Shown here one piece after another: positions 1 through 64,000 of a stretch of DNA of 64,000 nt. A program made the position numbers and the translations under genes. The stretch is taken from the NCBI GenBank assembly GCA_951813255.1, contig OX638353.1:2725501-2789500 (forward strand), in the 5' to 3' direction. The notes beneath the pieces were generated by a model. That model was not told the DNA's origin and made no database searches. It saw nothing but the letters and a program-made list of their open reading frames with translations. Every line of letters starts with the position of its first letter. Positions within the stretch are counted from its first letter, which is position 1. The stretch is from an uncultured Dehalococcoidia bacterium (GTDB lineage: Bacteria; Chloroflexota; Dehalococcoidia; Lucifugimonadales; JAAXIE01).

Positions 1-1
1 A

Positions 2-2455
2 GGGGCCTTGTCCGAGGTGGAGTCGGACGACTTATCCGAGGACGAGACGGGTTTGGAGACCCAAGCCGGGACGCTGTTCGCCGACCTGGCTGAGTACCGC
101 GTGCTGGATGTGAAGCGCCAAGTGCTCGAGCAAGCCGACGAGGTCGGTAGCTTTGTCACCACCTTCTTCCTGATCATGGGCCTCTTCTCCGTCATCGTTG
201 GTGTCCTGCTAATCTTCCTCATCTTCGTGATGCTGGCTGCGGCCCGGCGCACAGAGATGGGGATGGCCCGGGCGGTGGGCGCGCGCCGGGTGCATCTGGT
301 TCAGATGTTTGTCTTCGAGGGGACAGCCTACTCGGTGATATCCGCTGCCATAGGCGTTGGACTGGGCCTTGGTGTTAGTTCTCTTATCGTCGTCATCGCC
401 AACCGCATCTTTCAGGCAGCCGGTTCAACGACCGGGGATTTCCAGATGACAAGGCATTTCGAACCGGAGAGCATCGTGGTGGCCTACTGTCTCGCCATGG
501 TGATCACTCTCATTACCGTGGGCCTGTCCGCCTACAGGGTAAGCCGGCTCAATATAGTATCGGCAGTGAGGGACCTGCCATCCGAGCCAGTCGCCATATC
601 CAGCGGTGGCTGGAGGCAGGGGTTTGTTACGCTGATATTTCATGTGCGAAGAGTCGCTGCGACTCCTCATTCGCTTATAGGGGCCCTTGTTGCTCTCCAG
701 GTGCCGCGGGTATTGGATGCCCTTGGAAAGCTGGTGTGGTCGCTGCTGTCGATCCCCTCCCTTGCCATGGCGTCGGTTGGGCGGCTGCTGTGGCCGCCGG
801 TGTACCAAGGCTGGCTTACCTTCCTCCTGGGGCTGCTCCTTACTTACGCGGGCATTGATACACAGATTGCTTGGTTCAGGCTCGGTGTGACGCTGATGAT
901 CATCGGGTTGGGGCTCATGCTGCGCGTTGTGCTGCGACGTACCGCCCTCCGCACCGACATCGTTGACCGCATTGCTTTCACCTTCATTGGGCTGGTGACA
1001 CTGGCCTTCTGGGTAATGCCCTTCGACCTGCTGCGCAAGGTGTCCGGAGACCTGAGTGGCGGGCCGGAGATGTTCTTTGTATCCGGCATCTCGATGGTGG
1101 CCGCTGCCGTGTGGACGGTGATGTACAACTCCGACCTGCTGCTGCGAGGCTTGTCACTAGCCAGCGGTGGTTTTGGCAGGCTCCGCCCGGTCATGGTGAC
1201 GGCCGTGGCGTATCCCATGAGTTCTAAGTTCCGCACCGGTCTGACTTTAGCCATGTTCGCCCTCGTCATCTTCACACTCATCGTCATGTCCATTCTTACC
1301 AGCGCATTCGGGCGCGTTGGCACCGATACAGACCTCTTCTCCGGTGGTTGGGACCTGGATGCATCGGTCAACGTCAACACACCCATTAGCGATCTGGAGG
1401 AGGCCATCGCGGAAGCTCCCGGCTTGGCCGCTGAAGATATCGAGGCCGTAGGCGGCTATACCTTCATCCCCATCGAGGTGCGCCAAGTCGAAGCGGAAGA
1501 GCGTAGTTGGAGCCCCTACATATTGAAAGCGGCCGATGATGGCTTTCTGCTGAACACGGAGCACCGTCTCAAGATAATTGCTGACGACTACGGCCCGGAC
1601 CTGTCGGACGTATGGCGGGCCTTGGACGAGGACCCCAATCTGGTGGTAGTGGATGCGCCGGCTGTGCCAAGCCGCACAGGGGTGGGGAACACCGGCTGGG
1701 CGCCCTTCAACGTGGAGGGCGTGAAGTACGAGGACCAGGGCATGGCGCCCTTCGACATTGAAGTGAGAGAGCCGCGTACTGGTGGGCAGGTGCGTCTCAC
1801 CGTTATCGCAGTGATGGATGTGCTGGCCGAGGACCTGGACGAAGGCAGCTTTGGCATGTTCTCCGGGCGTGGCTACCTTGAAGCCACGATTCCGTTCCCA
1901 GTTCCCCTCACCAACTACCGCTTGCAGGTAGCTGAGGGTGCGGATGCCAACGCGGTTTCGGAAGCCTTGGAGGAGACATTCCGGGACAATGGCTTGGAAG
2001 CGGAAGTCCTAGCCGACGTGGTGGCAGAGCGATCAGCAGCGCAACGGGCCTTCAACTACCTGTTCACCGGCTTCATGGCCTTGGGCCTGCTGGTGGGCAT
2101 CGCCTCTTTGGGTGTCGTCAGCCTGCGTGCGGTGGTGGAACGGCGCCAGCAGATTGGCGTCCTTCGCGCAATCGGCTACCGGCGTCGCATGGTGCTGCTC
2201 AGCTTCCTCACCGAGTCATCCTTCGTTGCTCTGCTGGGGATTGCCATAGGAGTTGCCCTAGGCAGCATCATCTCATGGAACATTGTCAACGATGTCCGCG
2301 AGTTCGAGGGCGTGGAAGGCCTTACCTTCGCCTTTCCATGGGTGCAGATCGTCATCATAGTCGCCATCGCCTACATCTTCTCCCTCGCCACCACACTCCT
2401 TCCCGCTCGCCAAGCCTCCCGTATATACCCTGCTGAAGCCCTCCGTTACGAATAG
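2..2455 (+). CDS. FtsX-type ABC transporter permease (5' truncated)
   Basis: The frame is open from the window edge, so the N-terminus is missing and the first TTG in frame (position 8) is probably not the start. The protein has two FtsX/MacB-like permease blocks. One is at residues about 45-185 (a long hydrophobic helix followed by a segment reading EMGMARAVGARR). The other is at about 690-815 (GVLRAIGYRRRMVLLSFLTE, then terminal helices and LPARQASRIYPAEALRYE). A middle membrane region and a large extracytoplasmic domain (about 440-680) lie between. The ARAVGA and RAIGYR loops are typical of this family, which works with an MacB/LolD-like ATPase in lipoprotein or peptide export. The ATPase gene is probably upstream, outside the window. 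The substrate cannot be told. Confidence 0.85.
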   Translation, partial: GALSEVESDDLSEDETGLETQAGTLFADLAEYRVLDVKRQVLEQADEVGSFVTTFFLIMGLFSVIVGVLLIFLIFVMLAAARRTEMGMARAVGARRVHLVQMFVFEGTAYSVISAAIGVGLGLGVSSLIVVIANRIFQAAGSTTGDFQMTRHFEPESIVVAYCLAMVITLITVGLSAYRVSRLNIVSAVRDLPSEPVAISSGGWRQGFVTLIFHVRRVAATPHSLIGALVALQVPRVLDALGKLVWSLLSIPSLAMASVGRLLWPPVYQGWLTFLLGLLLTYAGIDTQIAWFRLGVTLMIIGLGLMLRVVLRRTALRTDIVDRIAFTFIGLVTLAFWVMPFDLLRKVSGDLSGGPEMFFVSGISMVAAAVWTVMYNSDLLLRGLSLASGGFGRLRPVMVTAVAYPMSSKFRTGLTLAMFALVIFTLIVMSILTSAFGRVGTDTDLFSGGWDLDASVNVNTPISDLEEAIAEAPGLAAEDIEAVGGYTFIPIEVRQVEAEERSWSPYILKAADDGFLLNTEHRLKIIADDYGPDLSDVWRALDEDPNLVVVDAPAVPSRTGVGNTGWAPFNVEGVKYEDQGMAPFDIEVREPRTGGQVRLTVIAVMDVLAEDLDEGSFGMFSGRGYLEATIPFPVPLTNYRLQVAEGADANAVSEALEETFRDNGLEAEVLADVVAERSAAQRAFNYLFTGFMALGLLVGIASLGVVSLRAVVERRQQIGVLRAIGYRRRMVLLSFLTESSFVALLGIAIGVALGSIISWNIVNDVREFEGVEGLTFAFPWVQIVIIVAIAYIFSLATTLLPARQASRIYPAEALRYE

Positions 2456-2593
2456 CGCGTCTGCTTGCCACTCAGACTAGTCGCGTAGGCTCTCCTGTTT
2501 CCCCAAAGACCAGTTGTCACCTTGGAGAGTGCTCAACGGGAGACACTTGTGCAGGGCGTACAATGGAAGTAGGCCGAAACAAAGGAGTTATTC

Positions 2594-3580
2594 ATGGAAG
2601 GGCAGGTGCCCCAATACGACGTGCTCATAGTCGGACAAGGAGCAGCGGGCTTCAGTGCTGCGCTATATGCAGCCCGCTACCAGATGAAGGCCGTAGTCTT
2701 CGGCGATAAGTTCGGTGGCGAAACGGCCATAGGCGGCGCCATCGAGAACTACCCCGGTTTTCCGTCCATTGACGGGTTCGACCTGATGCTCAAGATGCGG
2801 GAGCAGGTGGAGGGGTACGGTGTGGAGATCATTGACGAGAAGGTCGACGCTCTCACTCGCCTGCCGGGCTGCTTCCAAGCTGAGACTGAGGAAGCTTCGT
2901 ACCGGGGCAAGTCGGTCGTTCTGGCCGTCGGCAGAGAGCGCCGCAAGCTGGGCCTGCCCATGGAAGAGGAGTGGACCGGCAGAGGGGTCTCCTACTGCTC
3001 TGTTTGTGACGCCCCTCTATACCGAGGCAAGACGGCAGGCGTGGTTGGTGGGGGCAACGCCGCGGTGGAAGGGGCCATCCTGCTCGCCCGCTACGCCGAA
3101 AAAGTGTACTTGGTCTATCGTGGGGACCGGCTGACTAGGCCCGAACCCATAGCCCTGCGCATGCTTGAAGATACACCCAACGTGGAGGTGCTCCTCAGCA
3201 CCCAAGTCACTGCTCTCCAGGGGGAAACCGGGCTGGACGCAGTGTCGCTGGACCGGCCACTCAATGGCTCACACGAACTGACATTGGACGGCCTGTTCGT
3301 GGAGATCGGGGCTGATCCCCGGAGTAAGTTGGGCCAGGACGTGGGCGTCGCCCTGAATGATCAGGGCGAGATAGTGGTGGACAAGCTTATGCGCACCAGC
3401 GTGGAGGGCGTATTCGCTGCCGGAGACCTGACTGACGGGTCGGGCAACTTAAAGCAGACCGTAACTGCAGCAGCCCAAGGGGCGCTGGCAGCGACCTCAG
3501 CTTACGAGCTGGTAAGCACGCATCCCTGCCGCTGCCAGTGCCACGCTATGGGGTATCCGTTAGAGGCGGCAGTAGTCTAG
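2594..3580 (+). CDS. thioredoxin-reductase-like FAD/NAD(P) oxidoreductase
   Basis: This is a 328-residue protein of the TrxB family size. The N-terminal FAD motif is GQGAAG at residues 14-19. The redox pair is C135-S-V-C138, followed by DAP. The NAD(P)H site is GVVGGGNAAVEGA just after it. The second FAD motif is VEGVFAAGDLTDG near residue 275. The start ATG follows AAGGAG by a good distance. It would pass electrons from NAD(P)H through FAD to a thiol partner. The C-terminus carries an extra Cys-rich tail (HPCRCQC) not usual for E. coli-type TrxB. The gene converges on the DsbA/FrnE-like selenoprotein candidate, and both stop codons share one CTAG. That arrangement makes a redox partnership plausible but not proven. 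Confidence 0.88.
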   Translation: MEGQVPQYDVLIVGQGAAGFSAALYAARYQMKAVVFGDKFGGETAIGGAIENYPGFPSIDGFDLMLKMREQVEGYGVEIIDEKVDALTRLPGCFQAETEEASYRGKSVVLAVGRERRKLGLPMEEEWTGRGVSYCSVCDAPLYRGKTAGVVGGGNAAVEGAILLARYAEKVYLVYRGDRLTRPEPIALRMLEDTPNVEVLLSTQVTALQGETGLDAVSLDRPLNGSHELTLDGLFVEIGADPRSKLGQDVGVALNDQGEIVVDKLMRTSVEGVFAAGDLTDGSGNLKQTVTAAAQGALAATSAYELVSTHPCRCQCHAMGYPLEAAVV

Positions 3581-4176
3581 GCAGAGGCCTTGCGGATGGC
3601 GGCCTGCAGGTCCTCCAAACTCACATCTCCCTTGAGGTATTCGCCGTTTACGATGTAAGTAGGGACTACGCCCACATCCTGCGCCTTGGCGTCGTCGTAA
3701 TCGGAGGTGACGTTGGGCAGGTAGTAGCCCGACTGTAGCCGGCCTTCAAGTTCGCCCCAATCCAAGCCGACCTCTTGGGAAACCTGTTGCAGTGTCGCCA
3801 TCTCACCCAGGTTGGCACCCGTCTCCCAATAGAGCTTGGCGGCAGCATGGTGGAACTCATTGTCCAAGCCCTTTTCCTTAGCATAGGCCGTCGCTTGGTG
3901 TGCCAGAGAGGTATTGGGGGCCACCGAGGGCCGCTTCATCACGAGGCCTACGCCACGGGCCCGTTCCTGCATGGCAGGCGCAAGATCCGTCTCGGTCTCG
4001 CCGTCGAACATGCGACGGGGGGCGCCTTCGGCGGGCTGATCGGGTCGCAGGAAGTAGGACTTCCTGTCTACGTTGAGAGGTATCTCCTCTCCAACCTTGT
4101 CGAGCCTAGCCAGGCCGACGTAGCAGAAGGGTCAAGTGTAGTCATGCCAGACTGTGACATCCACGGGTGTCGCCAT
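3577..4176 (-). CDS. DsbA/FrnE-like thiol oxidoreductase, candidate selenoprotein (in-frame TGA at codon 15)
   Basis: Read from the ATG at 4176, the frame gives 199 residues with one internal TGA at 4134-4132 (codon 15). The context is WHDYT-U-PFCYVGLARL, matching the family motif around CPWCYIG with U in place of the first catalytic Cys; the second Cys is residue 18. The ATG at 4176 has a strong Shine-Dalgarno (GGAGG, 8 bases upstream). The next in-frame ATG (codon 56, 4011) has none and would delete the active site. After the TGA the frame is uninterrupted, with family-like features: NVDRKSYFLRPDQP, a helical insert, and VGVVPTYIVNGEYLKGD carrying the cis-Pro loop. A hairpin follows the TGA. 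DsbA-like selenoproteins are known in marine metagenomes. An alternative is a nonsense mutation or base-call error restoring a Cys codon. No selA, selB, selC or selD lies in this window. Confidence 0.72.
4099..4119 (-). promoter_or_regulatory. candidate bacterial SECIS hairpin downstream of the UGA
   Basis: On the minus strand, nucleotides 13-33 after the TGA fold into an 8-bp stem with one bulged U on the 3' side and a GGCU tetraloop. The two paired blocks are GUCG with CGAC and GCCU with AGGC. A lower 5-bp helix, CUUCU (nucleotides 3-7) with AGAGG (42-46), can enclose it. Bacterial SECIS elements sit in the coding region close to the UGA, have a G in the first two loop positions, and often carry a bulged U; loop distance here is 21 nucleotides. 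In E. coli fdhF the bulged U is on the 5' side, so this is a variant form. Folding energy was not computed. Confidence 0.5.
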
Positions 4177-4310
4177 GTGCTTCCTCCAAGTCAGTGATGT
4201 ATGGCTCGTGGGCAATTCTAGCATACCTGCGCTGCATGAGCCTCGTTGACACCTTTCTGTTGACATATATGAGGTCTCGCCGATAGCATCCCCCCACCCT
4301 TGAGCGCAGC

Positions 4311-5195
4311 GTGGGTCCGCCCTTGAAAATCACCGATAGGCTCCGACAAGCGGGAGACAGCCCCGTATTCCTGTGCGACGTCTCACCCACCCGAGGGGGT
4401 GGGCGTGCTGCTGTCATGGACGCCCAGGGAATCGACGCAGACTTCATCTGCGTTGCCTACAACCCAGGGCGTGCCGTCCGCATCGACTCCGCCTTCTTGG
4501 CCCACGTCATACACGCAGAGACAGGCGTTGGCGTCTGCTTCAACCTCACTCCCCGCGACATGAACAAGCTGGCCCTGCAGAGTCATCTGTTGGGGGCGGA
4601 AGCCCTTGACCTCCAGAACGTGGTTGTGCTCGCTGGCGATGCGCTCAGCCAGCGCGACTTGGAGCGTATGACGGCGGTGAACGACTTCAAGGCTACCGAG
4701 TTCATCGAGTCCATAGCCCGGATGAACGAGGGAGTGGACTTTCGTGGCTCAAGTTTGGCCCAGCCCACCGACTTCTGTATCGGCGCCACAATCGACCTTA
4801 GTAAGGGCGTGGAGGCGGAGGCCATGCTCGCCCATCGCAAGGTTCAGGCTGGTGCCCACTTCTTCATCACACAACCGGTATTCAACCCCGCCGAGGTCAC
4901 TGCCTTCCACGATGCGTATCTCTCCATCGCCGGTACCGCTATCGGGATACCCATCTTCTGGGGCGTTCAGGTGCTGGTGCAGGGAGGGGTGATGTTCAGC
5001 AGCATTCCGCAGGAGATTCGTGACCGGCTGGAACATGGAGAGTCCGGGGTGGAGATGGCTCTGGAGACCATACATGGGTTGCGTGAGGCTGGGGTCCGCA
5101 CCTTCTATCTGGTCCCGCCTATTTTGCGTGGGGGCGCTCGCGACTATGATTCGGCCAAGCGGGTGCTTGCCAAGGCCAAAGCCGGCAAGCCCTGA
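4311..5195 (+). CDS. methylenetetrahydrofolate reductase-family protein (MetF-like)
   Basis: This is a 294-residue TIM-barrel protein of the MTHFR family. Seen in the sequence are FLCDVSPTRGG at the first strand, a middle segment on folate-type binding (NVVVLAGDALSQ), and GAHFFITQPVFNP, which matches the conserved FITQ segment of MetF. IPIFWGVQVL follows near the C-terminus. The family reduces 5,10-methylene-THF to 5-methyl-THF using FADH2. The chosen start is a GTG without a clear Shine-Dalgarno, so the N-terminus is uncertain. The Glu of the usual catalytic EFFPP motif is replaced by an Asp in CDVSPT, so the substrate may differ. Confidence 0.75.
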   Translation: MGPPLKITDRLRQAGDSPVFLCDVSPTRGGGRAAVMDAQGIDADFICVAYNPGRAVRIDSAFLAHVIHAETGVGVCFNLTPRDMNKLALQSHLLGAEALDLQNVVVLAGDALSQRDLERMTAVNDFKATEFIESIARMNEGVDFRGSSLAQPTDFCIGATIDLSKGVEAEAMLAHRKVQAGAHFFITQPVFNPAEVTAFHDAYLSIAGTAIGIPIFWGVQVLVQGGVMFSSIPQEIRDRLEHGESGVEMALETIHGLREAGVRTFYLVPPILRGGARDYDSAKRVLAKAKAGKP

Positions 5196-5502
5196 CAATT
5201 GCCCCTATCGCTGTCCCGCCAGTCATGGTATAAGAACATATGCGCCCAACACGCCCGATGTCGACGGGATGGTTCGAAAGAAGCGCCTCTAGACAAAATT
5301 GCACCAATACTGCAACGAGACTCCGTGTCGCAGATACTCCGTTGCAGAAATTGCAGTCTGGGCAGATACAAAAAAGTTGTCTCCAGATACGGCCGCACTG
5401 CAACTCCAGCTAGTGATTGATGCGAAACGCCTGCGCTGGGTGCAGCGCGGATTCAGGTAAGTCTGCAAGGTCAACGACCGGAACACTGAGGAGGACCTAC
5501 AT
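5196..5502 (+). other. intergenic region, no gene recognised
   Basis: No coding frame here shows recognisable protein features. The stretch holds several short related words around TTGCA/TGCAG (5308-5405) but no clear inverted repeat. A good Shine-Dalgarno (GAGGAGG, about 5489) near the end belongs to the CinA-like gene. Confidence 0.5.
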
Positions 5503-5982
5503 ATGCGAGATATCGTGAACGAAGTGGCCCAGGTGCTTACCGAGAAAGGCCTTACCATATCAGTGGCCGAAGCCTGCACAGCCGGCTATGTGGGCCACCT
5601 GCTCTGCGCTCCCGCTGGCGCATCCGCCTACTTCTGGGGCGGCGTCATCGCCTACTCCGGCGGCTCCAAGCGCAAGCTGCTGGGCGTTTCCGATGAGCTA
5701 CAGCAGCAGTACACCTCCGTCAGCCCTGAGGTAGTCTTGGATATGGCCCGCAAGGTGCGGGAAGTGATGGACACCGACATCGGCATATCAACCTCGGGAG
5801 TAACCGGCCCCGCTCAAGGCCACTCCAACAGGCCCCTCGGCTTCTTCTACATCGGTCTGGCCACGCGGGACGGCCACGAGGTTGCACAAGACTTCCAGTG
5901 GGACGGCGACCGCATGAACACCAAGGAGCAAACAGCCTACGCAGCCCTCGAGATGGTGCGAGACTACGTATCGCATCACTAA
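5503..5982 (+). CDS. CinA C-terminal domain protein (PncC-like nicotinamide-nucleotide amidase family)
   Basis: This is a 159-residue stand-alone CinA-C domain, close to the usual 160. The conserved blocks are at the N-terminus (VAEACTAGYVGHLL), in the middle (GGVIAYSGGSKRKLLGV), and TSGVTGPAQG near residue 100. The family hydrolyses NMN to nicotinate mononucleotide in pyridine nucleotide salvage. The first block normally reads AESCTGG; here it is AEACTAG, so the Ser thought to be catalytic and one Gly are replaced. Activity may therefore be changed or lost. The start is fixed by GAGGAGG eight bases upstream. It is followed closely by the methyltransferase-like and AlkB-like genes. Confidence 0.82.
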   Translation: MRDIVNEVAQVLTEKGLTISVAEACTAGYVGHLLCAPAGASAYFWGGVIAYSGGSKRKLLGVSDELQQQYTSVSPEVVLDMARKVREVMDTDIGISTSGVTGPAQGHSNRPLGFFYIGLATRDGHEVAQDFQWDGDRMNTKEQTAYAALEMVRDYVSHH

Positions 5983-6041
5983 CAAACAGGCCTAGGTTCT
6001 GGGGAAAACAGCGGAAAAGCTCTTCCGAGTTTAGGATTAGT

Positions 6042-6803
6042 GTGCTCAGAGATCGCTATCAGGCAGTGCTAGCCGAGATTGTGCGGCAAAGCAATCTATC
6101 CGTTTCTAGAGCAGAACCGGTAGTGTCGGCCACCGCCGGATGGGAGGAGGTGGTTCGTCATACTTTCTGGTATCTAGTACGGTCGGGCCGCCCTCACTAC
6201 CGGTATGATCGGTACAAGGAACTGATGGACAAATTCCCGCAGCGTCGGCGGCGTGTTGCCCACGTAGACTTGGGTTGCGGGGCGGGGCTGTTCTCCTGGG
6301 TATTTTTGGATTGGGCCAAGGGGCATGGCATCGAATACGACCGACTATCCCTATATGGATTCGATCACTGTCTCGCTATGGTGCAATTGGCTCATGAGTG
6401 CAGGAAGCTATTTCTACGATATATCCCCGACTATCCTCTGCTTAGCTACTATTGCGACACGGATGCCCTTTGTGAACAATTAGAAGGAGACTACCAAGGC
6501 CGTACAGATTACATCATTACGTTCGGTCATGTGTTGGTACAAGCCGATGCCCAAAGTCCCTATGCCATCAGGGACTTTACAAGGGTATTGTCCGACATCA
6601 TGATATTGATGAAACCTGATAGCAATTGCGACTTGATAGCCGTCGACGCCTCTGGGAGACGTTCAGAATTGGCGAGGGCTTGGTCAAACTTGATAGGCAA
6701 CCTAAGGGAAGAGGGCATACTTTCCAAAGATGTCCATATCCAGACCACTCCCATAAACGACGATGGCCGCGCGAAGCTGACACGGTTGGCTCTCGCATCC
6801 TGA
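6042..6803 (+). CDS. SAM-dependent methyltransferase-like protein
   Basis: The protein of about 253 residues has a Rossmann-type motif, VDLGCGAGLFSWVFLDW, near residue 75, then an acidic strand end (LYGFDHCLAMVQLAHE). A later strand, DYIITFGHVLVQ, fits the methyltransferase fold. No substrate-specific motif was recognised. The reading frame is open back into the CinA-like gene; I chose the GTG at 6042 just after that gene's stop, but no strong Shine-Dalgarno decides it. The stop lies 13 bases before the AlkB-like start, suggesting one transcript. Its job is unknown; the context hints at nucleic acid modification or repair. The region is more AT-rich than its neighbours. Confidence 0.6.
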   Translation: MLRDRYQAVLAEIVRQSNLSVSRAEPVVSATAGWEEVVRHTFWYLVRSGRPHYRYDRYKELMDKFPQRRRRVAHVDLGCGAGLFSWVFLDWAKGHGIEYDRLSLYGFDHCLAMVQLAHECRKLFLRYIPDYPLLSYYCDTDALCEQLEGDYQGRTDYIITFGHVLVQADAQSPYAIRDFTRVLSDIMILMKPDSNCDLIAVDASGRRSELARAWSNLIGNLREEGILSKDVHIQTTPINDDGRAKLTRLALAS

Positions 6804-6816
6804 AGGAGGTATCCGC

Positions 6817-7506
6817 ATGCAAACCCAATTGTCCTTCTTCAACGCCGAGGCCATAGATGAACCTAGGGGCCTCGTCACTCCTGACCACATCAACTACACA
6901 CTAAGCGGCCAAGCAGAAATGCAGGAAGCCTCGTCCGTCCCAGGCCTCAAGTTCGTCGCGGGGTTCCTTACTCCCGAAGAGCAGCATGAGTGTGTCGAAC
7001 GAGTAGATGCCGCCGTAGACGAGTGGCGTCGCGACTTGGCTCGCCGCGTCCAGCACTATGGCTGGCGCTACGACTATAAGGCCCGTGCAATCACGCCGGA
7101 CATGCATCTCGGAGCTTTACCTGATTGGCTATCTAACTTGGCCTACAGGCTTTACGAGGAGACCGGACAATTCGACAGGGTCCCAGAACAAGTCATTGTA
7201 AACGAGTATCAGCCCGGTCAAGGCATTGCAATGCATATCGACCACCAAGGGTTCGGGCCGACCGTGTGCACAATCTCCCTATTGGATGATTGGGAGATGG
7301 ACTTCTCAAGCGACTGGAAGCACAAGCAGCCAGCCCTGCTGCAACGCGGTTCCTGTGTCCTGTTGACCGGTGCGTCCCGGTCCAAGTGGCAACACGGGAT
7401 TGCACCACGTAAGAGCGAGATTCTTGCCAGCGGCCGGAGGAATCGTGAGCGCCGCTTGTCGCTGACCTTCCGAACAGTCGAGAACCGAGACGGCCCCAAT
7501 CAGTAG
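6817..7506 (+). CDS. AlkB-like 2-oxoglutarate/Fe(II) dioxygenase
   Basis: The 229-residue protein has the full AlkB metal triad, H140-x-D142 in MHIDHQ and H193 in WQHGI. The Arg pair for 2-oxoglutarate lies in the C-terminal RERRLSLTFR. Upstream of the HxD, VIVNEYQPGQGIAMHID is the family's typical strand. These enzymes oxidatively remove alkyl groups from DNA or RNA bases, or from proteins. The start ATG follows AAGGAGGT at the right distance. It appears co-transcribed with the methyltransferase-like gene. Whether it repairs DNA or modifies RNA cannot be told from sequence. Confidence 0.87.
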   Translation: MQTQLSFFNAEAIDEPRGLVTPDHINYTLSGQAEMQEASSVPGLKFVAGFLTPEEQHECVERVDAAVDEWRRDLARRVQHYGWRYDYKARAITPDMHLGALPDWLSNLAYRLYEETGQFDRVPEQVIVNEYQPGQGIAMHIDHQGFGPTVCTISLLDDWEMDFSSDWKHKQPALLQRGSCVLLTGASRSKWQHGIAPRKSEILASGRRNRERRLSLTFRTVENRDGPNQ

Positions 7507-7514
7507 AGCGAGAC

Positions 7515-9776
7515 CTACCCGCCCTTCTCGCGCATCGCCCGCAGCACCTTCTCCGCCGTGATGGGGAGGTCGGTGATGCGCACACCTACAGCGTCTTCGA
7601 CGGCGTTGGCGATCGCCGGGGCGACGCCTCCGATGGGAGCTTCGCCGATGCCCTTGCCTTGGTAGGGGATGGGGCCGGAGGGTCCCTCGCTCACATGGAT
7701 GGTCACCAATTCAGGCAAATCGTTCTCGGTAGGCAGCTTGTAGTCGCCCAAGCTGAGGGTGGAGACCCTGCCGTCCTGCGTCTGCATCTCCTCGATGAGG
7801 GCTTGTCCGAAGCCCTGCATGAAAGCCCCATCAATCTGGCCCTGGTGCGCCAGCGGGTTGAGGACGGTGCCCACATCGTGGGCGGTGACGAACTTGGTCA
7901 CCTTGATTTCGCCCGTCTCGGTATCCACCTCCACATCTGCCACTTGGGCGCAGAAAGAGGTGACGTCGGATTCCACAGTGCGATGATGCACCTGGCCCGT
8001 CAGGGGTTCGCCCGTTTCGGCTATGGCATGGGCCGCCACTTCCTGTAAGCTGAGGGCTCCCTCGTTACTGCCCTGCCGCGACAGCATGCCATTCCGCAGC
8101 GTAACTTGATCGGCTGGCCACTGGCGCATCCCGCTCGCCATCTCAACAAGCTTGTCCCTGAGGGCTTGGGCAGCCCGGTAGGTTGCCCCGCCCGATGTGT
8201 TGGTCGTACGGGTGCCTCCCACTCCAGTGTCGAACTCCAGTTGGTCCGTATCGAGGATGTCCAAGCGGACCTCCTCTACCGGCACGGTCAGCTCTTCGGA
8301 AATAATCTGCTGAAGGATGGTCTGCGCGCCTGTTCCTGTGTCCCACACGGGGGTATGGAGGGTGACGCGCCCTTCTGCATCAAGGGTGAGGGTCGCAGTG
8401 GTCTCTCCCGGCCCGGAACGTCGCTCGGCAAAGGAGAAACCACGGCCAACGGCCTTGCTACCCTCGCTACTGGTAGGCAATGGCTTGCCCCAGGAGCCAG
8501 CGTCAGCGGCTGCCACCAACGTCTCCTCTCCGCGTACCTCTGAGTAGCCGTCGCCCACCAGCGAGGTGTCCCCTTCCTGCACCACATTCTGCAGGCGGAA
8601 CTCGTAGGGGTCACGCCCCATCTCCCGGGCGATCATGTCGATGTGAGACTCCACAGCGAAGACAGCCTGCACCTCGCCCGGCGCCCTCATGTGACCGCAG
8701 GGGATGGCGTTGGTATAGACCATGTGCATCTCTACCTTGCCATTGGGAATGCGGTAGCTGGCAGCGGCGCGACGTGCCCCCGGCAGCAACACGCGAGGAC
8801 TGAAGGACCCGTAGGCCCCGCTGTTGAACACCATGTAGACATGACTGGCCACCATGGTGCCATCGTTCTTGACTCCCGTCTTCACGGTGATCACCGACGG
8901 ATGCCTCGGGTTCCCAGCCATAAGCTCTTCAAGGTAGCTCATCACCATCTTCACCGGGCGTCCCGAAGCCTTGGCTAGGTGATAGCACAGGGGCACATCC
9001 ATGAAGTCGCCCTTGCCTCCAAAGTCCCCTCCGATGTTGGAGGGCACTATCACAATGTCGGACTCGGGAATGCCCACCCCGGATGCCAACTGCTCTCGCA
9101 GCAGGTAGGGCGACTTGTTGCTGGCCCATACCTGCACCCGGCCCGACTGGTCGATGTCCACCAGGCAGGCGTGGGGCTCCAGGTAGCCTTGATGCACCAA
9201 CTGGGTCGTGAAGGTATGCTCGAAAATCTGGTCCGACTCGGCGAAACCCTGTTCGATGTCACCCATGCTGCGTGCCTCGAAACAGTAGTCGTTGGTCGGT
9301 CCGTCGAGTTGGTTCATTAGCCCCCTGTAGGTGGCAACGTCCGGGTGCAGCATGGGTGCCCCAGGTTTCAGGGCCTCCACTGGATCGAAGATAGCTGGTA
9401 GTTCGTCGTATTCCACCTCAATGGCCAGCAGCGCCTCCTCGGCCACCTCCAAGCTCTCTGCTGCAACCGCTGCCACCTTTTCGCCGATGAACAGCACCCG
9501 CTCTTGCGCCAGAACTGGCATATCCCTCAGAAACCGCCCCACACGGGTCGTGGGTACATCATCTCCGGTCAACACAGCGTGTACGCCGGGGACGCGTTTG
9601 GCGCGGGACGTGTCGATCGAGACGATGCGGGCATGAGGCAACGGGCTGCGCAGCGTCTTTCCCCATAACATGCCGGGACGGGTCATATCCACTCCGTACA
9701 CGGTGTGCCCGGTAACCTTTTCCGGCCCCTCGCCATGAACAAAGGAGCGTCCGACTGAGGAGAAAGTGGTAGCCAC
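7515..9776 (-). CDS. molybdenum hydroxylase large subunit (xanthine dehydrogenase/CoxL family)
   Basis: The 753-residue chain binds the molybdopterin cytosine dinucleotide cofactor. It opens with GRSFVHGEGPEKVTGHTVYGVDM. The middle carries VPSNIGGDFGGKGD, GHMRAPGEVQAVFAVESHID and GVGGTRTTNTSGG, and the C-terminus VTAHDVGTVLNPLAHQGQIDGAFMQGFGQAL and KGIGEAP. The CODH active-site loop AYxCSFR is absent, so it is not a form I CO dehydrogenase; the substrate is unknown. The GTG start at 9776 has AGGAGG six bases upstream; longer in-frame starts have no such site. It is divergent from the other two subunit genes. Confidence 0.9.
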   Translation of the reverse strand: MATTFSSVGRSFVHGEGPEKVTGHTVYGVDMTRPGMLWGKTLRSPLPHARIVSIDTSRAKRVPGVHAVLTGDDVPTTRVGRFLRDMPVLAQERVLFIGEKVAAVAAESLEVAEEALLAIEVEYDELPAIFDPVEALKPGAPMLHPDVATYRGLMNQLDGPTNDYCFEARSMGDIEQGFAESDQIFEHTFTTQLVHQGYLEPHACLVDIDQSGRVQVWASNKSPYLLREQLASGVGIPESDIVIVPSNIGGDFGGKGDFMDVPLCYHLAKASGRPVKMVMSYLEELMAGNPRHPSVITVKTGVKNDGTMVASHVYMVFNSGAYGSFSPRVLLPGARRAAASYRIPNGKVEMHMVYTNAIPCGHMRAPGEVQAVFAVESHIDMIAREMGRDPYEFRLQNVVQEGDTSLVGDGYSEVRGEETLVAAADAGSWGKPLPTSSEGSKAVGRGFSFAERRSGPGETTATLTLDAEGRVTLHTPVWDTGTGAQTILQQIISEELTVPVEEVRLDILDTDQLEFDTGVGGTRTTNTSGGATYRAAQALRDKLVEMASGMRQWPADQVTLRNGMLSRQGSNEGALSLQEVAAHAIAETGEPLTGQVHHRTVESDVTSFCAQVADVEVDTETGEIKVTKFVTAHDVGTVLNPLAHQGQIDGAFMQGFGQALIEEMQTQDGRVSTLSLGDYKLPTENDLPELVTIHVSEGPSGPIPYQGKGIGEAPIGGVAPAIANAVEDAVGVRITDLPITAEKVLRAMREKGG

Positions 9777-9898
9777 AGCTTGCCTCCTGATGCCAGTAAT
9801 TGGCTTGTCAGTGAATGGGCAGTAGTATACCATGGCCGAACATTCAGGCAGGCTTCTCCGTAGCTGAGAGGCCAATCCCGACAGGGGTAAACACATCT

Positions 9899-10378
9899 AT
9901 GAACACAACGGTCCGGTTGACGGTGAACGGGGTGGAGCGCGAGGCGGAGACACCCGTTCAGCGCACCTTGGTAGACTTCCTGCGATACGACTTGGGCCTC
10001 ACCGGCACCAAGGAAGCGTGTAGCGTCGGCGTATGCGGCGCATGCACCATACTCATCGATGGCAAGATGATGGCCTCGTGCATCATGCTCGCCGTGGCAG
10101 CTCAGGACGCCAACATCACCACCATCGAGGGGCTGGCCCAGGACGACCGCCTTCATCCCGTGCAGCAGGCCTTCATCGATTACGGCGGCTTCCAGTGCGG
10201 CATCTGTACCCCCGGTCAGATCATGGCTGCGAAAGCATTGCTGGATGAGAACACATCCCCCAGCCAAGCGGAAATCAAAGACTGGATGATGGGCAACCTC
10301 TGTCGCTGCACCGGCTACTACAAGATTCTGGAATCGGTGGAGAAGGCAGCCGAGGCCATGCAGGCGGAACGCTCATGA
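9899..10378 (+). CDS. molybdenum hydroxylase (2Fe-2S) small subunit
   Basis: This is a 159-residue two-cluster ferredoxin subunit. The plant-type cluster ligands are in CSVGVCGACTILIDG and the following Cys (MMASC). The second cluster uses CGICTPGQ and CRCTGYY near residue 135. It carries electrons from the molybdenum centre to the FAD subunit. The start MNTTVRLTVNGVERE matches the usual first strand; the open frame continues upstream to 9815, but that part has no family likeness. It overlaps the FAD subunit by an ATGA. Confidence 0.92.
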   Translation: MNTTVRLTVNGVEREAETPVQRTLVDFLRYDLGLTGTKEACSVGVCGACTILIDGKMMASCIMLAVAAQDANITTIEGLAQDDRLHPVQQAFIDYGGFQCGICTPGQIMAAKALLDENTSPSQAEIKDWMMGNLCRCTGYYKILESVEKAAEAMQAERS

Positions 10379-11238
10379 TGGAGTTCGAGTACCACCAACC
10401 CGCCTCTTTGGAGTCAGCCCTCGCGCTTCTGGACCAGCACGGTGATGACGCCCGCTTGATATCCGGAGGCACTGCGCTCATTCAATTCATGAAACAGCGT
10501 CTGGCCCAGCCTGCCCACTTGGTGAGTTTGGCCAAAATTCCCGGCCTCGATTACATACGTGAAGAGGACGGACAGATACGCATCGGCGCCCTCACCACCA
10601 TGCGTGCCGTGGAGACCTCGCCCTTGGTGCGGGAACGCGCCTCCCTTGTTGCTGATACCTTCAGTCGCGTCGCCACCGTGCGCATTCGTAACATGGCTAC
10701 CATCGGTGGTGGCCTTGCTCATGCCGACCCCAATCAAGACCCCCCGCCCACCCTGATTGCTTTGGGATCCTCAGTCGTGCTGCGCTCGTCCTCAGGCGAG
10801 CGGAGCCTACCGTTGTCCGACTTCTTCGTGGACTACTACGAGACCACCTTGCAAGCTGGCGAAGTCGTTACCGAGCTGCGCATTCCTATACCTCCGGCCA
10901 ATACGCGCGGAGCCTTCATCAAGTTCCTGCCACGCACTGCCGACGACTACGCCACCGTCTCGGTGGCTGCGGTGCTGGAGATGGGCGAAGCGGGACTATG
11001 CCGAGCGGCCCATGTGGTGCTGGGATCCGCGGGCACTACGCCCGTGGTGGCCACAACCACGCAAGATGCCCTGAATAACAAGATTCTCATGGATGGGATC
11101 GTGGCCAACGCCGCCGAGGGCGTGGCAGATTTGGTTTCCCCCTTGGACGACTTCCGCGGCTCTGCCGAATACAAGCGGGACATGGCCGTGGTATTCACCA
11201 AGCGTGCTGTACAACAGGCTTGGCAGGGAGGCCGCTAG
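10375..11238 (+). CDS. molybdenum hydroxylase FAD-binding medium subunit
   Basis: This 287-residue protein is of CoxM/XdhB type. The FAD-binding segments are DDARLISGGTALIQFMKQ (residues about 22-40) and NMATIGGGLAHADP (about 105-118). Those match the AGGQSL and TIGGxxAHxDPxxD motifs of the family. The C-terminal half is the CO dehydrogenase flavoprotein C-domain. The ATGA overlap with the small subunit shows translational coupling. It passes electrons from the iron-sulfur clusters to an acceptor not shown here. Confidence 0.92.
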   Translation: MMEFEYHQPASLESALALLDQHGDDARLISGGTALIQFMKQRLAQPAHLVSLAKIPGLDYIREEDGQIRIGALTTMRAVETSPLVRERASLVADTFSRVATVRIRNMATIGGGLAHADPNQDPPPTLIALGSSVVLRSSSGERSLPLSDFFVDYYETTLQAGEVVTELRIPIPPANTRGAFIKFLPRTADDYATVSVAAVLEMGEAGLCRAAHVVLGSAGTTPVVATTTQDALNNKILMDGIVANAAEGVADLVSPLDDFRGSAEYKRDMAVVFTKRAVQQAWQGGR

Positions 11239-11242
11239 TTCG

Positions 11243-11695
11243 TTGAACTTCGAACACACTAGCTCCGTTCCCGTACCTCGCCCTCAACTATGGGACCTGC
11301 TGTTGGACGTGGAGCGGGTGGCCAAGTGCTTCCCCGGTGCTCAGGAAGTGACCCCTAATGGCGATGGCTCCTACAGCGGTGCCCTGCGTGTCCGTGTCGG
11401 CCCCGTCAGTCTCGGCATGAGCGGCAACCTCACCATACTGGAAGCAGACCGGAACGCCTGGCAGGCCCTGCTCCAAGTGGAAGGGTCAGACCGTCGTGTA
11501 GGTGGTTCGGTCCGTGGTCGCCTCACCATGCGCCTCAACGATCTTTCTGACAGCGAAACGGAGCTCTCCCTCTCTTCCGACCTCACCTTCATGGGCAAGC
11601 TTGGCGAGATGGGTCAACCCCTCATACGCAAAAAAGCTGAGACCACAGTCGCGGAGTTCACGCGCAACCTGGTGGCCGAAGCCTCCCGGGGCTAA
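11243..11695 (+). CDS. CoxG/SRPBCC-family protein
   Basis: This is a protein of about 150 residues with the SRPBCC (START-like) pattern. It opens EHTSSVPVPRPQLWDLLLD, then VAKCFPGAQEV, and ends in a long helix (LIRKKAETTVAEFTRNLV). The match to CoxG, a protein that helps anchor or mature CO-dehydrogenase-like enzymes at the membrane, is clear. The TTG at 11243 is five bases after the preceding stop, with GGGAGG upstream. It has no hydrophobic C-terminal tail, unlike longer CoxG proteins. Confidence 0.83.
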   Translation: MNFEHTSSVPVPRPQLWDLLLDVERVAKCFPGAQEVTPNGDGSYSGALRVRVGPVSLGMSGNLTILEADRNAWQALLQVEGSDRRVGGSVRGRLTMRLNDLSDSETELSLSSDLTFMGKLGEMGQPLIRKKAETTVAEFTRNLVAEASRG

Positions 11696-11696
11696 C

Positions 11697-12689
11697 TTAG
11701 GGTACCGGCCAGGGACCCTCTGCCGGAGGCATCCCTTCGGTGGCTGTACCGGGCGCATTAGATGCATCCCCTTCCCTGTTGCCTGCTATCGCAAACTGGG
11801 GCTCGCGTTCCTCATCGGCGGCTAGGGCGGTCTCCATAGCGTGAATGGCAACCTCTATCTGCTTGTCATCGGGTTGCCGGGTGGTCAGCCGTTGCAGCGT
11901 CAGTCCTAGGAAAGTGACGGCCTTGGTGGCTGGGTTGCTGGCGTGGGCACCACAGAACCGGATGATTTCGTAGCTGAACGCTGCGATCACTGGTATCAGC
12001 ACTATCCGCGACGCGATGCGCCACTCTAGGTCGGGCCTCCCCAGGAAAGCGAAGGCGAGGATCGCCACCACCATCACAGTCAGTAGGAACGCAGTGCCAC
12101 ACCGGGGATGGGCCGTGGGGAAACGTCGTACATGCTCCACATCCAATGGTAGCCCCGCTTCATGGGTATGCACCGCCATGTGCTCCGCTCCATGGTAGGC
12201 GAATACTCGCCGCACATCGGACATCATGCCAATGATGCTGATGTAGGCAACGAGTATCACCAGCCTGATGATGCCTTCGATGGAGTTGCTTAGAATGTCG
12301 GAGGTGATGGCGTGATCAAATGCCCTGACGGCGAACAGGGGCAGAATGAAAAAGAGGCCAATGCCAAAGACCATGGAGATGACAACTGTGCCCGCCAGCA
12401 CCCACTTCGGCATCTCCTCGCCATCGTCCAATTGGTCGGCCGTAGCCATGACTGCCGACCGGTTGAGGCACTTGATCCCCAGGAAGAGGGTCTCGATGAG
12501 AACGAGGATCCCCCTGATGAAAGGGATGCGACGCCAAGCACCGGTGAACAGGGGATTAAGGGGTTCGCAGAGGGTGTCGACATCACCGTCGGCGCGCCTT
12601 ACAGCAAGGCTGTAGTGGCGGCGGCCCCGAATCATGACGCCTTCTATAACGGCTTGACCCCCATAGAAGAAACGGGGCTCGGATGACAA
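11697..12689 (-). CDS. DUF1385/YqhQ-like membrane protein
   Basis: The 330-residue protein has the family opening FFYGGQAVIEGVMIRGRRHYSLAVR and then WRRIPFIRGILVLIETLFLGIKCL. Several membrane segments (about residues 95-165 and 225-285) follow. The motif FAYHGAEHMAVHTHEAG carries potential metal-binding His and Glu residues. The function of the family is not established. The start TTG at 12689 has AGGGGG six bases upstream; the longer frame (12767) runs through a stem-loop and has no family likeness. It is last in the run rplU-rpmA-rpmE on this strand. Confidence 0.8.
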   Translation of the reverse strand: MSSEPRFFYGGQAVIEGVMIRGRRHYSLAVRRADGDVDTLCEPLNPLFTGAWRRIPFIRGILVLIETLFLGIKCLNRSAVMATADQLDDGEEMPKWVLAGTVVISMVFGIGLFFILPLFAVRAFDHAITSDILSNSIEGIIRLVILVAYISIIGMMSDVRRVFAYHGAEHMAVHTHEAGLPLDVEHVRRFPTAHPRCGTAFLLTVMVVAILAFAFLGRPDLEWRIASRIVLIPVIAAFSYEIIRFCGAHASNPATKAVTFLGLTLQRLTTRQPDDKQIEVAIHAMETALAADEEREPQFAIAGNREGDASNAPGTATEGMPPAEGPWPVP

Positions 12690-12740
12690 ATGGGACCCCC
12701 TTGCTACGCCTACACTGGGGCTAACGGTGAAACTGTAGCC

Positions 12741-12760
12741 GGCGCTCCGGGAGGAGCGCC
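12741..12760 (-). other. stem-loop between rpmE and the YqhQ-like gene
   Basis: There is a perfect 8-bp inverted repeat, GGCGCTCC with GGAGCGCC, around a four-base loop. It lies just after the rpmE stop. No U-run follows on the minus strand, so it is not a standard intrinsic terminator; it may stabilise the rpmE 3' end. Confidence 0.45.
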
Positions 12761-12776
12761 ACCACAAAAATGCTTG

Positions 12777-12992
12777 CTAGGAGGCCGATCTGTCCAAGTT
12801 GAAGCGCCGCCTCAGCCTCTCGATGCGGCCCTCGGTATCCACGATCCTCTGCTCGCCCGTGTAGAAGGGGTGGCATTTGCTGCACACCTCAACCCTGAGG
12901 CTGGACTTGGTGGCTCCGGCGGTGAACGTGTTGCCACACGAGCAGGTGATTAGCGCCGTGGTGAAGTATTCGGGATGAATTTCCTTTTTCAT
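12777..12992 (-). CDS. rpmE: 50S ribosomal protein bL31
   Basis: This is a 71-residue protein with the typical opening [23 protein letters not shown]. It has the zinc-type Cys set (CSC at 17-19 and [10 protein letters not shown] at about 37), so it is the zinc-binding form. It is part of the large ribosomal subunit at the subunit interface. It follows rpmA on the same strand. Confidence 0.97.
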
Positions 12993-13019
12993 CGGTTGTC
13001 CTCGATTATTCGCCCTGTC

Positions 13020-13286
13020 CTATTCGCTGACACCTTCGGGAAGGACGCTGGCCTTGCGCTTGCCCTTGGCAGCCCACTGGAACTTGACCCGGCCCTCAGC
13101 AAGAGCGAAGAGCGTGAAGTCTCGCCCCAAGCCTACGTTGTGTCCGGGATGGATACGGGTGCCACGCTGTCGGACAATGATGTTGCCCGGCTTTACCTGC
13201 TGCCCGTCAAACAGCTTGACGCCCAGACGCTTGGAGTTGCTGTCGCGACCGTTGCGGGAGCTTCCGCCTGCCTTTTTGTGGGCCAT
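13020..13286 (-). CDS. rpmA: 50S ribosomal protein bL27
   Basis: This 88-residue protein starts [20 protein letters not shown], the conserved N-terminal tail that reaches the peptidyl transferase centre, followed by [15 protein letters not shown]. There is no Firmicutes-type cleaved leader before the AHKK. Its ATG overlaps the stop of rplU in the sequence TAATG, so the two are translationally coupled. Confidence 0.98.
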
Positions 13287-13789
13287 TAGGGTGCTCCTTC
13301 CTCGTCAGGGCCATCGCCGTCAGACTCGACATCGTCTTCGGCTTCCGTATCGTCGAGTTCGTCGACGGCCTCTTCTTCGTCTTCTTCCAACTCAGGTTCT
13401 TCCACTAATTCGTCGGAGTCATCATCCAGGACGGCAACTGCCGTCTGCTCCCAGTCCTCGGCAGGTTCCTCGCCTTCCAACAGCAACTCGCGGATGGCCA
13501 AGCGGGTGTAGGACTGGCGATGTCCCCTCTTGATCCTGTAGCGGACCTTACGCTTGTATTTGAAGACGATAATCTTGTTATCGCGGGTCTGAGCTTGCAC
13601 TTCGGCTACAACCCTAGCCCCCTCTACCAGAGGACGGCCTATCTCAAGGTTGCCGTCCCGAGATATGGCCAAGACCTCGCCCATCTCTATGAGGGCACCC
13701 GCGTCCACGGGCAGCTTTTCCACGTCGATAACATCCCGTGGGCGGACACGGTATTGCTTGCCGCCTGTACGAAAAATGGCGTAATCCAT
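13286..13789 (-). CDS. rplU: 50S ribosomal protein bL21 with long acidic C-terminal tail
   Basis: This 167-residue protein begins [20 protein letters not shown], with the ribosomal L21 core ending near residue 101 ([13 protein letters not shown]). Ordinary bL21 proteins have about 100-105 residues. Here about 65 more follow, almost entirely Asp and Glu. The ATG at 13789 has GAGGT six bases upstream; the longer open frame has no signal. The tail would be strongly charged and probably disordered. It is first of the rplU-rpmA-rpmE group. Confidence 0.95.
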
Positions 13790-13864
13790 CAAAAACCTCG
13801 ACCGTCGATTGTATCTGCGGGTCCATTGCAGTGTCAAGCTGAAGTAGGAGACGTGACGCTAGGA

Positions 13865-15079
13865 TCAGAGCGCTACGCCAGTGGCTTCCGCTACGATGTG
13901 GATGTCCTTGTCGCCACGGCCACTGAGGCAGACGACGATGATCTTGTCGGAGTCAAGCTGAGGCGCCAGCTTGGAGGCGTAGTACACAGCGTGGCAGGGC
14001 TCCAAAGCAGGGATAATACCTTCGGTGCTGCAGAGCAAATCAAAACCCTGGAGCGCCTCGCGATCGTTGACGCTTACGTAGGTCGCACGGCCCGTCTCTT
14101 TCAGCCATGCGTGCTCAGGGCCAACCCCAGGGTAATCGAGTCCGGGCGCTAGACTCTGCGCCTCCGAGACTTGGCCATCATCGTCCTGCATCAGGTAGGA
14201 CATGGAACCGTGGAGCACACCGGGGCGTCCGAAGTTAAGTGGAGCGGCGTGGTTTTCCCCCACACCTTGCCCCGTACCGCCAGCCTCCACGCCAATGAGG
14301 TCCACTGTTTCATCGCCCAGAAAGGGGTGAAACGCGCCGATGGCGTTGCTCCCACCACCCACGCAGGCTACTACGTAGTCCGGCAGTCGTCCCTCCGCAT
14401 GCATCAACTGCTCCCGGGCTTCGTTGCCGATGACGGACTGGAAGTCGCGCACCATACGCGGGTATGGATGTGGACCCACGGCACTGCCTAATAAGTAGTG
14501 GGTGGTTTCCACGTTGGTCACCCAGTCACGGATTGCCTCGTTGATGGCATCCTTCAGTGTCCGGCTGCCCGACTCCACCGCCCGCACCTCGGCACCTAGG
14601 AGCCTCATGCGATACACATTGAGCGACTGGCGCCGGATATCCTCGGAGCCCATGTACACGATGCATTCGAGACCTAACAGGGCGCACACTGTGGCGGCTG
14701 CGACGCCATGCTGTCCTGCCCCCGTCTCAGCCACGATGCGGTTCTTGCCCATGTGCTTGGCCAGGATCGCCTGGCCCACTGCATTGTTGATCTTGTGGGC
14801 GCCTGTGTGAGCGAGGTCCTCCCTCTTGAGGTATATCTTAGCCCCTCCAGACCGTTCGGTGAGGTTCGATGCGAAGTAGAGGGCAGTGGGACGTCCCACG
14901 TAGGTTCGCAGAAGGTGTGTAAGCTGGCCTTGAAACTCATCATCTTCTCGCGCAGAGCGATAGGCTTGGTCCAGTTGCTCCAAGGCTGGCATAAGGGTTT
15001 CGGGGACGAAGCGGCCACCGAAGGAGCCGAAGCGCCCGTTAGAGTCGGGCAGTGATGCGGTCGCCGATGAATTGGTCAT
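13865..15079 (-). CDS. trpB: tryptophan synthase beta chain
   Basis: This 404-residue PLP enzyme joins indole and serine to give tryptophan. [17 protein letters not shown] opens the fold, the PLP lysine is in [13 protein letters not shown] (about residue 96), and [15 protein letters not shown] binds the PLP phosphate. The C-terminus reads [11 protein letters not shown]. It looks like the TrpB1 type that pairs with TrpA. It overlaps trpF by four bases (ATGA). No trpA follows; the next gene downstream is rplU. Confidence 0.96.
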
Positions 15080-15759
15080 AGTCCGACCATTCTATCACCC
15101 TGCGCTGATCCGGCGGCCGAGCGCGCCGCAGCTATGAAAGCCCTGACTTTATCGGGGTCTTTGTCCCCTTGGGTCTCCACTCCGCTCGAGACATCCACAC
15201 CCCAAGGCTGAGCCGCGGTCACGGCGGCGGCTACATTATCTGGGTCCAGACCTCCTGCCAGCAGGAAACGGTAGCCCCGGTCCGAGAACTCACGCGCAAT
15301 TTGCCAGTTGAAGGACTGGCCCGTACCCCCCTGGAGCCCCTCAACACGACGGTCCAGTGTCACCCAGTGTCCCTGTTCCGACAGGCTCTCTATCTGCTCC
15401 GTGAGTAGTCCCACGGCGTGCTCCACGTCCCACGAGGGCAGGATATGCAACACCTTGATAACGGGTACCGCCATCTGACTGCAATACTCCAAGGACTCAT
15501 GGCCGCAGAGTTGCACCATGTCAAGTTCACACTCACTTACGACCCGGTTGACCTCTTCGAGAGGTTGGTCGGCAAAAAGTCCGACTGTAGGTGGAGACTT
15601 TTCCAACTCTCGCAGGGCTGCCACCACTGCCTGCGCAGCGGAGATTTCCCTCTTGCGACGGCGTCCCGGCACGAATACCATGCCCACCAAGTCGGCCCCC
15701 GACTCTACTGCCGCCAAGGCGTCGGAGGGCTGGAGGATGCCGCAAATCTTGACCAGCAT
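15076..15759 (-). CDS. trpF: phosphoribosylanthranilate isomerase
   Basis: This 227-residue TIM barrel opens [29 protein letters not shown]; the first Cys and the Asp in SGADLVG are the family's active-site features. [11 protein letters not shown] and [16 protein letters not shown] follow. It turns phosphoribosylanthranilate into the carboxyphenylaminodeoxyribulose phosphate used by TrpC. It lies between trpC (11 bases away) and trpB (overlapping). Confidence 0.94.
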
Positions 15760-15770
15760 GGGATCGGCTC

Positions 15771-16589
15771 TTACCGGGGCTCTGTGGTCAGAGGCTGACG
15801 GGACTCGGCAGATGTGCTCAGCAGATGTTGCACAGCCGCCCTCACATCATCTTGCGTAACCAGCGCCTCGCCGACCAGGGCGGCGTGAACCCCAATAGCT
15901 CCAAGCTGTGCGAGGTGATGGGGTCCGCTGATGCCGCTTTCGCTGACAATGGTCTTCCCTGTGGGGATCTGTGGGGCTAGGCGGCCCGTGACTGCCAGAT
16001 CAGTATTGAAGGTGTGTAGGTCGCGGTTGTTGATTCCAATTATCTGAGCGCCCACGGAGGTTGCGGTTTCCAGTTCCTGCTCGTTGTGCACCTCCACCAA
16101 GCAGTCCAGTGATAGCTCTGTGCCCAAGGCATACAGTTCAGCGAGCTGTTCACGCTCCAGCATAGCCACGATGAGCAATATGGCATCGGCCCCGGCAGCT
16201 CGCGACTGATAGACTTGGTACGGGTCGAAAACGAAGTCCTTCCGCAGCAGGGGAGTAGTCTGGCCCAAAGCGCCCTTGACCTCCGTTAGGTGAGCCACCT
16301 CGCCTTGGAAATGGGAATCGGTCAGCACAGAAATGGCCGATGCCCCTGCGCTCGCATATGTGGTAGCCAGTTCCACCGGGTTGAAATCGGCCCGCAGCAA
16401 CCCTCGAGACGGCGAAGCCTTCTTTACCTCGGCGATAAGGCTGACGCCCTCGCCCGATAGCGCCTTAGCGAACCCGCTGGGGACTGGCGCGGTGCTGCAC
16501 CACTGGCGCAGTGTGGTCAGGGGGATGGACGCCTTCTGCTGATCAAGCTCCACCCTCTTGGCGGCCACTATCGTATCCAAAATGGTCAA
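15771..16589 (-). CDS. trpC: indole-3-glycerol phosphate synthase
   Basis: This 272-residue TIM barrel has LIAEVKKASPSRG (catalytic Lys), ISVLTDSHFQGE and LLRKDFVFDPYQVYQSRAAGADAILLI. Near the C-terminus are IIGINNRDLHTFNTDL and VSESGISGPHHL. The length and motifs are those of a stand-alone TrpC, not a TrpCF fusion. It sits directly after trpD. Confidence 0.96.
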   Translation of the reverse strand: MTILDTIVAAKRVELDQQKASIPLTTLRQWCSTAPVPSGFAKALSGEGVSLIAEVKKASPSRGLLRADFNPVELATTYASAGASAISVLTDSHFQGEVAHLTEVKGALGQTTPLLRKDFVFDPYQVYQSRAAGADAILLIVAMLEREQLAELYALGTELSLDCLVEVHNEQELETATSVGAQIIGINNRDLHTFNTDLAVTGRLAPQIPTGKTIVSESGISGPHHLAQLGAIGVHAALVGEALVTQDDVRAAVQHLLSTSAESRQPLTTEPR

Positions 16590-16609
16590 GCGATTGCTCC
16601 CTGTTAGGG

Positions 16610-17629
16610 CTACTCGGCGCCCAGCTGCTGGCTCAGACTCACCAGATCTTTGAGGGTCTTGGCGGCTCTGCCGGAATCGATGGCCTCTTCCGCGATGGGC
16701 ACCCCATCAGCTAGGCTGTCCACCATTCCGCCCACCAGCAGTACGCCAGCAGCGTTCAGCAGTACTACCTGTCGCAGCGGTCCCCGCTCTCCATCCAGCA
16801 GGCGACGCAGTATGGCCGCACTCTCCTCCGGGCCACCTCCCGGTATCTCGTCCGTGGTGACCCTGGCGAGTCCAACGTCTTCCGGCGTGACTGTCCCGGC
16901 ATTCACCTGCCCGCCCTTGACCTCCCACACACGGGTGGCTGACCCCAGGGTAAGCTCATCCATCCCGTCCTCCCCGTGCACCACCATGGCATGGGTCGAG
17001 CCCAGGATGTTCAGCACTTGCGCCATGCGCTCACCCCAAGCAGGGTCGGGGACTCCGAGCAAATGGCCTCCTGCCCCAGCAGGATTGGTGAGAGGCCCCA
17101 TGACGTTGAATACGGTTCGTATGCCCAGTTCGCGCCGCACGGGCGCCGCATAACGCATTGCAGGGTGGAAGGTGGGGGCGAACATGAATCCGATGCCCAC
17201 TTCCTCTATGCACTGCTTGACGCCTTCAGGCCCGAGGTCGATCTTGACGCCTGCCGCTTCCAGTACATCGGCGCTGCCACAGATCCCGGACGCGGCCCGG
17301 CCTCCGTGCTTGGCCATTTTGACACCAGCGCCAGCGCCTACGATGGCAGCGGCCGTCGAGATGTTGAACGTCCCCTTGGCGTCCCCTCCGGTCCCGGCCG
17401 TGTCCACTGTCAGCCCGTCCACCTCTACGTGCAGGGCCTTCTCCCGCATGATGGTGGCCATACCTGCCATCTCCTCGGCAGTCTCCCCCTTCACTCGCAG
17501 TGCGGTGACGAATGACCCTATCTGTGCTGGAGTGGCCTCCCCGTCCATCACCTCGCGCATTACTGCGCTGGCTTCGTCCAGCGTGAGGGATTTGCCCGCT
17601 ACCAAGGCCTCGATCGCTTCTCGGATCAC
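16610..17629 (-). CDS. trpD: anthranilate phosphoribosyltransferase
   Basis: The 339-residue enzyme has the glycine-rich PRPP site DTAGTGGDAKGTFNISTAAA (near residue 80), VKMAKHGGRAASGICGSADVLEA, and GPLTNPAGAGGHLLGV. It joins anthranilate and PRPP. It heads the trpDCFB group and lies three bases after the PNPOx-like gene, so that gene may share the transcript. trpE and trpG are not in the window. Confidence 0.96.
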   Translation of the reverse strand: MIREAIEALVAGKSLTLDEASAVMREVMDGEATPAQIGSFVTALRVKGETAEEMAGMATIMREKALHVEVDGLTVDTAGTGGDAKGTFNISTAAAIVGAGAGVKMAKHGGRAASGICGSADVLEAAGVKIDLGPEGVKQCIEEVGIGFMFAPTFHPAMRYAAPVRRELGIRTVFNVMGPLTNPAGAGGHLLGVPDPAWGERMAQVLNILGSTHAMVVHGEDGMDELTLGSATRVWEVKGGQVNAGTVTPEDVGLARVTTDEIPGGGPEESAAILRRLLDGERGPLRQVVLLNAAGVLLVGGMVDSLADGVPIAEEAIDSGRAAKTLKDLVSLSQQLGAE

Positions 17630-17632
17630 GGT

Positions 17633-18106
17633 CTAACCCGTCCAGATGAAGCGCTCAGGAATGATGCGGAGGACCACCAGTTCTTCGTCAGCTAGGGAGT
17701 CGGCCCACTCTTCACCCTCCTCTTCGCCCAAATAGCGTATCGAGAGACGGCGGTGCAACTCCTGTGCCAGATCGTTGTCCGGCACAATCTCGGCACGACC
17801 GCGGACGGTCAGTGAACGTATATTGCGCGTGGTGTCCGTGATGCACAGGGCTACTTGAGGGTTGTTTTCAATATTGCGCACCTTTACGGCGGCTGCATCA
17901 GTGGCGGTGGTGAAAATGGCCCCATCGTAGTCATACCAGACCGGCAGCGCCTGCGGGCCGCCACTGGGGTAGACCGTAGCCAGTATGGCGAGATAGTTAC
18001 GCTGCACGAAGTCACGCAGCCTCTGTCCTCCCGAACTGGCTGACTCGCCAGCGCTTGACCTCACTGTCGCCAAGGGTAAAACCTCGTAGTATGAATACTG
18101 GCCCAT
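17633..18106 (-). CDS. PNPOx-like split-barrel flavin/F420 protein
   Basis: The 157-residue protein has the pyridoxamine-phosphate-oxidase fold pattern: FVQRNYLAILATVYPSGGPQALPVWYDYDG, then VKVRNIENNPQVALCI, and RSLTVRGRAEIVPD. This family binds FMN, F420 or heme; the type cannot be decided here. It ends in a short segment reading VVLRIIPERFIWTG, seen in F420-type members. It lies directly upstream of trpD on the same strand. A role in tryptophan synthesis is not suggested by the fold. Confidence 0.82.
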   Translation of the reverse strand: MGQYSYYEVLPLATVRSSAGESASSGGQRLRDFVQRNYLAILATVYPSGGPQALPVWYDYDGAIFTTATDAAAVKVRNIENNPQVALCITDTTRNIRSLTVRGRAEIVPDNDLAQELHRRLSIRYLGEEEGEEWADSLADEELVVLRIIPERFIWTG

Positions 18107-18216
18107 GATAATGCGTCAACAAGGTGGAACGCTAGCGGTAGCCTGTTCGAAGGACGCGGGCAAGTTATGAGCGCGCCAACACCCATAGCGCAAACTGGCT
18201 ACAATCCACTTCAGGG

Positions 18217-19065
18217 ATGGACCTGAGGAGGCGACGGTTGGGCACCCTGTACGTAATCGCCACTCCCATAGGAAACCTGGAAGACATCACCCTTCGCGCC
18301 CTGCGTGTGTTGAAGGAGGTCGAGTTGGTGGCCGCCGAGGACACCCGCACCGCCCGCAGGCTGCTGAACCACTACGGCTTGAAAGCCCGTCTGGTCAGCT
18401 TCTTTGAGGCCAATAAGATGGCGCGACTGCCCTCTCTGATCGAGGCCTTGCAGCAGGCCGACCTCGCCCTCTTGTCCGAAGCGGGTACACCCGTCATCTC
18501 CGACCCAGGCCGTGAACTGGTGGCGCTGGCCGCGGACCGTGGCTTCTCTGTAGTTGTCCTGCCCGGGGCGTCGGCAGTCACCACCGCACTGGCGGTCTCC
18601 GGCTTCGAGGCCAACTCATTCCTGTTCTTGGGTTTCCTGCCGAGACGGGCTGCCGACAGGCGGAAAAAGCTGGCAGTGGTTGCTGCCACCCACGAAACAC
18701 TGGTCATCTTCGAGGCGCCACACCGGGTGAAGGCATGCCTTCAGGACATGCTGGAAGCATTTGGGGACCGGCCCATTGCTGTGTGCCGCGAACTCACCAA
18801 AATGTACGAAGAGGTCTTCCGGGGCACTGTGTCAGAGGCCCTCGACCACTTTCAGCAACCGCGAGGAGAGTTCACCTTAGTGTTGCAAGGTGCGCCAGTC
18901 GGTCCGGTCCAATCCGACCCCGATGAAGCCGCCAAGGAACTGCGCCGCCTCAAGGATGCCGGGATCAAGGCCAGGGAAGCGGTAGCAACCGTCTCCCAAA
19001 AGTGGGGCCTGTCGCGAAGGCAAGCCTACAGTCTGTGGCTTTCTCTAGGCGATGGGCCAGCCTAG
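18217..19065 (+). CDS. rsmI: 16S rRNA (cytidine(1402)-2'-O)-methyltransferase RsmI
   Basis: The 282-residue protein starts RRRLGTLYVIATPIGNLEDITLRALRVL, the hallmark of RsmI. AEDTRTARRLLNHYGL and LLSEAGTPVISDPGRELV follow, with SAVTTALAVSGF and FLGFLPRR. It methylates C1402 in the 16S rRNA decoding centre using SAM. The stop overlaps the end of the convergent luciferase-like gene by four bases. Confidence 0.95.
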   Translation: MDLRRRRLGTLYVIATPIGNLEDITLRALRVLKEVELVAAEDTRTARRLLNHYGLKARLVSFFEANKMARLPSLIEALQQADLALLSEAGTPVISDPGRELVALAADRGFSVVVLPGASAVTTALAVSGFEANSFLFLGFLPRRAADRRKKLAVVAATHETLVIFEAPHRVKACLQDMLEAFGDRPIAVCRELTKMYEEVFRGTVSEALDHFQQPRGEFTLVLQGAPVGPVQSDPDEAAKELRRLKDAGIKAREAVATVSQKWGLSRRQAYSLWLSLGDGPA

Positions 19066-20132
19066 GAGAGGGCCGGGACCACCTTCTCCCCGAAGAGCCG
19101 GATGGATTTCTCCACCTGCTCGGTGGGGATTTCGGCGAAGCGGTGGCGCCCGCAGAAAACGTCAAACCCGATCTTGGCGTGTTGCTCTTGCAGCCGCCGT
19201 GCCACCGTCTCGGGACTGCCCACATGTGCTAGACCATGCTCGAGCCAAAAATCGATGCCGGTGGTCATACCTTGGAATACCCGCACAAGCTCTTGGTCTG
19301 TGGGTGTGCCCTCGGTGCCCCGGTAGCCGATTCGGGTATTCTGGACCCGTTCGATACCGTAGGAGTAGGCCTTCACGATATGCGGCGCCGCTTCCTCAAT
19401 GGCCTGCTCGTCGGTCTCGGCGACATGGATGGCCCTGGTAAGGAAGGTACGAGGCATCTCGGTCTTGTGGCCATGCTCCTGCCAGCAACGACGCCAGTAG
19501 TCGAACTTTTCTGCAATCACCGGATCGATATCTAGGTTCTGGGATACGTCATAGTTGTGCTTGGCCGCGTACTCGAACGACGTAGGGCTGTGGCACCCGA
19601 ACCAGATGGGCGGTCGTGGCTTCTGGTAGGGCTTGGGCACCGGGATGGCCTCATCGAACTTCCAATACTTCCCCTCGTGCGTGACAGTCTCTTGGGTCCA
19701 TGCCTGCTCGATGACGTTCAAGGCCTCTTCCGACATGGCCCGACGCTGTTCGAAGGGAATGTTCCAGCGTACGAATTCGTGCTCCAATACTCCCAAACCA
19801 GCCCCGAACTCCAGCCGTCCTCGGGAAAGCTGGTCAAGAGTAGCGGCGTCTTGCGCTAAACGAATGGGATTGTAGAAGGGCAACTGGAAAATCATCGCCC
19901 CGAAACGGATGGTCTTGGTCTGTTGTGCCAAGGCTGACAGATATACCGCAGGCGATGTGCATTGACCGATATTGTTGCCTTGATGCTCAATGATGAAGTG
20001 GTACTTGAGGCCCACCTCCTCAGCCAGCTTTACCTCTCGCATGTGCTGATCATAGGCATCCACTGCCTCAGGAACGTTGGCAATCACATTCCACTGGAAA
20101 AGGTCGTATGTGCCGAAATCTGCCATTGCCAT
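19062..20132 (-). CDS. luciferase-like (LLM class) flavin-dependent monooxygenase
   Basis: The 356-residue TIM-barrel protein has features of the bacterial luciferase family: AEEVGLKYHFIIEHQ, SALAQQTKTIRFGAMIFQLPFYNPIRLAQDAATLDQLSRGRLEFGAGLG and FDEAIPVPKPYQKPRPPIWFG. These use reduced FMN or F420 to oxidise organic compounds. The ATG follows GGGGGTGA. It is a solitary gene, so the substrate is unknown. Confidence 0.9.
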   Translation of the reverse strand: MAMADFGTYDLFQWNVIANVPEAVDAYDQHMREVKLAEEVGLKYHFIIEHQGNNIGQCTSPAVYLSALAQQTKTIRFGAMIFQLPFYNPIRLAQDAATLDQLSRGRLEFGAGLGVLEHEFVRWNIPFEQRRAMSEEALNVIEQAWTQETVTHEGKYWKFDEAIPVPKPYQKPRPPIWFGCHSPTSFEYAAKHNYDVSQNLDIDPVIAEKFDYWRRCWQEHGHKTEMPRTFLTRAIHVAETDEQAIEEAAPHIVKAYSYGIERVQNTRIGYRGTEGTPTDQELVRVFQGMTTGIDFWLEHGLAHVGSPETVARRLQEQHAKIGFDVFCGRHRFAEIPTEQVEKSIRLFGEKVVPALS

Positions 20133-20245
20133 GGATTCACCCCCCTATGGAAATGCGGTGTGACATGGATATGGATATAGATTGGGAATAATGGCCCGTG
20201 GGTTGCAGGCGGAGCAGAAGCGCTCCAGTGCCTGGCACCACCGAA

Positions 20246-20761
20246 CTAGCCCGGAGACTCGAAGGCCAGCGTGGCGTAGCGCATCCAGATGCCACCGCGG
20301 GGCTCGGCCAGCGGACCATTCCCAACGAGGCAGGCAATGACGTGCTTGTCGCCAGCGGTTGCAGACCCACTGACCTCCACCCGCTGTGGGGCGTTGATCC
20401 CGACGACTACGCCGGTAGTGCGGTCTATATCGCCATTGACCCAGACCTCACCGTAGTTGTCCACGTTGGTCTCGAACCAGACACGCATGCCAGACAGATC
20501 GATGCCGTCGATTTCCGCTGGCACTTCCACGGCGATGCGGTACCAAGCGAACGTGAAACCTGTTGAGATGCTGTGACGGATGTTGTCCCATACATCCCAA
20601 CCGGAGTCGTCGTAATCAGGCAGCCTTGCTGCGCTGCCCGCCAATTGAGCAACGAGCCCTTCGTTGCCCTCTCCTGGCACCAGTCCGGGGGCCATTCGCC
20701 ACTGGCCGTTGACCTTGGCACGATCTTCGGCGTTGTTTAAATCTAGTGCTACTCTGGGCAT
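20246..20761 (-). CDS. galactose-binding-fold (sugar-binding jelly-roll) domain protein
   Basis: The 171-residue protein resembles the N-terminal jelly-roll of family 2 glycosidases: LPDYDDSGWDVWDNI, FAWYRIAVEVPAEID, MRVWFETNVDNYGEVWVNGDIDR and HVIACLVGNGPLAEP. No catalytic domain is joined to it and no signal peptide is seen. It could bind a carbohydrate or be an uncharacterised stand-alone module. Its start follows GGCAGGT. It stands alone between the luciferase-like gene and the SprT-like gene. Confidence 0.65.
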   Translation of the reverse strand: MPRVALDLNNAEDRAKVNGQWRMAPGLVPGEGNEGLVAQLAGSAARLPDYDDSGWDVWDNIRHSISTGFTFAWYRIAVEVPAEIDGIDLSGMRVWFETNVDNYGEVWVNGDIDRTTGVVVGINAPQRVEVSGSATAGDKHVIACLVGNGPLAEPRGGIWMRYATLAFESPG

Positions 20762-20878
20762 ACAGTACCTGCCTTGTCGTTATGGATTCGACGCGGATGG
20801 TGATTCGGATAGATAGTTGGAATGCATTATACACTGGAAGAAAGCCATGGAAGCTGGTCTTCAGCTAAAGCACTTCAG

Positions 20879-21415
20879 CTAGAGCAATGGTGGGATATAG
20901 CCTTTCGGGAGCCACCACTTGGTGGATGGGGGTATATCTGCCTCCGTAGGCTCCACGTAGGCGTATGAGAACTGGCCCAGAGGCGTTTCACACTTGAGGC
21001 AGAACCACCCAGCCTCCAAGCGCAGTCGATTGACCTTGCGAATAACGAGGTCTGTGCATTTGGGACAAGTGTACGTATGCAGAGGGACTAGCGCAGGATA
21101 GGCTGGTGCGCATCTCTCGGGCGTTGCCCTCACAGCCCTCGCCCATTCCTTCCAGCCTTCCCCGTGTCCCTTTCTCAACCCCGCCATCACGTGGGCGAAC
21201 TCGTGGCGCAGCGTATCCTGCATCTCGTCGTATGAGAGATAGGCGGATAATCGAATAAGGAAGCGACGGCTGCCCCGATTCTGCTGCGTCTGCCCAAGAG
21301 TCCTCTTCAGCGAGGGAGTGACCTCAAGGTCAATACGCTTCTTGCAGCCGTGATCGGAAACCAGTTGCTTCAGTACAGACCGGGCCTCTTCGTAGGTGAA
21401 TGCCACCGCCTTCAT
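20879..21415 (-). CDS. SprT-like zinc metallopeptidase-domain protein
   Basis: The 178-residue protein has the zinc site HEFAHVMAG and the following GHGEGWKEWA, whose His is the likely third ligand as in SprT/Spartan domains. A C-terminal zinc ribbon is seen (CPKCTDLV and CLKCETPLG). Spartan-type domains cleave DNA-crosslinked proteins; bacterial SprT roles are not settled. It precedes serS on the same strand, 40 bases from its end, so it may be the last gene of a serS-lysS-greA transcript. Confidence 0.85.
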   Translation of the reverse strand: MKAVAFTYEEARSVLKQLVSDHGCKKRIDLEVTPSLKRTLGQTQQNRGSRRFLIRLSAYLSYDEMQDTLRHEFAHVMAGLRKGHGEGWKEWARAVRATPERCAPAYPALVPLHTYTCPKCTDLVIRKVNRLRLEAGWFCLKCETPLGQFSYAYVEPTEADIPPSTKWWLPKGYIPPLL

Positions 21416-21455
21416 CCCACCTCACCCGCGACCGGGAATAACCGCTGCGATGCCC

Positions 21456-22718
21456 CTACCCTCCGGTGATGACATCCATCCGCATGTAGGGGCGGAGCAC
21501 CTCCGGGACCGAGATCGACCCATCGCCCTGCTGGTAGCTCTCCAGGATGGCGATAATCAGGCGCGGCAGGGCGAGCCCAGATCCGTTGAGTGTATGGGCG
21601 AAGATAGGCCTCCCGCCTCCTTCGGGCCTGCAACGCACGTTGGCCCGCCTGGCTTGGAAGTCCACACAGTTTGAGCAGGAACTGACCTCCAGCCACTCCT
21701 GTGAGCCAGCGCCCCATAGTTCAATGTCGTAGGACTTGGCCGACGCGAACCCCAACTCTCCAGTACACAGTTGCAGCACTCGGTAATGCAGGCCTAACTG
21801 TCGGCACAGGTTCTCGGCATCCTCGCGCAGTGACTCCAGTTCGTCGTTAGAGCGTTCCGGAGCAACAAACTTATACATCTCCACCTTGTCGAACTGGTGC
21901 ACTCGCTTGATACCCCGCGTATCGCGCCCAGCCGCCGCCTTCTCGCGACGAAAACAGGGTGTGTAAGCAGCATAGTAGAGGGGCAGCGATTCGTACGGCA
22001 GCACTTCGTCGGCATGCAGGCTGGTGAGAGGGACCTCAGCCGTCGGCACCAGCCAAAGGTCGTCTTCTTCGTCGTGGTATAGATTGTCGCCGAATTTAGG
22101 CAGGTTGCCCGAAGCCAGCATCGTGGACTGCTTCACCAAGGCTGGCAGGTGCATCTCGCGGTACCCACGCTCCGTGTGCACATCCAGCATCCAGCTGATG
22201 AGCGCCCGTTCCAAGCGCGCGCCAGCCCCGTTCAGCGTGAAGAAGCGCGAGCCAGACAGCTTGACCCCGCGCTGGAAATCGATGATGCCAAGGTTTTCGC
22301 CGAGGTCCCAGTGGGCCGCCGGCTCGAAATCGAAGCTTGGAGGCTCGCCCCAAGTGCTGATAACGATGTTGTCTTCTTCCCCTGCTCCCAAGGGCACATC
22401 AGGCAACGCCAAATTGGGGAGCGCAAGCAACTGCTCCTCCAGTGACCCCTCCAGGTCTTTGACCATCTGCTCTAGGTCACGAATCCGGTCGCCGACTTGC
22501 CTCATCTCCTCGATCAATTCCGGCGGTCTCTCAGAGGACCGCCCAAGCTCCCGGCTAACCGAGTTGCGCCTCCCGCGCAACTCATCTCCCTCGTGTATCA
22601 GTTGACGTCTCTGCTCGTCCAACTCCAGTAACCTGCCCATGGGGGCCTCTTCCCCCCTGTCGCGGAGGGCTTGGAGCACCATGTCAGGCTGTTGACGAAT
22701 GAGTTCAATGGATAGCAT
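21456..22718 (-). CDS. serS: seryl-tRNA synthetase
   Basis: The 420-residue class II synthetase has the N-terminal coiled-coil tRNA arm (residues about 1-100, many Arg, Glu and Leu). Motif 2 is FRREKAAAGRDTRGIKRVHQF and motif 3 is NGSGLALPRLIIAILESYQ. The serine site is in LEVSSCSNCVDFQARR. It also makes the Ser-tRNA used to begin selenocysteine synthesis in organisms with SelC, which matters for the TGA gene at 3577-4176. It follows lysS closely. Confidence 0.97.
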   Translation of the reverse strand: MLSIELIRQQPDMVLQALRDRGEEAPMGRLLELDEQRRQLIHEGDELRGRRNSVSRELGRSSERPPELIEEMRQVGDRIRDLEQMVKDLEGSLEEQLLALPNLALPDVPLGAGEEDNIVISTWGEPPSFDFEPAAHWDLGENLGIIDFQRGVKLSGSRFFTLNGAGARLERALISWMLDVHTERGYREMHLPALVKQSTMLASGNLPKFGDNLYHDEEDDLWLVPTAEVPLTSLHADEVLPYESLPLYYAAYTPCFRREKAAAGRDTRGIKRVHQFDKVEMYKFVAPERSNDELESLREDAENLCRQLGLHYRVLQLCTGELGFASAKSYDIELWGAGSQEWLEVSSCSNCVDFQARRANVRCRPEGGGRPIFAHTLNGSGLALPRLIIAILESYQQGDGSISVPEVLRPYMRMDVITGG

Positions 22719-22750
22719 CTGCTGTTACCTCAGAAGGGCCAAGGGCGGCC

Positions 22751-24235
22751 CTACTCCCTGATGCGCATTTGGGGGAAAAGCAGGACATCACGTATGGTCT
22801 GCTGGCCGGTCAGAATCATGACAAGGCGGTCAATGCCCATGCCCAAGCCGCCGGTGGGAGGCATGCCGTGCTCCATACTGATGAGGAAATCGTGATCGGT
22901 CCGCTCGACCTCCTCGTCGCGGTACTCCAGCCTCTGACGCTCTTGCTCCTCAAACCGCTCTCGCTGTATGTCGGGGTCGTTGAGCTCCGAATAAGAGTTC
23001 GCCACTTCCATGCCACCGATGAAGCCCTCAAATCGCTCTACGTACCCCGGCATGTCGGGCTTGCCCTTGGCAAGAGGCGACATCTCTTCAGGGTAGTCCA
23101 GCAAGAAGGTTGGCTGTATCAGATGTGGCTCGACGAAGGTCGACAGCGCCTTATCGATAAGACGCCCCCTGCTCTCACTACCCTCGCTGCGCACCCCAAG
23201 CTGCCTCAAGCGGGCAGCCATGCTCTCCCCTGTGGGATGCTCTTCAATATCAATACCACTGCGTGCGGCCAACTCCTCACGCAGTGAGAGGCGACGCCAA
23301 GGTGGGGCCAAGCTGATTTCGTTCTCGCCAACAGTGATGGACGTGCTCCCCAACACCTCCATGGCCACCTGCGCCATCATCTCTTCCACCATGCTCATTA
23401 CATGGTTGTAATCTGCGTAAGCTTCGTAACTCTCGAGCAGAGTGAACTCAGGATTATGGTCTTGGTCCAACCCCTCGTTGCGGAAGACGCGGCCCAACTC
23501 GTACACCTTGTCAAACCCGCCCACGATCAAACGCTTCAGGTACAGTTCAGTGGCAATCCGCAGGTAGAATTCTTGATCCAAGGCATTATGATGTGTGACG
23601 AAGGGACGTGCCATGGCCCCCGCTGCCACCGGCACCAGCACTGGCGTGTCCACCTCCACGAAACCCTGCCCGTCCAAAAACCGCCGGATGCCCGATATGA
23701 TGCGACTCCGCATCAGAAAGACATCCATCACCTCCGGGTCGGAGATGAGGTCCAGGTACCGCTGCCGGTACCTTTGCTCCACATCCCGCAGGCCGTGGTA
23801 CTTCTCCGGCAGGGGCCTGAGTGCCTTGCTTAGCGGCACAAACTCAGCAACCTCCACCGTAATCTCTCCGGTTTTGGTGCGGAACAGAGGCCCGCGTACC
23901 CCGATGAAGTCCCCCAAGTCCAGTGCCCGGCTGACTTGGAAGAACTCGCCCAACAGGTCACGGCGCAGGTGGGCCTGCACTTTCCCGGTGCCGTCCCGCA
24001 CATCCAGAAAGGCGGCCCGGCCCATGGAACGCAGCGACACGATTCGCCCAGCCACAGAAACAGGCTCAGTACGGCCCTCGTAGCTAGCGTCCTTTTCCTG
24101 CTCTTGGAAGTAAGAGACCGCCTCAGCGGCTGTGTGGCTCCGGTGATAACGGGGCGGGTAGGGGTCGATTCCCAACTCCCTGAGACGCTCCAGCTTTTCC
24201 CGCCGTGCTTGCAGGAGGGAGTCCCCTCTAACCAT
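22751..24235 (-). CDS. lysS: lysyl-tRNA synthetase (class II)
   Basis: This 494-residue enzyme has an N-terminal OB-fold anticodon domain (VSVAGRIVSLRSMGRAAFLDVRD). Motif 2 is YELGRVFRNEGLDQDHNPEFTLLE and motif 3 is GLGMGIDRLVMIL near the C-terminus. It charges tRNA-Lys. It lies between greA and serS, 18 bases after greA, and all three read the same way. Confidence 0.97.
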   Translation of the reverse strand: MVRGDSLLQARREKLERLRELGIDPYPPRYHRSHTAAEAVSYFQEQEKDASYEGRTEPVSVAGRIVSLRSMGRAAFLDVRDGTGKVQAHLRRDLLGEFFQVSRALDLGDFIGVRGPLFRTKTGEITVEVAEFVPLSKALRPLPEKYHGLRDVEQRYRQRYLDLISDPEVMDVFLMRSRIISGIRRFLDGQGFVEVDTPVLVPVAAGAMARPFVTHHNALDQEFYLRIATELYLKRLIVGGFDKVYELGRVFRNEGLDQDHNPEFTLLESYEAYADYNHVMSMVEEMMAQVAMEVLGSTSITVGENEISLAPPWRRLSLREELAARSGIDIEEHPTGESMAARLRQLGVRSEGSESRGRLIDKALSTFVEPHLIQPTFLLDYPEEMSPLAKGKPDMPGYVERFEGFIGGMEVANSYSELNDPDIQRERFEEQERQRLEYRDEEVERTDHDFLISMEHGMPPTGGLGMGIDRLVMILTGQQTIRDVLLFPQMRIRE

Positions 24236-24253
24236 GGGAAACTGCCCCCGTCC

Positions 24254-24718
24254 TCAGGATATGCTCACTACTTTCAATTGGATCTGCCCTGCGGGTGCCG
24301 ACACATCAGCCACATCCCCAGGACGCTTTCCCAACAGGGCCTTGCCGATGGGAGATACGTAGGAGATGCTGCCTTGTGATGGGTCGGCCTCGGCGCTGCC
24401 GATAAGCTTGTACTGCCTCTTTCGACCTTTGTCGTCTTCCACTTCCACTGTGGAGCCGATGCGCACCACGTCGGAAGACGCTTCTTCATCGATTAGGCGG
24501 GCGTTGGTGATAAGGGTGTCGAGGGTGAGGATGCGGCCTTCGATGTAGGCTTGGTCGTTCTTCGCCTCTTCATACTCCGCGTTGTCTACCGTGCCACCCA
24601 TCTCCTTGGCTCGCTGGATGCGCTCCGCCACCCCATGCCGCCGCACTGTGAAAAGGTGGTCACGCTCCTCCTTCAGCCGTTCCAGGCCCTCTTTCGTGAG
24701 GTAGGTAGGCTGGGCCAT
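24254..24718 (-). CDS. greA: transcription elongation factor GreA
   Basis: The protein of about 154 residues has an N-terminal coiled coil (LTKEGLERLKEERDHLF to NARLIDE), with the tip segment DNAEYEEAKNDQ carrying the acidic residues that reach the RNA polymerase active site. A C-terminal FKBP-like domain with ISYVSPIGKALLGKRPGDV follows. Three ATGs lie in a row; the last, at 24718, gives the best spacing from AGGGGG. It is first of the greA-lysS-serS group. Confidence 0.95.
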   Translation of the reverse strand: MAQPTYLTKEGLERLKEERDHLFTVRRHGVAERIQRAKEMGGTVDNAEYEEAKNDQAYIEGRILTLDTLITNARLIDEEASSDVVRIGSTVEVEDDKGRKRQYKLIGSAEADPSQGSISYVSPIGKALLGKRPGDVADVSAPAGQIQLKVVSIS

Positions 24719-24788
24719 CATCATCCCCCTGCATAACAAGAAAAAGACCGCTTCCTCGCCAAGTTCTACGAGGTCGGTCAGAGCCACT

Positions 24789-24818
24789 ATTATACTCCGC
24801 CCTGCTACATTTTGTAAA
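24789..24818 (-). promoter_or_regulatory. sigma-70-type promoter for greA-lysS-serS
   Basis: On the minus strand a TTTACA -35 box (24818-24813) and a TATAAT -10 box (24794-24789) are separated by 18 bases. The -10 is a full consensus match. Transcription would start near 24782, about 64 bases before the greA ATG. Confidence 0.7.
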
Positions 24819-24870
24819 GTAGAATTCCACACGCTTCCGGCCATTTTTGTGCCCCCGCAAGGGACAACGG

Positions 24871-24899
24871 TTGACAGATACAACTCCTGTTAGTATGGT
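24871..24899 (+). promoter_or_regulatory. sigma-70-type promoter for the glycine betaine ABC genes
   Basis: A consensus TTGACA (24871-24876), a 17-base spacer and TATGGT (24894-24899) precede the ABC ATPase gene. In the leader, CGAGG and CCTCG (24922-24942) form a small hairpin around a T-rich loop just before the start codon. Confidence 0.7.
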
Positions 24900-24955
24900 G
24901 AACCAGACCCATTACCGTACTTCGAGGTTTCTTTTTGCCTCGTGGGGGGTGTTCA

Positions 24956-25993
24956 ATGGAGAACGCTAACGGCTGTATTACAGTCAACAACCTCTGGAAA
25001 GTCTTCGGACAAGACCCCGGCAGGATCATCGCTCCCGAGTGGCAGGACAGGTCGCGTAGCGAGGTCCAAGAGGAAACTGGCTGCGTGGTCGCCCTCAAGG
25101 ATGTCAATTTCTCCGTGCCCGAAGGCGAAATATTCGTGGTCATGGGCCTGTCTGGCAGCGGCAAGTCCACTCTCATTCGGTGCCTCATCCGCCTCATCGA
25201 ACCCACCCAAGGCGAAATCTACATCGATGACGAGGATGTCCTAGCCTGCAACGATAGCCAGCTCACGGAGCTTCGTCGTACCAAGGTTGCCATGGTTTTC
25301 CAACGCTTCGGCCTCTTCCCCCACCGCACCGTCATGGACAACACCGTCTGGGGGATGGAGCTTCGTGGAAGCGGCCGGGACGAGCGTGAGGAGACGGCCC
25401 AGCGGGTCCTCGACATGGTGGGTCTCCAAGGTTGGGAAAGGAACTACCCCCGCGAACTCAGCGGCGGTATGCAGCAGCGGGTCGGCTTGGCCCGGGCCTT
25501 GGCCGTCGACCCCGATATACTCCTCCTCGACGAGCCCTTCAGCGCCCTCGACCCTCTCATTCGTCGCACCATGCAGGACGAGCTTCTCAAGCTGCAATCG
25601 GACCTCCACAAGACCATGGTCTTCATCACCCACGACCTGAACGAGGCCCTGAAGATCGGCAACCAGATCGTCATCATGCGCGACGGCGAGATTGTGCAGT
25701 CGGGCACTCCGGAACAGATTGTCATGGAGCCCAGCGACGACTACGTCACCGAGTTCGTTCGGGACGTTCGCAAGGAGTCGGTCCTCAAGGCGAGAAACGT
25801 CATGAAAGAGCATGTAACTAACGGCACCAATGGCGTCGATGGCGAAGGCCCCTCTTGCGGTACCGAGACCCTATTGGAAGAACTCATACCTATGCTTATG
25901 GAACACCAGAAGCCCATTCAAGTGCTTGACCACCAGGATGAGCTGGTGGGGGAGGTGCATCGCGACGATGTGATTCTGGCTATGGCCCATTAG
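24956..25993 (+). CDS. glycine betaine/proline-type ABC transporter ATP-binding protein
   Basis: This 345-residue ATPase is of the ProV/OpuAA type. The Walker A is GLSGSGKST, the signature LSGGMQQRVGLARAL, and the Walker B is LLLDEPFSALDPL. QRFGLFPHRTV carries the Q-loop. After residue about 270 a C-terminal domain resembles a CBS half (QKPIQVLDHQDELVGEVHRDDV), which in this family can sense ionic strength. The ATG at 24956 is preferred over an earlier TTG. The SBP gene follows by 55 bases; the permease is on the opposite strand at 28239. Confidence 0.9.
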   Translation: MENANGCITVNNLWKVFGQDPGRIIAPEWQDRSRSEVQEETGCVVALKDVNFSVPEGEIFVVMGLSGSGKSTLIRCLIRLIEPTQGEIYIDDEDVLACNDSQLTELRRTKVAMVFQRFGLFPHRTVMDNTVWGMELRGSGRDEREETAQRVLDMVGLQGWERNYPRELSGGMQQRVGLARALAVDPDILLLDEPFSALDPLIRRTMQDELLKLQSDLHKTMVFITHDLNEALKIGNQIVIMRDGEIVQSGTPEQIVMEPSDDYVTEFVRDVRKESVLKARNVMKEHVTNGTNGVDGEGPSCGTETLLEELIPMLMEHQKPIQVLDHQDELVGEVHRDDVILAMAH

Positions 25994-26048
25994 GCCGATT
26001 TTGTGATTCAATCTCAACTTTCTCAAAACATCGGAAAGGAACTTCTAA

Positions 26049-27509
26049 ATGCTTAAGCGCGCCCTTAGATTCAATCCCCTGCTGGTGATGGGAAGCCTGA
26101 TGGTCGTGGTGCTCCTCCTAGCTGCAGCATGTGCGAGCGACAGCAACGACGAGGCTCTCAGCAACCTGCAGAAGTCCATCGACGAGTTGGCCATGTCCCA
26201 GCCCGAAGGGCTGACGGCCACGGAGGTACAGGACATTGTCCAGAAGTCGATTGACGACTTGGCCATGTCCCAGCCTGAGGCCCTGACCTCGGCTCAAGTT
26301 CAGGGAATCGTCAGCGAAGCAGTCATGAGCATGGAAATCCCCGAGGAGGGGTTGACTGCTGAGCAGGCGCAGGCCATCGTCGGCAGCGCTATCGGAGCCA
26401 TCGAGACCCCTGAGGGACTGACCGCCATGGAGGTCCAGAACATCGTGGCCGGCGCCATGGGCGACCAGCCTGAAGGCCTGACTGCCATGCAGGTCCAGGA
26501 AATCGTTGATAACGCCCTCATGGCCGCCGAAGACCCCGAAGCCCTCACCGCCATGAAGGTTCAGGAAATCGTCGCCATGGCCTTGGCCGACGCTGCGATG
26601 GAAGAACAGAGGCAAAAGGGCACCATCACCTTCGCCACCCTCAACTGGGGTACTGCTGAGATCCAAAGCGCGCTCGCCCAATTCATGGTGCAACACGGAT
26701 ACGAGTACCCGGTAGACGAAAAAGCCGGGGCCACCATACCCCTGTTCCAAGGACTGCTCGGCGGCGACGTAGACGTCACTCTCGAAATATGGTTGCCCAA
26801 CCAGGACGATGTCTGGCTGCCGGCGTTGGATGAAGGAAATGTGATACCCGTTGGCAATAGCTTGAACGAGCAATGGCAAAGCGCTTTCGTGATACCCACC
26901 CACACCGCCGAGGCCAATGCAGGACTTCGAACTGTGCAGGACATCAGGGACCACATGGACATCTTTCCACAAGAGGATGGGAAGGTCATTCTGTGGACAT
27001 GTCCCGGTGACTGGGGCTGCCATGCTGTCAATGCCAGTCAGGTAACAGCTTATGGTCTTGATGACATTATCACCCTCAAGCCTGCCGATGGTGGAGCTGC
27101 GTTGTTTGCCTCACTTCAAGGTGCCTACGACAGGGGAGAGGCTTGGCTCGGATACCTGTGGGGGCCTACCCTTCCCGCGAACACTTTGGACCTCACTCGC
27201 CTTGAAGAGCCCCCCTGCGGCGTGGGCCAAGCATTTGGCGATGGATGCCCCTATGGGGTTGGTCCGGTAAGAATCGCCGTTCACCCTTCGATGATTCAGA
27301 GAGCACCCGAAGTGATTGAGATGCTTCGACGCTGGTCTTTCACCGACGAACAGATCGGAGAAGCTCTCTCGTACAGAGACCAGACCGATGCAACTGCACA
27401 GGAAACGGCTATCTGGTTCTTGACCAACCGGGAATCAATCTGGACCCCTTGGGTTCCAACCGACGTTGCCGATCGGATTAAGGCCGCGCTAGTAGCCCAA
27501 GCAAGCTAA
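26049..27509 (+). CDS. glycine betaine-type ABC substrate-binding lipoprotein with tandem-repeat N-terminal stalk
   Basis: The 486-residue protein has a lipoprotein signal (MVVVLLLAAACAS, lipid Cys at about residue 28), so it is tethered at the membrane. Residues about 38-190 hold about six related repeats of 20-25 residues with the core LTAxxVQxIV. They are followed by an OpuAC/ProX-type domain from residue about 195: GTITFATLNWGTAEIQSALAQ, PLFQGLLGGDVDVTLEIWLPN and ILWTCPGDWGCHAV. The repeats look helical, as a stalk or oligomerisation device; I know no family description of this form. An intrinsic terminator follows. Confidence 0.85.
   Translation: MLKRALRFNPLLVMGSLMVVVLLLAAACASDSNDEALSNLQKSIDELAMSQPEGLTATEVQDIVQKSIDDLAMSQPEALTSAQVQGIVSEAVMSMEIPEEGLTAEQAQAIVGSAIGAIETPEGLTAMEVQNIVAGAMGDQPEGLTAMQVQEIVDNALMAAEDPEALTAMKVQEIVAMALADAAMEEQRQKGTITFATLNWGTAEIQSALAQFMVQHGYEYPVDEKAGATIPLFQGLLGGDVDVTLEIWLPNQDDVWLPALDEGNVIPVGNSLNEQWQSAFVIPTHTAEANAGLRTVQDIRDHMDIFPQEDGKVILWTCPGDWGCHAVNASQVTAYGLDDIITLKPADGGAALFASLQGAYDRGEAWLGYLWGPTLPANTLDLTRLEEPPCGVGQAFGDGCPYGVGPVRIAVHPSMIQRAPEVIEMLRRWSFTDEQIGEALSYRDQTDATAQETAIWFLTNRESIWTPWVPTDVADRIKAALVAQAS
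26160..26607 (+). repeat. tandem protein-coding repeats in the substrate-binding protein
   Basis: About six imperfect copies of 60-75 bases code for repeats with the core LTAxxVQxIV, separated by short Pro/Glu/Gly spacers (EGLT, PEALT). Spacer length varies but the helical core is kept, and no copy shifts the frame, which suggests selection on the protein. Confidence 0.7.
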
Positions 27510-27535
27510 TACTGGTCGGACACGGTAGATGCACA

Positions 27536-27568
27536 AAGAAGAGGCGGGGATGACCCCCGCCTCTTCTT
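27536..27568 (+). terminator. intrinsic terminator after the substrate-binding protein gene
   Basis: A 14-bp stem (AAGAAGAGGCGGGG with its complement) around a 5-base loop is followed by TT and then GC-poor sequence. It ends the ABC transcript; its A/T-rich arms could also serve the opposite strand. Confidence 0.85.
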
Positions 27569-27619
27569 TTGCTTGCATAATGCCCCTCAGTAGGCGACAG
27601 ATGTGGGGCCAAATCCCCC

Positions 27620-28177
27620 TCAAATGTCGAAGATTCCACTCACGGGACAAGTGAAACCGGACAGAACCTCCAAGCCGTCAAGGTTGTCAGCCTCTCCGAG
27701 GACGACAACCTTCTGGCCTTCCCGGTGAACGTCGATGGTGCGGTCATCAGGATGCACCACCCACACCAGTCGCACTCCATAGTGGAGCCACATCAGAGCT
27801 CTGTCATTGAGCTTCGCGCGGCTGTCGCCCGGCGATGCAACCTCCACCACCAAGTCCGGCACCGCTTCATAGAAGCCCCTGACCCGCGTCTCTAGCGGAA
27901 TCTTGTTAGTGGATATAAACGCGATGTCCGGCTCCCTGACCATGTCGGGGTCGCGTTCAAGGCGAATCCCGGTGTCCGAGCCAAAGAGTCGGCCCAGCTT
28001 CCGAGGTCTGATGAAGTTCCTCAACTCTCCGCCGAGGTTCATTACTATCTCGCCGTGTTCACCACCGGTTGCCATCGTCTCGCAAAGCACCCCTCGTATC
28101 AACTCACCGCGCACACCCTTGCCGTACAACTCCAGCAACTCGTCCGCTGTGATCAGCTTTGCCTTTGTAATAGCCAT
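27620..28177 (-). CDS. Uma2 family (DUF820) restriction-fold endonuclease-like protein
   Basis: The 185-residue protein shows the PD-(D/E)XK-like Uma2 pattern: MVREPDIAFISTNKI, YEAVPDLVVEVASPGDSRAKLNDRALMWLHYGVRLVWVVHPDDRTIDVHR. The Asp, the Glu of VVEV and the Lys of RAKL fit the catalytic set. These genes are often scattered in many copies in Chloroflexota and cyanobacteria; their role is unknown. Here it sits between the two halves of the ABC transporter genes. Confidence 0.88.
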   Translation of the reverse strand: MAITKAKLITADELLELYGKGVRGELIRGVLCETMATGGEHGEIVMNLGGELRNFIRPRKLGRLFGSDTGIRLERDPDMVREPDIAFISTNKIPLETRVRGFYEAVPDLVVEVASPGDSRAKLNDRALMWLHYGVRLVWVVHPDDRTIDVHREGQKVVVLGEADNLDGLEVLSGFTCPVSGIFDI

Positions 28178-28238
28178 CTCAGTTCACCCTGCTTCTAAGG
28201 GTTGAGCATATCCAGTATTGCACCTATGCCGGCCACCA

Positions 28239-29288
28239 CTATGCCTGCGTAGCCTTGGCTTGGGCCCGCGCGATCCCTTGGGTAATCCGGTCAATGATGA
28301 TAGCTAGGAAAACTATTGCCAGACCGGCAACGATGCTGTTACCAACCTTTAGTCCACCAATGGCAGTCAGAACATCCTGCCCTAGGCCGCCAGCGGCCAC
28401 CATGGAAGCGATTACCACCATTGCCAAGGCCATCATCGTCGTCTGGTTGATGCCTGCCATGATTGTGGGCAAGGCTAATGGCAACTGCACCTTCAGCAGA
28501 AGCTGGCGTGGACTCGCGCCGAAGGCCCGTGCGGCCTCGACGGTCTCCGAGGGTACTTGGCGGATGCCCAGATTGGTCAGCCTGATGGCTGGCGGCACTG
28601 CATAGATGACGGTGGCCATCACTGCGGGGGCGTTGCCCAAGCCAAAGAAGAGGATGGCTGGCACCAAGTAAACAAAGCTGGGCATTGTCTGCATGCCGTC
28701 TAGGATAGGCCGCATCAGGGCGTCCGCTCTGTCGCTGCGAGCGCCCATGACTCCCAACGGCAAACCCACGGCGACAGCGACAACCACGGATGTCACCATC
28801 AGAGCAATGGTCTCCATGGCGCTTGGCCACAAACCCGACAGTCCGATCAGCAAAAGTGCAATCGCACTAAAGATGCTCACTGCAAGACCGGCGATACGCC
28901 ACGCTAAGAGCCCTACGCCGACTATGAGTGCCGGCCATGGTACCCAGAGCAGTATCTTCTTAATCCATAGGATTGTGTTATTGATGGCATCTTTGATGCG
29001 ATTGAATATGAAATGCAACTCCAGTTTCATCCAATCTGTGGCTTCGTCTATGCCGTCTGAGATTGGTTGGCCGATGAACACATCCCTGCTCTCGATCGTT
29101 ACAGTGCCATCGTTAGCCGTGAACGTGGCGGTCTTGTGGGCCAGCTTTGGAAATCCCATGTCGGTCCCAACGGTCTGTATCAGAATGGCCCCCAGCACCA
29201 CCAGAGCAAGGACCGACATGGCAACGAGGGTTCTGCCGCTGAGCTTCACTTTGATGGTGCTTGGCTTGCTGAGGCGTGGAATATCCAC
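28239..29288 (-). CDS. glycine betaine/proline-type ABC transporter permease
   Basis: This 349-residue permease is of the ProW/OpuAB type. After an N-terminal membrane helix (residues about 18-40) an extra segment of about 60 residues lies outside or between helices, then about six membrane helices follow. The ATPase-contact loop is in ARAFGASPRQLLLKVQLPLALPTIMAGINQ. The GTG start has AAGGAGG upstream. It points opposite to the ATPase and substrate-binding genes, from which it is separated by a Uma2 gene, an unusual layout for this transporter. Confidence 0.9.
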   Translation of the reverse strand: MDIPRLSKPSTIKVKLSGRTLVAMSVLALVVLGAILIQTVGTDMGFPKLAHKTATFTANDGTVTIESRDVFIGQPISDGIDEATDWMKLELHFIFNRIKDAINNTILWIKKILLWVPWPALIVGVGLLAWRIAGLAVSIFSAIALLLIGLSGLWPSAMETIALMVTSVVVAVAVGLPLGVMGARSDRADALMRPILDGMQTMPSFVYLVPAILFFGLGNAPAVMATVIYAVPPAIRLTNLGIRQVPSETVEAARAFGASPRQLLLKVQLPLALPTIMAGINQTTMMALAMVVIASMVAAGGLGQDVLTAIGGLKVGNSIVAGLAIVFLAIIIDRITQGIARAQAKATQA

Positions 29289-29565
29289 TTGTCCCTCCTT
29301 GGGCTTCCGGGTCTGGATGCTCTGCTATCAGCCTGACGCACTCACTATTGGATAAATCCCCTCCCTTATCTGCGGGTCTCCTCCCGAAAATCCCGTAGAC
29401 GGAAGAGCGTCAGTGCTCAAGGCTACACTGCCCCCCTGCTTGGCGGACACTGTCGGCCATTGTCATACGCAATGGGAAGTCGTTGCAACCCTGTACATAA
29501 CGTTGGGGTTGCGGCGTAGCGGGAATGGGTTGGGCAACTGTCTGCAGGGGTGTAGCTCAGCTATG

Positions 29566-30426
29566 TCACAACTCCAGCGTCGATAGCTCGTCGGCGAAGA
29601 TGAGATTGCCGTCGTAGATGGCCCGCATGTCGCCGATGCCCTTTTCCATGGGGCCGTGGGAGGCTAGGTGAGGGCCGATGTGAACGACGGCCAGACGCTT
29701 CACCCCTGCCTCTTGGGCCATGCGGGCTGCTCCCGTGGTGCCACACTGGCCCTCGGCCTCGCCGCTCTCTTGCATCACTTCCTGGTCGTCCCAGCACATG
29801 CAGAGCATCAGGTCGGCCCCTTGTGCCAGTTCCATCACCGAGGCGCATGGCTGGGTGTCGCCGGTAAAGACGATGCTGCCGTGGGAACTGTCCAGCCGGT
29901 ATGCCAGCGAGTCGAGGTAGGGCTGTACATGCTCGGCGGGGGCGGCAGTCATCTGCCAGTCGGTTCCGGAAGCCACATGGCCTGGGCCGACGTCCCGGGC
30001 CAGCACATCGGGAGGCTTGCGGGGCAGGGTGCCACCGCGGTTGATGTACACCCGCTGGCTGAGGGGGTGGTTCACCCTCGCCTTCCAGTCGTGGGAGAAA
30101 GCCCCGTCCTCCCCCAGGACTTTCTCTGTGACGGTCTCGGTCAGGGTTGGGCCAAAGACCTGTAGTCGGTTTTCCTTGCCGATGCTCTGGTCCCAGCGGC
30201 AGAGCAGGAAGCAGGGGTAGTCGATGTCGTGGTCGAAATGGTGGTGTGTGAAGAAGAGATGGTCAATGTTGGTGGGCCACAGCCCAGCCTTGACCAGCTT
30301 GTGGGTGGCGGCAGGGCCGCAGTCCACCATCAGGTACTGGCCGTCCAGTTCGACCACATAGGACGAGCCGAAGCGGGTTGGCGTGGGAGTGGGCGTGCCG
30401 GCGCCGAGGATGTGGATGGTTGCCAT
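29566..30426 (-). CDS. MBL-fold metallo-hydrolase (RNase Z/arylsulfatase-like)
   Basis: The 286-residue protein has the metallo-beta-lactamase motif FFTHHHFDHDIDYP, which binds two zinc ions, preceded by YVVELDGQYLMVDCGPAATHKLVKAG. Later ligands fit in GSIVFTGDTQPCASV and VVHIGPHLASHGP. It groups with the RNase Z/arylsulfatase-like side of the fold and is likely cytoplasmic. Substrate unknown. Confidence 0.87.
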   Translation of the reverse strand: MATIHILGAGTPTPTPTRFGSSYVVELDGQYLMVDCGPAATHKLVKAGLWPTNIDHLFFTHHHFDHDIDYPCFLLCRWDQSIGKENRLQVFGPTLTETVTEKVLGEDGAFSHDWKARVNHPLSQRVYINRGGTLPRKPPDVLARDVGPGHVASGTDWQMTAAPAEHVQPYLDSLAYRLDSSHGSIVFTGDTQPCASVMELAQGADLMLCMCWDDQEVMQESGEAEGQCGTTGAARMAQEAGVKRLAVVHIGPHLASHGPMEKGIGDMRAIYDGNLIFADELSTLEL

Positions 30427-30595
30427 GGGGGGCTCCTCAGTGTGAGGTTGAAGTGACTATAGAACGCACGTACGTAGTTTGTCAATGGATTGGAGGTTGA
30501 TGCCCCACTCCCCTGCGTCACCGCCGTCTCGCATCTGATTCCAGTCCCCTCCATATCTGCCACCAAACTGATACACTTCCAGTGACGCAGCGCTC

Positions 30596-30648
30596 TTGAC
30601 AAATCCCAAACTAGTGTTCTAACATACTCCTAGATGCACTAGAACAGT
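30596..30648 (+). promoter_or_regulatory. promoter with overlapping inverted repeat
   Basis: TTGACA (30596-30601), an 18-base spacer and TAACAT (30620-30625) make a good sigma-70 promoter. An inverted repeat, AGTGTTCTA (30613-30621) with TAGAACAGT (30640-30648, one mismatch), overlaps the -10 box and could be a repressor site. Transcription would run into the zinc-ribbon and repeat cassette. Confidence 0.55.
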
Positions 30649-30665
30649 GCTTCGATTGCGCGCAC

Positions 30666-30731
30666 TTGGGGACTGACCCCAAACAGGTCGGCCCCGGTGC
30701 GTCTTTTTTTGCCTGCATTCCAGCCGGGGCC
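30666..30731 (+). repeat. REP-like stem-loops in the cassette leader
   Basis: The first is a 6-bp stem TTGGGG-ACTGA-CCCCAA (30666-30682), which resembles the palindromes linked to REP-associated tyrosine transposases. The second is an 8-bp stem GGCCCCGG with CCGGGGCC (30690-30697 and 30724-30731) enclosing a seven-T run. Either a mobile repeat remnant or a regulated leader is possible. Confidence 0.5.
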
Positions 30732-30762
30732 ACCACCAAAATCTCTTGGAGGTGCACGCCCC

Positions 30763-31152
30763 ATGGACCAACAGCCCACGCACAACGCCCCTTTCCGCTG
30801 CCGCCGCTGCCCCAGCCCCAACCCCACCATTGACGTCGTCCGTCTCCGCAAGGCCCTCAGCTACGACAACGACGTCTTCCGCTGCGCCCGCTGCGGCCTC
30901 CTCTTCAGCCCCCCAACCCCTTCTGCCCGCTCCGTTCGTCCTGAAGTCGAAGGACACGCTCCTCAGCTACGATGTGAGACAAAAAACCCCAAGCTGAACA
31001 GCTACGAACGTGAGACAAATGAGACCGCTTCCGCCCTCGAAAAAAGGTGCGCCAGCTACGACATGGATCTCCGGGAATCGCCCCAATCCGCCCCGGATCG
31101 CCCCCCAATCACGTCCCCCAGCTACGGCGTGAGACAGCAAAATCCAACCTGA
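30763..31152 (+). CDS. small double-CxxC zinc-ribbon protein of unknown function
   Basis: A 129-residue frame starts at ATG 30763 with GGAGG nine bases upstream. The first 45 residues hold two CxxC pairs (FRCRRCPS and FRCARCGLLFSPP), a likely zinc ribbon. The rest is encoded by the 155-bp repeats and reads QLRCETK, then SYERETNETA. It ends where the next repeat copy changes frame. No family was recognised. The N-terminal part looks real; the tail may just be read-through of repeat DNA. Confidence 0.45.
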   Translation: MDQQPTHNAPFRCRRCPSPNPTIDVVRLRKALSYDNDVFRCARCGLLFSPPTPSARSVRPEVEGHAPQLRCETKNPKLNSYERETNETASALEKRCASYDMDLRESPQSAPDRPPITSPSYGVRQQNPT

Positions 31153-31350
31153 ACAGCTACGCACGCGAGACAAATGAGACAGGAAATAGCTACGAAAAAC
31201 AAACTTTCAGCTACGACCGTTGTCTTACCCCTATCTGCAAGTCCCCCAAGACCCGTCCCCAAAATCACGCCTCCCAGCTACGGCGTGAGACAGCAAAATC
31301 CAAGCTGGACAGCTACGCACTTGAGACAAGTGAGACCCGCCCCTCATTCC
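30965..31350 (+). repeat. 155-bp tandem repeats built on AGCTACG and GTGAGACA
   Basis: The word AGCTACG occurs ten times between 30965 and 31317, often followed by GTGAGACA or GAGACAAATGAGAC. In three places two copies lie 35 bases apart (30965/31000, 31120/31155, 31276/31311), and these pairs repeat every 155-156 bases. Since 155 is not a multiple of three, each copy shifts the frame, so the unit may be a DNA or RNA element. The spacing pattern does not fit a CRISPR array. Confidence 0.75.
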
Positions 31351-31370
31351 ACACCTCGGAGGTAAAATAA
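31047..31370 (+). CDS. possible repeat-encoded protein (107 residues)
   Basis: This frame runs through the second and third repeat copies, giving QLRRETAKSNLNSYARETNET and a near copy. It starts at a GTG with no good Shine-Dalgarno and overlaps the zinc-ribbon frame. Its stop shares bases with the next ATG (TAATG), as in coupled genes. No known domain. It may not be a real protein. Confidence 0.25.
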   Translation: MRQLRHGSPGIAPIRPGSPPNHVPQLRRETAKSNLNSYARETNETGNSYEKQTFSYDRCLTPICKSPKTRPQNHASQLRRETAKSKLDSYALETSETRPSFHTSEVK

Positions 31371-31459
31371 TGACTCGGAAGCTGAACAGAAAGAAAAATG
31401 CGGCCAATAAGACCGCCAAGAACAGGAAGAACGCCCCCTGCAACGGCTTTTCGTGCTAA
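31370..31459 (+). CDS. 29-residue basic peptide with a Cys-containing C-terminus
   Basis: The ATG lies seven bases after a strong Shine-Dalgarno (CGGAGGT). The peptide has nine Lys and three Arg spread over the first 20 residues, then ends NAPCNGFSC. It overlaps the stop of the upstream frame in TAATG. It could be a small basic protein, or a leader-and-core peptide; no modifying enzyme is adjacent. The length is too short for homology by eye. Confidence 0.45.
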   Translation: MTRKLNRKKNAANKTAKNRKNAPCNGFSC

Positions 31460-31559
31460 ATATTGGTGTGGTGGACTTGGGGGGCTATTTTCATGGCGGT
31501 GATGGTGGGTAGTTGGGTTTGGGGGAGTGATGGGTGTAGCGGGTCTGGGTACGTGGGTT

Positions 31560-31573
31560 CCTGCCTTCGCAGG
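31560..31573 (+). repeat. REP-like palindrome (CCTGC-CTTC-GCAGG)
   Basis: A 5-bp perfect stem with the loop CTTC sits in the context GGTTCCTGCCTTCGCAGGACGACA. That form is common in bacterial intergenic REP families. The surrounding strand (31461-31640) is very G-rich. Confidence 0.45.
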
Positions 31574-31618
31574 ACGACAGGGGTGGGCCGCAGGAACTAC
31601 GGTTGGGGGGTGACGGGG

Positions 31619-32836
31619 CTAGGAAGATGCTTGGGCGAGTTCCTGGGCTAGGGAGATGAGGGCTTCGTCGGAGCCGCGGGGGCCTATGAGGGAGAGGCCT
31701 ATGGGGGCGCTACTTCCGTCGGGTAGGGGGACTTGGGCTAGGGGCAGGTTGATCTGGGGGGAGCCGGAGTTGCCGGCTATGGTGGTGAGGCGGCTGTTGC
31801 GGACTTGGAGCGCGGCACGCTCTTGCTGGGTGCCACCCCTCAGGGGCGCCGGGCCCACGGCAGTCGGCAGGCAGATAAAGGCATCATCGCCCAGCAACTC
31901 ACCGACCCGCGTCCGGATTTGTGTCCTCACCTCTTGGGCTTCTTCCACATCCTCATCGGTGAAGGAGCGGCCCATGGTATACCGCTCCGCTACATTGAAG
32001 GCGAAGCGGGGATTCACCTCGTCAATCCACTCATCCACCGACGCCCAAGCTTCGCGCCCCTGCAACACCAGTTGCCGCTGGGCCCAGTCGGCGAGGCTGG
32101 TATGGGAGATGCGCTCGTTTTGGACGTTACCGATGAGGGCGGTCACGGCGGCCACATGAGGCTGGAGGGCCTCAACTGTAGCTGGGTCGGCCAGCTCGAA
32201 AGCATCCTGGGCAAGGATGAGACGCTGCGGGCGCATCTCCGTTCGATTGGAATGTTGCAGGAGCACGTCGCCGATGCGGGCGAATAGTTCGATATCACGA
32301 GCGAACCAACCGATAGTGTCATAGCTGGGGGCCTGAATGAGGATGCCGTTCAGCGGAATGCGGTTGTGGGTGGGACGCAGGCCGTAAAGGCCGCAGAAGG
32401 AGGAAGGGATGCGTACCGAGCCGCCGGTGTCGGAGCCGAGAGCGAAGTCCACGAGTCCGCCGGAGACGGCGGAAGCCGAGCCGCTGGAGGAGCCGCCCGG
32501 GACCCGGTCGGGAGCGCTAGCGTTGACAGGCGTGCCGTAGTGAACGTTCTCGCCAAAGATGCCACGGGTCAACTCATCAGTATGGGTCTTGCCCACCATG
32601 GTGGCCCCTGCATCAACCAGGGTCTGCACCACCCAAGCGGTGCGCTCAGATGGAGGATGGGTCGCCTTCCAGTCGGGGTTGCCCCCGCCGGTGACGTGCC
32701 CGGCCACGTCGAGAATGTCCTTGGCGGCGAAGGCAAGTCCTGCCAGCGGGCCGGTGGGGCTACCTGAAAGGTATGCCTCTGTATCGTTGCAGAAGGCGTT
32801 AAGGCGGTCGTTGGTGATGCGTTGGGGAGTTGTCAC
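31619..32836 (-). CDS. amidase signature family hydrolase
   Basis: The 405-residue enzyme has the amidase Ser-Ser-Lys triad: LAFAAKDILDVAG (Lys), GGSSSGSASAVSGGLVDFALGSDTGGSVRIPSSFCG (both Ser), then YGLRPTHNRIP. It starts at a GTG. It is shorter than GatA and lacks GatA's C-terminal part, so it is more likely a catabolic amidase. The start is not preceded by a strong Shine-Dalgarno. Confidence 0.9.
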   Translation of the reverse strand: MTTPQRITNDRLNAFCNDTEAYLSGSPTGPLAGLAFAAKDILDVAGHVTGGGNPDWKATHPPSERTAWVVQTLVDAGATMVGKTHTDELTRGIFGENVHYGTPVNASAPDRVPGGSSSGSASAVSGGLVDFALGSDTGGSVRIPSSFCGLYGLRPTHNRIPLNGILIQAPSYDTIGWFARDIELFARIGDVLLQHSNRTEMRPQRLILAQDAFELADPATVEALQPHVAAVTALIGNVQNERISHTSLADWAQRQLVLQGREAWASVDEWIDEVNPRFAFNVAERYTMGRSFTDEDVEEAQEVRTQIRTRVGELLGDDAFICLPTAVGPAPLRGGTQQERAALQVRNSRLTTIAGNSGSPQINLPLAQVPLPDGSSAPIGLSLIGPRGSDEALISLAQELAQASS

Positions 32837-32903
32837 AGCAGTATTCCATGCTGCCCCATGGTGAATAGCGGGATGGTGGACATGGGGCGAGTGAGATGTG
32901 AAG

Positions 32904-32980
32904 TGGTGCGCTTGGCGGGACTCGAACCCACGGCCTCAGCCTCCGCAGGGCTGCGCTCTATCCAACTGAGCTACAAGCGC
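32904..32980 (-). tRNA. tRNA-Arg (anticodon GCG)
   Basis: The minus strand gives a full cloverleaf: acceptor GCGCTTG with CAAGCGC, D-arm GCTC/GAGC, anticodon stem CAGCC/GGCTG with loop CTGCGGA, and T-arm with TTCGAGT. CCA is encoded. Anticodon GCG reads CGC and CGU; most bacteria use ACG (inosine) here. Confidence 0.95.
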
Positions 32981-33029
32981 GTATCTTCATGATGCCAGAG
33001 TCCAACGGCCGGAACCCGTGGCGGATCGT

Positions 33030-33115
33030 TGGTGCCGAGGGCGGGATTTGAACCCGCACGCCCGTAAGGACACTACGCCCTGAACGTAGCGCGTCTGCCG
33101 TTCCGCCACCTCGGC
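33030..33115 (-). tRNA. tRNA-Leu (anticodon CAG)
   Basis: The class II cloverleaf has a long variable arm (TGTCCTTACGGGCGT). The acceptor stem is GCCGAGG with CCTCGGC, the anticodon stem CTACG/CGTAG, and the loop TTCAGGG. CCA is encoded. It reads CUG. Confidence 0.95.
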
Positions 33116-33141
33116 TGGGACTGCTTTCCCTGGACTCAGCA

Positions 33142-33217
33142 TGGTGGGCGATAGAGGATTTGAACCTCTGACCTCCTCGGTGTGAACGAGGCGCTCTAAC
33201 CGCTGAGCTAACCGCCC
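33142..33217 (-). tRNA. tRNA-Val (anticodon CAC)
   Basis: The cloverleaf has acceptor GGGCGGT with ATCGCCC, anticodon stem CCTCG/CGAGG, loop TTCACAC and an encoded CCA. It reads GUG. It lies 27 bases from tRNA-Leu on the same strand. Confidence 0.95.
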
Positions 33218-33361
33218 CTATGAAGTTGCCAGACGACCATTATAGGTGTGGCCCTTCAAAGGGCGCAAGTCGCAGAGCTTGCCGCACCATGCAGGTAAGG
33301 GCAAAATACCGGCAGGCCCACTCCCGAATTTACTTGGCAAGTCCACTTGAGGAGGCGCCCT

Positions 33362-33748
33362 ATGGACATCACGCGGAAGAACTACGCTGAGATACCAGCA
33401 CCCGGCGCTCCCCACTTTCATTCGGTACGAGCGGGCAACATGCTCTTCCTCTCGGGGGCTACAGCTCGGGACACCGAGGCGGAGCACGGCGACATGGCCG
33501 AGCAGACCGAGGTGATCCTGAGGCGGATGAAACACATCGTGGAAGCCGAGGGTGGCACGATGAGTAACATCGTGAAGATCACCAGCTTCGTCACGGAGAT
33601 CGACAATGCTGCGGGGGCCAAGACCCACGAGGTGCGCGTGCGCTACTTCGGCGACAACCTGCCCGCCAGTACGAGGGTGCAGGTGGCGGGTCTGGTGGAG
33701 CCCCACCTCAAAATCGAGATTGAGGCTATCTGCGTCCTTCCCGATTAG
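33362..33748 (+). CDS. RidA/YjgF-family protein
   Basis: The 128-residue protein has the RidA pattern: FHSVRAGNMLFLSGATARD, QTEVILRRMKHIVEAEGGTMSNIVKITSFVTEID and PASTRVQVAGLVEPHLKIEIEAI, which holds the conserved Arg for substrate carboxylate. RidA removes reactive imines. The ATG at 33362 follows GAGGAGG; an earlier TTG in frame lies within that site. Confidence 0.92.
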   Translation: MDITRKNYAEIPAPGAPHFHSVRAGNMLFLSGATARDTEAEHGDMAEQTEVILRRMKHIVEAEGGTMSNIVKITSFVTEIDNAAGAKTHEVRVRYFGDNLPASTRVQVAGLVEPHLKIEIEAICVLPD

Positions 33749-33838
33749 GCGGGGCTTGGACGGGCAACCCAAGGGTTGGGAAAAGATTCGCCTTGGGTTA
33801 TCATATTTGCCACAAAAGCGTTCAAGGAGATCACAGAA

Positions 33839-34219
33839 ATGAAGGTCACGAAGTTTCTACACACCGCCATTCCCACGATGCCCTACGACGAGACCCACGA
33901 CTTCTATACCCGTGTGATGGGCATGAAGATGGCCCCGAGGCCGGAAATACCCGGCATGCCTGGTGCATGGCTGGGCGCGGATGGCGTCTCCGACGAGCCC
34001 CAGGTCCACATCATCGGCTGCGAGCCCACCGGCGAGACCCACGACCCCATCCAGGTGCACTATGCCCTGCAGGTGGAGTCGCTGGACGACGCCATGCGCG
34101 AGTTGGATGCCGAAGGCGTTCCCTACAGGCTCATCGACGGTCTGGTAGGTAACCTGCGCCAGGTGTTCCTGCGGGACCCGGCTGGCAACCAGTTGGAGTT
34201 GCAAGAGCCCCGGAAGTAG
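33839..34219 (+). CDS. VOC (glyoxalase/bleomycin-resistance fold) protein
   Basis: The 126-residue single-VOC protein starts KVTKFLHTAIPTMPYDETHDFYTRVMGM. The C-terminal strand DPAGNQLELQEP has the metal-binding Glu. The N-terminal His in LHTAI fits the first ligand. AAGGAG precedes the ATG. It follows RidA by 90 bases on the same strand and ends in a strong terminator. Confidence 0.88.
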   Translation: MKVTKFLHTAIPTMPYDETHDFYTRVMGMKMAPRPEIPGMPGAWLGADGVSDEPQVHIIGCEPTGETHDPIQVHYALQVESLDDAMRELDAEGVPYRLIDGLVGNLRQVFLRDPAGNQLELQEPRK

Positions 34220-34242
34220 GGCGAACTACGCAGAGTAGGCTA

Positions 34243-34277
34243 AACAAGAGAGGCCAGCATGGCTGGCCTCTCTTGTT
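34243..34277. terminator. bidirectional intrinsic terminator
   Basis: A perfect 16-bp stem (AACAAGAGAGGCCAGC and its complement) encloses the loop ATG, with A/T-rich ends on both sides. It ends the VOC gene on the plus strand and can also end tRNA-Met transcripts on the minus strand. Confidence 0.85.
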
Positions 34278-34338
34278 ATGGGCAATAGTCGAGGCGGATG
34301 CGAGCGAAAGGCAAGAAAGGTAGAAGGTGTGGAAGTGG

Positions 34339-34413
34339 TGGTGGCAACGATAGGATTCGAACCTATGACCTAGCGCTTATGAAGCGCCCGCTCTGCCGCT
34401 GAGCTACGTTGCC
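34339..34413 (-). tRNA. tRNA-Met (anticodon CAT, elongator type)
   Basis: The cloverleaf has acceptor GGCAACG with CGTTGCC, anticodon stem GGCGC/GCGCT, loop TTCATAA and an encoded CCA. The first acceptor pair is G-C, not the C-A mismatch of initiators, so it is an elongator Met or, less likely, tRNA-Ile2. Confidence 0.93.
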
Positions 34414-34502
34414 CCCTGAGGCCAGCCGACCAGCCGCCTGACAATGACCTCAATGTAGAATACTGTAGCTGTGGGTTATGCTCCCTGTCAAACGTGGCTG
34501 CT

Positions 34503-34844
34503 ATGTCTCATGACCTCGCTAACACTGCCAATGCCCTGCGCGCACGGCTGCGCGAATCGGCGGGGCTAGTGAGGCCTTTCCCTACGTTTCTGGGGCGGAA
34601 CTGGTTGGAGGCGGTGGAGGTGGAGCTAGAGCTGGGTGGTGGTGTGGTGGATGTGGACCGGGGGTGCGTGGTGGTGTGCCCCGACGGGGAGTTGTATGAG
34701 CTGGTGCTTAGGCTCTTGCCGGGGGCGGAGGTGGTGAGCGACCCGAACCCAGCGGAGGAGTTAGTGCCTTTGGCACTGACGGACGCAGAGTATGTGATGT
34801 GGGCGCAGGCGGCTCTGGAGGCATTGAGGTTCTACCTAGAGTGA
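34503..34844 (+). CDS. hypothetical protein
   Basis: A 113-residue acidic frame with no recognised family. It has a Val/Glu-rich middle (EAVEVELELGGGVVDVDRG) and ends in a helix, AEYVMWAQAALEALRFYLE. An in-frame GTG nine bases upstream is an alternative start; neither has a strong Shine-Dalgarno. It ends four bases before the convergent moaC. Confidence 0.55.
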   Translation: MSHDLANTANALRARLRESAGLVRPFPTFLGRNWLEAVEVELELGGGVVDVDRGCVVVCPDGELYELVLRLLPGAEVVSDPNPAEELVPLALTDAEYVMWAQAALEALRFYLE

Positions 34845-34848
34845 AGGG

Positions 34849-35343
34849 TCATTCCAGGATGATGTCCCCGCTCTTGCCACCTCGCTTGCTGATCAGGCGG
34901 ACGGCATCGATGCGCATGGCGCGGTCGACTGACTTGCACATATCGTAGAGGGCTAGGGCGGCGACCGAGACGGCGGTCATGGCCTCCATTTCCACGCCGG
35001 TCTTGGCCGAGGTGGCGGCGGTCGCGGTGATCTCCACGCCATGACGCTCTAGGTCGGGCTCAAGGTCGACGGCTACCCGGTCAATGGGCATGGGGTGGCA
35101 GAGGGGGATGAGTTGGGAGGTCTGCTTGGCCCCCATGATCCCAGCCAAGCGGGCTACGGCGAAGACATCACCCTTCTCCATCGACCCTTCTTGGATTCGG
35201 GTGAGGGTTTCGGGCTTCATGGATACGAAGCCCTTGGCGACTGCCTCGCGGCGGGTGGGCTCTTTCCAGCCCACGTCCACCATGCTGGCACGGCCTTGGG
35301 GGTCGAGGTGGGTAAGTCCTGAAGGAGTAGGTTGCTGAGTCAT
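34849..35343 (-). CDS. moaC: cyclic pyranopterin monophosphate synthase MoaC
   Basis: The 164-residue protein opens [31 protein letters not shown]. The active-site segment [20 protein letters not shown] and [26 protein letters not shown] are typical. It makes cyclic pyranopterin from the product of MoaA. Its ATG overlaps the rnhA stop (ATGA). The molybdenum cofactor would serve the hydroxylase at 7515-11238. Confidence 0.96.
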
Positions 35344-35831
35344 CTCGACCTCCGTGCGGTGGACTCGTATTCCGTGTCGGGGGGCTGGCCAGTTTTGCGC
35401 GCTTCGCCGTTAGCGAGCCTGTCGCAGCGTTCGTTCATGGGGTGGCCTGCGTGACCCTTCACCCAGCGGAACTTCACGTTGTGCCCTTGGCAGAGATCCA
35501 ACAGCTTCTGCCACAGGTCGGGATTGATGGCGCGTTCCGTTTTTGTGCGCATCCACCCGTTCTTGCGCCACCGCTCGGCCCATCGCTTTTCCATGGCGTT
35601 CACCAAGTACTGGGAGTCGCTGTAGAGGGTGACTGAGCAGGGGTGGGTTAGGGCCTCCAGACCCTTGATGGCTGCAAGAATCTCCATGCGGTTGTTGGTG
35701 GTCAGGCGATTCCCGCCGGATAGTTCCCGCTTCTGCGACCCGTGTATCAGAACCACGCCGTAACCACCGGGACCTGGGTTGCCTATGCAGGCGCCGTCGG
35801 TGTAGATGGTGACCTCTGGTGTGCTGGCCAA
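35340..35831 (-). CDS. rnhA: ribonuclease HI
   Basis: The 163-residue enzyme has all RNase HI catalytic positions: [16 protein letters not shown] (Asp), [13 protein letters not shown] (Glu), [11 protein letters not shown] (Asp), and [17 protein letters not shown] (His and Asp). It cuts RNA in RNA-DNA hybrids. It lies between moaA and moaC, overlapping moaC. Confidence 0.96.
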
Positions 35832-35837
35832 GGGCCG

Positions 35838-36857
35838 CTATCCGCCGATCTGGTACATCTCAATCTTACGGCGAGGGCTGCCTGCGGCCACCAAGTCGGA
35901 ACGCTCTTCCGAGTAGCGGTCGGTCCGTGCACCCCAGACACCGGAGATGAGATCCAACAACTCCTGGTCTGTGGCGCCGGCGCGGAGAGGCGCACGCAGG
36001 TCCTTGCCTTGGTCGGCGAAGAGGCAGGTGAAGAGCTTGCCGTCGGTGGAGAGACGGGCACGGGTGCAGTCTCCACAGAAGGGTTGACTGACGGAGGCGA
36101 TGATGCCTATCTCGCCCTGACCGTCTTGGTAACGGTAGCGCTTGGCCACCTCCCCACGGTAGTTGGCGTCCACGGCTTCCAAGGGGAATTCGGCGTTGAT
36201 AGCGTCGACGATCTCGGCGGCGGTGACAACTTCGTTGGGGTCCCAGCCATTGATGTTGCCCACGTCCATGTACTCGATGTAGCGGATGATGTGGCCTGTG
36301 CCACGAAAATAGCGAGCGAGGTCGACGATGGTGTGGTCGTTGACGCCACGCTGCACCACGCAGTTAATCTTGATGGGATGGAGGCCCACTTGGTTGGCAC
36401 GCTCGATGCCCCGCAGGACACGGTCGGTGCCGTAACCGCGGCCGTTCATCTGGGCGAAGACTTCGTCGTCCATTGAATCCAAGCTGACAGTGATGCGTCC
36501 GAGGCCGGCATCCTTGAGGCCTTGGGCTTGACGGGCTAGGAGGTAGCCATTGGTGGTTAGGGTCAGGTCGTCCACACCATCGACCTGTGAGAGCATGCCT
36601 ACGAGGCTTTCCAGGTTGGCGCGGACGAGGGGCTCGCCGCCGGTTAGGCGAACCTTGTTGACGCCAAGCTGAGCGAAGAGCCCCACGAGCCGTGTGATTT
36701 CCTCGAAGGCCAGCAACTCGGGCTTGGGGAGGAACTGGTACCGTTCTCCGTAAATCTCGGCAGGCATGCAGTAGGGGCAGCGGAAGTTGCAGCGGTCGGT
36801 GACCGACACCCGGAGGTCTCGCAGAGGGCGGTTCATCCTGTCAATCAGTGGTGTCAT
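35838..36857 (-). CDS. moaA: GTP 3',8-cyclase MoaA
   Basis: This is a radical SAM enzyme of about 339 residues. VSVTDRCNFRCPYCMPAEI holds the CxxxCxxC cluster. PFCGDCTRARLSTDGKLFTCLF holds the second, GTP-side cluster. The chain ends in IGG, the C-terminal Gly-Gly seen in active MoaA. MTPLIDRMNRPLRDL is taken as the start. It is six bases from rnhA. Confidence 0.95.
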   Translation of the reverse strand: MTPLIDRMNRPLRDLRVSVTDRCNFRCPYCMPAEIYGERYQFLPKPELLAFEEITRLVGLFAQLGVNKVRLTGGEPLVRANLESLVGMLSQVDGVDDLTLTTNGYLLARQAQGLKDAGLGRITVSLDSMDDEVFAQMNGRGYGTDRVLRGIERANQVGLHPIKINCVVQRGVNDHTIVDLARYFRGTGHIIRYIEYMDVGNINGWDPNEVVTAAEIVDAINAEFPLEAVDANYRGEVAKRYRYQDGQGEIGIIASVSQPFCGDCTRARLSTDGKLFTCLFADQGKDLRAPLRAGATDQELLDLISGVWGARTDRYSEERSDLVAAGSPRRKIEMYQIGG

Positions 36858-36870
36858 AACTGGTGGCACA

Positions 36871-37491
36871 CTAGCTGGCGGGCCAATCCCGGAAGAGGGC
36901 AGCGGCTTTTTGTGCTGCCTGCCCGCGATGGCTCAAGGAGTTCTTTTCGTCCATGGGCAACTGGGCGGTGGTCAAGCCCTTCTGCGGTAACAGGAAGACG
37001 GGATCATAACCGAAGCCACCGTCTCCTGCTGGCTCATATTGTATTATACCCTCCACTGTCCCTTCTACCGTTACAGGTTCTATATTGGGAGCCGCGATGG
37101 CTATGACGCATCGAAAGCGAGCGCTGCGGAGATTCCACGGGACACCACGCATATTGTGCAGCAGCAGGTCGACGCGCCCTTCGTCGTTGAGGCCCTCGCT
37201 CCCGTAGCGAGCGGAGTAGACCCCGGGGTCTCCCCCCAAGGCGTCGACTTCGAGACCTGAATCGTCGGCCAAGGTCAACAGGCCTGTCAGTTGCGAGTAG
37301 GCTTGGGCCTTGATGATCGCGTTATCCTGGAAAGTTGTGCCAGTCTCCTCCACCTCTTCGGACACGCCTTGTTCAAGAAGGGACGTGAGGGAGAACGGCA
37401 CGTCTCTCAACAGAGTCACGAACTCTCGCAGCTTACCGTCGTTGTGGGTGGCGATAAGAAGTTGTCGGCCTTGAGACCCGTTGCTCGTCAT
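36871..37491 (-). CDS. rdgB: RdgB/HAM1 nucleoside triphosphate pyrophosphatase
   Basis: This enzyme of about 206 residues has LLIATHNDGKLREF at its start, TLADDSGLEVDALGGDPGVYSARYG in the middle and GGFGYDPVFLLPQKGLT, SHRGQAAQKA at the end. It destroys ITP, XTP and similar purine triphosphates. The start ATG 37491 is preferred over a longer frame whose first 27 residues have no family likeness. Confidence 0.94.
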   Translation of the reverse strand: MTSNGSQGRQLLIATHNDGKLREFVTLLRDVPFSLTSLLEQGVSEEVEETGTTFQDNAIIKAQAYSQLTGLLTLADDSGLEVDALGGDPGVYSARYGSEGLNDEGRVDLLLHNMRGVPWNLRSARFRCVIAIAAPNIEPVTVEGTVEGIIQYEPAGDGGFGYDPVFLLPQKGLTTAQLPMDEKNSLSHRGQAAQKAAALFRDWPAS

Positions 37492-37594
37492 ACGTGTCAG
37501 ACTCTCAGATGCAGTTAGAACGCGGTGGGATAGCAGAACGGGGGCGCGTGATATCGCACCCCCGTTCGTCAAAGCCGGATTTCACATGGACCTG

Positions 37595-38779
37595 CTAGCC
37601 GCTGGGTTGGGCTGTCTTTTCGGCGGCAGGACCAGTGCCATTGGTCGACTCGCGGACGGCGAACCTCTCCATGAGGTTGGTGACGGTGGTGCGGAAGCCA
37701 CTGTACTCCAATTCAGTGTAGGGCAGCATGGCAGCGCCGGACCAGCCTTGGTCGCGCATGGCGAAGGCCTTCTCTTGGGCTTTGCGGCGCACCTCGTCCC
37801 ATGCCGGGTTGTCGAAGAAGTCGACCATTGAGTCTGAGAACTTCCCTTCGGTGCTCAGAGAGAAGCCGATGCAGGAGACGATAGGCAGGCAGTACATCCC
37901 GGTCACAGCCGTGTTGATGGGCACCGGCATCAAGGGCATGACGTGGGAGCCACGGGCGTCGCCACCAACGTAGTGTGCCTTGGCGAATGGCGAGAGGAGT
38001 TCCTCGGGGGCAGGGAAGATTCCCTGGTTACGCACGATGGCCACCGGGTCATCCTTCCCTGTGTAGGTGCCGGCGACGTTGTGCAACCGCTGCGCCGATA
38101 TGGCGGCGGCCATCTGGCCCTCGTGTGTGCGGGAGGTGATGCTGTCGATGCCGAAGCGCTCGTTGTCGCGCAGCAGCGCGGTGATATGGTAGTAATCGTC
38201 GGGGGCGTTGAGTTCGAGCATGCTGTCGCCGGAGGTGTTGTCCATATCGATGACATGGAAGGTGAAGCCCTTGATCATGTTGGGCAGCATCAGCCCGGCA
38301 CAGTACATGGGGTCAGCGAATCCGAGGAACAGGGGCAGGTTATAGGCGCCAGGACCGCACTTGTCGGCCGCCAGCACCATGAAGGACTCGGCTGGCCGGC
38401 CTCGGTTGGTCTTCACCGGATCATGGTCGAACTCGACCTCGGCCACGGCAGGCCCTGCTCCGCGCAAGTTGCCTGAGGGGGCGTCCACAAGCAGGTCCTG
38501 ACCTGCGCCGTAGAGGCCGTAGTCCCGGGCTATGTTCGTGGCACGGATGAAGGAGTCCCAAGCGAACTGGTGTATCTCCTCGTAGTTGGGCCCATGGGTA
38601 TGGGACATGATGATGGCGATGTCGTCCCCAGTGTGGGAGACGTACGCGTCAAGCAGGAGCCCTTGGCTCACGGCCTGCTGAGCATCGTTCTCCACAGAGG
38701 CTATCATACGCGCGGAGGGCCTTGTGTGCCCTCCGATTGAACCTACGTCTGCTTTCAGGATCGAGATGGTCGTCTTCAC
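37595..38779 (-). CDS. bifunctional fructose-1,6-bisphosphate aldolase/phosphatase (archaeal type)
   Basis: The 394-residue protein matches the class V FBPase (FBPA/P) of archaea and some deep-branching bacteria: ISILKADVGSIGGHTRPS at the N-terminus, VSHTGDDIAIIMSHTHG (metal ligands), GAGQDLLVDAPSGNLRGAGPAVAEVEF and AADKCGPGAYNLPLFLGFADP. It makes fructose-6-phosphate from triose phosphates in gluconeogenesis. The start is GTG with AAGGAGG upstream. It heads the leftward group with rdgB, moaA, rnhA and moaC. Confidence 0.95.
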   Translation of the reverse strand: MKTTISILKADVGSIGGHTRPSARMIASVENDAQQAVSQGLLLDAYVSHTGDDIAIIMSHTHGPNYEEIHQFAWDSFIRATNIARDYGLYGAGQDLLVDAPSGNLRGAGPAVAEVEFDHDPVKTNRGRPAESFMVLAADKCGPGAYNLPLFLGFADPMYCAGLMLPNMIKGFTFHVIDMDNTSGDSMLELNAPDDYYHITALLRDNERFGIDSITSRTHEGQMAAAISAQRLHNVAGTYTGKDDPVAIVRNQGIFPAPEELLSPFAKAHYVGGDARGSHVMPLMPVPINTAVTGMYCLPIVSCIGFSLSTEGKFSDSMVDFFDNPAWDEVRRKAQEKAFAMRDQGWSGAAMLPYTELEYSGFRTTVTNLMERFAVRESTNGTGPAAEKTAQPSG

Positions 38780-39161
38780 GCCGCCTCCTTAAGAGAAGAT
38801 AGCAGGCCCGGCCTTTATGTAATCCGAAGTTTTGGGAGATGGATTCGAAAGCCTAGCTACTATCGACTATGGAAAAAGTTTCGTATAGATTCGTATAGAA
38901 AGGTCTCTGGTGGTCGCGAGGAATCCTATATGCTCGCTCTCACAGCCTCTATGACCGAGGTAGAAGTCTATCAGTGGGGGTTGTGGCTGTCAATTTTTGC
39001 GGGGTCCCACGAACGTTCTGAAAGTGCATTGAAGACCGCTCTCGGTGTGCCGATGACTGACATAACAGCGATGGGTGGGCTTCACCCTCAGCATGTAACT
39101 GTGTACCATGCCATTTGGAAGCTGGGAGTTGGCCAATCCTCACTGAAAGCGAAACTCGCTC
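38780..39161 (+). other. intergenic region before the MmgE/PrpD gene
   Basis: No supported gene lies here. An 82-codon frame (38930-39178) overlaps the next gene and has no family likeness. A perfect tandem repeat (38880-38899) is the only clear structure. Confidence 0.5.
38880..38899 (+). repeat. perfect 10-bp tandem repeat (TTCGTATAGA twice)
   Basis: TTCGTATAGA is repeated exactly with no gap. It sits in an AT-richer part of the region between the divergent FBPA/P and MmgE/PrpD genes and could be a regulator site, or a slip product. Confidence 0.6.
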
Positions 39162-40529
39162 ATGAGCAACTATCTTAAGCGACTGGCGGAATTTGCTGCA
39201 GAGACCACCTTGGAAGACTTGGATGACCCCACGTTGGTAGCTGTGCAGGATGTCGTGCTCGATACCGTGGGCGCGATGCTGGCGGGAAGCCGTGAACCGG
39301 AGAACCTCAAGCTGGCCCAATGGGCAGCCCTCGAATCAGGGGCGGGTACCTCCCAACTCAGTACCTCCCGTCTCATCGGGCACCGCATAGAAGCCCGTCC
39401 CATGTGGGCTGCTCTCTCCAACAGCACTGCCGGAGTCGCCTTGGAAGTGGATGAAGGCAACAGATGGGGAGGCGGGCACCCTGCCATCCATACCGTTCCT
39501 GCGGCGCTGGCCACCGCAGAGGTGATGCGGGCTGACGGGAAGGCGCTGATGGAGAGCGTGCTGGTGGGATACGAGGTGCTGTCGCGAATTGGGGGCGCAA
39601 CCCAAGCTTACCCCCGGGTGCATTCCCACGGCACTTGGGGCGCCATAGGCACAGCAGTGGCAGTGGCCAAGCTCCGGGGTTGGGACGGGCCTGCAATCGA
39701 GAGGGTCATCAATATTGCCGCCTCGATGACTCCCGCCAATACTTGGTCGCCCTGCTTCTCCGGATCAACTATTCGCAACCTGTATCCAGGGCGGGCCGCA
39801 TTCAACGGCATGCTGGCCGTGCAGTTGGCCGATTGCGGGTTTCAAGGCCTGAATGATGGGCCTTCAGACGTGTACGATGGCTTTCTAGGGCAGAGCTTTG
39901 ACCGGGACGCGGTGGTGGAAGGGTTGGGGCAGGGCTACCGCATCGCACAGAACTACTTCAAGTTCCATGCCTGCTGCCTCTACAACCATCCAACTTTGGA
40001 CGCTGTCCTATCACTTTCCAAGCGATATGCCATCGACGCGTCGGAAGTGGAATGGGTGGAGGTCACCACCATACCATTCGGGGCTGAATTCATGGCCTAC
40101 GATGACCCGGACAATCAGCTGAGCGCCAAATTTTCCATACCTCATGCCGTGGCCTCTGCACTGATCCGTCGCCGTACCGATATAACCTCCTTCTACCCCG
40201 ATCAAGTGTCGGATGCCGAAATACGGCAGTTGGCCGCCAAGGTGAGGATAGACACTGACCCGGAGATGGCGATGCGCCGTCACGACTACCCGTCGGCCCG
40301 TGTCGCCATCGGCATGAAGAATGGTCGGCAGTTAAGGGACGAGACGGTGATCGTGCGGGGAGACAGGCAAAATCCAGTGCCCCGGGAGGAACTAGTAGAC
40401 AAGTTCATGTTCCTCAACGAAGAGCTTCTTGGTAGAAGAGGCGCAGATGAAGTTGTGAACAAAACGCACATGCTCCAAGAGGTAGCCGATGTGCGAGAGT
40501 TGACGGCTCTACTTGTGCCTGTGAGGTAG
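39162..40529 (+). CDS. MmgE/PrpD family protein
   Basis: The 455-residue protein shows the MmgE/PrpD pattern: DTVGAMLAGSREPENLKLAQWA, GHRIEARPMWAALSNSTAGVALEVDEGNRW, HPAIHTVPAALATAEVM, GAIGTAVAVAKLRG and YFKFHACCLYNHPTLDAVL. Relatives are 2-methylcitrate dehydratase and aconitate decarboxylase-type enzymes. The substrate cannot be told without the family subgroup. The Shine-Dalgarno is weak. Confidence 0.9.
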   Translation: MSNYLKRLAEFAAETTLEDLDDPTLVAVQDVVLDTVGAMLAGSREPENLKLAQWAALESGAGTSQLSTSRLIGHRIEARPMWAALSNSTAGVALEVDEGNRWGGGHPAIHTVPAALATAEVMRADGKALMESVLVGYEVLSRIGGATQAYPRVHSHGTWGAIGTAVAVAKLRGWDGPAIERVINIAASMTPANTWSPCFSGSTIRNLYPGRAAFNGMLAVQLADCGFQGLNDGPSDVYDGFLGQSFDRDAVVEGLGQGYRIAQNYFKFHACCLYNHPTLDAVLSLSKRYAIDASEVEWVEVTTIPFGAEFMAYDDPDNQLSAKFSIPHAVASALIRRRTDITSFYPDQVSDAEIRQLAAKVRIDTDPEMAMRRHDYPSARVAIGMKNGRQLRDETVIVRGDRQNPVPREELVDKFMFLNEELLGRRGADEVVNKTHMLQEVADVRELTALLVPVR

Positions 40530-40896
40530 GTGGCCTCCTCCGGAGTCCTCATCAGGCTCCCTTCAACAACCGGGCTCCCCTGTGTTGCCACAGCACAACT
40601 GCCAACGTCGGAGCTTGATCCCAGTGTTCCGCGCCACCAGCCATAACCATACGTGCCTGGGCATGCCGGAGCGAGCGCGGAACAGCTCTTTGAGGAATCT
40701 CCGTATTAGAGAAATCATATTGCAGCGAGTATAGCAGGCAATACTGAAGCACTAGCTGCGACACCGGATCCCTGCCCTTATTCGGAGCGCCAGCCGACTC
40801 AGCGGCCCGTTATTTGCGAGGCATGACATTTTGGGCGCGCGCGATTGGAATCCCGTCTATATAATCACCCGCGACCTCTTCCCTTGGAGTGTTCTG
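40530..40896 (+). other. intergenic region, nothing recognised
   Basis: No supported gene is seen. A TATAAT at 40860-40865 lies 32 bases before the ComM-like start and may be a -10 box, but no -35 is found at the right distance. Confidence 0.4.
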
Positions 40897-42435
40897 ATGC
40901 TTGCCAAATCAAAGACCTGCGCGGTCGTGGGGCTCGACGGATATATTGTGGAAGTAGAGGTGGACATCTCACCGGGCCTGCCTGCTTTCACCATCGTTGG
41001 ACTGCCGGACACTGCGGTGCAGGAATCCCGGGAGCGCGTTCGTTCCGCCATCCGAAATTCGGGCCTCGAATTTCCCATGCGACGAATCACAGTTAACCTA
41101 GCCCCAGCCGACCTGCGCAAAGCCGGACCCGCCTACGACCTGCCCATCGCAGTGGGTGTCCTGCTCAGTTCGGGACAGGTGACCGACGACGTATCCAACA
41201 GCCTGTTTCTAGGGGAACTTTCCCTGGACGGCAGCTTGCGACGCACCAGCGCCATTCTTTCAATGGTAGCCGTGGGGCGCGAGCAGGGCCTCAGCAAGGT
41301 GTTCGTTCCCGTGGACAACGCCTCGGAGGCTTCCCTGGTGAAAGGTATGGACGCAGTGCCCGTGCACAACCTCGCAGAATTGGTTGGCCACTTGCGAGGT
41401 GAACTGGAACTGTCGGCCTTTTGTGGCGAGCAATATGTCGCCGAGAAGTCCGGATGCTACGATGCTTCGCCCGCCTCCGCGGACGTGGACATCGCTAACG
41501 TGCGAGGCCAGGATCACGCCAAGCGCGCTCTGGAGGTTGCTGCTGCGGGGGCCCACAACCTGCTGATGGTTGGCCCGCCCGGCGGTGGCAAGACCCTGCT
41601 GGCACGGGCCATGCCGACGATCTTGCCTTCCATGACCAATGAAGAGGCCATGGAGGTGACCAAGATATACAGTATCGGAGGCATGCTCCCTGCGTCGCAC
41701 CCTTTGGTGGCGGACCGTCCCTTCCGCTCGCCTCATTACACTATTTCCAATGCAGGCTTGGTTGGTGGCGGTCGTCTTCCCAAGCCCGGAGAAATCACGC
41801 TTGCCCATCGTGGCGTCCTCTTCCTCGACGAACTGCCGGAGTTTGGGCACTCGGCACTGGAATCGCTCCGCCAACCCTTGGAGGACCGGACAGTATCTAT
41901 CTGCCGTGCCCAAGGGAGCGTGACCTTCCCTGCTAATTTCATGATGGTGGGTGCCATGAACCCCTGCCCTTGTGGGTTCCATGGCGATCCCAAGAAAAAC
42001 TGTACCTGCGCCCCTTCCACAGTGGCCAAGTACCAGAGGCGTATCAGCGGTCCGTTGTTGGACCGCATCGACCTAGTTGTGGACATCCCAGCGGTTGAAT
42101 ACGACGACTTGGTTGCGCCGGAGGGGCAGCAAAGTTCGGCGGATGTGCGTCCACGGGTGGAGACGGCACGCCTGCGCCAACGGGAACGGTTCTGCGCCGC
42201 ACCTTTGGCAGCCAACTCGGAGATGGGTCCGCGCGAAGTGTGGGATTTCTGTCAAACGGAGGAGGCCGCGAAGAAGTTGCTGCAGATGGCCATGAACCAA
42301 CTCAATCTCTCGGCCCGCTCGTTCCATCGCGTGCTGAAGGTGGCGTTGACCATAGCTGACTTGGAGGGTAGTCCCAACATAGCAGTCGCTCATTTGGCTG
42401 AGGCGCTCCAATACCGTCCACGAAGTATGGCATGA
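40897..42435 (+). CDS. YifB/ComM-family Mg-chelatase-like AAA+ ATPase
   Basis: The 512-residue protein has the Lon-like N-terminal domain (CAVVGLDGYIVEVEVDISPGLPAFTIVGLPDTAVQESRERVRSA), then Walker A GPPGGGKTLLAR and Walker B GVLFLDELPEF. CxxC pairs sit in MNPCPCGFHGDPKKNC. A C-terminal Mg-chelatase helical domain ends it. ComM is a helicase that drives branch migration in natural transformation. The ATG at 40897 is preferred over an earlier frame. Confidence 0.93.
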   Translation: MLAKSKTCAVVGLDGYIVEVEVDISPGLPAFTIVGLPDTAVQESRERVRSAIRNSGLEFPMRRITVNLAPADLRKAGPAYDLPIAVGVLLSSGQVTDDVSNSLFLGELSLDGSLRRTSAILSMVAVGREQGLSKVFVPVDNASEASLVKGMDAVPVHNLAELVGHLRGELELSAFCGEQYVAEKSGCYDASPASADVDIANVRGQDHAKRALEVAAAGAHNLLMVGPPGGGKTLLARAMPTILPSMTNEEAMEVTKIYSIGGMLPASHPLVADRPFRSPHYTISNAGLVGGGRLPKPGEITLAHRGVLFLDELPEFGHSALESLRQPLEDRTVSICRAQGSVTFPANFMMVGAMNPCPCGFHGDPKKNCTCAPSTVAKYQRRISGPLLDRIDLVVDIPAVEYDDLVAPEGQQSSADVRPRVETARLRQRERFCAAPLAANSEMGPREVWDFCQTEEAAKKLLQMAMNQLNLSARSFHRVLKVALTIADLEGSPNIAVAHLAEALQYRPRSMA

Positions 42436-42458
42436 GGCTCAGGTCCGATGGACGGGTC

Positions 42459-43019
42459 CTAGCCGAAGGACGGCTTCGTAACCATTAGGTAAAGGGAGCA
42501 GATAGGCAATGCAGTTGCCAGCCCTCCCCAGAAGTACCATTTGTGTACGGCGGAGAGTAACTGCGGAGGAGGCGAGTTCGAGTAGCGATTTGGGTCCGAG
42601 AGTACCGCCATGCGGTGCTGGACTGGAATCAGGATTCCCACCCATATCACTCCGGACGCTGTGAACAGTCCTAGGGCCACCGATATCCAGGTAAGTTGAT
42701 AAATGGCGTCCCGCCCTCCCCAAGCTGCGAACACCATGGCAAGACCATTCATGAGTATCAGAAGCACTCCAGGGAAGGTGAAGAGCAGGTCGGCCCGGAT
42801 GACGGCCTTGGCGGAAAAATGTATTACAGGAAGGCTACGTGTCCGCTCTGCCATGACCATCCAAGCAGCAGTCACGATAATGTTGCCGAGGAAGACAACA
42901 GCACCAGCGATATGCAGGAACGTGTGCCACCGGTAGGGGTATAACGGCAGGGATACGGCTACGGCCGCTATGACGAGAACTCCATAAGCTAGCCATTCGT
43001 TCCGGTGGATGTATCGCAA
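42459..43019 (-). CDS. DUF2269-like integral membrane protein
   Basis: The 186-residue protein has about four membrane helices (residues about 10-30, 38-60, 80-100, 115-140) and one near the end. HIAGAVVFLGNIIVTAAWMVMAERT fits the DUF2269 pattern. Function unknown; cytoplasmic membrane. Confidence 0.7.
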   Translation of the reverse strand: MRYIHRNEWLAYGVLVIAAVAVSLPLYPYRWHTFLHIAGAVVFLGNIIVTAAWMVMAERTRSLPVIHFSAKAVIRADLLFTFPGVLLILMNGLAMVFAAWGGRDAIYQLTWISVALGLFTASGVIWVGILIPVQHRMAVLSDPNRYSNSPPPQLLSAVHKWYFWGGLATALPICSLYLMVTKPSFG

Positions 43020-43266
43020 CGTAACTCCCTTAGCGGGTTCGCCAACGAAGGGACAGGAAGGGATTCAGCGATCGCTGAATCCGTGAGCTTCCAAGCCTAA
43101 TGGCGGGGTGAGGAAGAGGGAAGTAAGCCATTGAGGCGAACGCTCCCATGTTAACTGAGAAGGGCCATAGGCGTATACGTCTGTATCCAAGCTTGACCCT
43201 GCTAAGGAACCTCAGTTACGATTGCGAGCACTATCGCGCAGAGCAGTGAGTGAAAGGAGCGACGGG

Positions 43267-44499
43267 ATGGCGACCACCCAACAGAAGTTTAACGTTGGCG
43301 GGGTGATGCTGGACCAACCCTTCAAGATTCGAAGGCTAGGCCACTTTGGATTCAACACAAGCCACATGGATGAGGCAATCCATTTCTATCAGAACCTATT
43401 GGGCTTCAAGAGTTCCGATGTTTTGGACTTCAAGAGGATTCCGGGCATGGAGGAGACTCTGGCCCATGTAGATGACGGCCGTGGCTTCTTCTTCCATCAT
43501 GGCCACGACCACCACACCTTTGTGCTGTTCCCCAAGGCCGTGATGGACGCCTTCGCCCGTGGCGCCGCTGGCGGCGGTGGCGGCGGTGAGGTGACCATTA
43601 ACCAGATCACCTGGCAGACAGGCGCCTTGGAAGAGGTGGTGCATGGGGCCCACTACTTCCGTGAAAACAACATTCCCATCCAGCGCATCGGTCGTGACAT
43701 GCCCGGCAGTAATTGGCACGTCTATCCGGTAGACCCCGACGGCCATGTCAACGAACTGTACTACGGTATTGAACAGATAGGCTGGCTTGGTCGCAGCAAA
43801 CCGCGCGACATGTACTACCGGCGCTTCAACGAGGAGCCCTCTCTGCCCCAGATGTCAGAAGAGGACGAGGTGCGTGAAGCTCTGGACAAGGGCATTGATA
43901 TCTATGCCGGCCACCACTACCAGGAGACTTTGGAGGCAAAGTACGATGTCGAGGGCATCATGTTGCCTCGGCCCTTCGCCATCACCAAGATCGGTCCGGT
44001 CGACCTGTTTGTGGACGACCTTGACGCAGCTGTCACATTCTACCGCGATCACCTCGGCTTCAAGATCACCGAAGAGGACCAGTTCAACGGTCACCGTCTG
44101 GTGTTCCTCCGCAACGGCGCTGAGCACCACAGCCTTGCCCTGTTCCCCAAAGAATTGCGAGCAGAGCTAGGTTGCGCTTCAGATACCAGCAGTGCCTCCT
44201 TCGGCATTGAGGTTGCCACCTACACCCAGTTGCGCAACGCAGTGAGCTTCCTGAAGGAGAATGGCGTCGAATTCAAGGAGATGCCTTCGGAACTGCATCC
44301 GGGCGTGGACTATGCTGTTTACGCCAAGGACCCCGACGGACACCTGGTGCAGCTCTACTACTATATGGAGCAGCTGGGTTGGGACGAGCAGCCTCGTCCG
44401 AAGAGCATGCGCCGCGTCGTCAATGGCGAGTGGCCCGATGTTTTGGAGCCAATGTCTGACACCTACGTGGACCAGGTGTACCAAGGTCCGCTGGGCTAG
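43267..44499 (+). CDS. two-domain VOC/extradiol dioxygenase-like protein
   Basis: The 410-residue protein has two VOC units (residues about 20-185 and 240-395). The first starts IRRLGHFGFNTSHMDEAIHFYQNLLGF. The second starts ITKIGPVDLFVDDLDAAVTFYRDHLGF and ends DYAVYAKDPDGHLVQLYYYMEQ. Each ends in a DPDGH and Glu/Tyr strand; the first unit has a His at its start and the second a Gly-Pro-Val instead, so only the first keeps the usual first ligand. A Gly-rich stretch (GAAGGGGGGE) lies in domain one. AAGGAG fixes the start. Confidence 0.88.
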   Translation: MATTQQKFNVGGVMLDQPFKIRRLGHFGFNTSHMDEAIHFYQNLLGFKSSDVLDFKRIPGMEETLAHVDDGRGFFFHHGHDHHTFVLFPKAVMDAFARGAAGGGGGGEVTINQITWQTGALEEVVHGAHYFRENNIPIQRIGRDMPGSNWHVYPVDPDGHVNELYYGIEQIGWLGRSKPRDMYYRRFNEEPSLPQMSEEDEVREALDKGIDIYAGHHYQETLEAKYDVEGIMLPRPFAITKIGPVDLFVDDLDAAVTFYRDHLGFKITEEDQFNGHRLVFLRNGAEHHSLALFPKELRAELGCASDTSSASFGIEVATYTQLRNAVSFLKENGVEFKEMPSELHPGVDYAVYAKDPDGHLVQLYYYMEQLGWDEQPRPKSMRRVVNGEWPDVLEPMSDTYVDQVYQGPLG

Positions 44500-44520
44500 A
44501 CTGCCTGTTACTGGATATGA

Positions 44521-44548
44521 AGAGGCCCCGGCAAATGCCGGGGCCTCT
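44521..44548 (+). terminator. intrinsic terminator after the VOC gene
   Basis: A perfect 13-bp stem (AGAGGCCCCGGCA and its complement) with a two-base loop is followed by TTCTTTC. It lies between convergent genes and can serve both. Confidence 0.9.
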
Positions 44549-44575
44549 TTCTTTCACTCTTGTTGGGATCGGGTC

Positions 44576-45571
44576 TTAGTTGGGGACCCAAGCGGCGCAG
44601 CGAATTTCGCTGAACTCTCTGTCCACCTTGTTCCAGGAATCGCCCGAGTTGTTGCTGACGAACACTTGGCCGTAGTGGCTGAAAGTGACCACGCGGTCGG
44701 GGTCGGCAGCATTCATGCCGAAAGCCCACATAGGGGTGTTGGGGACGCAGGGCAGGGGCAGGGTCTCCCAAGATTCACCCAAGTCAGAGGACCGCTGGAC
44801 CGTGCCAGTCTGTCCGATCGCAGCGTCCCCGTTGCCAACGAATATCACGTTGGGGTCGTCGGCCTTGAGAGCGATGTTGCGGCAGTAGCGCATTGGGAAG
44901 TGCTCCTGCACGCCGAGGGGACGCCAGCTGCGTCCGTTGTCGGTGCCTAGGAACAGCTCTTGGGGAGTGCTCACGATAACTGTGCTGGGGGAGCCGGGAC
45001 TCACCACAACGCCGTGGATGTCGGGGTCGTTGAGTTCCAAGCCCATGGTGCCGGGCTCCATGGCCGCACCGGTCTTGGCCCAAGTATAGCCACCGTCGGT
45101 GCTGACTCGTACCCCGTCCACCTCGGCCCCGGCCCAGACTATCTGGGGGTTGGTAGGGTCGATGGCCATGGCCAGCACTCGCGGCCACCGCACATTGGCG
45201 CACTCCGGTGCGAAGTCAGCAGAGGTCTTGTCCCAATGGGCGCCACCGTCTCGGGAGCGGAAGATGGCGCCTGGCCGGCATCCTGCAAACACGTTGCTGG
45301 AGTTTGTGGGGTCGACAGCTACGGACCAGATGGCATACTGATCCATCGGGGCCTCGATGTGCTCGAAGCTGCGACCGCCGTTGTCGCTGCGATAGAGGCC
45401 GTCGTTGGCTCCGGCAAAAATCACATTGTCGTTCTGAGGGTCGGAGGTAATGGCAAAAACGCTGGTCTCATTCCAGATCCCTGGGGGCCGGGTCCAGCTA
45501 TCGCCACCATCGTCGCTATACCAGATACCGGTTCCCACGGTACCTAACAGCACGCTGAAGTCATTGCTCAT
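44576..45571 (-). CDS. YCF48/BNR-type beta-propeller protein
   Basis: The 331-residue protein is a run of about six BNR-like repeats: GIWYSDDGGDSW, GLYRSDNGGRSF, AIFRSRDGGAHW, GVRVSTDGGYTW, LFLGTDNGRSW and VQRSSDLGESW. Each has the S-x-D-x-G-x-x-W Asp-box. This makes a sialidase-like propeller, but no catalytic residues are evident. No signal peptide is seen. The ATG at 45571 follows AGGAG. Function unknown. Confidence 0.85.
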   Translation of the reverse strand: MSNDFSVLLGTVGTGIWYSDDGGDSWTRPPGIWNETSVFAITSDPQNDNVIFAGANDGLYRSDNGGRSFEHIEAPMDQYAIWSVAVDPTNSSNVFAGCRPGAIFRSRDGGAHWDKTSADFAPECANVRWPRVLAMAIDPTNPQIVWAGAEVDGVRVSTDGGYTWAKTGAAMEPGTMGLELNDPDIHGVVVSPGSPSTVIVSTPQELFLGTDNGRSWRPLGVQEHFPMRYCRNIALKADDPNVIFVGNGDAAIGQTGTVQRSSDLGESWETLPLPCVPNTPMWAFGMNAADPDRVVTFSHYGQVFVSNNSGDSWNKVDREFSEIRCAAWVPN

Positions 45572-45695
45572 AGTCACACTCTCCTACTTTTGTGGGCCTT
45601 ATCGTGTGGCCGGGTCCTTTCCGTGACTTGCGCTCATTATCCCCTAGCATGGCTGAGTGTCAACTGCGCTATTTCCTGGGACGCCTGTACTCCGG

Positions 45696-46628
45696 TTACC
45701 GCACCAAGGGTCCAATGCGCTCTTCCAAGGTAAAGTTGGGCCAAGGCTCGCGCGATGCTACTACCTTGTTGCGGAGCACCCCGATGCGCTCGATCTCCAA
45801 CTCGATGGTGTCACCGTCCTTGATCTCCTTGTGGCCGGCGAATGTGCCTAGGGAGATCACATCTCCCGCCTCCATTTTGGTGTAGTCGGAGCAGTAGGCC
45901 AGCACGTCATAGGTGTCGAATATCATGCTGCCGGAGTTATCGCGGCGGCGCATCTGGCCGTTGACCCGGACCTCCATGGCGAGGTTGGCCGGGTCGGGTA
46001 TCTCTTTCTTGGTGACGACCCACGGTCCAATGGGGCAGTAGGTGTCAAAGTTCTTGGCATAGGCATAGGGCTGGCCCATCTGACCCCGCTGGCGTTGCCG
46101 GTCACGCGCTGAAACGTCGTTGCAGATGGTGTAGCCGAAGACGTAGTCGGGGGCTTGGGAGGGACGAATGTGACGGCAGTCACGGCTCACTACCACACCC
46201 AGTTCGATTTCCTCATCGACCAGTTGTGGGAAAGGAGGGAGAACGATTTCGCCTTCGTGGGCCAGCATGTTGGAGCCGTACTTGGCGAACACTATGGGCT
46301 CTTGGAAGAACGAAAGGCCCGTTTCGTCGATATGCTCTTGGAAGTTCAGCGCCAAGGCTAGAATCTTGGGCGGGCGGATGATGGGTGGCATCCACGTAAA
46401 GTCGGACACGAGGTAGTGACGCAGGTTGCCATTGCTCCGCAACCGGTCCAGACACTCCTCGCCGATGGTATCTATGTCGATGCCGGACTGAATGATGTGC
46501 AGGACGGAGTCAGCTTCGCGGACGCTCGGGTGAGTGGCGTTGACGGCACGGGTCAGATTGATGATACCTTCGTCAACAGCAGCGCCTACGCTGGTTACGC
46601 CATCTTTTTCGTAGGAGAGCAGCTTCAC
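45696..46628 (-). CDS. fumarylacetoacetate hydrolase-family protein
   Basis: The 310-residue enzyme has the FAH C-domain: PKILALALNFQEHIDETG, FAKYGSNMLAHEGEIVLPPF, LVDEEIELGVVVSRDCRHI, FGYTICNDVSARDRQRQRG and the metal site Glu-x-Glu (EIELGVV). The GTG start has AGGAGG eight bases upstream. Such enzymes cut or isomerise acylpyruvates in aromatic compound breakdown. The substrate is unknown. Confidence 0.92.
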   Translation of the reverse strand: MKLLSYEKDGVTSVGAAVDEGIINLTRAVNATHPSVREADSVLHIIQSGIDIDTIGEECLDRLRSNGNLRHYLVSDFTWMPPIIRPPKILALALNFQEHIDETGLSFFQEPIVFAKYGSNMLAHEGEIVLPPFPQLVDEEIELGVVVSRDCRHIRPSQAPDYVFGYTICNDVSARDRQRQRGQMGQPYAYAKNFDTYCPIGPWVVTKKEIPDPANLAMEVRVNGQMRRRDNSGSMIFDTYDVLAYCSDYTKMEAGDVISLGTFAGHKEIKDGDTIELEIERIGVLRNKVVASREPWPNFTLEERIGPLVR

Positions 46629-47018
46629 GTCTTCTACCTCCTTCGAAGGCCGAGTACCCATTCTCCTGTGAGGATGGCGGCCAGTGCTCGACTGGCATTG
46701 CGGGGTGGCCCTCGATACCAATATGGGGCTTCTTCTTGAAATCATAAGTTGCGCTCAGATGCTTTGCAACTTGGAGGCTGACCGAAGACTTGCGATAGTA
46801 TGGGCACCTATTGATTCGGTTGATCCGAGTGTTGTGCCTATTTCGGTCTGCCCGTAAAAGCCCTACTGGTGTTCATCCTGGTATTCATCTGCGGCAGCTC
46901 GCTTATAATCCGCACGGGGTCGCAGCCGGAGCCGGTCAAGCGGGAAACCCGGCTGTAGCGCTTCGTCGACGATTGGCTGACACCGCTGTTTTTCTTCTCC
47001 AGGGAGGAGGACTCGCGC
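46629..47018 (+). other. intergenic region with a degenerate hydrophobic reading frame
   Basis: A 44-codon frame (46824-46958) reads KALLVFILVFICGSSLII, a membrane-like stretch, but has no start codon before it. It may be the remains of a small membrane protein like the one at 47019. Confidence 0.4.
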
Positions 47019-47129
47019 ATGCCGTCCGGGATATGGAAGCTGAAATTCAGGGTGACCGTTCTGGGGATGGTTCTGGTCGTCCTTGGAATTACCATGCAGT
47101 TTGCCGGAGTGCTTGCCACGCCAGCATAG
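47019..47129 (+). CDS. 36-residue single-helix membrane peptide
   Basis: The ATG lies nine bases after GGAGGAGG, a very strong Shine-Dalgarno. The peptide starts with MPSGIWKLKFR, then a helix of about 20 hydrophobic residues (VTVLGMVLVVLGI), and ends ATPA. The basic N-terminus suggests it stays inside. It is about 500 bases upstream of nirK. No family recognised. Confidence 0.55.
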   Translation: MPSGIWKLKFRVTVLGMVLVVLGITMQFAGVLATPA

Positions 47130-47628
47130 AGGGGGAGGCTGCCACGGCTTGAACGTTGTTGGATTGACTTGCCTCCTGATACACATTGAGCGCCTGGAGG
47201 GAGCATAGGGCGACGACCGGCCCGTTGTGCGGCTGCAGGGTGAATGGGGCGCTGGTAACGACTCGGTGCGTTCGAACGCGAGACGCCAAGGGGCTGATTC
47301 AGCTGATGTCGGTTAGAAAACAGTAATGCGAATGCCCCTCCAGATTACACCAATGTTAGGAAAAGTAGTTACGCTAGGGACTCAACGACAACGGCAGGGC
47401 GAGACATGGGATGAGCGACCCCAGTTTCTCGGAAAGCGAAGCCGTTGGCCCACAGCATTCACGGAGCTAGGTTCAGGGACGCGGTCGGTCACGAGAACGC
47501 GCGAGCAAGGGAGTACATGAAGAGTCGCTCGACGGACCATTGAACAGCGAGGTGGTGTGCATTAAGGACACGGTAGTGCAGCTTATGGCGACACAGATTC
47601 CCCAATAACCCGGGGAGGTATCCAAGTG
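47130..47628 (+). other. intergenic region before the nitrite reductase gene
   Basis: No supported gene is seen in these 500 bases. Short frames on both strands lack signals and family features. The nirK Shine-Dalgarno (GGGGAGGT) is at the end. Confidence 0.4.
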
Positions 47629-48786
47629 ATGGTGAAGATGGTAGCACGCAAGCCGGAACGTCTGTCAACCATGGGGGTAGCCGTACTTGTAGTGGTCCTG
47701 TCTCTCTCCGTTGGTGCCGCGTCGTGCGCGGGTGAACAGGCCCCGGGGTACTTGGCCAGCCCCACCGTATGGGAGCCCGAAGACGTGTCCGGCCTAGTCA
47801 GCGTTACCCAGGAACTAGTGCCTCCACCGGGCATGCCGCGCCACACCCAGACCTACCTCGGTCGGCCCAGGGTGGTGAAGATACGGATGGAGATAGAAGA
47901 GAAGGAGATCGAAATAGCCCCGGGAGTCTTCATCTGGGCCTTCACTTTCAATGGCACGGTACCCGGGCCTCTGGTGGTGGTGCATGAGGGCGACTACGTG
48001 GAGCTAACCCTAGTCAACCCCGCCACCAGCGAACTGCTGCACAATATAGACTTCCACGCTTCCATCGGCGCCCTCGGCGGCGGGACACTCACCCACGTGG
48101 CCCCCGGCCAGGAGACGGTGCTGCGCTTTCGCGCCATCAAACCCGGCGTCTTCGTCTACCACTGCGCGCCTGGGGGCACCATGGTGCCTTGGCACGTGGT
48201 CCACGGTATGAACGGGGCCATCATGGTGTTGCCCCGTGAAGGTTTGAAGGACCCGGCGGGCAACCCTGTGGTCTACGACCGCGCCTACTATATCGGAGAA
48301 CAGGACTATTACGTCCCACGTGACGAGGGCGGCGAGTTCAAGCGCTACGACAGCCCGGCAGCCTCCCTAGGCGATGACCTGGAAGCCATGCGGACACTTA
48401 CCCCCAGCCACATCGTGTTCAACGGGGTCACTGGGGCGCTTCAGGGCGATGGCAAGCTCACCGCCGACGTGGGCGAGAACGTCCTTATCGTCCACTCGCA
48501 GGCCAACCGTCAGTCCTATCCCCACCTGATTGGAGGGCATGGGGACTACGTTTGGGAGCGGGGTTCCTTCAACAATCCACCAGCCATCGACCTGGAGACA
48601 TGGGACATCGCTGCCGGCTCAGCGGCGGCTTCTATACACACCATTCGTCAGCCGGGCACCTACGTGTACCTGTCCCACAATCTCATAGAGGCCTTTGCCT
48701 ACGATGCGAAGGCCATTCTGGAGGCGGAGGGCGATTGGAACGACGACCTGATGGAGCAGGTCAGGCCACCTGCGGGTCTCCGGTAA
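47629..48786 (+). CDS. nirK: copper-containing nitrite reductase (NirK-like), likely lipoprotein or secreted
   Basis: The 385-residue protein has two cupredoxin domains. The type 1 copper ligands are in [10 protein letters not shown] and [29 protein letters not shown] (His, Cys, His, Met). Type 2 ligands fit His in DFHAS, His in YHC and His in [11 protein letters not shown]. The active-site Asp (NID) and His (HLIGGHGDY) are present. It reduces nitrite to NO outside the membrane. The signal peptide ends SVGAASCAG, which may be a lipobox. Start ATG follows GGGGAGGT. Confidence 0.9.
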
Positions 48787-49346
48787 GAGCACGGACTTGT
48801 GAGGGTGACTATGTTAGGGCGCTACTGGACTCTGAGATTGATTCGGAATAGGAACAAAGAGAGAGTTGATTCTCGCCGCAGCCCTGTAACCTGCTCTGCC
48901 TCCCGATACGTGTTCACGAAGATGTCGTTCCTCCCTATCTCCATGGCCGCCAGGGAACTGTCCTCGATTCCTTGGTCAATGGATTACTCATAAACAGGCT
49001 CCCCGAGATACTCCAAATCGTTGGCAGTGATTTTCCTGTCTTGCGCCTCCTCCGGCAGACCGTTCGGGAATTCCAGTTCCCGGGGTGTGGAAGTCAGGCC
49101 GATGTGCGTCGCTTCTGCGTCGCGGGTGGCACCGCCACGAGGCGGCGTAGGGATGGGCGCATATGGGGCTGGGGCCTCACGCCGTCAGTTCCTCCGTTGG
49201 GCCGCGGATGCTACGGGCGTGAAATCCGGGGGGGATAGAATAATGCGCCGTCATCGGCGCGGCGGGCATAGGTCGCATCAAGCACGGGCGTCGCGTCGAC
49301 CTTGACCCCGATTCACTCCCAATCAGCAGGACATAGAGGTAACGAG
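48787..49346 (+). other. intergenic region, nothing recognised
   Basis: No supported gene is seen. The last part (about 49150-49300) is very G/C-rich. The stretch 49302-49346 is open in frame with the next gene, so the start of that gene could lie here. Confidence 0.4.
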
Positions 49347-51752
49347 TTGGACCGACCGGACGAGCGAGACCGACGCATACAGGAGTTGGAAGAGCGCCTG
49401 TCGCGCCTGAGTGTGGCCAGCCTCCGCATCAACGAGAGCCTGGATTTCGACACGGTGTTGCAGGAGACAGTGGACGGCGCGCGGGTTTTGACGGCGTCCC
49501 GCTACGGGGCCATAACGGTCTTTGGAGAAGGCGGAAAGACGCCCGACTTCATCGTCTCCGGTCTGACCAGCGAGGAGCATCAGGGGCTGTGGGACATGCC
49601 CGAGGGAAGGGGATTCTTCGAGTATCTCAGCGGGCTTGAGGAGCCCCTGCGGGTTTCGGACATCGACAGCCACTTGGGAGGACTGGATATGCCCAGGTTC
49701 CTGCCCCCGGTGGCGGTGAGTTCCCTGCTGGTGGCTCCTATCCGTCACCAAGGGGTGGGGGTCGGCACGATCTACCTGGCCCATGAGGCTCGCGATCGGG
49801 AGTTCACCCGGGAGGACGAGGAGGTGCTCGTGCTCTTCGCTTCCCAGGCGGGGATGGCCATCGCCAACGCCCGCAGACATCGCGAGGAACGGCGGGCCAG
49901 GGCCGACCTGGAGACGTTGATTGACACCTCGCCGGTGGGAGTCGCGGTCTTCGACGCCAGGACGGGAGCGCCCGTGTCCTTCAACCGGGAGGCCTGGAGG
50001 ATGTTCGACAGCCTGCGGAATCCGGACCAGTCGCCGCAGCAGATGTTGGAGGTGTTGACCTTCAAGCGGGCCGATGGGCGGGTGGTCTCACTGCGGGAGA
50101 TACCCTTGGAACAGGTGCTGAGTGCAGGCGAGACAGTGCGCGCTGAGGAGATCGTCGTCTACGTCCCCGACGGCCGCAGCGTCACGGTCCTGCTCAACGC
50201 CACGCCCATTCTCTCCGACGAGGGGGCCGTCGAGTCGTTGGTCGTCAGCCTCCAGGACATGGCCGACGTCGAGGAGCAGGAGCGGTTGCGGACCGAGTTC
50301 CTGGCGATGGTGAGCCACGAACTGAGGACTCCCCTGACCTCCATCAAGGGTTCCGCCTCCACGATCATGGATGCGGGGACCGACCTCGACCCCGCCGTGG
50401 TCCGTCAGTTCGTCCGAATCATCAGCGACCAGGCCGAGCACATGAACGCCTTGGTCGCCGACCTTCTGGACGTGGCGCGCATCGAGACGGGCACGCTGCC
50501 GGTCGGTCCCGAACCCGCCGAGGTGGCCGTGCTGCTGGACAGAGCGAGGAATGGTTTCGCCAACTCGGGGGGCAAGAACAAGCTCGATATCGATATCGAG
50601 CCGGACCTGCCCCTGGTGATGGCGGACAGGCGGCGCATCGTCCAGGTGCTCGGCAACCTGCTGTCCAACTCAGCTCGGCACTCCCCGGAATCGTCCGTGA
50701 TCAGGGTGAGCGCGGTGCGGGACGGCGTTCACGTGGCGATCTCCGTGGCCGACGAGGGGCGGGGCATCTCAGCCGAGAGCCTGCGCGATCTGTTCCGCAA
50801 GTTCTCCAGGGCGCAATCCGAGGAGCAGGGAGGGGACACGGGGCTGGGCCTCGCCATCTGCAAGGGCATCGTGGAGGCGCACGGGGGCCGTATCTGGGCC
50901 GAGAGTGACGGCCCGGGAACGGGGTCCTGCTTCACCTTCACGCTTCCATCGATCGAGGACTCAGGGGGCGTCGCGGCCGGCAGACTCCCCTCGATATCGA
51001 CGCGACGTGAGCAGCACGTAAAGGAGCGTCTGCGCATCCTGGCGGTGGACGACGACGCCCAGGACCTCCGCTACATCCGCGACACCCTCGTCAAGTCAGG
51101 CTACGACGCGGTTGTGACCGGGGAGCCGGAGGAGGTGCTCCGTCTTGTGGAGCAGGAGAGGCCGGAGCTTGTGCTGCTGGACCTGATGCTTCCGGGTACG
51201 GACGGCATAGAGCTGATGAAGGACATCCTCGATGTGGCCGACGTGCCGGTCATTTTCCTATCCGTTTACGGGCGGGAGGATCTCATCGCCAGGGCTTTCG
51301 ACATGGGAGCCGCCGATTACGTGGTCAAGCCCTTCTCGCCGACGGAGCTTTCAGCGAGGATCAGGGCAACCCAGCGCCGGAGGGCGGTCGCAGAGCCGTT
51401 GGAGCCGTACGTGCTGGGCGACTTGACGGTCGACTATGCCGGGCGCAGGGTGCTCCTAGCTGGTCGTCCCCTGCATCTCACGCCGACTGAGTACCGGGTA
51501 GTGGCCGAACTATCGGCCAACTCCGGGCGGGTGCTTACCTACGCGCGTCTCCTGGACCGGGTCTGGGGAGAGAAGAACGAAGGGGACGTGCGGCCCATGC
51601 GTACCATCGTCGGCAAACTCCGCCGCAAGCTGGGCGACGATGGCGACAACCCCACCTACATCCTCACGGAGACCAGAGTCGGCTACTGGATGCCGGAGAG
51701 GGAGGGGCCAAGTGGGGAATCCCGGCGGCTAACTAGGCCTCCAGTGTCATAA
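49347..51752 (+). CDS. fused histidine kinase/response regulator with OmpR-type DNA-binding domain
   Basis: One chain of about 801 residues. A coiled coil (ERDRRIQELEERLSRL) starts it, then a GAF domain (SLDFDTVLQETVDGARVLTASRYGAITVFG), a PAS-like domain, HisKA with H-box AMVSHELRTPLTSIKG, and HATPase (N-box GNLLSNSARHSP, GGDTGLGLAICKG). A receiver follows (LAVDDDAQD, phospho-Asp in LLDLMLPG, Lys in YVVKPFSP), and last a winged helix (LTPTEYRVVAELSANSG and PTYILTETRVGYW). No membrane helices, so it is cytoplasmic. The TTG at 49347 follows AGAGGT; an earlier TTG at 49302 has no signal. Codon use is richer in GC than the neighbours. Confidence 0.9.
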   Translation: MDRPDERDRRIQELEERLSRLSVASLRINESLDFDTVLQETVDGARVLTASRYGAITVFGEGGKTPDFIVSGLTSEEHQGLWDMPEGRGFFEYLSGLEEPLRVSDIDSHLGGLDMPRFLPPVAVSSLLVAPIRHQGVGVGTIYLAHEARDREFTREDEEVLVLFASQAGMAIANARRHREERRARADLETLIDTSPVGVAVFDARTGAPVSFNREAWRMFDSLRNPDQSPQQMLEVLTFKRADGRVVSLREIPLEQVLSAGETVRAEEIVVYVPDGRSVTVLLNATPILSDEGAVESLVVSLQDMADVEEQERLRTEFLAMVSHELRTPLTSIKGSASTIMDAGTDLDPAVVRQFVRIISDQAEHMNALVADLLDVARIETGTLPVGPEPAEVAVLLDRARNGFANSGGKNKLDIDIEPDLPLVMADRRRIVQVLGNLLSNSARHSPESSVIRVSAVRDGVHVAISVADEGRGISAESLRDLFRKFSRAQSEEQGGDTGLGLAICKGIVEAHGGRIWAESDGPGTGSCFTFTLPSIEDSGGVAAGRLPSISTRREQHVKERLRILAVDDDAQDLRYIRDTLVKSGYDAVVTGEPEEVLRLVEQERPELVLLDLMLPGTDGIELMKDILDVADVPVIFLSVYGREDLIARAFDMGAADYVVKPFSPTELSARIRATQRRRAVAEPLEPYVLGDLTVDYAGRRVLLAGRPLHLTPTEYRVVAELSANSGRVLTYARLLDRVWGEKNEGDVRPMRTIVGKLRRKLGDDGDNPTYILTETRVGYWMPEREGPSGESRRLTRPPVS

Positions 51753-52047
51753 GTTGCGGTCCGAACGGGTGAGTGCTAAAGCTCTTATTGGGATCAAAGG
51801 GAGGGCAGAGACAAATGAGACCGATGCTGCGAAGCAATGCGCCGAGTTGGAGCCCGGCCACACTCCCTAGCCTGTATGACGGCGCGCCTGCCTGCCTTTC
51901 GGCTTAACCGCGCCTGGGGCGATTTGACGTGGAGATCAGGAAGAAACGGAAGCTACTACAGGAGAATCTACGCCCGGGAGGGGTTGTGCGAAGGGGGGTG
52001 TTCTCACGTCTGTCTCGGAGGGACGGGCAGAGGGATTATCTGATACT
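51753..52047 (+). other. intergenic region, nothing recognised
   Basis: No supported gene; a 68-codon frame here has no start signal or family features. Confidence 0.4.
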
Positions 52048-52248
52048 CTACCGGGGTAGCGCCTCCCGCTCCGTTAGGATGCAGCAATAGATTCGTGTCT
52101 TCTCCTTGGTTCCCGGTTCAGTCTCTTGGGCGGACCGGGAGCGGACATACTTACCGGATAAGGCCGCCCACAGAATAAGGCCGAGTACCAAAACCGCCAC
52201 CAACATCACTCCAAGGGAGTATTTCATCATCTCGATTGCCGTCATCAT
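52048..52248 (-). CDS. 66-residue single-helix membrane protein
   Basis: The ATG at 52248 (MMTAIEMMKYS) follows GGAGGAGG. One long helix (LGVMLVAVLVLGLILWAAL) is followed by a basic and then charged tail (SGKYVRSRSAQ). It lies between the giant surface-protein gene and the kinase/regulator. Function unknown. Confidence 0.6.
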   Translation of the reverse strand: MMTAIEMMKYSLGVMLVAVLVLGLILWAALSGKYVRSRSAQETEPGTKEKTRIYCCILTEREALPR

Positions 52249-52468
52249 CACGTGCCTCCTCCGAATCTGAGCAAGTAACCGAGCCACCTGCTTCAGTTTG
52301 CTCTTGTGACCTCTCGGGTTCCTCCCCTTTGTTGCCTGTTGGAATTGAGCACTACTCGTACGCGCTTGATCCAGCCACGGTAGGCCCATGACCAACTCAT
52401 AGTGTCGTACATACAGGCCGGTTAGGCCCTGAAAACCGGGCTAACCGGCCTGTACAGTAAGTTCTAAG

Positions 52469-55400
52469 TTAGGGAGGTGCCCTGCTCCGTGTTTGAACGT
52501 CTACCGCTGGCCGAGGAGCGTCGGATATGGTTTGATCGGCGCCTGGTCCGGTCCACTTCCCGAGGATGGATGTGTGGAGTGCTGTCAGCCATCCCAATAT
52601 AGGAAGATAGGGTCTACCCTTTCGCTTCTTTAAGGCTGAGATGATGAAGGGCAGCAACGTAAATGCCCCTATCAGACCAACTGGCAACGTTGAACGGTAG
52701 TCGATGTCCACCACCCCTGCGGCCTGGAACCGCACGGTCTGGCCAGTGGCCGAGGCAGGAGGCATGTCCAGGATAGTAGTCATGTCTGGAACTGGTGTTG
52801 GGTCGGGCGGGGGAGCAGGGCTCGACGACCCGGGAACAGCCACGTCGGTACCGGAGGCACCGCCCGTTGATGTGGACTGGTCCGGCACAGCCGTGATCGA
52901 CACAGGCGAACGCACGGTTATGGTAAAGGACACGGTAACCGTGTGTGTGCCGTCTTCGGCGGTGATGGTTGCGAGGTAAGCACGAGCCTCTGCGTCGACC
53001 CTGACGGTCCCGCTCACCAGACTCTTATCCGGATCGAAGTTCAGGCCCGAGGGCAGGCCCTCCACCATCACAGTGGGCGAATCGTCGTCGTCAACTACCG
53101 TGATGGTGAACGAGTTTATGGACTGGCCCTGGAAATAGATCCTGTCATCCGGCTTGACGATTAGTGGCGGTGTATTGACCCTCCCACCATGTTCTGTTCC
53201 ATTCTCTCCGGTAGTAGCAGTCGACTTAGCGGTAAATGTGGGGATGGGCGTGGGTATGGGCGTGGGTATGGGAGTCGGAATCGGCGTCGGAGGGGTTGGC
53301 GTGGGCGTGGGCGTGGGCGTGGGTATGGGCGTAGGGGTCGGCGTCGGAGGGGTGGGCGTGGGCGTGGGCGCGGGTATGGGCGTAGGGGTCGGCGTCGGAG
53401 GGGTGGGCGTGGCAGTGGGCGTGGGCGTGGGCGTAGGGGTCGGCGTCGGAGGGGTGGGCGTGGCAGTGGGCGTGGGCGTGGGCGTAGGGGTCGGCGTCGG
53501 AGGGGTGGGCGTGGCAGTGGGCGTGGGCGTGGGCGTAGGGGTCGGCGTCGGAGGGGTGGGCGTGGCAGTGGGCGTGGGCGTGGGCGTAGGGGTCGGCGCC
53601 GGAAGGGTGGGCGTGGCAGTGGGCGTGGGCGTGGGCGTGGGTGTCGGGGTCGGACGGGTTGGTGTGGGATTGGGCGGATTCACACTCCCGCTAGCCGTCG
53701 AGCCTTGGCCCGGGTCCGACCATGGGCTGGCCCCGTCGTCATTGAAGGCCCTTATCGACACCTCATACGTCGTGCCAGCCTGCAGACCCCTGATTGTGGT
53801 ATGGGTTTGCTGCCCGTCGAGGCGCTCCTCCGTCCGCTGCGTCGCCCCCTTTATATTGTAGGAGAGAGCATAGCCTGTTATCGGTGGCTTGCCGGTCATG
53901 TCCGGCTCGCTCCAACTCACGTTCAACGCCGAGTAGGGATATCTCGACGACCGGGTTATCGTCGGCGCATCGGGTTTCGGCGGCCACTCGTCCACGTCCG
54001 TCACTTCAATGGTCACTTCAATCTCGGCGTCAACGATGTGGTCATCGGGGAAGCCCACAGACGCATGGCTCGCCCGCACAGTCAACTGGTGGCTGTGGGC
54101 CGACTCGTAGTCCAGCGCCGCGTTCGGATGTAGCCGAATCTGTCCGGTGGCCGGGTCTATGATGAACTCCGCCGCGCCGTGCCCCATCGACGGGGCCACC
54201 AGCATGTCTTTCACCACCGCATAGGTGAGGATATGTCCGTGGGTATCGCCCGCTTGAATCGGATCGCCCACTGCCCCGCCCGCAGGCGTGTTTTCGGGCA
54301 CGGTTCTTTGCTCCTCAAAAGTCGCCGGGGCCGTCGCCCCCTTTCCGCTCTCCGACCACTCGCTGTCTCCCTCGGCATTCGTCGCCAGCACCTGCACCTC
54401 GTAACCCGCACCAGCCTCCAAGCCCGTCAGCGTAGTCTCGGTCGTCGTGCCCGTAAACGAATGGTCTATCCACTCTTCCGGCCCCTCTCCGCGATAGCGC
54501 ACGTCGTAGTCCGTGATGGACGACCCCAAGTCGTCCGGGGCTGTCCAGCTTACGTCCAGCTCCGACTTGGGGCTGGCATCATTCTGGGTCATCGTTGGCG
54601 CTGCAGGCTTCTCGGGACCCGTCACGTCCGTCACGTTGACCGTGAGGCTGGCCGTGGCGGTCTGCTCCTGCACCGTCCATGTCACTGTCCCCGTGTACGA
54701 GCTCTTGGTCTCGTAGTCCAGCGTCGCCCCTTGCTTCACGCTGATTTGACCCGTGGCCGAGTCGATGACGAAGGCATCCGCCGCATCACCGGTCATGGTA
54801 TGGGTATACGTCTCACTGTCGTAGGGAGTCCCTACCACTGCCCGGCCCACCCCCGTGCCTGCAGGAGAGTTTTCGGAGACGCTTCGAATTGGATTAGCCA
54901 CGCCGGTAGCGGTGAACCTCTGAGCAGATACATAACCGCCGTAGCCGTCATGCGCCCCATAAGTAATCGTCGACGACCCTGGGTTGGTTGCCTTCATCCT
55001 AAGCAAAGACGCGAACTCTTCAACCACTATCCATGCGCTAATCAAACCGGGATACTTAGAACTGGCTGAGTGGCTCAGAGCATCGCCGTCAGGGTCTGTA
55101 AAGTGGAAGGCTGCCGCCTCGCCGTACTTGTATCCTCCCCACGGGATGGATACGTCACTATTACGCCTGCCTAGGCTGTTCGGCGGACGGTTGGCCGTCC
55201 CTTCCCCGGTGTCGGACCACGGACCCTCACCCTCTTCCTCTTCAGAGGTCAGAGCCCGCACCTGCGCCTCATATGTCGCGCCCGCATCCAGGTCCGGCAG
55301 GTTGATGCTCGTCGTAGTCGCGGGCAGCAGACTGATCTGGCTGCCAGCGTTGTTGGGATCTTCGTATTCGTAAAGCGTCCATGCGTTGGCCGTTTCGCCC

Positions 55401-58400
55401 TGCGCAACCTTCTTGCGGTACTGCGCCTCATACCCGGTGACGGTCAGACCGTTGGCATCGGCAGCCGTCCACGTCACATCTAGAGCAGGGGCTGTCTCCT
55501 CCGTAAACTCGGTGCGGGTCACCGTGGGCGCAGCGGCGAGCGTGGCCTCCACGTCCGTCACGTTGATGGTCAGGCTGGCGTCGGCATTCTTTCCCTGCAC
55601 GCTCCAACTCACTGTGCCGGTGTAGAAAGCCGTGGCTTCGTAATCCAGGGTTGCGCCCTGCTTAACGGTTATCTGGCCCGTAGCCGTGTCGATCACAAAG
55701 GCGTCCGCCGCCCCTCCCGTCATCGTGTAGCTCAGCGTCTCGCCATTGTACGGAGTGCCTGTCACCGGGCTGCCCACCGTCGTGCCCGCAGCCGAGTTCT
55801 CTGCAACACTCCGGGTCTCGCTGGCGGTGCCTGTAATCGTCACGGTGCGAGAGACATACCCGCCGTACCCATCACTGGCACCGTAGGTGACCGTGGAAGC
55901 GGCGGGGTTGACGGCGGTAACCGTCAGCGTATCTGAATCGCCGCCAGTTATCGAGGTTGCGAGCACGCCGGGATACTGCGCTGAGGCCGAGTAGGTCAGC
56001 GTGTCGCCATTCGCGTCGGTGAATTTGTCGCTGATGTCATAGTCCGTGGCGACACCGACGGTGATTGTGTCGTCAGTTAGGTCCGTACCGCTGGCAGCCG
56101 GCGGCGTGTTTGCCGTGCCTTCCCCAATGTCCGACCACGGTCCCTCGCCCTCCAGCTGGGTCAACGCACGCACCTGCGCCTCGTAGGTGTCGCCCGCATT
56201 CAGACCTGGCAGATTGAAGGAGCGCGTCGATGCCGGCAGCGTCTTGGTCTGGCCGCCATTGCCGTCGTCGATGGTGTAGTCCGTCCACGCATTGGCCTCT
56301 TCGCCATCGGCGACCTTCACGCGGTACCGCGCCTCATAGCCCGTTATGGTCAGGCCGTTGGCAGCAGCAGCCGTCCAAGCCACGTCCAGCGCCGGGTCCG
56401 TCGGTTCGCTGAACGCCGTCCGCGTTACCGTCGGCGTGCCGGGCTTACCGGCCTCCACGTCGACCACGTTCACGGTGATGTTTACAACCGCGTCAAGGCC
56501 GCCCGCAGTGTACTCCATCTTGCCCGTATAGGAGTTCGTGGTCTCGTAGTCCAGCGTCGCGCCCCGGGCTACCCTGACTTGGCCCGTTCGATCCGCATCG
56601 ATGGTCCAGAGTCCGTTGGGGAACCCACTCAGCGAAAGGGAACTAGCGTCCGCCTGCGGATTGCTGGCGGTGCGGCTGAACAGCCGACCCACGACGGTTC
56701 GGGCCCCCGAGTTCTCATTGACGTACCAGGTCTCGCTCCGTGTGCCCCTGACATGATACTTGGCGAAAGTGGTCCCTCCGTAGCCGTCGCTGCCCGTGAG
56801 GGTGACCCCCACCCAATCCTTGACCGGGTGTCGCAAACTGGTTGCGAACTGCCGGCCCTCATCCCAGAGCGATCCTCGGACCACGTCAGTGTTTTCCGAC
56901 ACCCATGTGAAGGTAAGGGTGTCGCCGTCGGGGTCAGAGAAGGATACTCCGTCGAGGATTCCTTCCCAATGGCCTCTGATGCCGTACTTGCCGACAACGT
57001 GGTCATGGTATCGGTTCTCCGCCATTATCCTGTTCGGCGCCCGGTTCGCCGTGCCCTCCCCGATGTCCGACCAGTCTCCCTCGCCCTCCAGCTCTGTCAA
57101 CGCCCGCACCTGCGCCTCATAGGTGTCGCCCGCATCCAAGTCCGGCAAGTTGATGCTCAGCGTCGTTGCCGGCAGATTGCTTATTGTGGTGCCAGGATTA
57201 TCGGGGGCGTCGTATTTGTAGAGCGTCCACGCCTTGGCCTCTTCACCATCGGCCACCTTGATGCGGTACTGGGCCTCGTAGCCCGTGATGGTCACTCCGT
57301 TGGCGTCGGCAGCCGTCCACGTCACATCCAGAGCAGGGGCTGTCTTCTCCGTAAACTCGGTGCGGGTTACCGTGGGCGCGTCAGCAACGACGCCCTCCAC
57401 GTCCGTCACGTTGATGGTCAGGCTGGCCGTGGAGGTCTGCTCCTGCACCGTCCATGTCACTGTCCCCGTGTACGAGCTCTTAGTCTCGTAGTCCAGCGTC
57501 GCGCCCGACGCCACGCTGATCTGGCCCGTGGCCGCGTCGATCACGAACGCATCCGCTGCCTCACCCGTCAGGGTGTGGCTCAGTGTCTCGCCGTTGTAGG
57601 GCTTCCCTTGAACCGTTCGACCCACTGACGTACCCGCGGGAGAGTTTTCGGCGACGCTTCGGACCGGATTCGCAACACTGGTGATATCCAAGGTGCGAGA
57701 GACATGCCCGCCATAGCCGTCATGCGCTCCATAGCTAACCGTCGATGTTCCCGGATTGACAGCCTCTGAATTCAGGTGGACTGGGGTGGTGTCCAACCAG
57801 ACATCGATCAAGCCGGGGTACTGCGATGAGGCCGCCCAGGTCAGCGTGTCACCGTCCGCGTCGCCGAAATAGGCCGACATGCTGCGAGGGTCACGCGCGG
57901 CGCTGCCCCAATTCAGGGTGAAATCCTTGAGGAAAACGTTCGTAGTGTTGGGCGGCGTGTTCGCCGTGCCTTCCCCAGTGTCTGACCAGGGCCCGGCGCC
58001 ATCCTCACTGCTAACCCCCCGTACCTGTGCCTCATAGGTGGCTCCCGCCGTCAGGTCCGGCAGGTTGATGCTGGTGACCGTCGCGGCAAGCAGGCTGATC
58101 TGGCTGCCAGTGTCGTCCGGGTCTTCGTATTCGTAGAGCGTCCAGGCGTTAGCCTTTTTCCCGTCAGCGGCCTTCACCCGATACTGGACCTCGTAGCCCG
58201 CGATGGTCGCGCCGCCGTTGGCCGCTGGTGCGGTCCACGTCACGTCCAGCGCCGGATTCGTCTCTTCACTGAACTCGGTGCGAGTCACCGTCGGCGCGTC
58301 GGGCTTGGCGGCTCCCACGTCCGTCACGTTGATGGTGACGTTGGCGCCGGCATCCTGGTCCGCATGCACCACCCAAAACACCCGGCCTGTGTAGGAGTTC

Positions 58401-61018
58401 TTGGTCTCGTAGTCCAGCGTGGCGCCTTCCGCCACACTGATCTGGCCGGTTTCGTTGTCGATGACGAATTTTCCGGAGGTCTCCGCCTCGCCATCGAACC
58501 CGTAGGAAATGTACTCAGTTCCGCAGGGGCTGGCGGCTATCGGCGCGCCCACGTTCGTTCCAGCGGCGGAGTTCTCCGCTATCTCCCGGGTGACGTTCCC
58601 CGAACCGGTGATTTTCACAGTATGAGATGATTGGCCGCCGTAGGGGTCATTCACCCCGTAAACGATATGGGAGATGGCGGGATTGAGGGCGGTTATGGAC
58701 AGCACGGAACCCGAGACGCTGACGCCAATGATGCAGCCGTAGGTGGCGGAGGCCCAGTAGGTCAGCGTGTCGCCGTCCGCGTCCGTGAAGTACTCGCTCC
58801 CGGAGGTGGCGAGCTCGAACTCCTTGGTCTCCCCCCACGGGATCGTCGTCGCAGGGAGTTTCGACGAGGTCGTCTTCGGCGACGTGTTGGCTGTGCCCTC
58901 TCCAGCGTCGGACCACGGTCCGCTGCCCTCGTTGCTGTGGGCGCGCACCTGGACTTCGTAGGTCGCGCCAGCCGTCAGGTCTGCCAGGTTGAGGGTTGTC
59001 GCGGTCGCCCCCAGCGTGCCGCCGTAGGCCGTCCAAGCGTTCTCCGTTTCGCCCTCGGCCACCTTCACCCGGTACTGGGCCCCGTAACCCGAGATGGTCG
59101 TCCCGTTGGCGTCAGGAGCCGTCCAGGTCACGTCCAGCGCCGGTTTCGTTTGCTCGCTGAACTCTGTGCGGGCGAGCGTCGGCGCGGCGGGCTTGTCGGG
59201 CGCGATATCGCCGACGTTGATGGTCAGATTGGCCACGGACTGCTGCCCCTGCACCGTCCATTTCACCTCGCCGGTGTAGGAGGACTTGGTCTCGTAGTCC
59301 AAGGTCGCGCCCTGCTTCACGCTGATCTGGCCCGTGGCCGAGTTGATCACGAAGTCCGTCGCAGCCTCACCATCCAGTGTGTAGGTCAGCGTGTCATCGG
59401 TCTGATCGTCGCCGTCGTCGTAGCGATTTCCCACCACCGGGCGGCCAACTGTCGTACCTCCGGAGGAGTTCTCCATGACGCTTCGCACCGGGGTCGCGAC
59501 GCCGGTGTACTTGACGGTGCGAGAGACATAGCCGCCATACTTGTCGTGACCTCCATAGGTAATGACGGAGACGCCGGGGTTGAGGATCGTTCCTGCCAGG
59601 TGGTTGCCGTTCATCCAAGCCCTGTGCAGGCCGGGATACTGCGACGAGACCGTCCAAGTCAGCGTGTCGCCGTCCGGGTCGGTGAAGTAGTGGGACATCG
59701 GGTCAGAGTCAAGCAAAATGTTGACCCAATTGATGGTGAAATTGTGGAGGACTGTGCCCGTAGACTTGGGCAGGCGGTTGGCTCTGCGATCGAAGGTGCG
59801 CCACTCGCTCCACTTGTTTACCCCGTTTACCAAGTATTTCACGCGTACAAGCACTCGGTAATTTCCACCGGCAGCCAGGTTGCTCAGGGTTACGCTGCGA
59901 GTGGCTCTGTCCTTTAACTCGGGGGTGCGGCCCTCGTCGTCCTGGCCTTTTAAGTAGTGCACTTGGTATCCGCGGATGGTTAGATCGGTGTTTGGGGCAT
60001 CCCAAGACACGTTGAAGGCCGGTTTGGATTTCTCACTGAACTCCTTGCGGGTGACTGAGAGGTTCTGGACCAACGGCAGATTATTGGTCTGCCGGGCCGT
60101 CTCCTGGGCCGCCTTCACGGTGATGGTGAAGCTGAACGAGGCCTCGTCGCCGTCCTCGTCCGCAGCGGTGTAGGTCATCGTGAATTCGCCCGCCTCAGCA
60201 GGCGTGCCCGAAATGGTGCGGGTCGCTGCGTTGAAGGACATGCCGCCGGGCAGGGCTGGTGTCAGGCTGTAAGTCAGATCGCCGTCGCCGCCGTCCGCTT
60301 GGGGCAGCACGTTGTCTCCGGGGTTCTCACCTTCCGAGAATGAGAAGCCGCTGACTGCCAGGGAGAAGGACGGTACAAGGTTATCCTCTAGCGCAGGCTC
60401 CGGCGTGGTTTCGGGTGTAGGCTCTGACGTGGGCGCCGGGGTGGGCTCAGGTGTGGGCGCCGGAGTAGGCTCAGGTGTGGGCGCCGGAGTAGGCTCAGGT
60501 GTGGGCGCCGGAGTAGGCTCAGGTGTGGGCGCCGGGGTGGGCTCAGGTGTGGGCGCCGGGGTGGGCTCAGGCGTGGGTGCCGGGGTGGGTTCGGGAGTTG
60601 GTTCGGACGCAGTCCAGTTAACCGTGAGCGGGGCCGAAGTGGCAGCAACACCTGACTCATAGGTCACCGTCACCCTGAAGGCCCACGACTCAGGTGAACC
60701 GGCGAGATACGAGAAGGTGGAACCCTGTCCAAAAGAAAGCCAACTTCCGCCTATGAGCATCTCCCAGTTGTACGAGGGTCCAGAGCCCCGAGGGGCGTTG
60801 TGAATGGATGTGCTCAGGGTGGACGCTTGTCCGACCAGAGGGTCAGATGGGGCTGCGGTAATGGAAACCTGCAGCGGACCGGATCCAAGGGCCGGTTCCT
60901 GTGCTGCAAGGTGGGGAGCAGGAAGAACAATGCTCAACACCAGAAGTGAGAGAGCAAGCCCCATTACCCACAGCGTCGCAGTCCTCACACGCGCTAGCTT
61001 GAACGTTGCCTCACTCAT
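52469..61018 (-). CDS. giant FN3/cadherin-like repeat surface protein
   Basis: A 2849-residue chain with a signal peptide (hydrophobic helix about residues 12-38, ending PAPHLAAQ). It then has a Pro-Glu-Thr-Ala linker, a CADG/putative-Ig-like domain ([11 protein letters not shown] to [14 protein letters not shown]), and about eight FN3 modules that end GEGTAN or similar. These alternate with about seven cadherin-like units with the core [17 protein letters not shown] Thr-Pro rich stalk, a further Ig-like domain and a terminal helix ([19 protein letters not shown]) with a basic tail follow. No LPxTG is seen. It fits a large adhesin or matrix protein. The start ATG is chosen over a longer frame. 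Confidence 0.82.
53240..53680 (-). repeat. 51-bp tandem repeats coding a Thr-Pro stalk
   Basis: The DNA repeats a 51-base unit about five times, coding [17 protein letters not shown]. The flanks are less regular (PTPIPTP). This would be a stiff extracellular stalk near the C-terminus of the giant protein. Length is likely variable between strains. Confidence 0.8.
60400..60605 (-). repeat. 24-bp tandem repeats coding PEPTPAPT
   Basis: About seven copies of a 24-base unit encode PEPTPAPT near the N-terminus of the giant protein, directly after the first folded domain. It differs in sequence from the C-terminal stalk. Confidence 0.8.
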
Positions 61019-61506
61019 ACGATCCGGCCCTCTCCGCTTTGACTCGGGAACCATATCCCGGTTTCTGTTCCTTGCCTCCCGTACTCTTGGCACCGCCTTG
61101 AGTTAGGCGCAGGACGACTGCATGGACATGTGTAGTGTGCAGGGAACAGCTTGAATGGCCGGACATGTACAAGGTAATATGTGTTCGGCGAGGCTTCCGG
61201 ACGCGGAATCGAGGTGAGAGTCGGCCGCGCCGGAGCAATGCTGTTCCAGCCCCGGTCCTCTATGAGGGCCGGGGCCTCATATCTATACTCGGTTGAGTCC
61301 ATCGGTCTCCCGTCCTTTCGCCCTTTGGCGCCATATATGGGAAGAAACTCGTGCAACCGACTCCACGTGATGCCCTTAGGGCCTCTTCGGTTGCTCTAGT
61401 ATCTTGTAGCCACAATAATTGCATTCCAAACCTCTGGCATATGCATTATATGTAAGTTATAATACTTGTCAATAGCAATATCTGAAGAAAACTAGGATTC
61501 GGGAAA
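61019..61506 (+). other. intergenic region with an AT-rich promoter-operator
   Basis: No gene is supported in the first 400 bases. The last 100 bases are AT-rich and hold the candidate operator listed next. Confidence 0.45.
61454..61467 (+). promoter_or_regulatory. candidate -10 box inside a palindrome, upstream of marR
   Basis: AAGT-TATAAT-ACTT is an inverted repeat around a consensus -10 box. Its place before a MarR gene suggests self-repression, as is common in that family. No good -35 box is seen (only TGGCAT at the right distance). Confidence 0.4.
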
Positions 61507-61776
61507 ATGACCCTTCGCTCCTCTTTTCTCCCCCGTCCCTTCCGCGTGTTCAATAGTTGTCTCCGCCAGCCGGCGCCAGTAGACTATGAACAGTTGGTGA
61601 TGCCGCCGACGCTGGATCAGGGTATGGCGGTGGACCGTCAAGCCCGCGGCTGGCCCAATGACGGCGCACAAGGACAGGATTCTTCGGAGGTCGCCTTCGA
61701 GCTCTGCCGAATTCTTGTAAGAACTCCCGGCGTTCGGGTCAAAATGCGGGCGCCGGACGTTAAGGAGTCCACGTAG
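61507..61776 (+). CDS. hypothetical frame upstream of marR
   Basis: An 89-residue frame begins MTLRSSFLPRPFRVFN; its stop overlaps the marR start (TAGTG). It has no recognised domain and a weak start signal. It may be a leader frame or noise. Confidence 0.3.
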   Translation: MTLRSSFLPRPFRVFNSCLRQPAPVDYEQLVMPPTLDQGMAVDRQARGWPNDGAQGQDSSEVAFELCRILVRTPGVRVKMRAPDVKEST

Positions 61777-62237
61777 TGCAGTCTCAAGGCGGACAAGCTC
61801 GCCCGACGGCGGACTTCGAGGCCTATGTGTCCAGTCTGGTCAATGCTACCGACAAGCGCATAACCGAAGAGGTCACCCCCTACGACCTCACCCCCCTCGA
61901 GTTCAGCCTCCTCCGCACTTGCATGGAGAGGGGAGAGGAAGTCACCGCTACCCAGTTGGTACAGATACTCCCTATTGACTCTTCCCGGATCAGCCGCTTG
62001 GTGACCAGTGTTGTCGACAAGGGCCTCCTGCTACGAAGGCGCCTGAGCAGCGACAGGCGGGTGGTGATGCTGAGGCTTTCAGAAGAGGGAAGGGAGTTGA
62101 CTTCCATAATCGTGGACAACCTGAGGCGCTACAACGCCCAGCTTACCCAAGGCATAAGCGAGACGGATCTGCGCGTCTTCGAGTCAGTAATCCAGGAAAT
62201 GCTGGCCAACGACGCCGCCATGAAGCGGGCCACCTAG
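61776..62237 (+). CDS. MarR family transcriptional regulator
   Basis: The 153-residue protein has the MarR winged helix: LTPLEFSLLRTCMERGEEVTATQLVQILPIDSSRISRLVTSVVDKGLLLRRRLSSDRRVVMLRLSEEGREL. The helix-turn-helix and the DRR wing are typical. It binds as a dimer and usually represses nearby genes in response to small molecules. It starts with GTG overlapping the upstream stop. Target unknown; moxR follows by 300 bases. Confidence 0.92.
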   Translation: MQSQGGQARPTADFEAYVSSLVNATDKRITEEVTPYDLTPLEFSLLRTCMERGEEVTATQLVQILPIDSSRISRLVTSVVDKGLLLRRRLSSDRRVVMLRLSEEGRELTSIIVDNLRRYNAQLTQGISETDLRVFESVIQEMLANDAAMKRAT

Positions 62238-62539
62238 ACCTCAGGGCACGATTCCACACACGGCCCAATCATCGCCTTTGGGGCCGCGCCTCGGTGCCAC
62301 CCGGTCGCCGTTGCCTTAGCAGGCTACTTAAGAATAGTTTTTGCCGGTTAGGCATACTGGTTTAAGTGGCCGCCGATCCCGCACCTCCGCTACGTCTCCC
62401 TGGCATCCTAACTCACAAAACTCTTTTTCCACACTCTGCTAGGGCAGTCCACACGGTACAATGCGCTCAAAAGCAAGATAATGCATTCTGCCTCGGCCCC
62501 CTAACCCTGCTACTCTTACAAAGGAGTCTGAAAGTCACT
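62238..62539 (+). other. intergenic region, nothing recognised
   Basis: No supported gene or clear structure. A frame open from 62366 is in phase with moxR, but its first part has no family likeness. Confidence 0.4.
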
Positions 62540-63535
62540 ATGACTTACCTCGCAGGCTTTCGCCAGATAAATGAAATGGTGGAGAGGGAGGCGCGGTTCG
62601 TGCAGGTCCTCGATGCCGAGATTCGAAAAGCCATCGTTGGCCAGAACCAATTGGTGGAACGGGCCTTGGTCGCACTGCTGGCCGACGGGCATATTCTGCT
62701 GGAAGGCGTGCCGGGGCTTGCGAAGACGCTATTGGTCAAGACCATTGGCCAAGCAATTCAAGCCGGGTTCTCTCGAATCCAGTTCACTCCGGACCTATTG
62801 CCATCAGACCTGATAGGCACGCGGATATACAACCAGGGTACCGGCGATTTCAGCGTCCAGAAAGGCCCCGTCTTCGCCAACCTAATTCTCGCTGATGAAG
62901 TGAACCGGGCGCCAGCCAAGGTTCAGAGCGCGCTCCTAGAAGCCATGCAGGAGGCGCAGGTCACCATCGGAGACGAGACATTCCCGATAGAGGCCCCATT
63001 CCTAGTGCTGGCGACTCAGAACCCCATTGACCAAGAGGGCACGTACCCGTTGCCGGAGGCGCAGGTTGACCGGTTCATGCTCAAGGTCGTTGTGGACTAC
63101 CCGGAACGCTCCGACGAGCGGGAGATCATCAACCGAATGACGTCGGGAACTCGGCCAGATGTGCGGCCAGTGGTGGATACTAAATACATCCTCAGTGCCC
63201 GGGAAATTGTACGTCAAGTTCACGTCGACGAGAAGATAAAGGACTACGTTCTCGATTTGGTGATCGCAACGCGGAATCCAAGCTCCGCGGGCCTTAGCGA
63301 CTTAGCGAACCTGATTTCCTTCGGAGCTTCTCCGCGCGCTGGGATCTTCCTCATCTCTGCAGCCCGGGCATATGCCTTTATCAAAGGTCGGGGCTATGTC
63401 GTTCCCGACGACGTGAAGCAGATGGCCCCTGACATTCTTCGACACCGCATCATGACCACCTTTGAAGCTGAAGCCCAGAATGTCACCTCGGAACAGATGG
63501 TGCAACGCATACTGAGTAGCGTGGAAGTCCCGTAA
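62540..63535 (+). CDS. MoxR family AAA+ ATPase
   Basis: The 331-residue ATPase has KAIVGQNQLVERALVALLADGHILLEGVPGLAKTLLVKT (Walker A GVPGLAKT), LLPSDLIGTRIYN, ADEVNRAPAKVQSALLEAMQE (Walker B and sensor) and VLATQNPIDQEGTYPLPEAQ. MoxR proteins work with DUF58 and von Willebrand partners, as chaperones for metal or cell-wall enzymes. The chosen ATG follows AAGGAG by 13 bases. The DUF58 gene begins one base after the stop. Confidence 0.95.
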   Translation: MTYLAGFRQINEMVEREARFVQVLDAEIRKAIVGQNQLVERALVALLADGHILLEGVPGLAKTLLVKTIGQAIQAGFSRIQFTPDLLPSDLIGTRIYNQGTGDFSVQKGPVFANLILADEVNRAPAKVQSALLEAMQEAQVTIGDETFPIEAPFLVLATQNPIDQEGTYPLPEAQVDRFMLKVVVDYPERSDEREIINRMTSGTRPDVRPVVDTKYILSAREIVRQVHVDEKIKDYVLDLVIATRNPSSAGLSDLANLISFGASPRAGIFLISAARAYAFIKGRGYVVPDDVKQMAPDILRHRIMTTFEAEAQNVTSEQMVQRILSSVEVP

Positions 63536-63536
63536 T

Positions 63537-64000
63537 ATGCTGACCGACGATCTGATTGCCAGGATTAGGAGAATCGAGATCACGACCCGAAAGCTGGTCA
63601 CCGACGGTTTTGCCGGGGAATACCAGTCGGTGTTCAAGGGCCGAGGAATGGAGTTTGACGAAGTCCGGCAGTACCACCCAGGCGACGACGTGCGCTCGAT
63701 AGACTGGAACGTAACCGCCCGCACCGGTGAGCCCTACGTGAAGAGCTATATGGAGGAGCGTGAATTGACGGTCATGCTGGCGGTTGATGTGAGCAGCTCC
63801 GGGGACTTCGGCACTAGGAACCGCTTCAAGCGGGAGTTGGCTGGAGAGCTTGCTGCGGTTATGTCCTTCGCGGCTACAACCAACAATGACAAAGTCGGCC
63901 TGCTCCTCTTCACCGACCGCGTGGAGTCCCTGGTCCCGCCCCGCAAGGGACGAAGCCACGTCCTGCGAATGGTGCGGGACCTGCTGTTGTTCCAACCTGT
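63537..64000 (+). CDS. DUF58 domain protein (3' end outside the window)
   Basis: The frame opens at ATG 63537, one base after the moxR stop, and runs off the window. It reads KLVTDGFAGEYQSVFKGRGMEF, then DEVRQYHPGDDVRSIDWNVTART, the DUF58 core, then a VWA-like strand (LAVDVSSSGDFG). This is the usual partner of MoxR. Confidence 0.95.
   Translation, partial: MLTDDLIARIRRIEITTRKLVTDGFAGEYQSVFKGRGMEFDEVRQYHPGDDVRSIDWNVTARTGEPYVKSYMEERELTVMLAVDVSSSGDFGTRNRFKRELAGELAAVMSFAATTNNDKVGLLLFTDRVESLVPPRKGRSHVLRMVRDLLLFQP

What the first reader, a model, noticed from the sequence alone, without database searches (positions are those of the whole stretch)
3577..4176. DsbA/FrnE-like gene with TGA in the position of the catalytic Cys: a probable selenoprotein
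An ORF caller splits this gene and keeps only 144 residues without an active site. From the ATG at 4176, with its strong Shine-Dalgarno, codon 15 is TGA in DYT-TGA-PFCYVG. This is exactly where FrnE/DsbA relatives have the first Cys of CPWC. The frame is intact on both sides. Insertion of selenocysteine is the simplest reading and would give a U-x-x-C oxidoreductase. DsbA-like selenoproteins are known from marine metagenomes; a Sec form of this FrnE-like branch deserves a check.
Basis: partly seen in the sequence, partly recalled or inferred. Interest (0 to 1): 0.85.

Follow-up and report, generated by a model that had tools for sequence, protein, structure and literature searches.

The report
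Selenocysteine form of a FrnE/DsbA oxidoreductase
This bacterial gene very probably uses a stop codon (UGA) to insert selenium-containing selenocysteine into the active site of a thioredoxin-fold enzyme, but selenoproteins of this kind have been known since 2005; what is new is mainly how common the selenium version is in this bacterial group.

Summary
Window 4176-3577 (minus strand) is one gene of 199 codons with an in-frame TGA at codon 15, exactly where homologues have the first Cys of CPWC. In 149 homologues, 112 have TGA and 37 TGC/TGT in that column, with no other in-frame stop. The single-contig genome has tRNA-Sec(UCA), SelA, SelB and SelD (itself with a TGA). Across 393 genomes of the class, 106 of 109 genomes with the TGA form have selA or tRNA-Sec. 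Of 33 genomes with only the Cys form, 22 lack selA, and all 22 lack tRNA-Sec. A SECIS-type hairpin just after the UGA shows compensatory changes in TGA forms and none in Cys forms. TGA is a normal stop elsewhere, so this is recoding, not another genetic code. Sequence and a high-confidence model put the protein next to Deinococcus FrnE. It is a new member of the known 'DsbA-like, UxxC' selenoprotein family (Sargasso Sea, 2005; assigned there to COG2761). It is probably a cytoplasmic thiol:disulfide reductase/isomerase; substrate unknown. Less expected: Sec is the majority state here, with repeated Sec/Cys switches.

The parts
3577..4176 (-). Sec-containing FrnE/DsbA-like oxidoreductase gene, 199 codons + TAG (ATG 4176; one in-frame TGA)
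   Evidence: PF01323 DSBA 91 bits vs cut-off 25.6; nearest solved structure FrnE of D. radiodurans
4132..4134 (-). TGA codon 15, read as selenocysteine; position of the first Cys of CPWC
   Evidence: 112 TGA / 27 TGC / 10 TGT in this column of 149 homologues
4123..4125 (-). codon 18 TGC, the resolving Cys of the U-P-F-C motif; the only Cys in the protein
   Evidence: Cys conserved in 147 of 149
4099..4119 (-). SECIS-type hairpin core, 13-33 nt after the UGA (GUCGGCCU-GGCU-AGGC-U-CGAC; apical loop GGCU at 4108-4111)
   Evidence: 45-nt fold -17.9 kcal/mol; covariation in the homologues' hairpin
4183..4187 (-). Shine-Dalgarno GGAGG, six bases before the ATG
   Evidence: sequence; GGGGAGG before the ATG also in homologue L053
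3661..3663 (-). codon 172 Pro, in the position of the cis-Pro loop of the thioredoxin fold
   Evidence: Pro in 148 of 149 homologues; invariant in A1
2594..3580 (+). convergent neighbour: thioredoxin-reductase-like flavoprotein (TrxB-like, CSVC motif), overlapping the 3' end by 4 bp; possible but unproven redox partner
   Evidence: TIGR01292 297 bits, below its 343 cut-off; similar genes beside only two distant homologues

Best explanation
The gene encodes a selenoprotein. When the ribosome reaches UGA codon 15, SelB and Sec-tRNA(UCA), guided by a hairpin immediately downstream in the coding sequence, insert selenocysteine instead of terminating. This gives a U-P-F-C active site at the start of helix 1 of a cytoplasmic FrnE-type (DsbA-fold) protein. 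Inferred, not shown: the selenolate attacks disulfides (or oxidised thiols) of substrate proteins, Cys18 resolves the mixed selenide-sulfide, and the enzyme is reduced again by a general thiol system such as thioredoxin/thioredoxin reductase, because it lacks the C-terminal CX4C that does this job in D. radiodurans FrnE. The Sec reading has strong computational support; the direction of the redox reaction and the substrate are inference (about 0.6 for a reductase/isomerase role in the cytoplasm).
For: Own genome: tRNA-Sec 70.3 bits with anticodon TCA, selB 346 bits, selA 552 bits, selD 393 bits with its own in-frame TGA. Homologues: TGA 112, Cys 37, same column, no other in-frame stop. Machinery: 95 of 109 TGA-form genomes have selA against 11 of 33 Cys-only. 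Of the 14 without selA, 11 have a strong tRNA-Sec, whereas 0 of the 22 selA-less Cys-only genomes do. Hairpin: 772 paired cells against a shuffle mean of 679 (maximum 700) in TGA forms, 192 against 191 in Cys forms; folding stronger than synonymous shuffles, mean z -1.27 in TGA against -0.28 in Cys forms. TGA is also an ordinary stop, in 6 of 30 long window ORFs and at the ends of 39 TGA-form homologues. A second TGA paralogue is in the same genome. Fold: AlphaFold pLDDT 96.7; best PDB hits are FrnE, TM 0.80-0.84.
Against: No protein-level evidence. Three of the 109 TGA-form genomes show neither selA nor a strong tRNA-Sec; they are 72-90% complete fragmented assemblies. The hairpin of this particular gene has a bulge relative to the majority register. 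The gene neighbourhood is not conserved, so the partner reductase is a guess.
Confidence: 0.95

Rival explanations
1. The TGA is a sequencing error or a recent nonsense mutation; the gene is an ordinary Cys FrnE or a pseudogene whose 144-aa remnant is translated.
For: One-base changes from Cys to TGA are easy; an ORF caller keeps only the 144-aa part.
Against: 111 other homologues across many families of the class have the same TGA; constraint upstream of the TGA; hairpin covariation only in TGA forms; match with Sec machinery.
Confidence: 0.01
2. The genome reads TGA as another amino acid (Trp or Gly, codes 4/25), so the codon is not Sec.
For: A TGA in frame is all that such a code needs.
Against: TGA ends 6 of 30 long ORFs in the window and 39 TGA-form homologues; homologues have Cys, never Trp or Gly, at this codon; tRNA-Sec, SelA and SelB are present.
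Confidence: 0.01
3. Sec is inserted only in part: termination at UGA dominates, and a truncated peptide or lack of product acts as a selenium-dependent switch.
For: Low selenium limits Sec insertion in general (established knowledge); nothing here measures read-through efficiency.
Against: Nothing in the sequence speaks for a regulatory peptide; the stretch before the Sec codon varies in length between homologues and is conserved as part of the fold.
Confidence: 0.03

Closest known systems
DsbA-like selenoprotein, form 1 (PF01323 / COG2761, UxxC; PMC1088965 2005, PMC13188914 2026)
   Same: Same Pfam domain, same U-x-x-C motif with Sec replacing the first active-site Cys, bacterial SECIS just downstream.
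   Different: The named representatives (AACY01178397, NIP15863.1) could not be aligned here. The papers checked mention the family in Deltaproteobacteria, Clostridia, marine metagenomes and Asgard archaea; none of the passages found describes it as the majority form in Chloroflexota.
FrnE of Deinococcus radiodurans (DR_0659; 5cnw, 5cp1)
   Same: Closest solved structure by sequence (E 7e-18; profile 2.9e-47) and by fold (TM 0.80-0.84); same motif position; cytoplasmic.
   Different: Sec for the first Cys, F for W in the motif, and no C-terminal CX4C; only one Cys in the whole protein. PMC8945050 notes that some true FrnE proteins also lack CX4C.
SCO1869 of Streptomyces coelicolor (3gl5), probable DsbA oxidoreductase
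   Same: Same fold, TM 0.84.
   Different: Only 21% identical over the fold alignment; no selenocysteine reported in the entry title.
Rcas_1661 family thioredoxin-like (seleno)lipoprotein (NF041057, DsbG-like)
   Same: Sec-containing thioredoxin-like family; the model's name points to a Roseiflexus (Chloroflexota) founder, from memory.
   Different: Score 24.9 against a cut-off of 190; a lipoprotein family by name, whereas this protein has no signal peptide by inspection.

Membership tests
Selenoproteins | In-frame UGA aligned with Cys in homologues, conserved on both sides | tested here: met
   112 TGA and 37 Cys of 149 in one column
Selenoproteins | Sec machinery in the same genome | tested here: met
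   tRNA-Sec, selA, selB, selD
Selenoproteins | SECIS hairpin downstream of the UGA | tested here: met
   Hairpin with covariation in TGA forms only; computational, not a binding test
Selenoproteins | Selenium in the protein | not testable with these tools
   needs mass spectrometry or 75Se labelling
DsbA-like selenoprotein form 1 (PF01323, UxxC) | PF01323 domain above the gathering score | tested here: met
   91 bits against 25.6
DsbA-like selenoprotein form 1 (PF01323, UxxC) | UxxC with Sec in the first position | tested here: met
   U-P-F-C
DsbA-like selenoprotein form 1 (PF01323, UxxC) | Same clade as the published representatives | not tested
   AACY01178397 and NIP15863.1 were not at hand in the collections used
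FrnE subfamily of DsbA (cd03024) | Closest sequence and fold match to FrnE | tested here: met
   the cd03024 model itself was not run
FrnE subfamily of DsbA (cd03024) | Cytoplasmic (no signal peptide) | tested here: met
   N-terminus MATPVDVTVWHDY enters strand 1 at residue 5; by inspection, no signal-peptide program run
FrnE subfamily of DsbA (cd03024) | C-terminal CX4C (present in many, not all, members) | tested here: not met
   no Cys after residue 18; not a defining feature, since true FrnE proteins without it are described

The most novel reading that the evidence does not exclude
In this phylum Sec, not Cys, is the ancestral state of this FrnE-like enzyme, and the Cys forms arose repeatedly by Sec-to-Cys replacement, often together with loss of the Sec machinery; the enzyme may be one of the genes that keeps the Sec trait alive in the lineage.
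Probability: 0.5. Interest if true: 0.4.

Novelty: new member of a known kind. Interest (0 to 1): 0.27.

Why it matters
Standard gene calling cuts this gene, and probably most of its TGA-form homologues, to a fragment without an active site, so the enzyme is likely missing or mislabelled in annotations of uncultured Chloroflexota. With 112 TGA and 37 Cys homologues, at least 11 switches forced by well-supported branches, and a matching pattern of Sec machinery, the family is a good natural data set for how Sec and Cys replace each other. It also shows that the Sec trait in this group serves a soluble thiol redox enzyme, beside better-known selenoproteins such as SelD.

Tried and rejected
A conserved operon with the thioredoxin-reductase-like or MTHFR-like neighbour was sought and not found. 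NF041057 (Sec lipoprotein, DsbG-like) was rejected as far below cut-off. An alternative genetic code was rejected. Pseudogene or error was rejected. A scan for other TGA read-through genes in the window gave only frames that look antisense or trivial. One DNA alignment call failed for want of a second sequence and one region call exceeded the length limit; both were replaced. A first extraction of homologue frames ignored strand and was redone. The careful phylogeny did not finish; the quick tree was used.

Full report
WHAT IS THERE. On the minus strand, 4176-3577, one frame runs for 199 codons from an ATG preceded by GGAGG to a TAG, with one internal TGA at codon 15 (4134-4132): MATPVDVTVWHDYT-U-PFCYVG.... 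An ordinary ORF caller reports only 3577-4011, 144 aa.

THE PROTEIN. With Cys written for the TGA it scores 91 bits to PF01323 DSBA (cut-off 25.6). The nearest solved structures are FrnE of Deinococcus radiodurans by sequence (E 7e-18; profile 2.9e-47) and by fold (TM 0.80-0.84; model pLDDT 96.7, pTM 0.91). The TGA codon sits just before helix 1 (residues 16-29), where the nucleophilic Cys of the CXXC motif lies. Pro172, in the position of the cis-Pro, is kept in 148 of 149 homologues. The only Sec or Cys residues are Sec15 and Cys18, and there is no signal peptide by inspection.

HOMOLOGUES. A search of 393 genomes of the same class found 143 with a homologue. I read 147 of these matches (the own genome's two copies included) and added two named relatives, L053 (Dehalococcoidia bacterium UBA1141, 60% identical) and L054 (Chloroflexi bacterium SP22, 50%). 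In the alignment of these 149, codon 15 is TGA in 112, TGC in 27 and TGT in 10; no TGA form has a second in-frame TGA and no Cys form has any. The motif is UPWC in 95, UPFC in 13, UPYC in 3 and UHWC in 1. The stretch before the TGA is under protein constraint: against L053, 11 of 12 residues are identical and five of six base changes are in third positions. Homologues with one in-frame TGA also occur in other classes of the phylum (there the column was not checked one by one).

MACHINERY. The genome (one contig, 3.4 Mb) has tRNA-Sec with anticodon TCA (70.3 bits), selB, selA and selD with its own in-frame TGA. Over the class sample, 95 of 109 genomes with a TGA form have a strong selA, against 11 of 33 with only Cys forms (Fisher p 5e-9, not corrected for shared ancestry). 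Of the 14 TGA-form genomes without selA, 11 have a strong tRNA-Sec (67-82 bits); the other three are 72-90% complete fragmented assemblies. Of the 22 Cys-only genomes without selA, none has a tRNA-Sec at E 1e-11, and 12 of these are good-quality assemblies. So 106 of 109 TGA-form genomes show Sec machinery.

SECIS. The 45 nt after the TGA of this gene fold at -17.9 kcal/mol, with a stem capped by a GGCU loop 20 nt after the UGA. In the homologues an 8-bp stem (nt 14-21 with 25-32 after the TGA) is paired in 772 cells for 109 distinct TGA forms against a shuffle mean of 679 and maximum of 700. The inner pairs switch between C-G, G-C, U-A and A-U. In 37 Cys forms the count is 192 against 191. 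Folding is stronger than synonymous recodings in TGA forms (mean z -1.27, 36 nt) and hardly so in Cys forms (-0.28). The Cys forms are a built-in control, since they share the protein but not the need for a SECIS. The shuffle does not correct for relatedness; the contrast with Cys forms is the stronger argument.

ALTERNATIVES. TGA ends 6 of 30 long ORFs in the window and 39 of the TGA-form homologues themselves, so the code is standard. Error or decay is excluded by the shared column, the constraint and the hairpin.

EVOLUTION. In the quick tree the own gene groups with L053 and L054 (SH-aLRT 99). The second copy in the same genome (L023, also TGA) falls in another clade. The Sec/Cys label needs 17 changes, at least 11 across starred branches. 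Direction was not tested because there is no outgroup; the dominance of Sec and the joint loss with machinery make repeated Sec-to-Cys loss plausible.

MECHANISM. From the family (PMC8945050): D. radiodurans FrnE reduces insulin and, with NADPH and thioredoxin reductase, DTNB; its C-terminal CX4C helps regenerate the active site. The window protein lacks CX4C, as do some true FrnE proteins, so recycling by a general thiol system, direct or through thioredoxin, is the simplest inference. A thioredoxin-reductase-like gene lies tail to tail with it (2594-3580 +), but the arrangement is not conserved, so it is no more than a hint.

NOVELTY. Sec-containing DsbA-like proteins with UXXC were reported from the Sargasso Sea in 2005 and assigned to COG2761 (PMC1088965), appear with the counts 41 and 45 in a 2016 table (PMC5029168) and are listed as 'DsbA-like protein form 1, PF01323, UxxC' in 2026 (PMC13188914). 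COG2761 is, from memory, the FrnE group. The gene is therefore a new member of a known kind. Paper searches for SAR202, Dehalococcoidia, Chloroflexi and Chloroflexota with selenoprotein terms showed no title or abstract describing this family there, but the library is incomplete and those papers were not all read.

Noticed in passing
G000:C1:493739-494284 (-), locus L023: A second Sec-containing FrnE/DsbA paralogue (DYI-U-PWCYIG, 37% identical) in the same genome.
   Followed up: yes
G000:C1:3386799-3387722 (-) and C1:15765-16688 (-), loci L017, L018: selD is present twice and each copy has one in-frame TGA, so SelD is itself probably a selenoprotein.
   Followed up: partly
G000 contig ends, L172 and L173: The two ends of the single contig are 92-96% identical over about 9 kb, suggesting an unclosed circular assembly with strain variation; this could explain the double selD and part of the 7.7% contamination estimate.
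   Followed up: partly
window 2594-3580 +: Thioredoxin-reductase-like flavoprotein with a CSVC motif (usually CATC, from memory), scoring below the TrxR equivalog cut-off.
   Followed up: partly
L160 (G028) and L165 (G090): Two Cys-form homologues have CPYS and CPWS, i.e. the second active-site Cys is lost; they branch together.
   Followed up: no
L147 (G242): One TGA-form homologue has UHWC instead of UPxC, the E. coli DsbA-like His in an otherwise Pro position.
   Followed up: no
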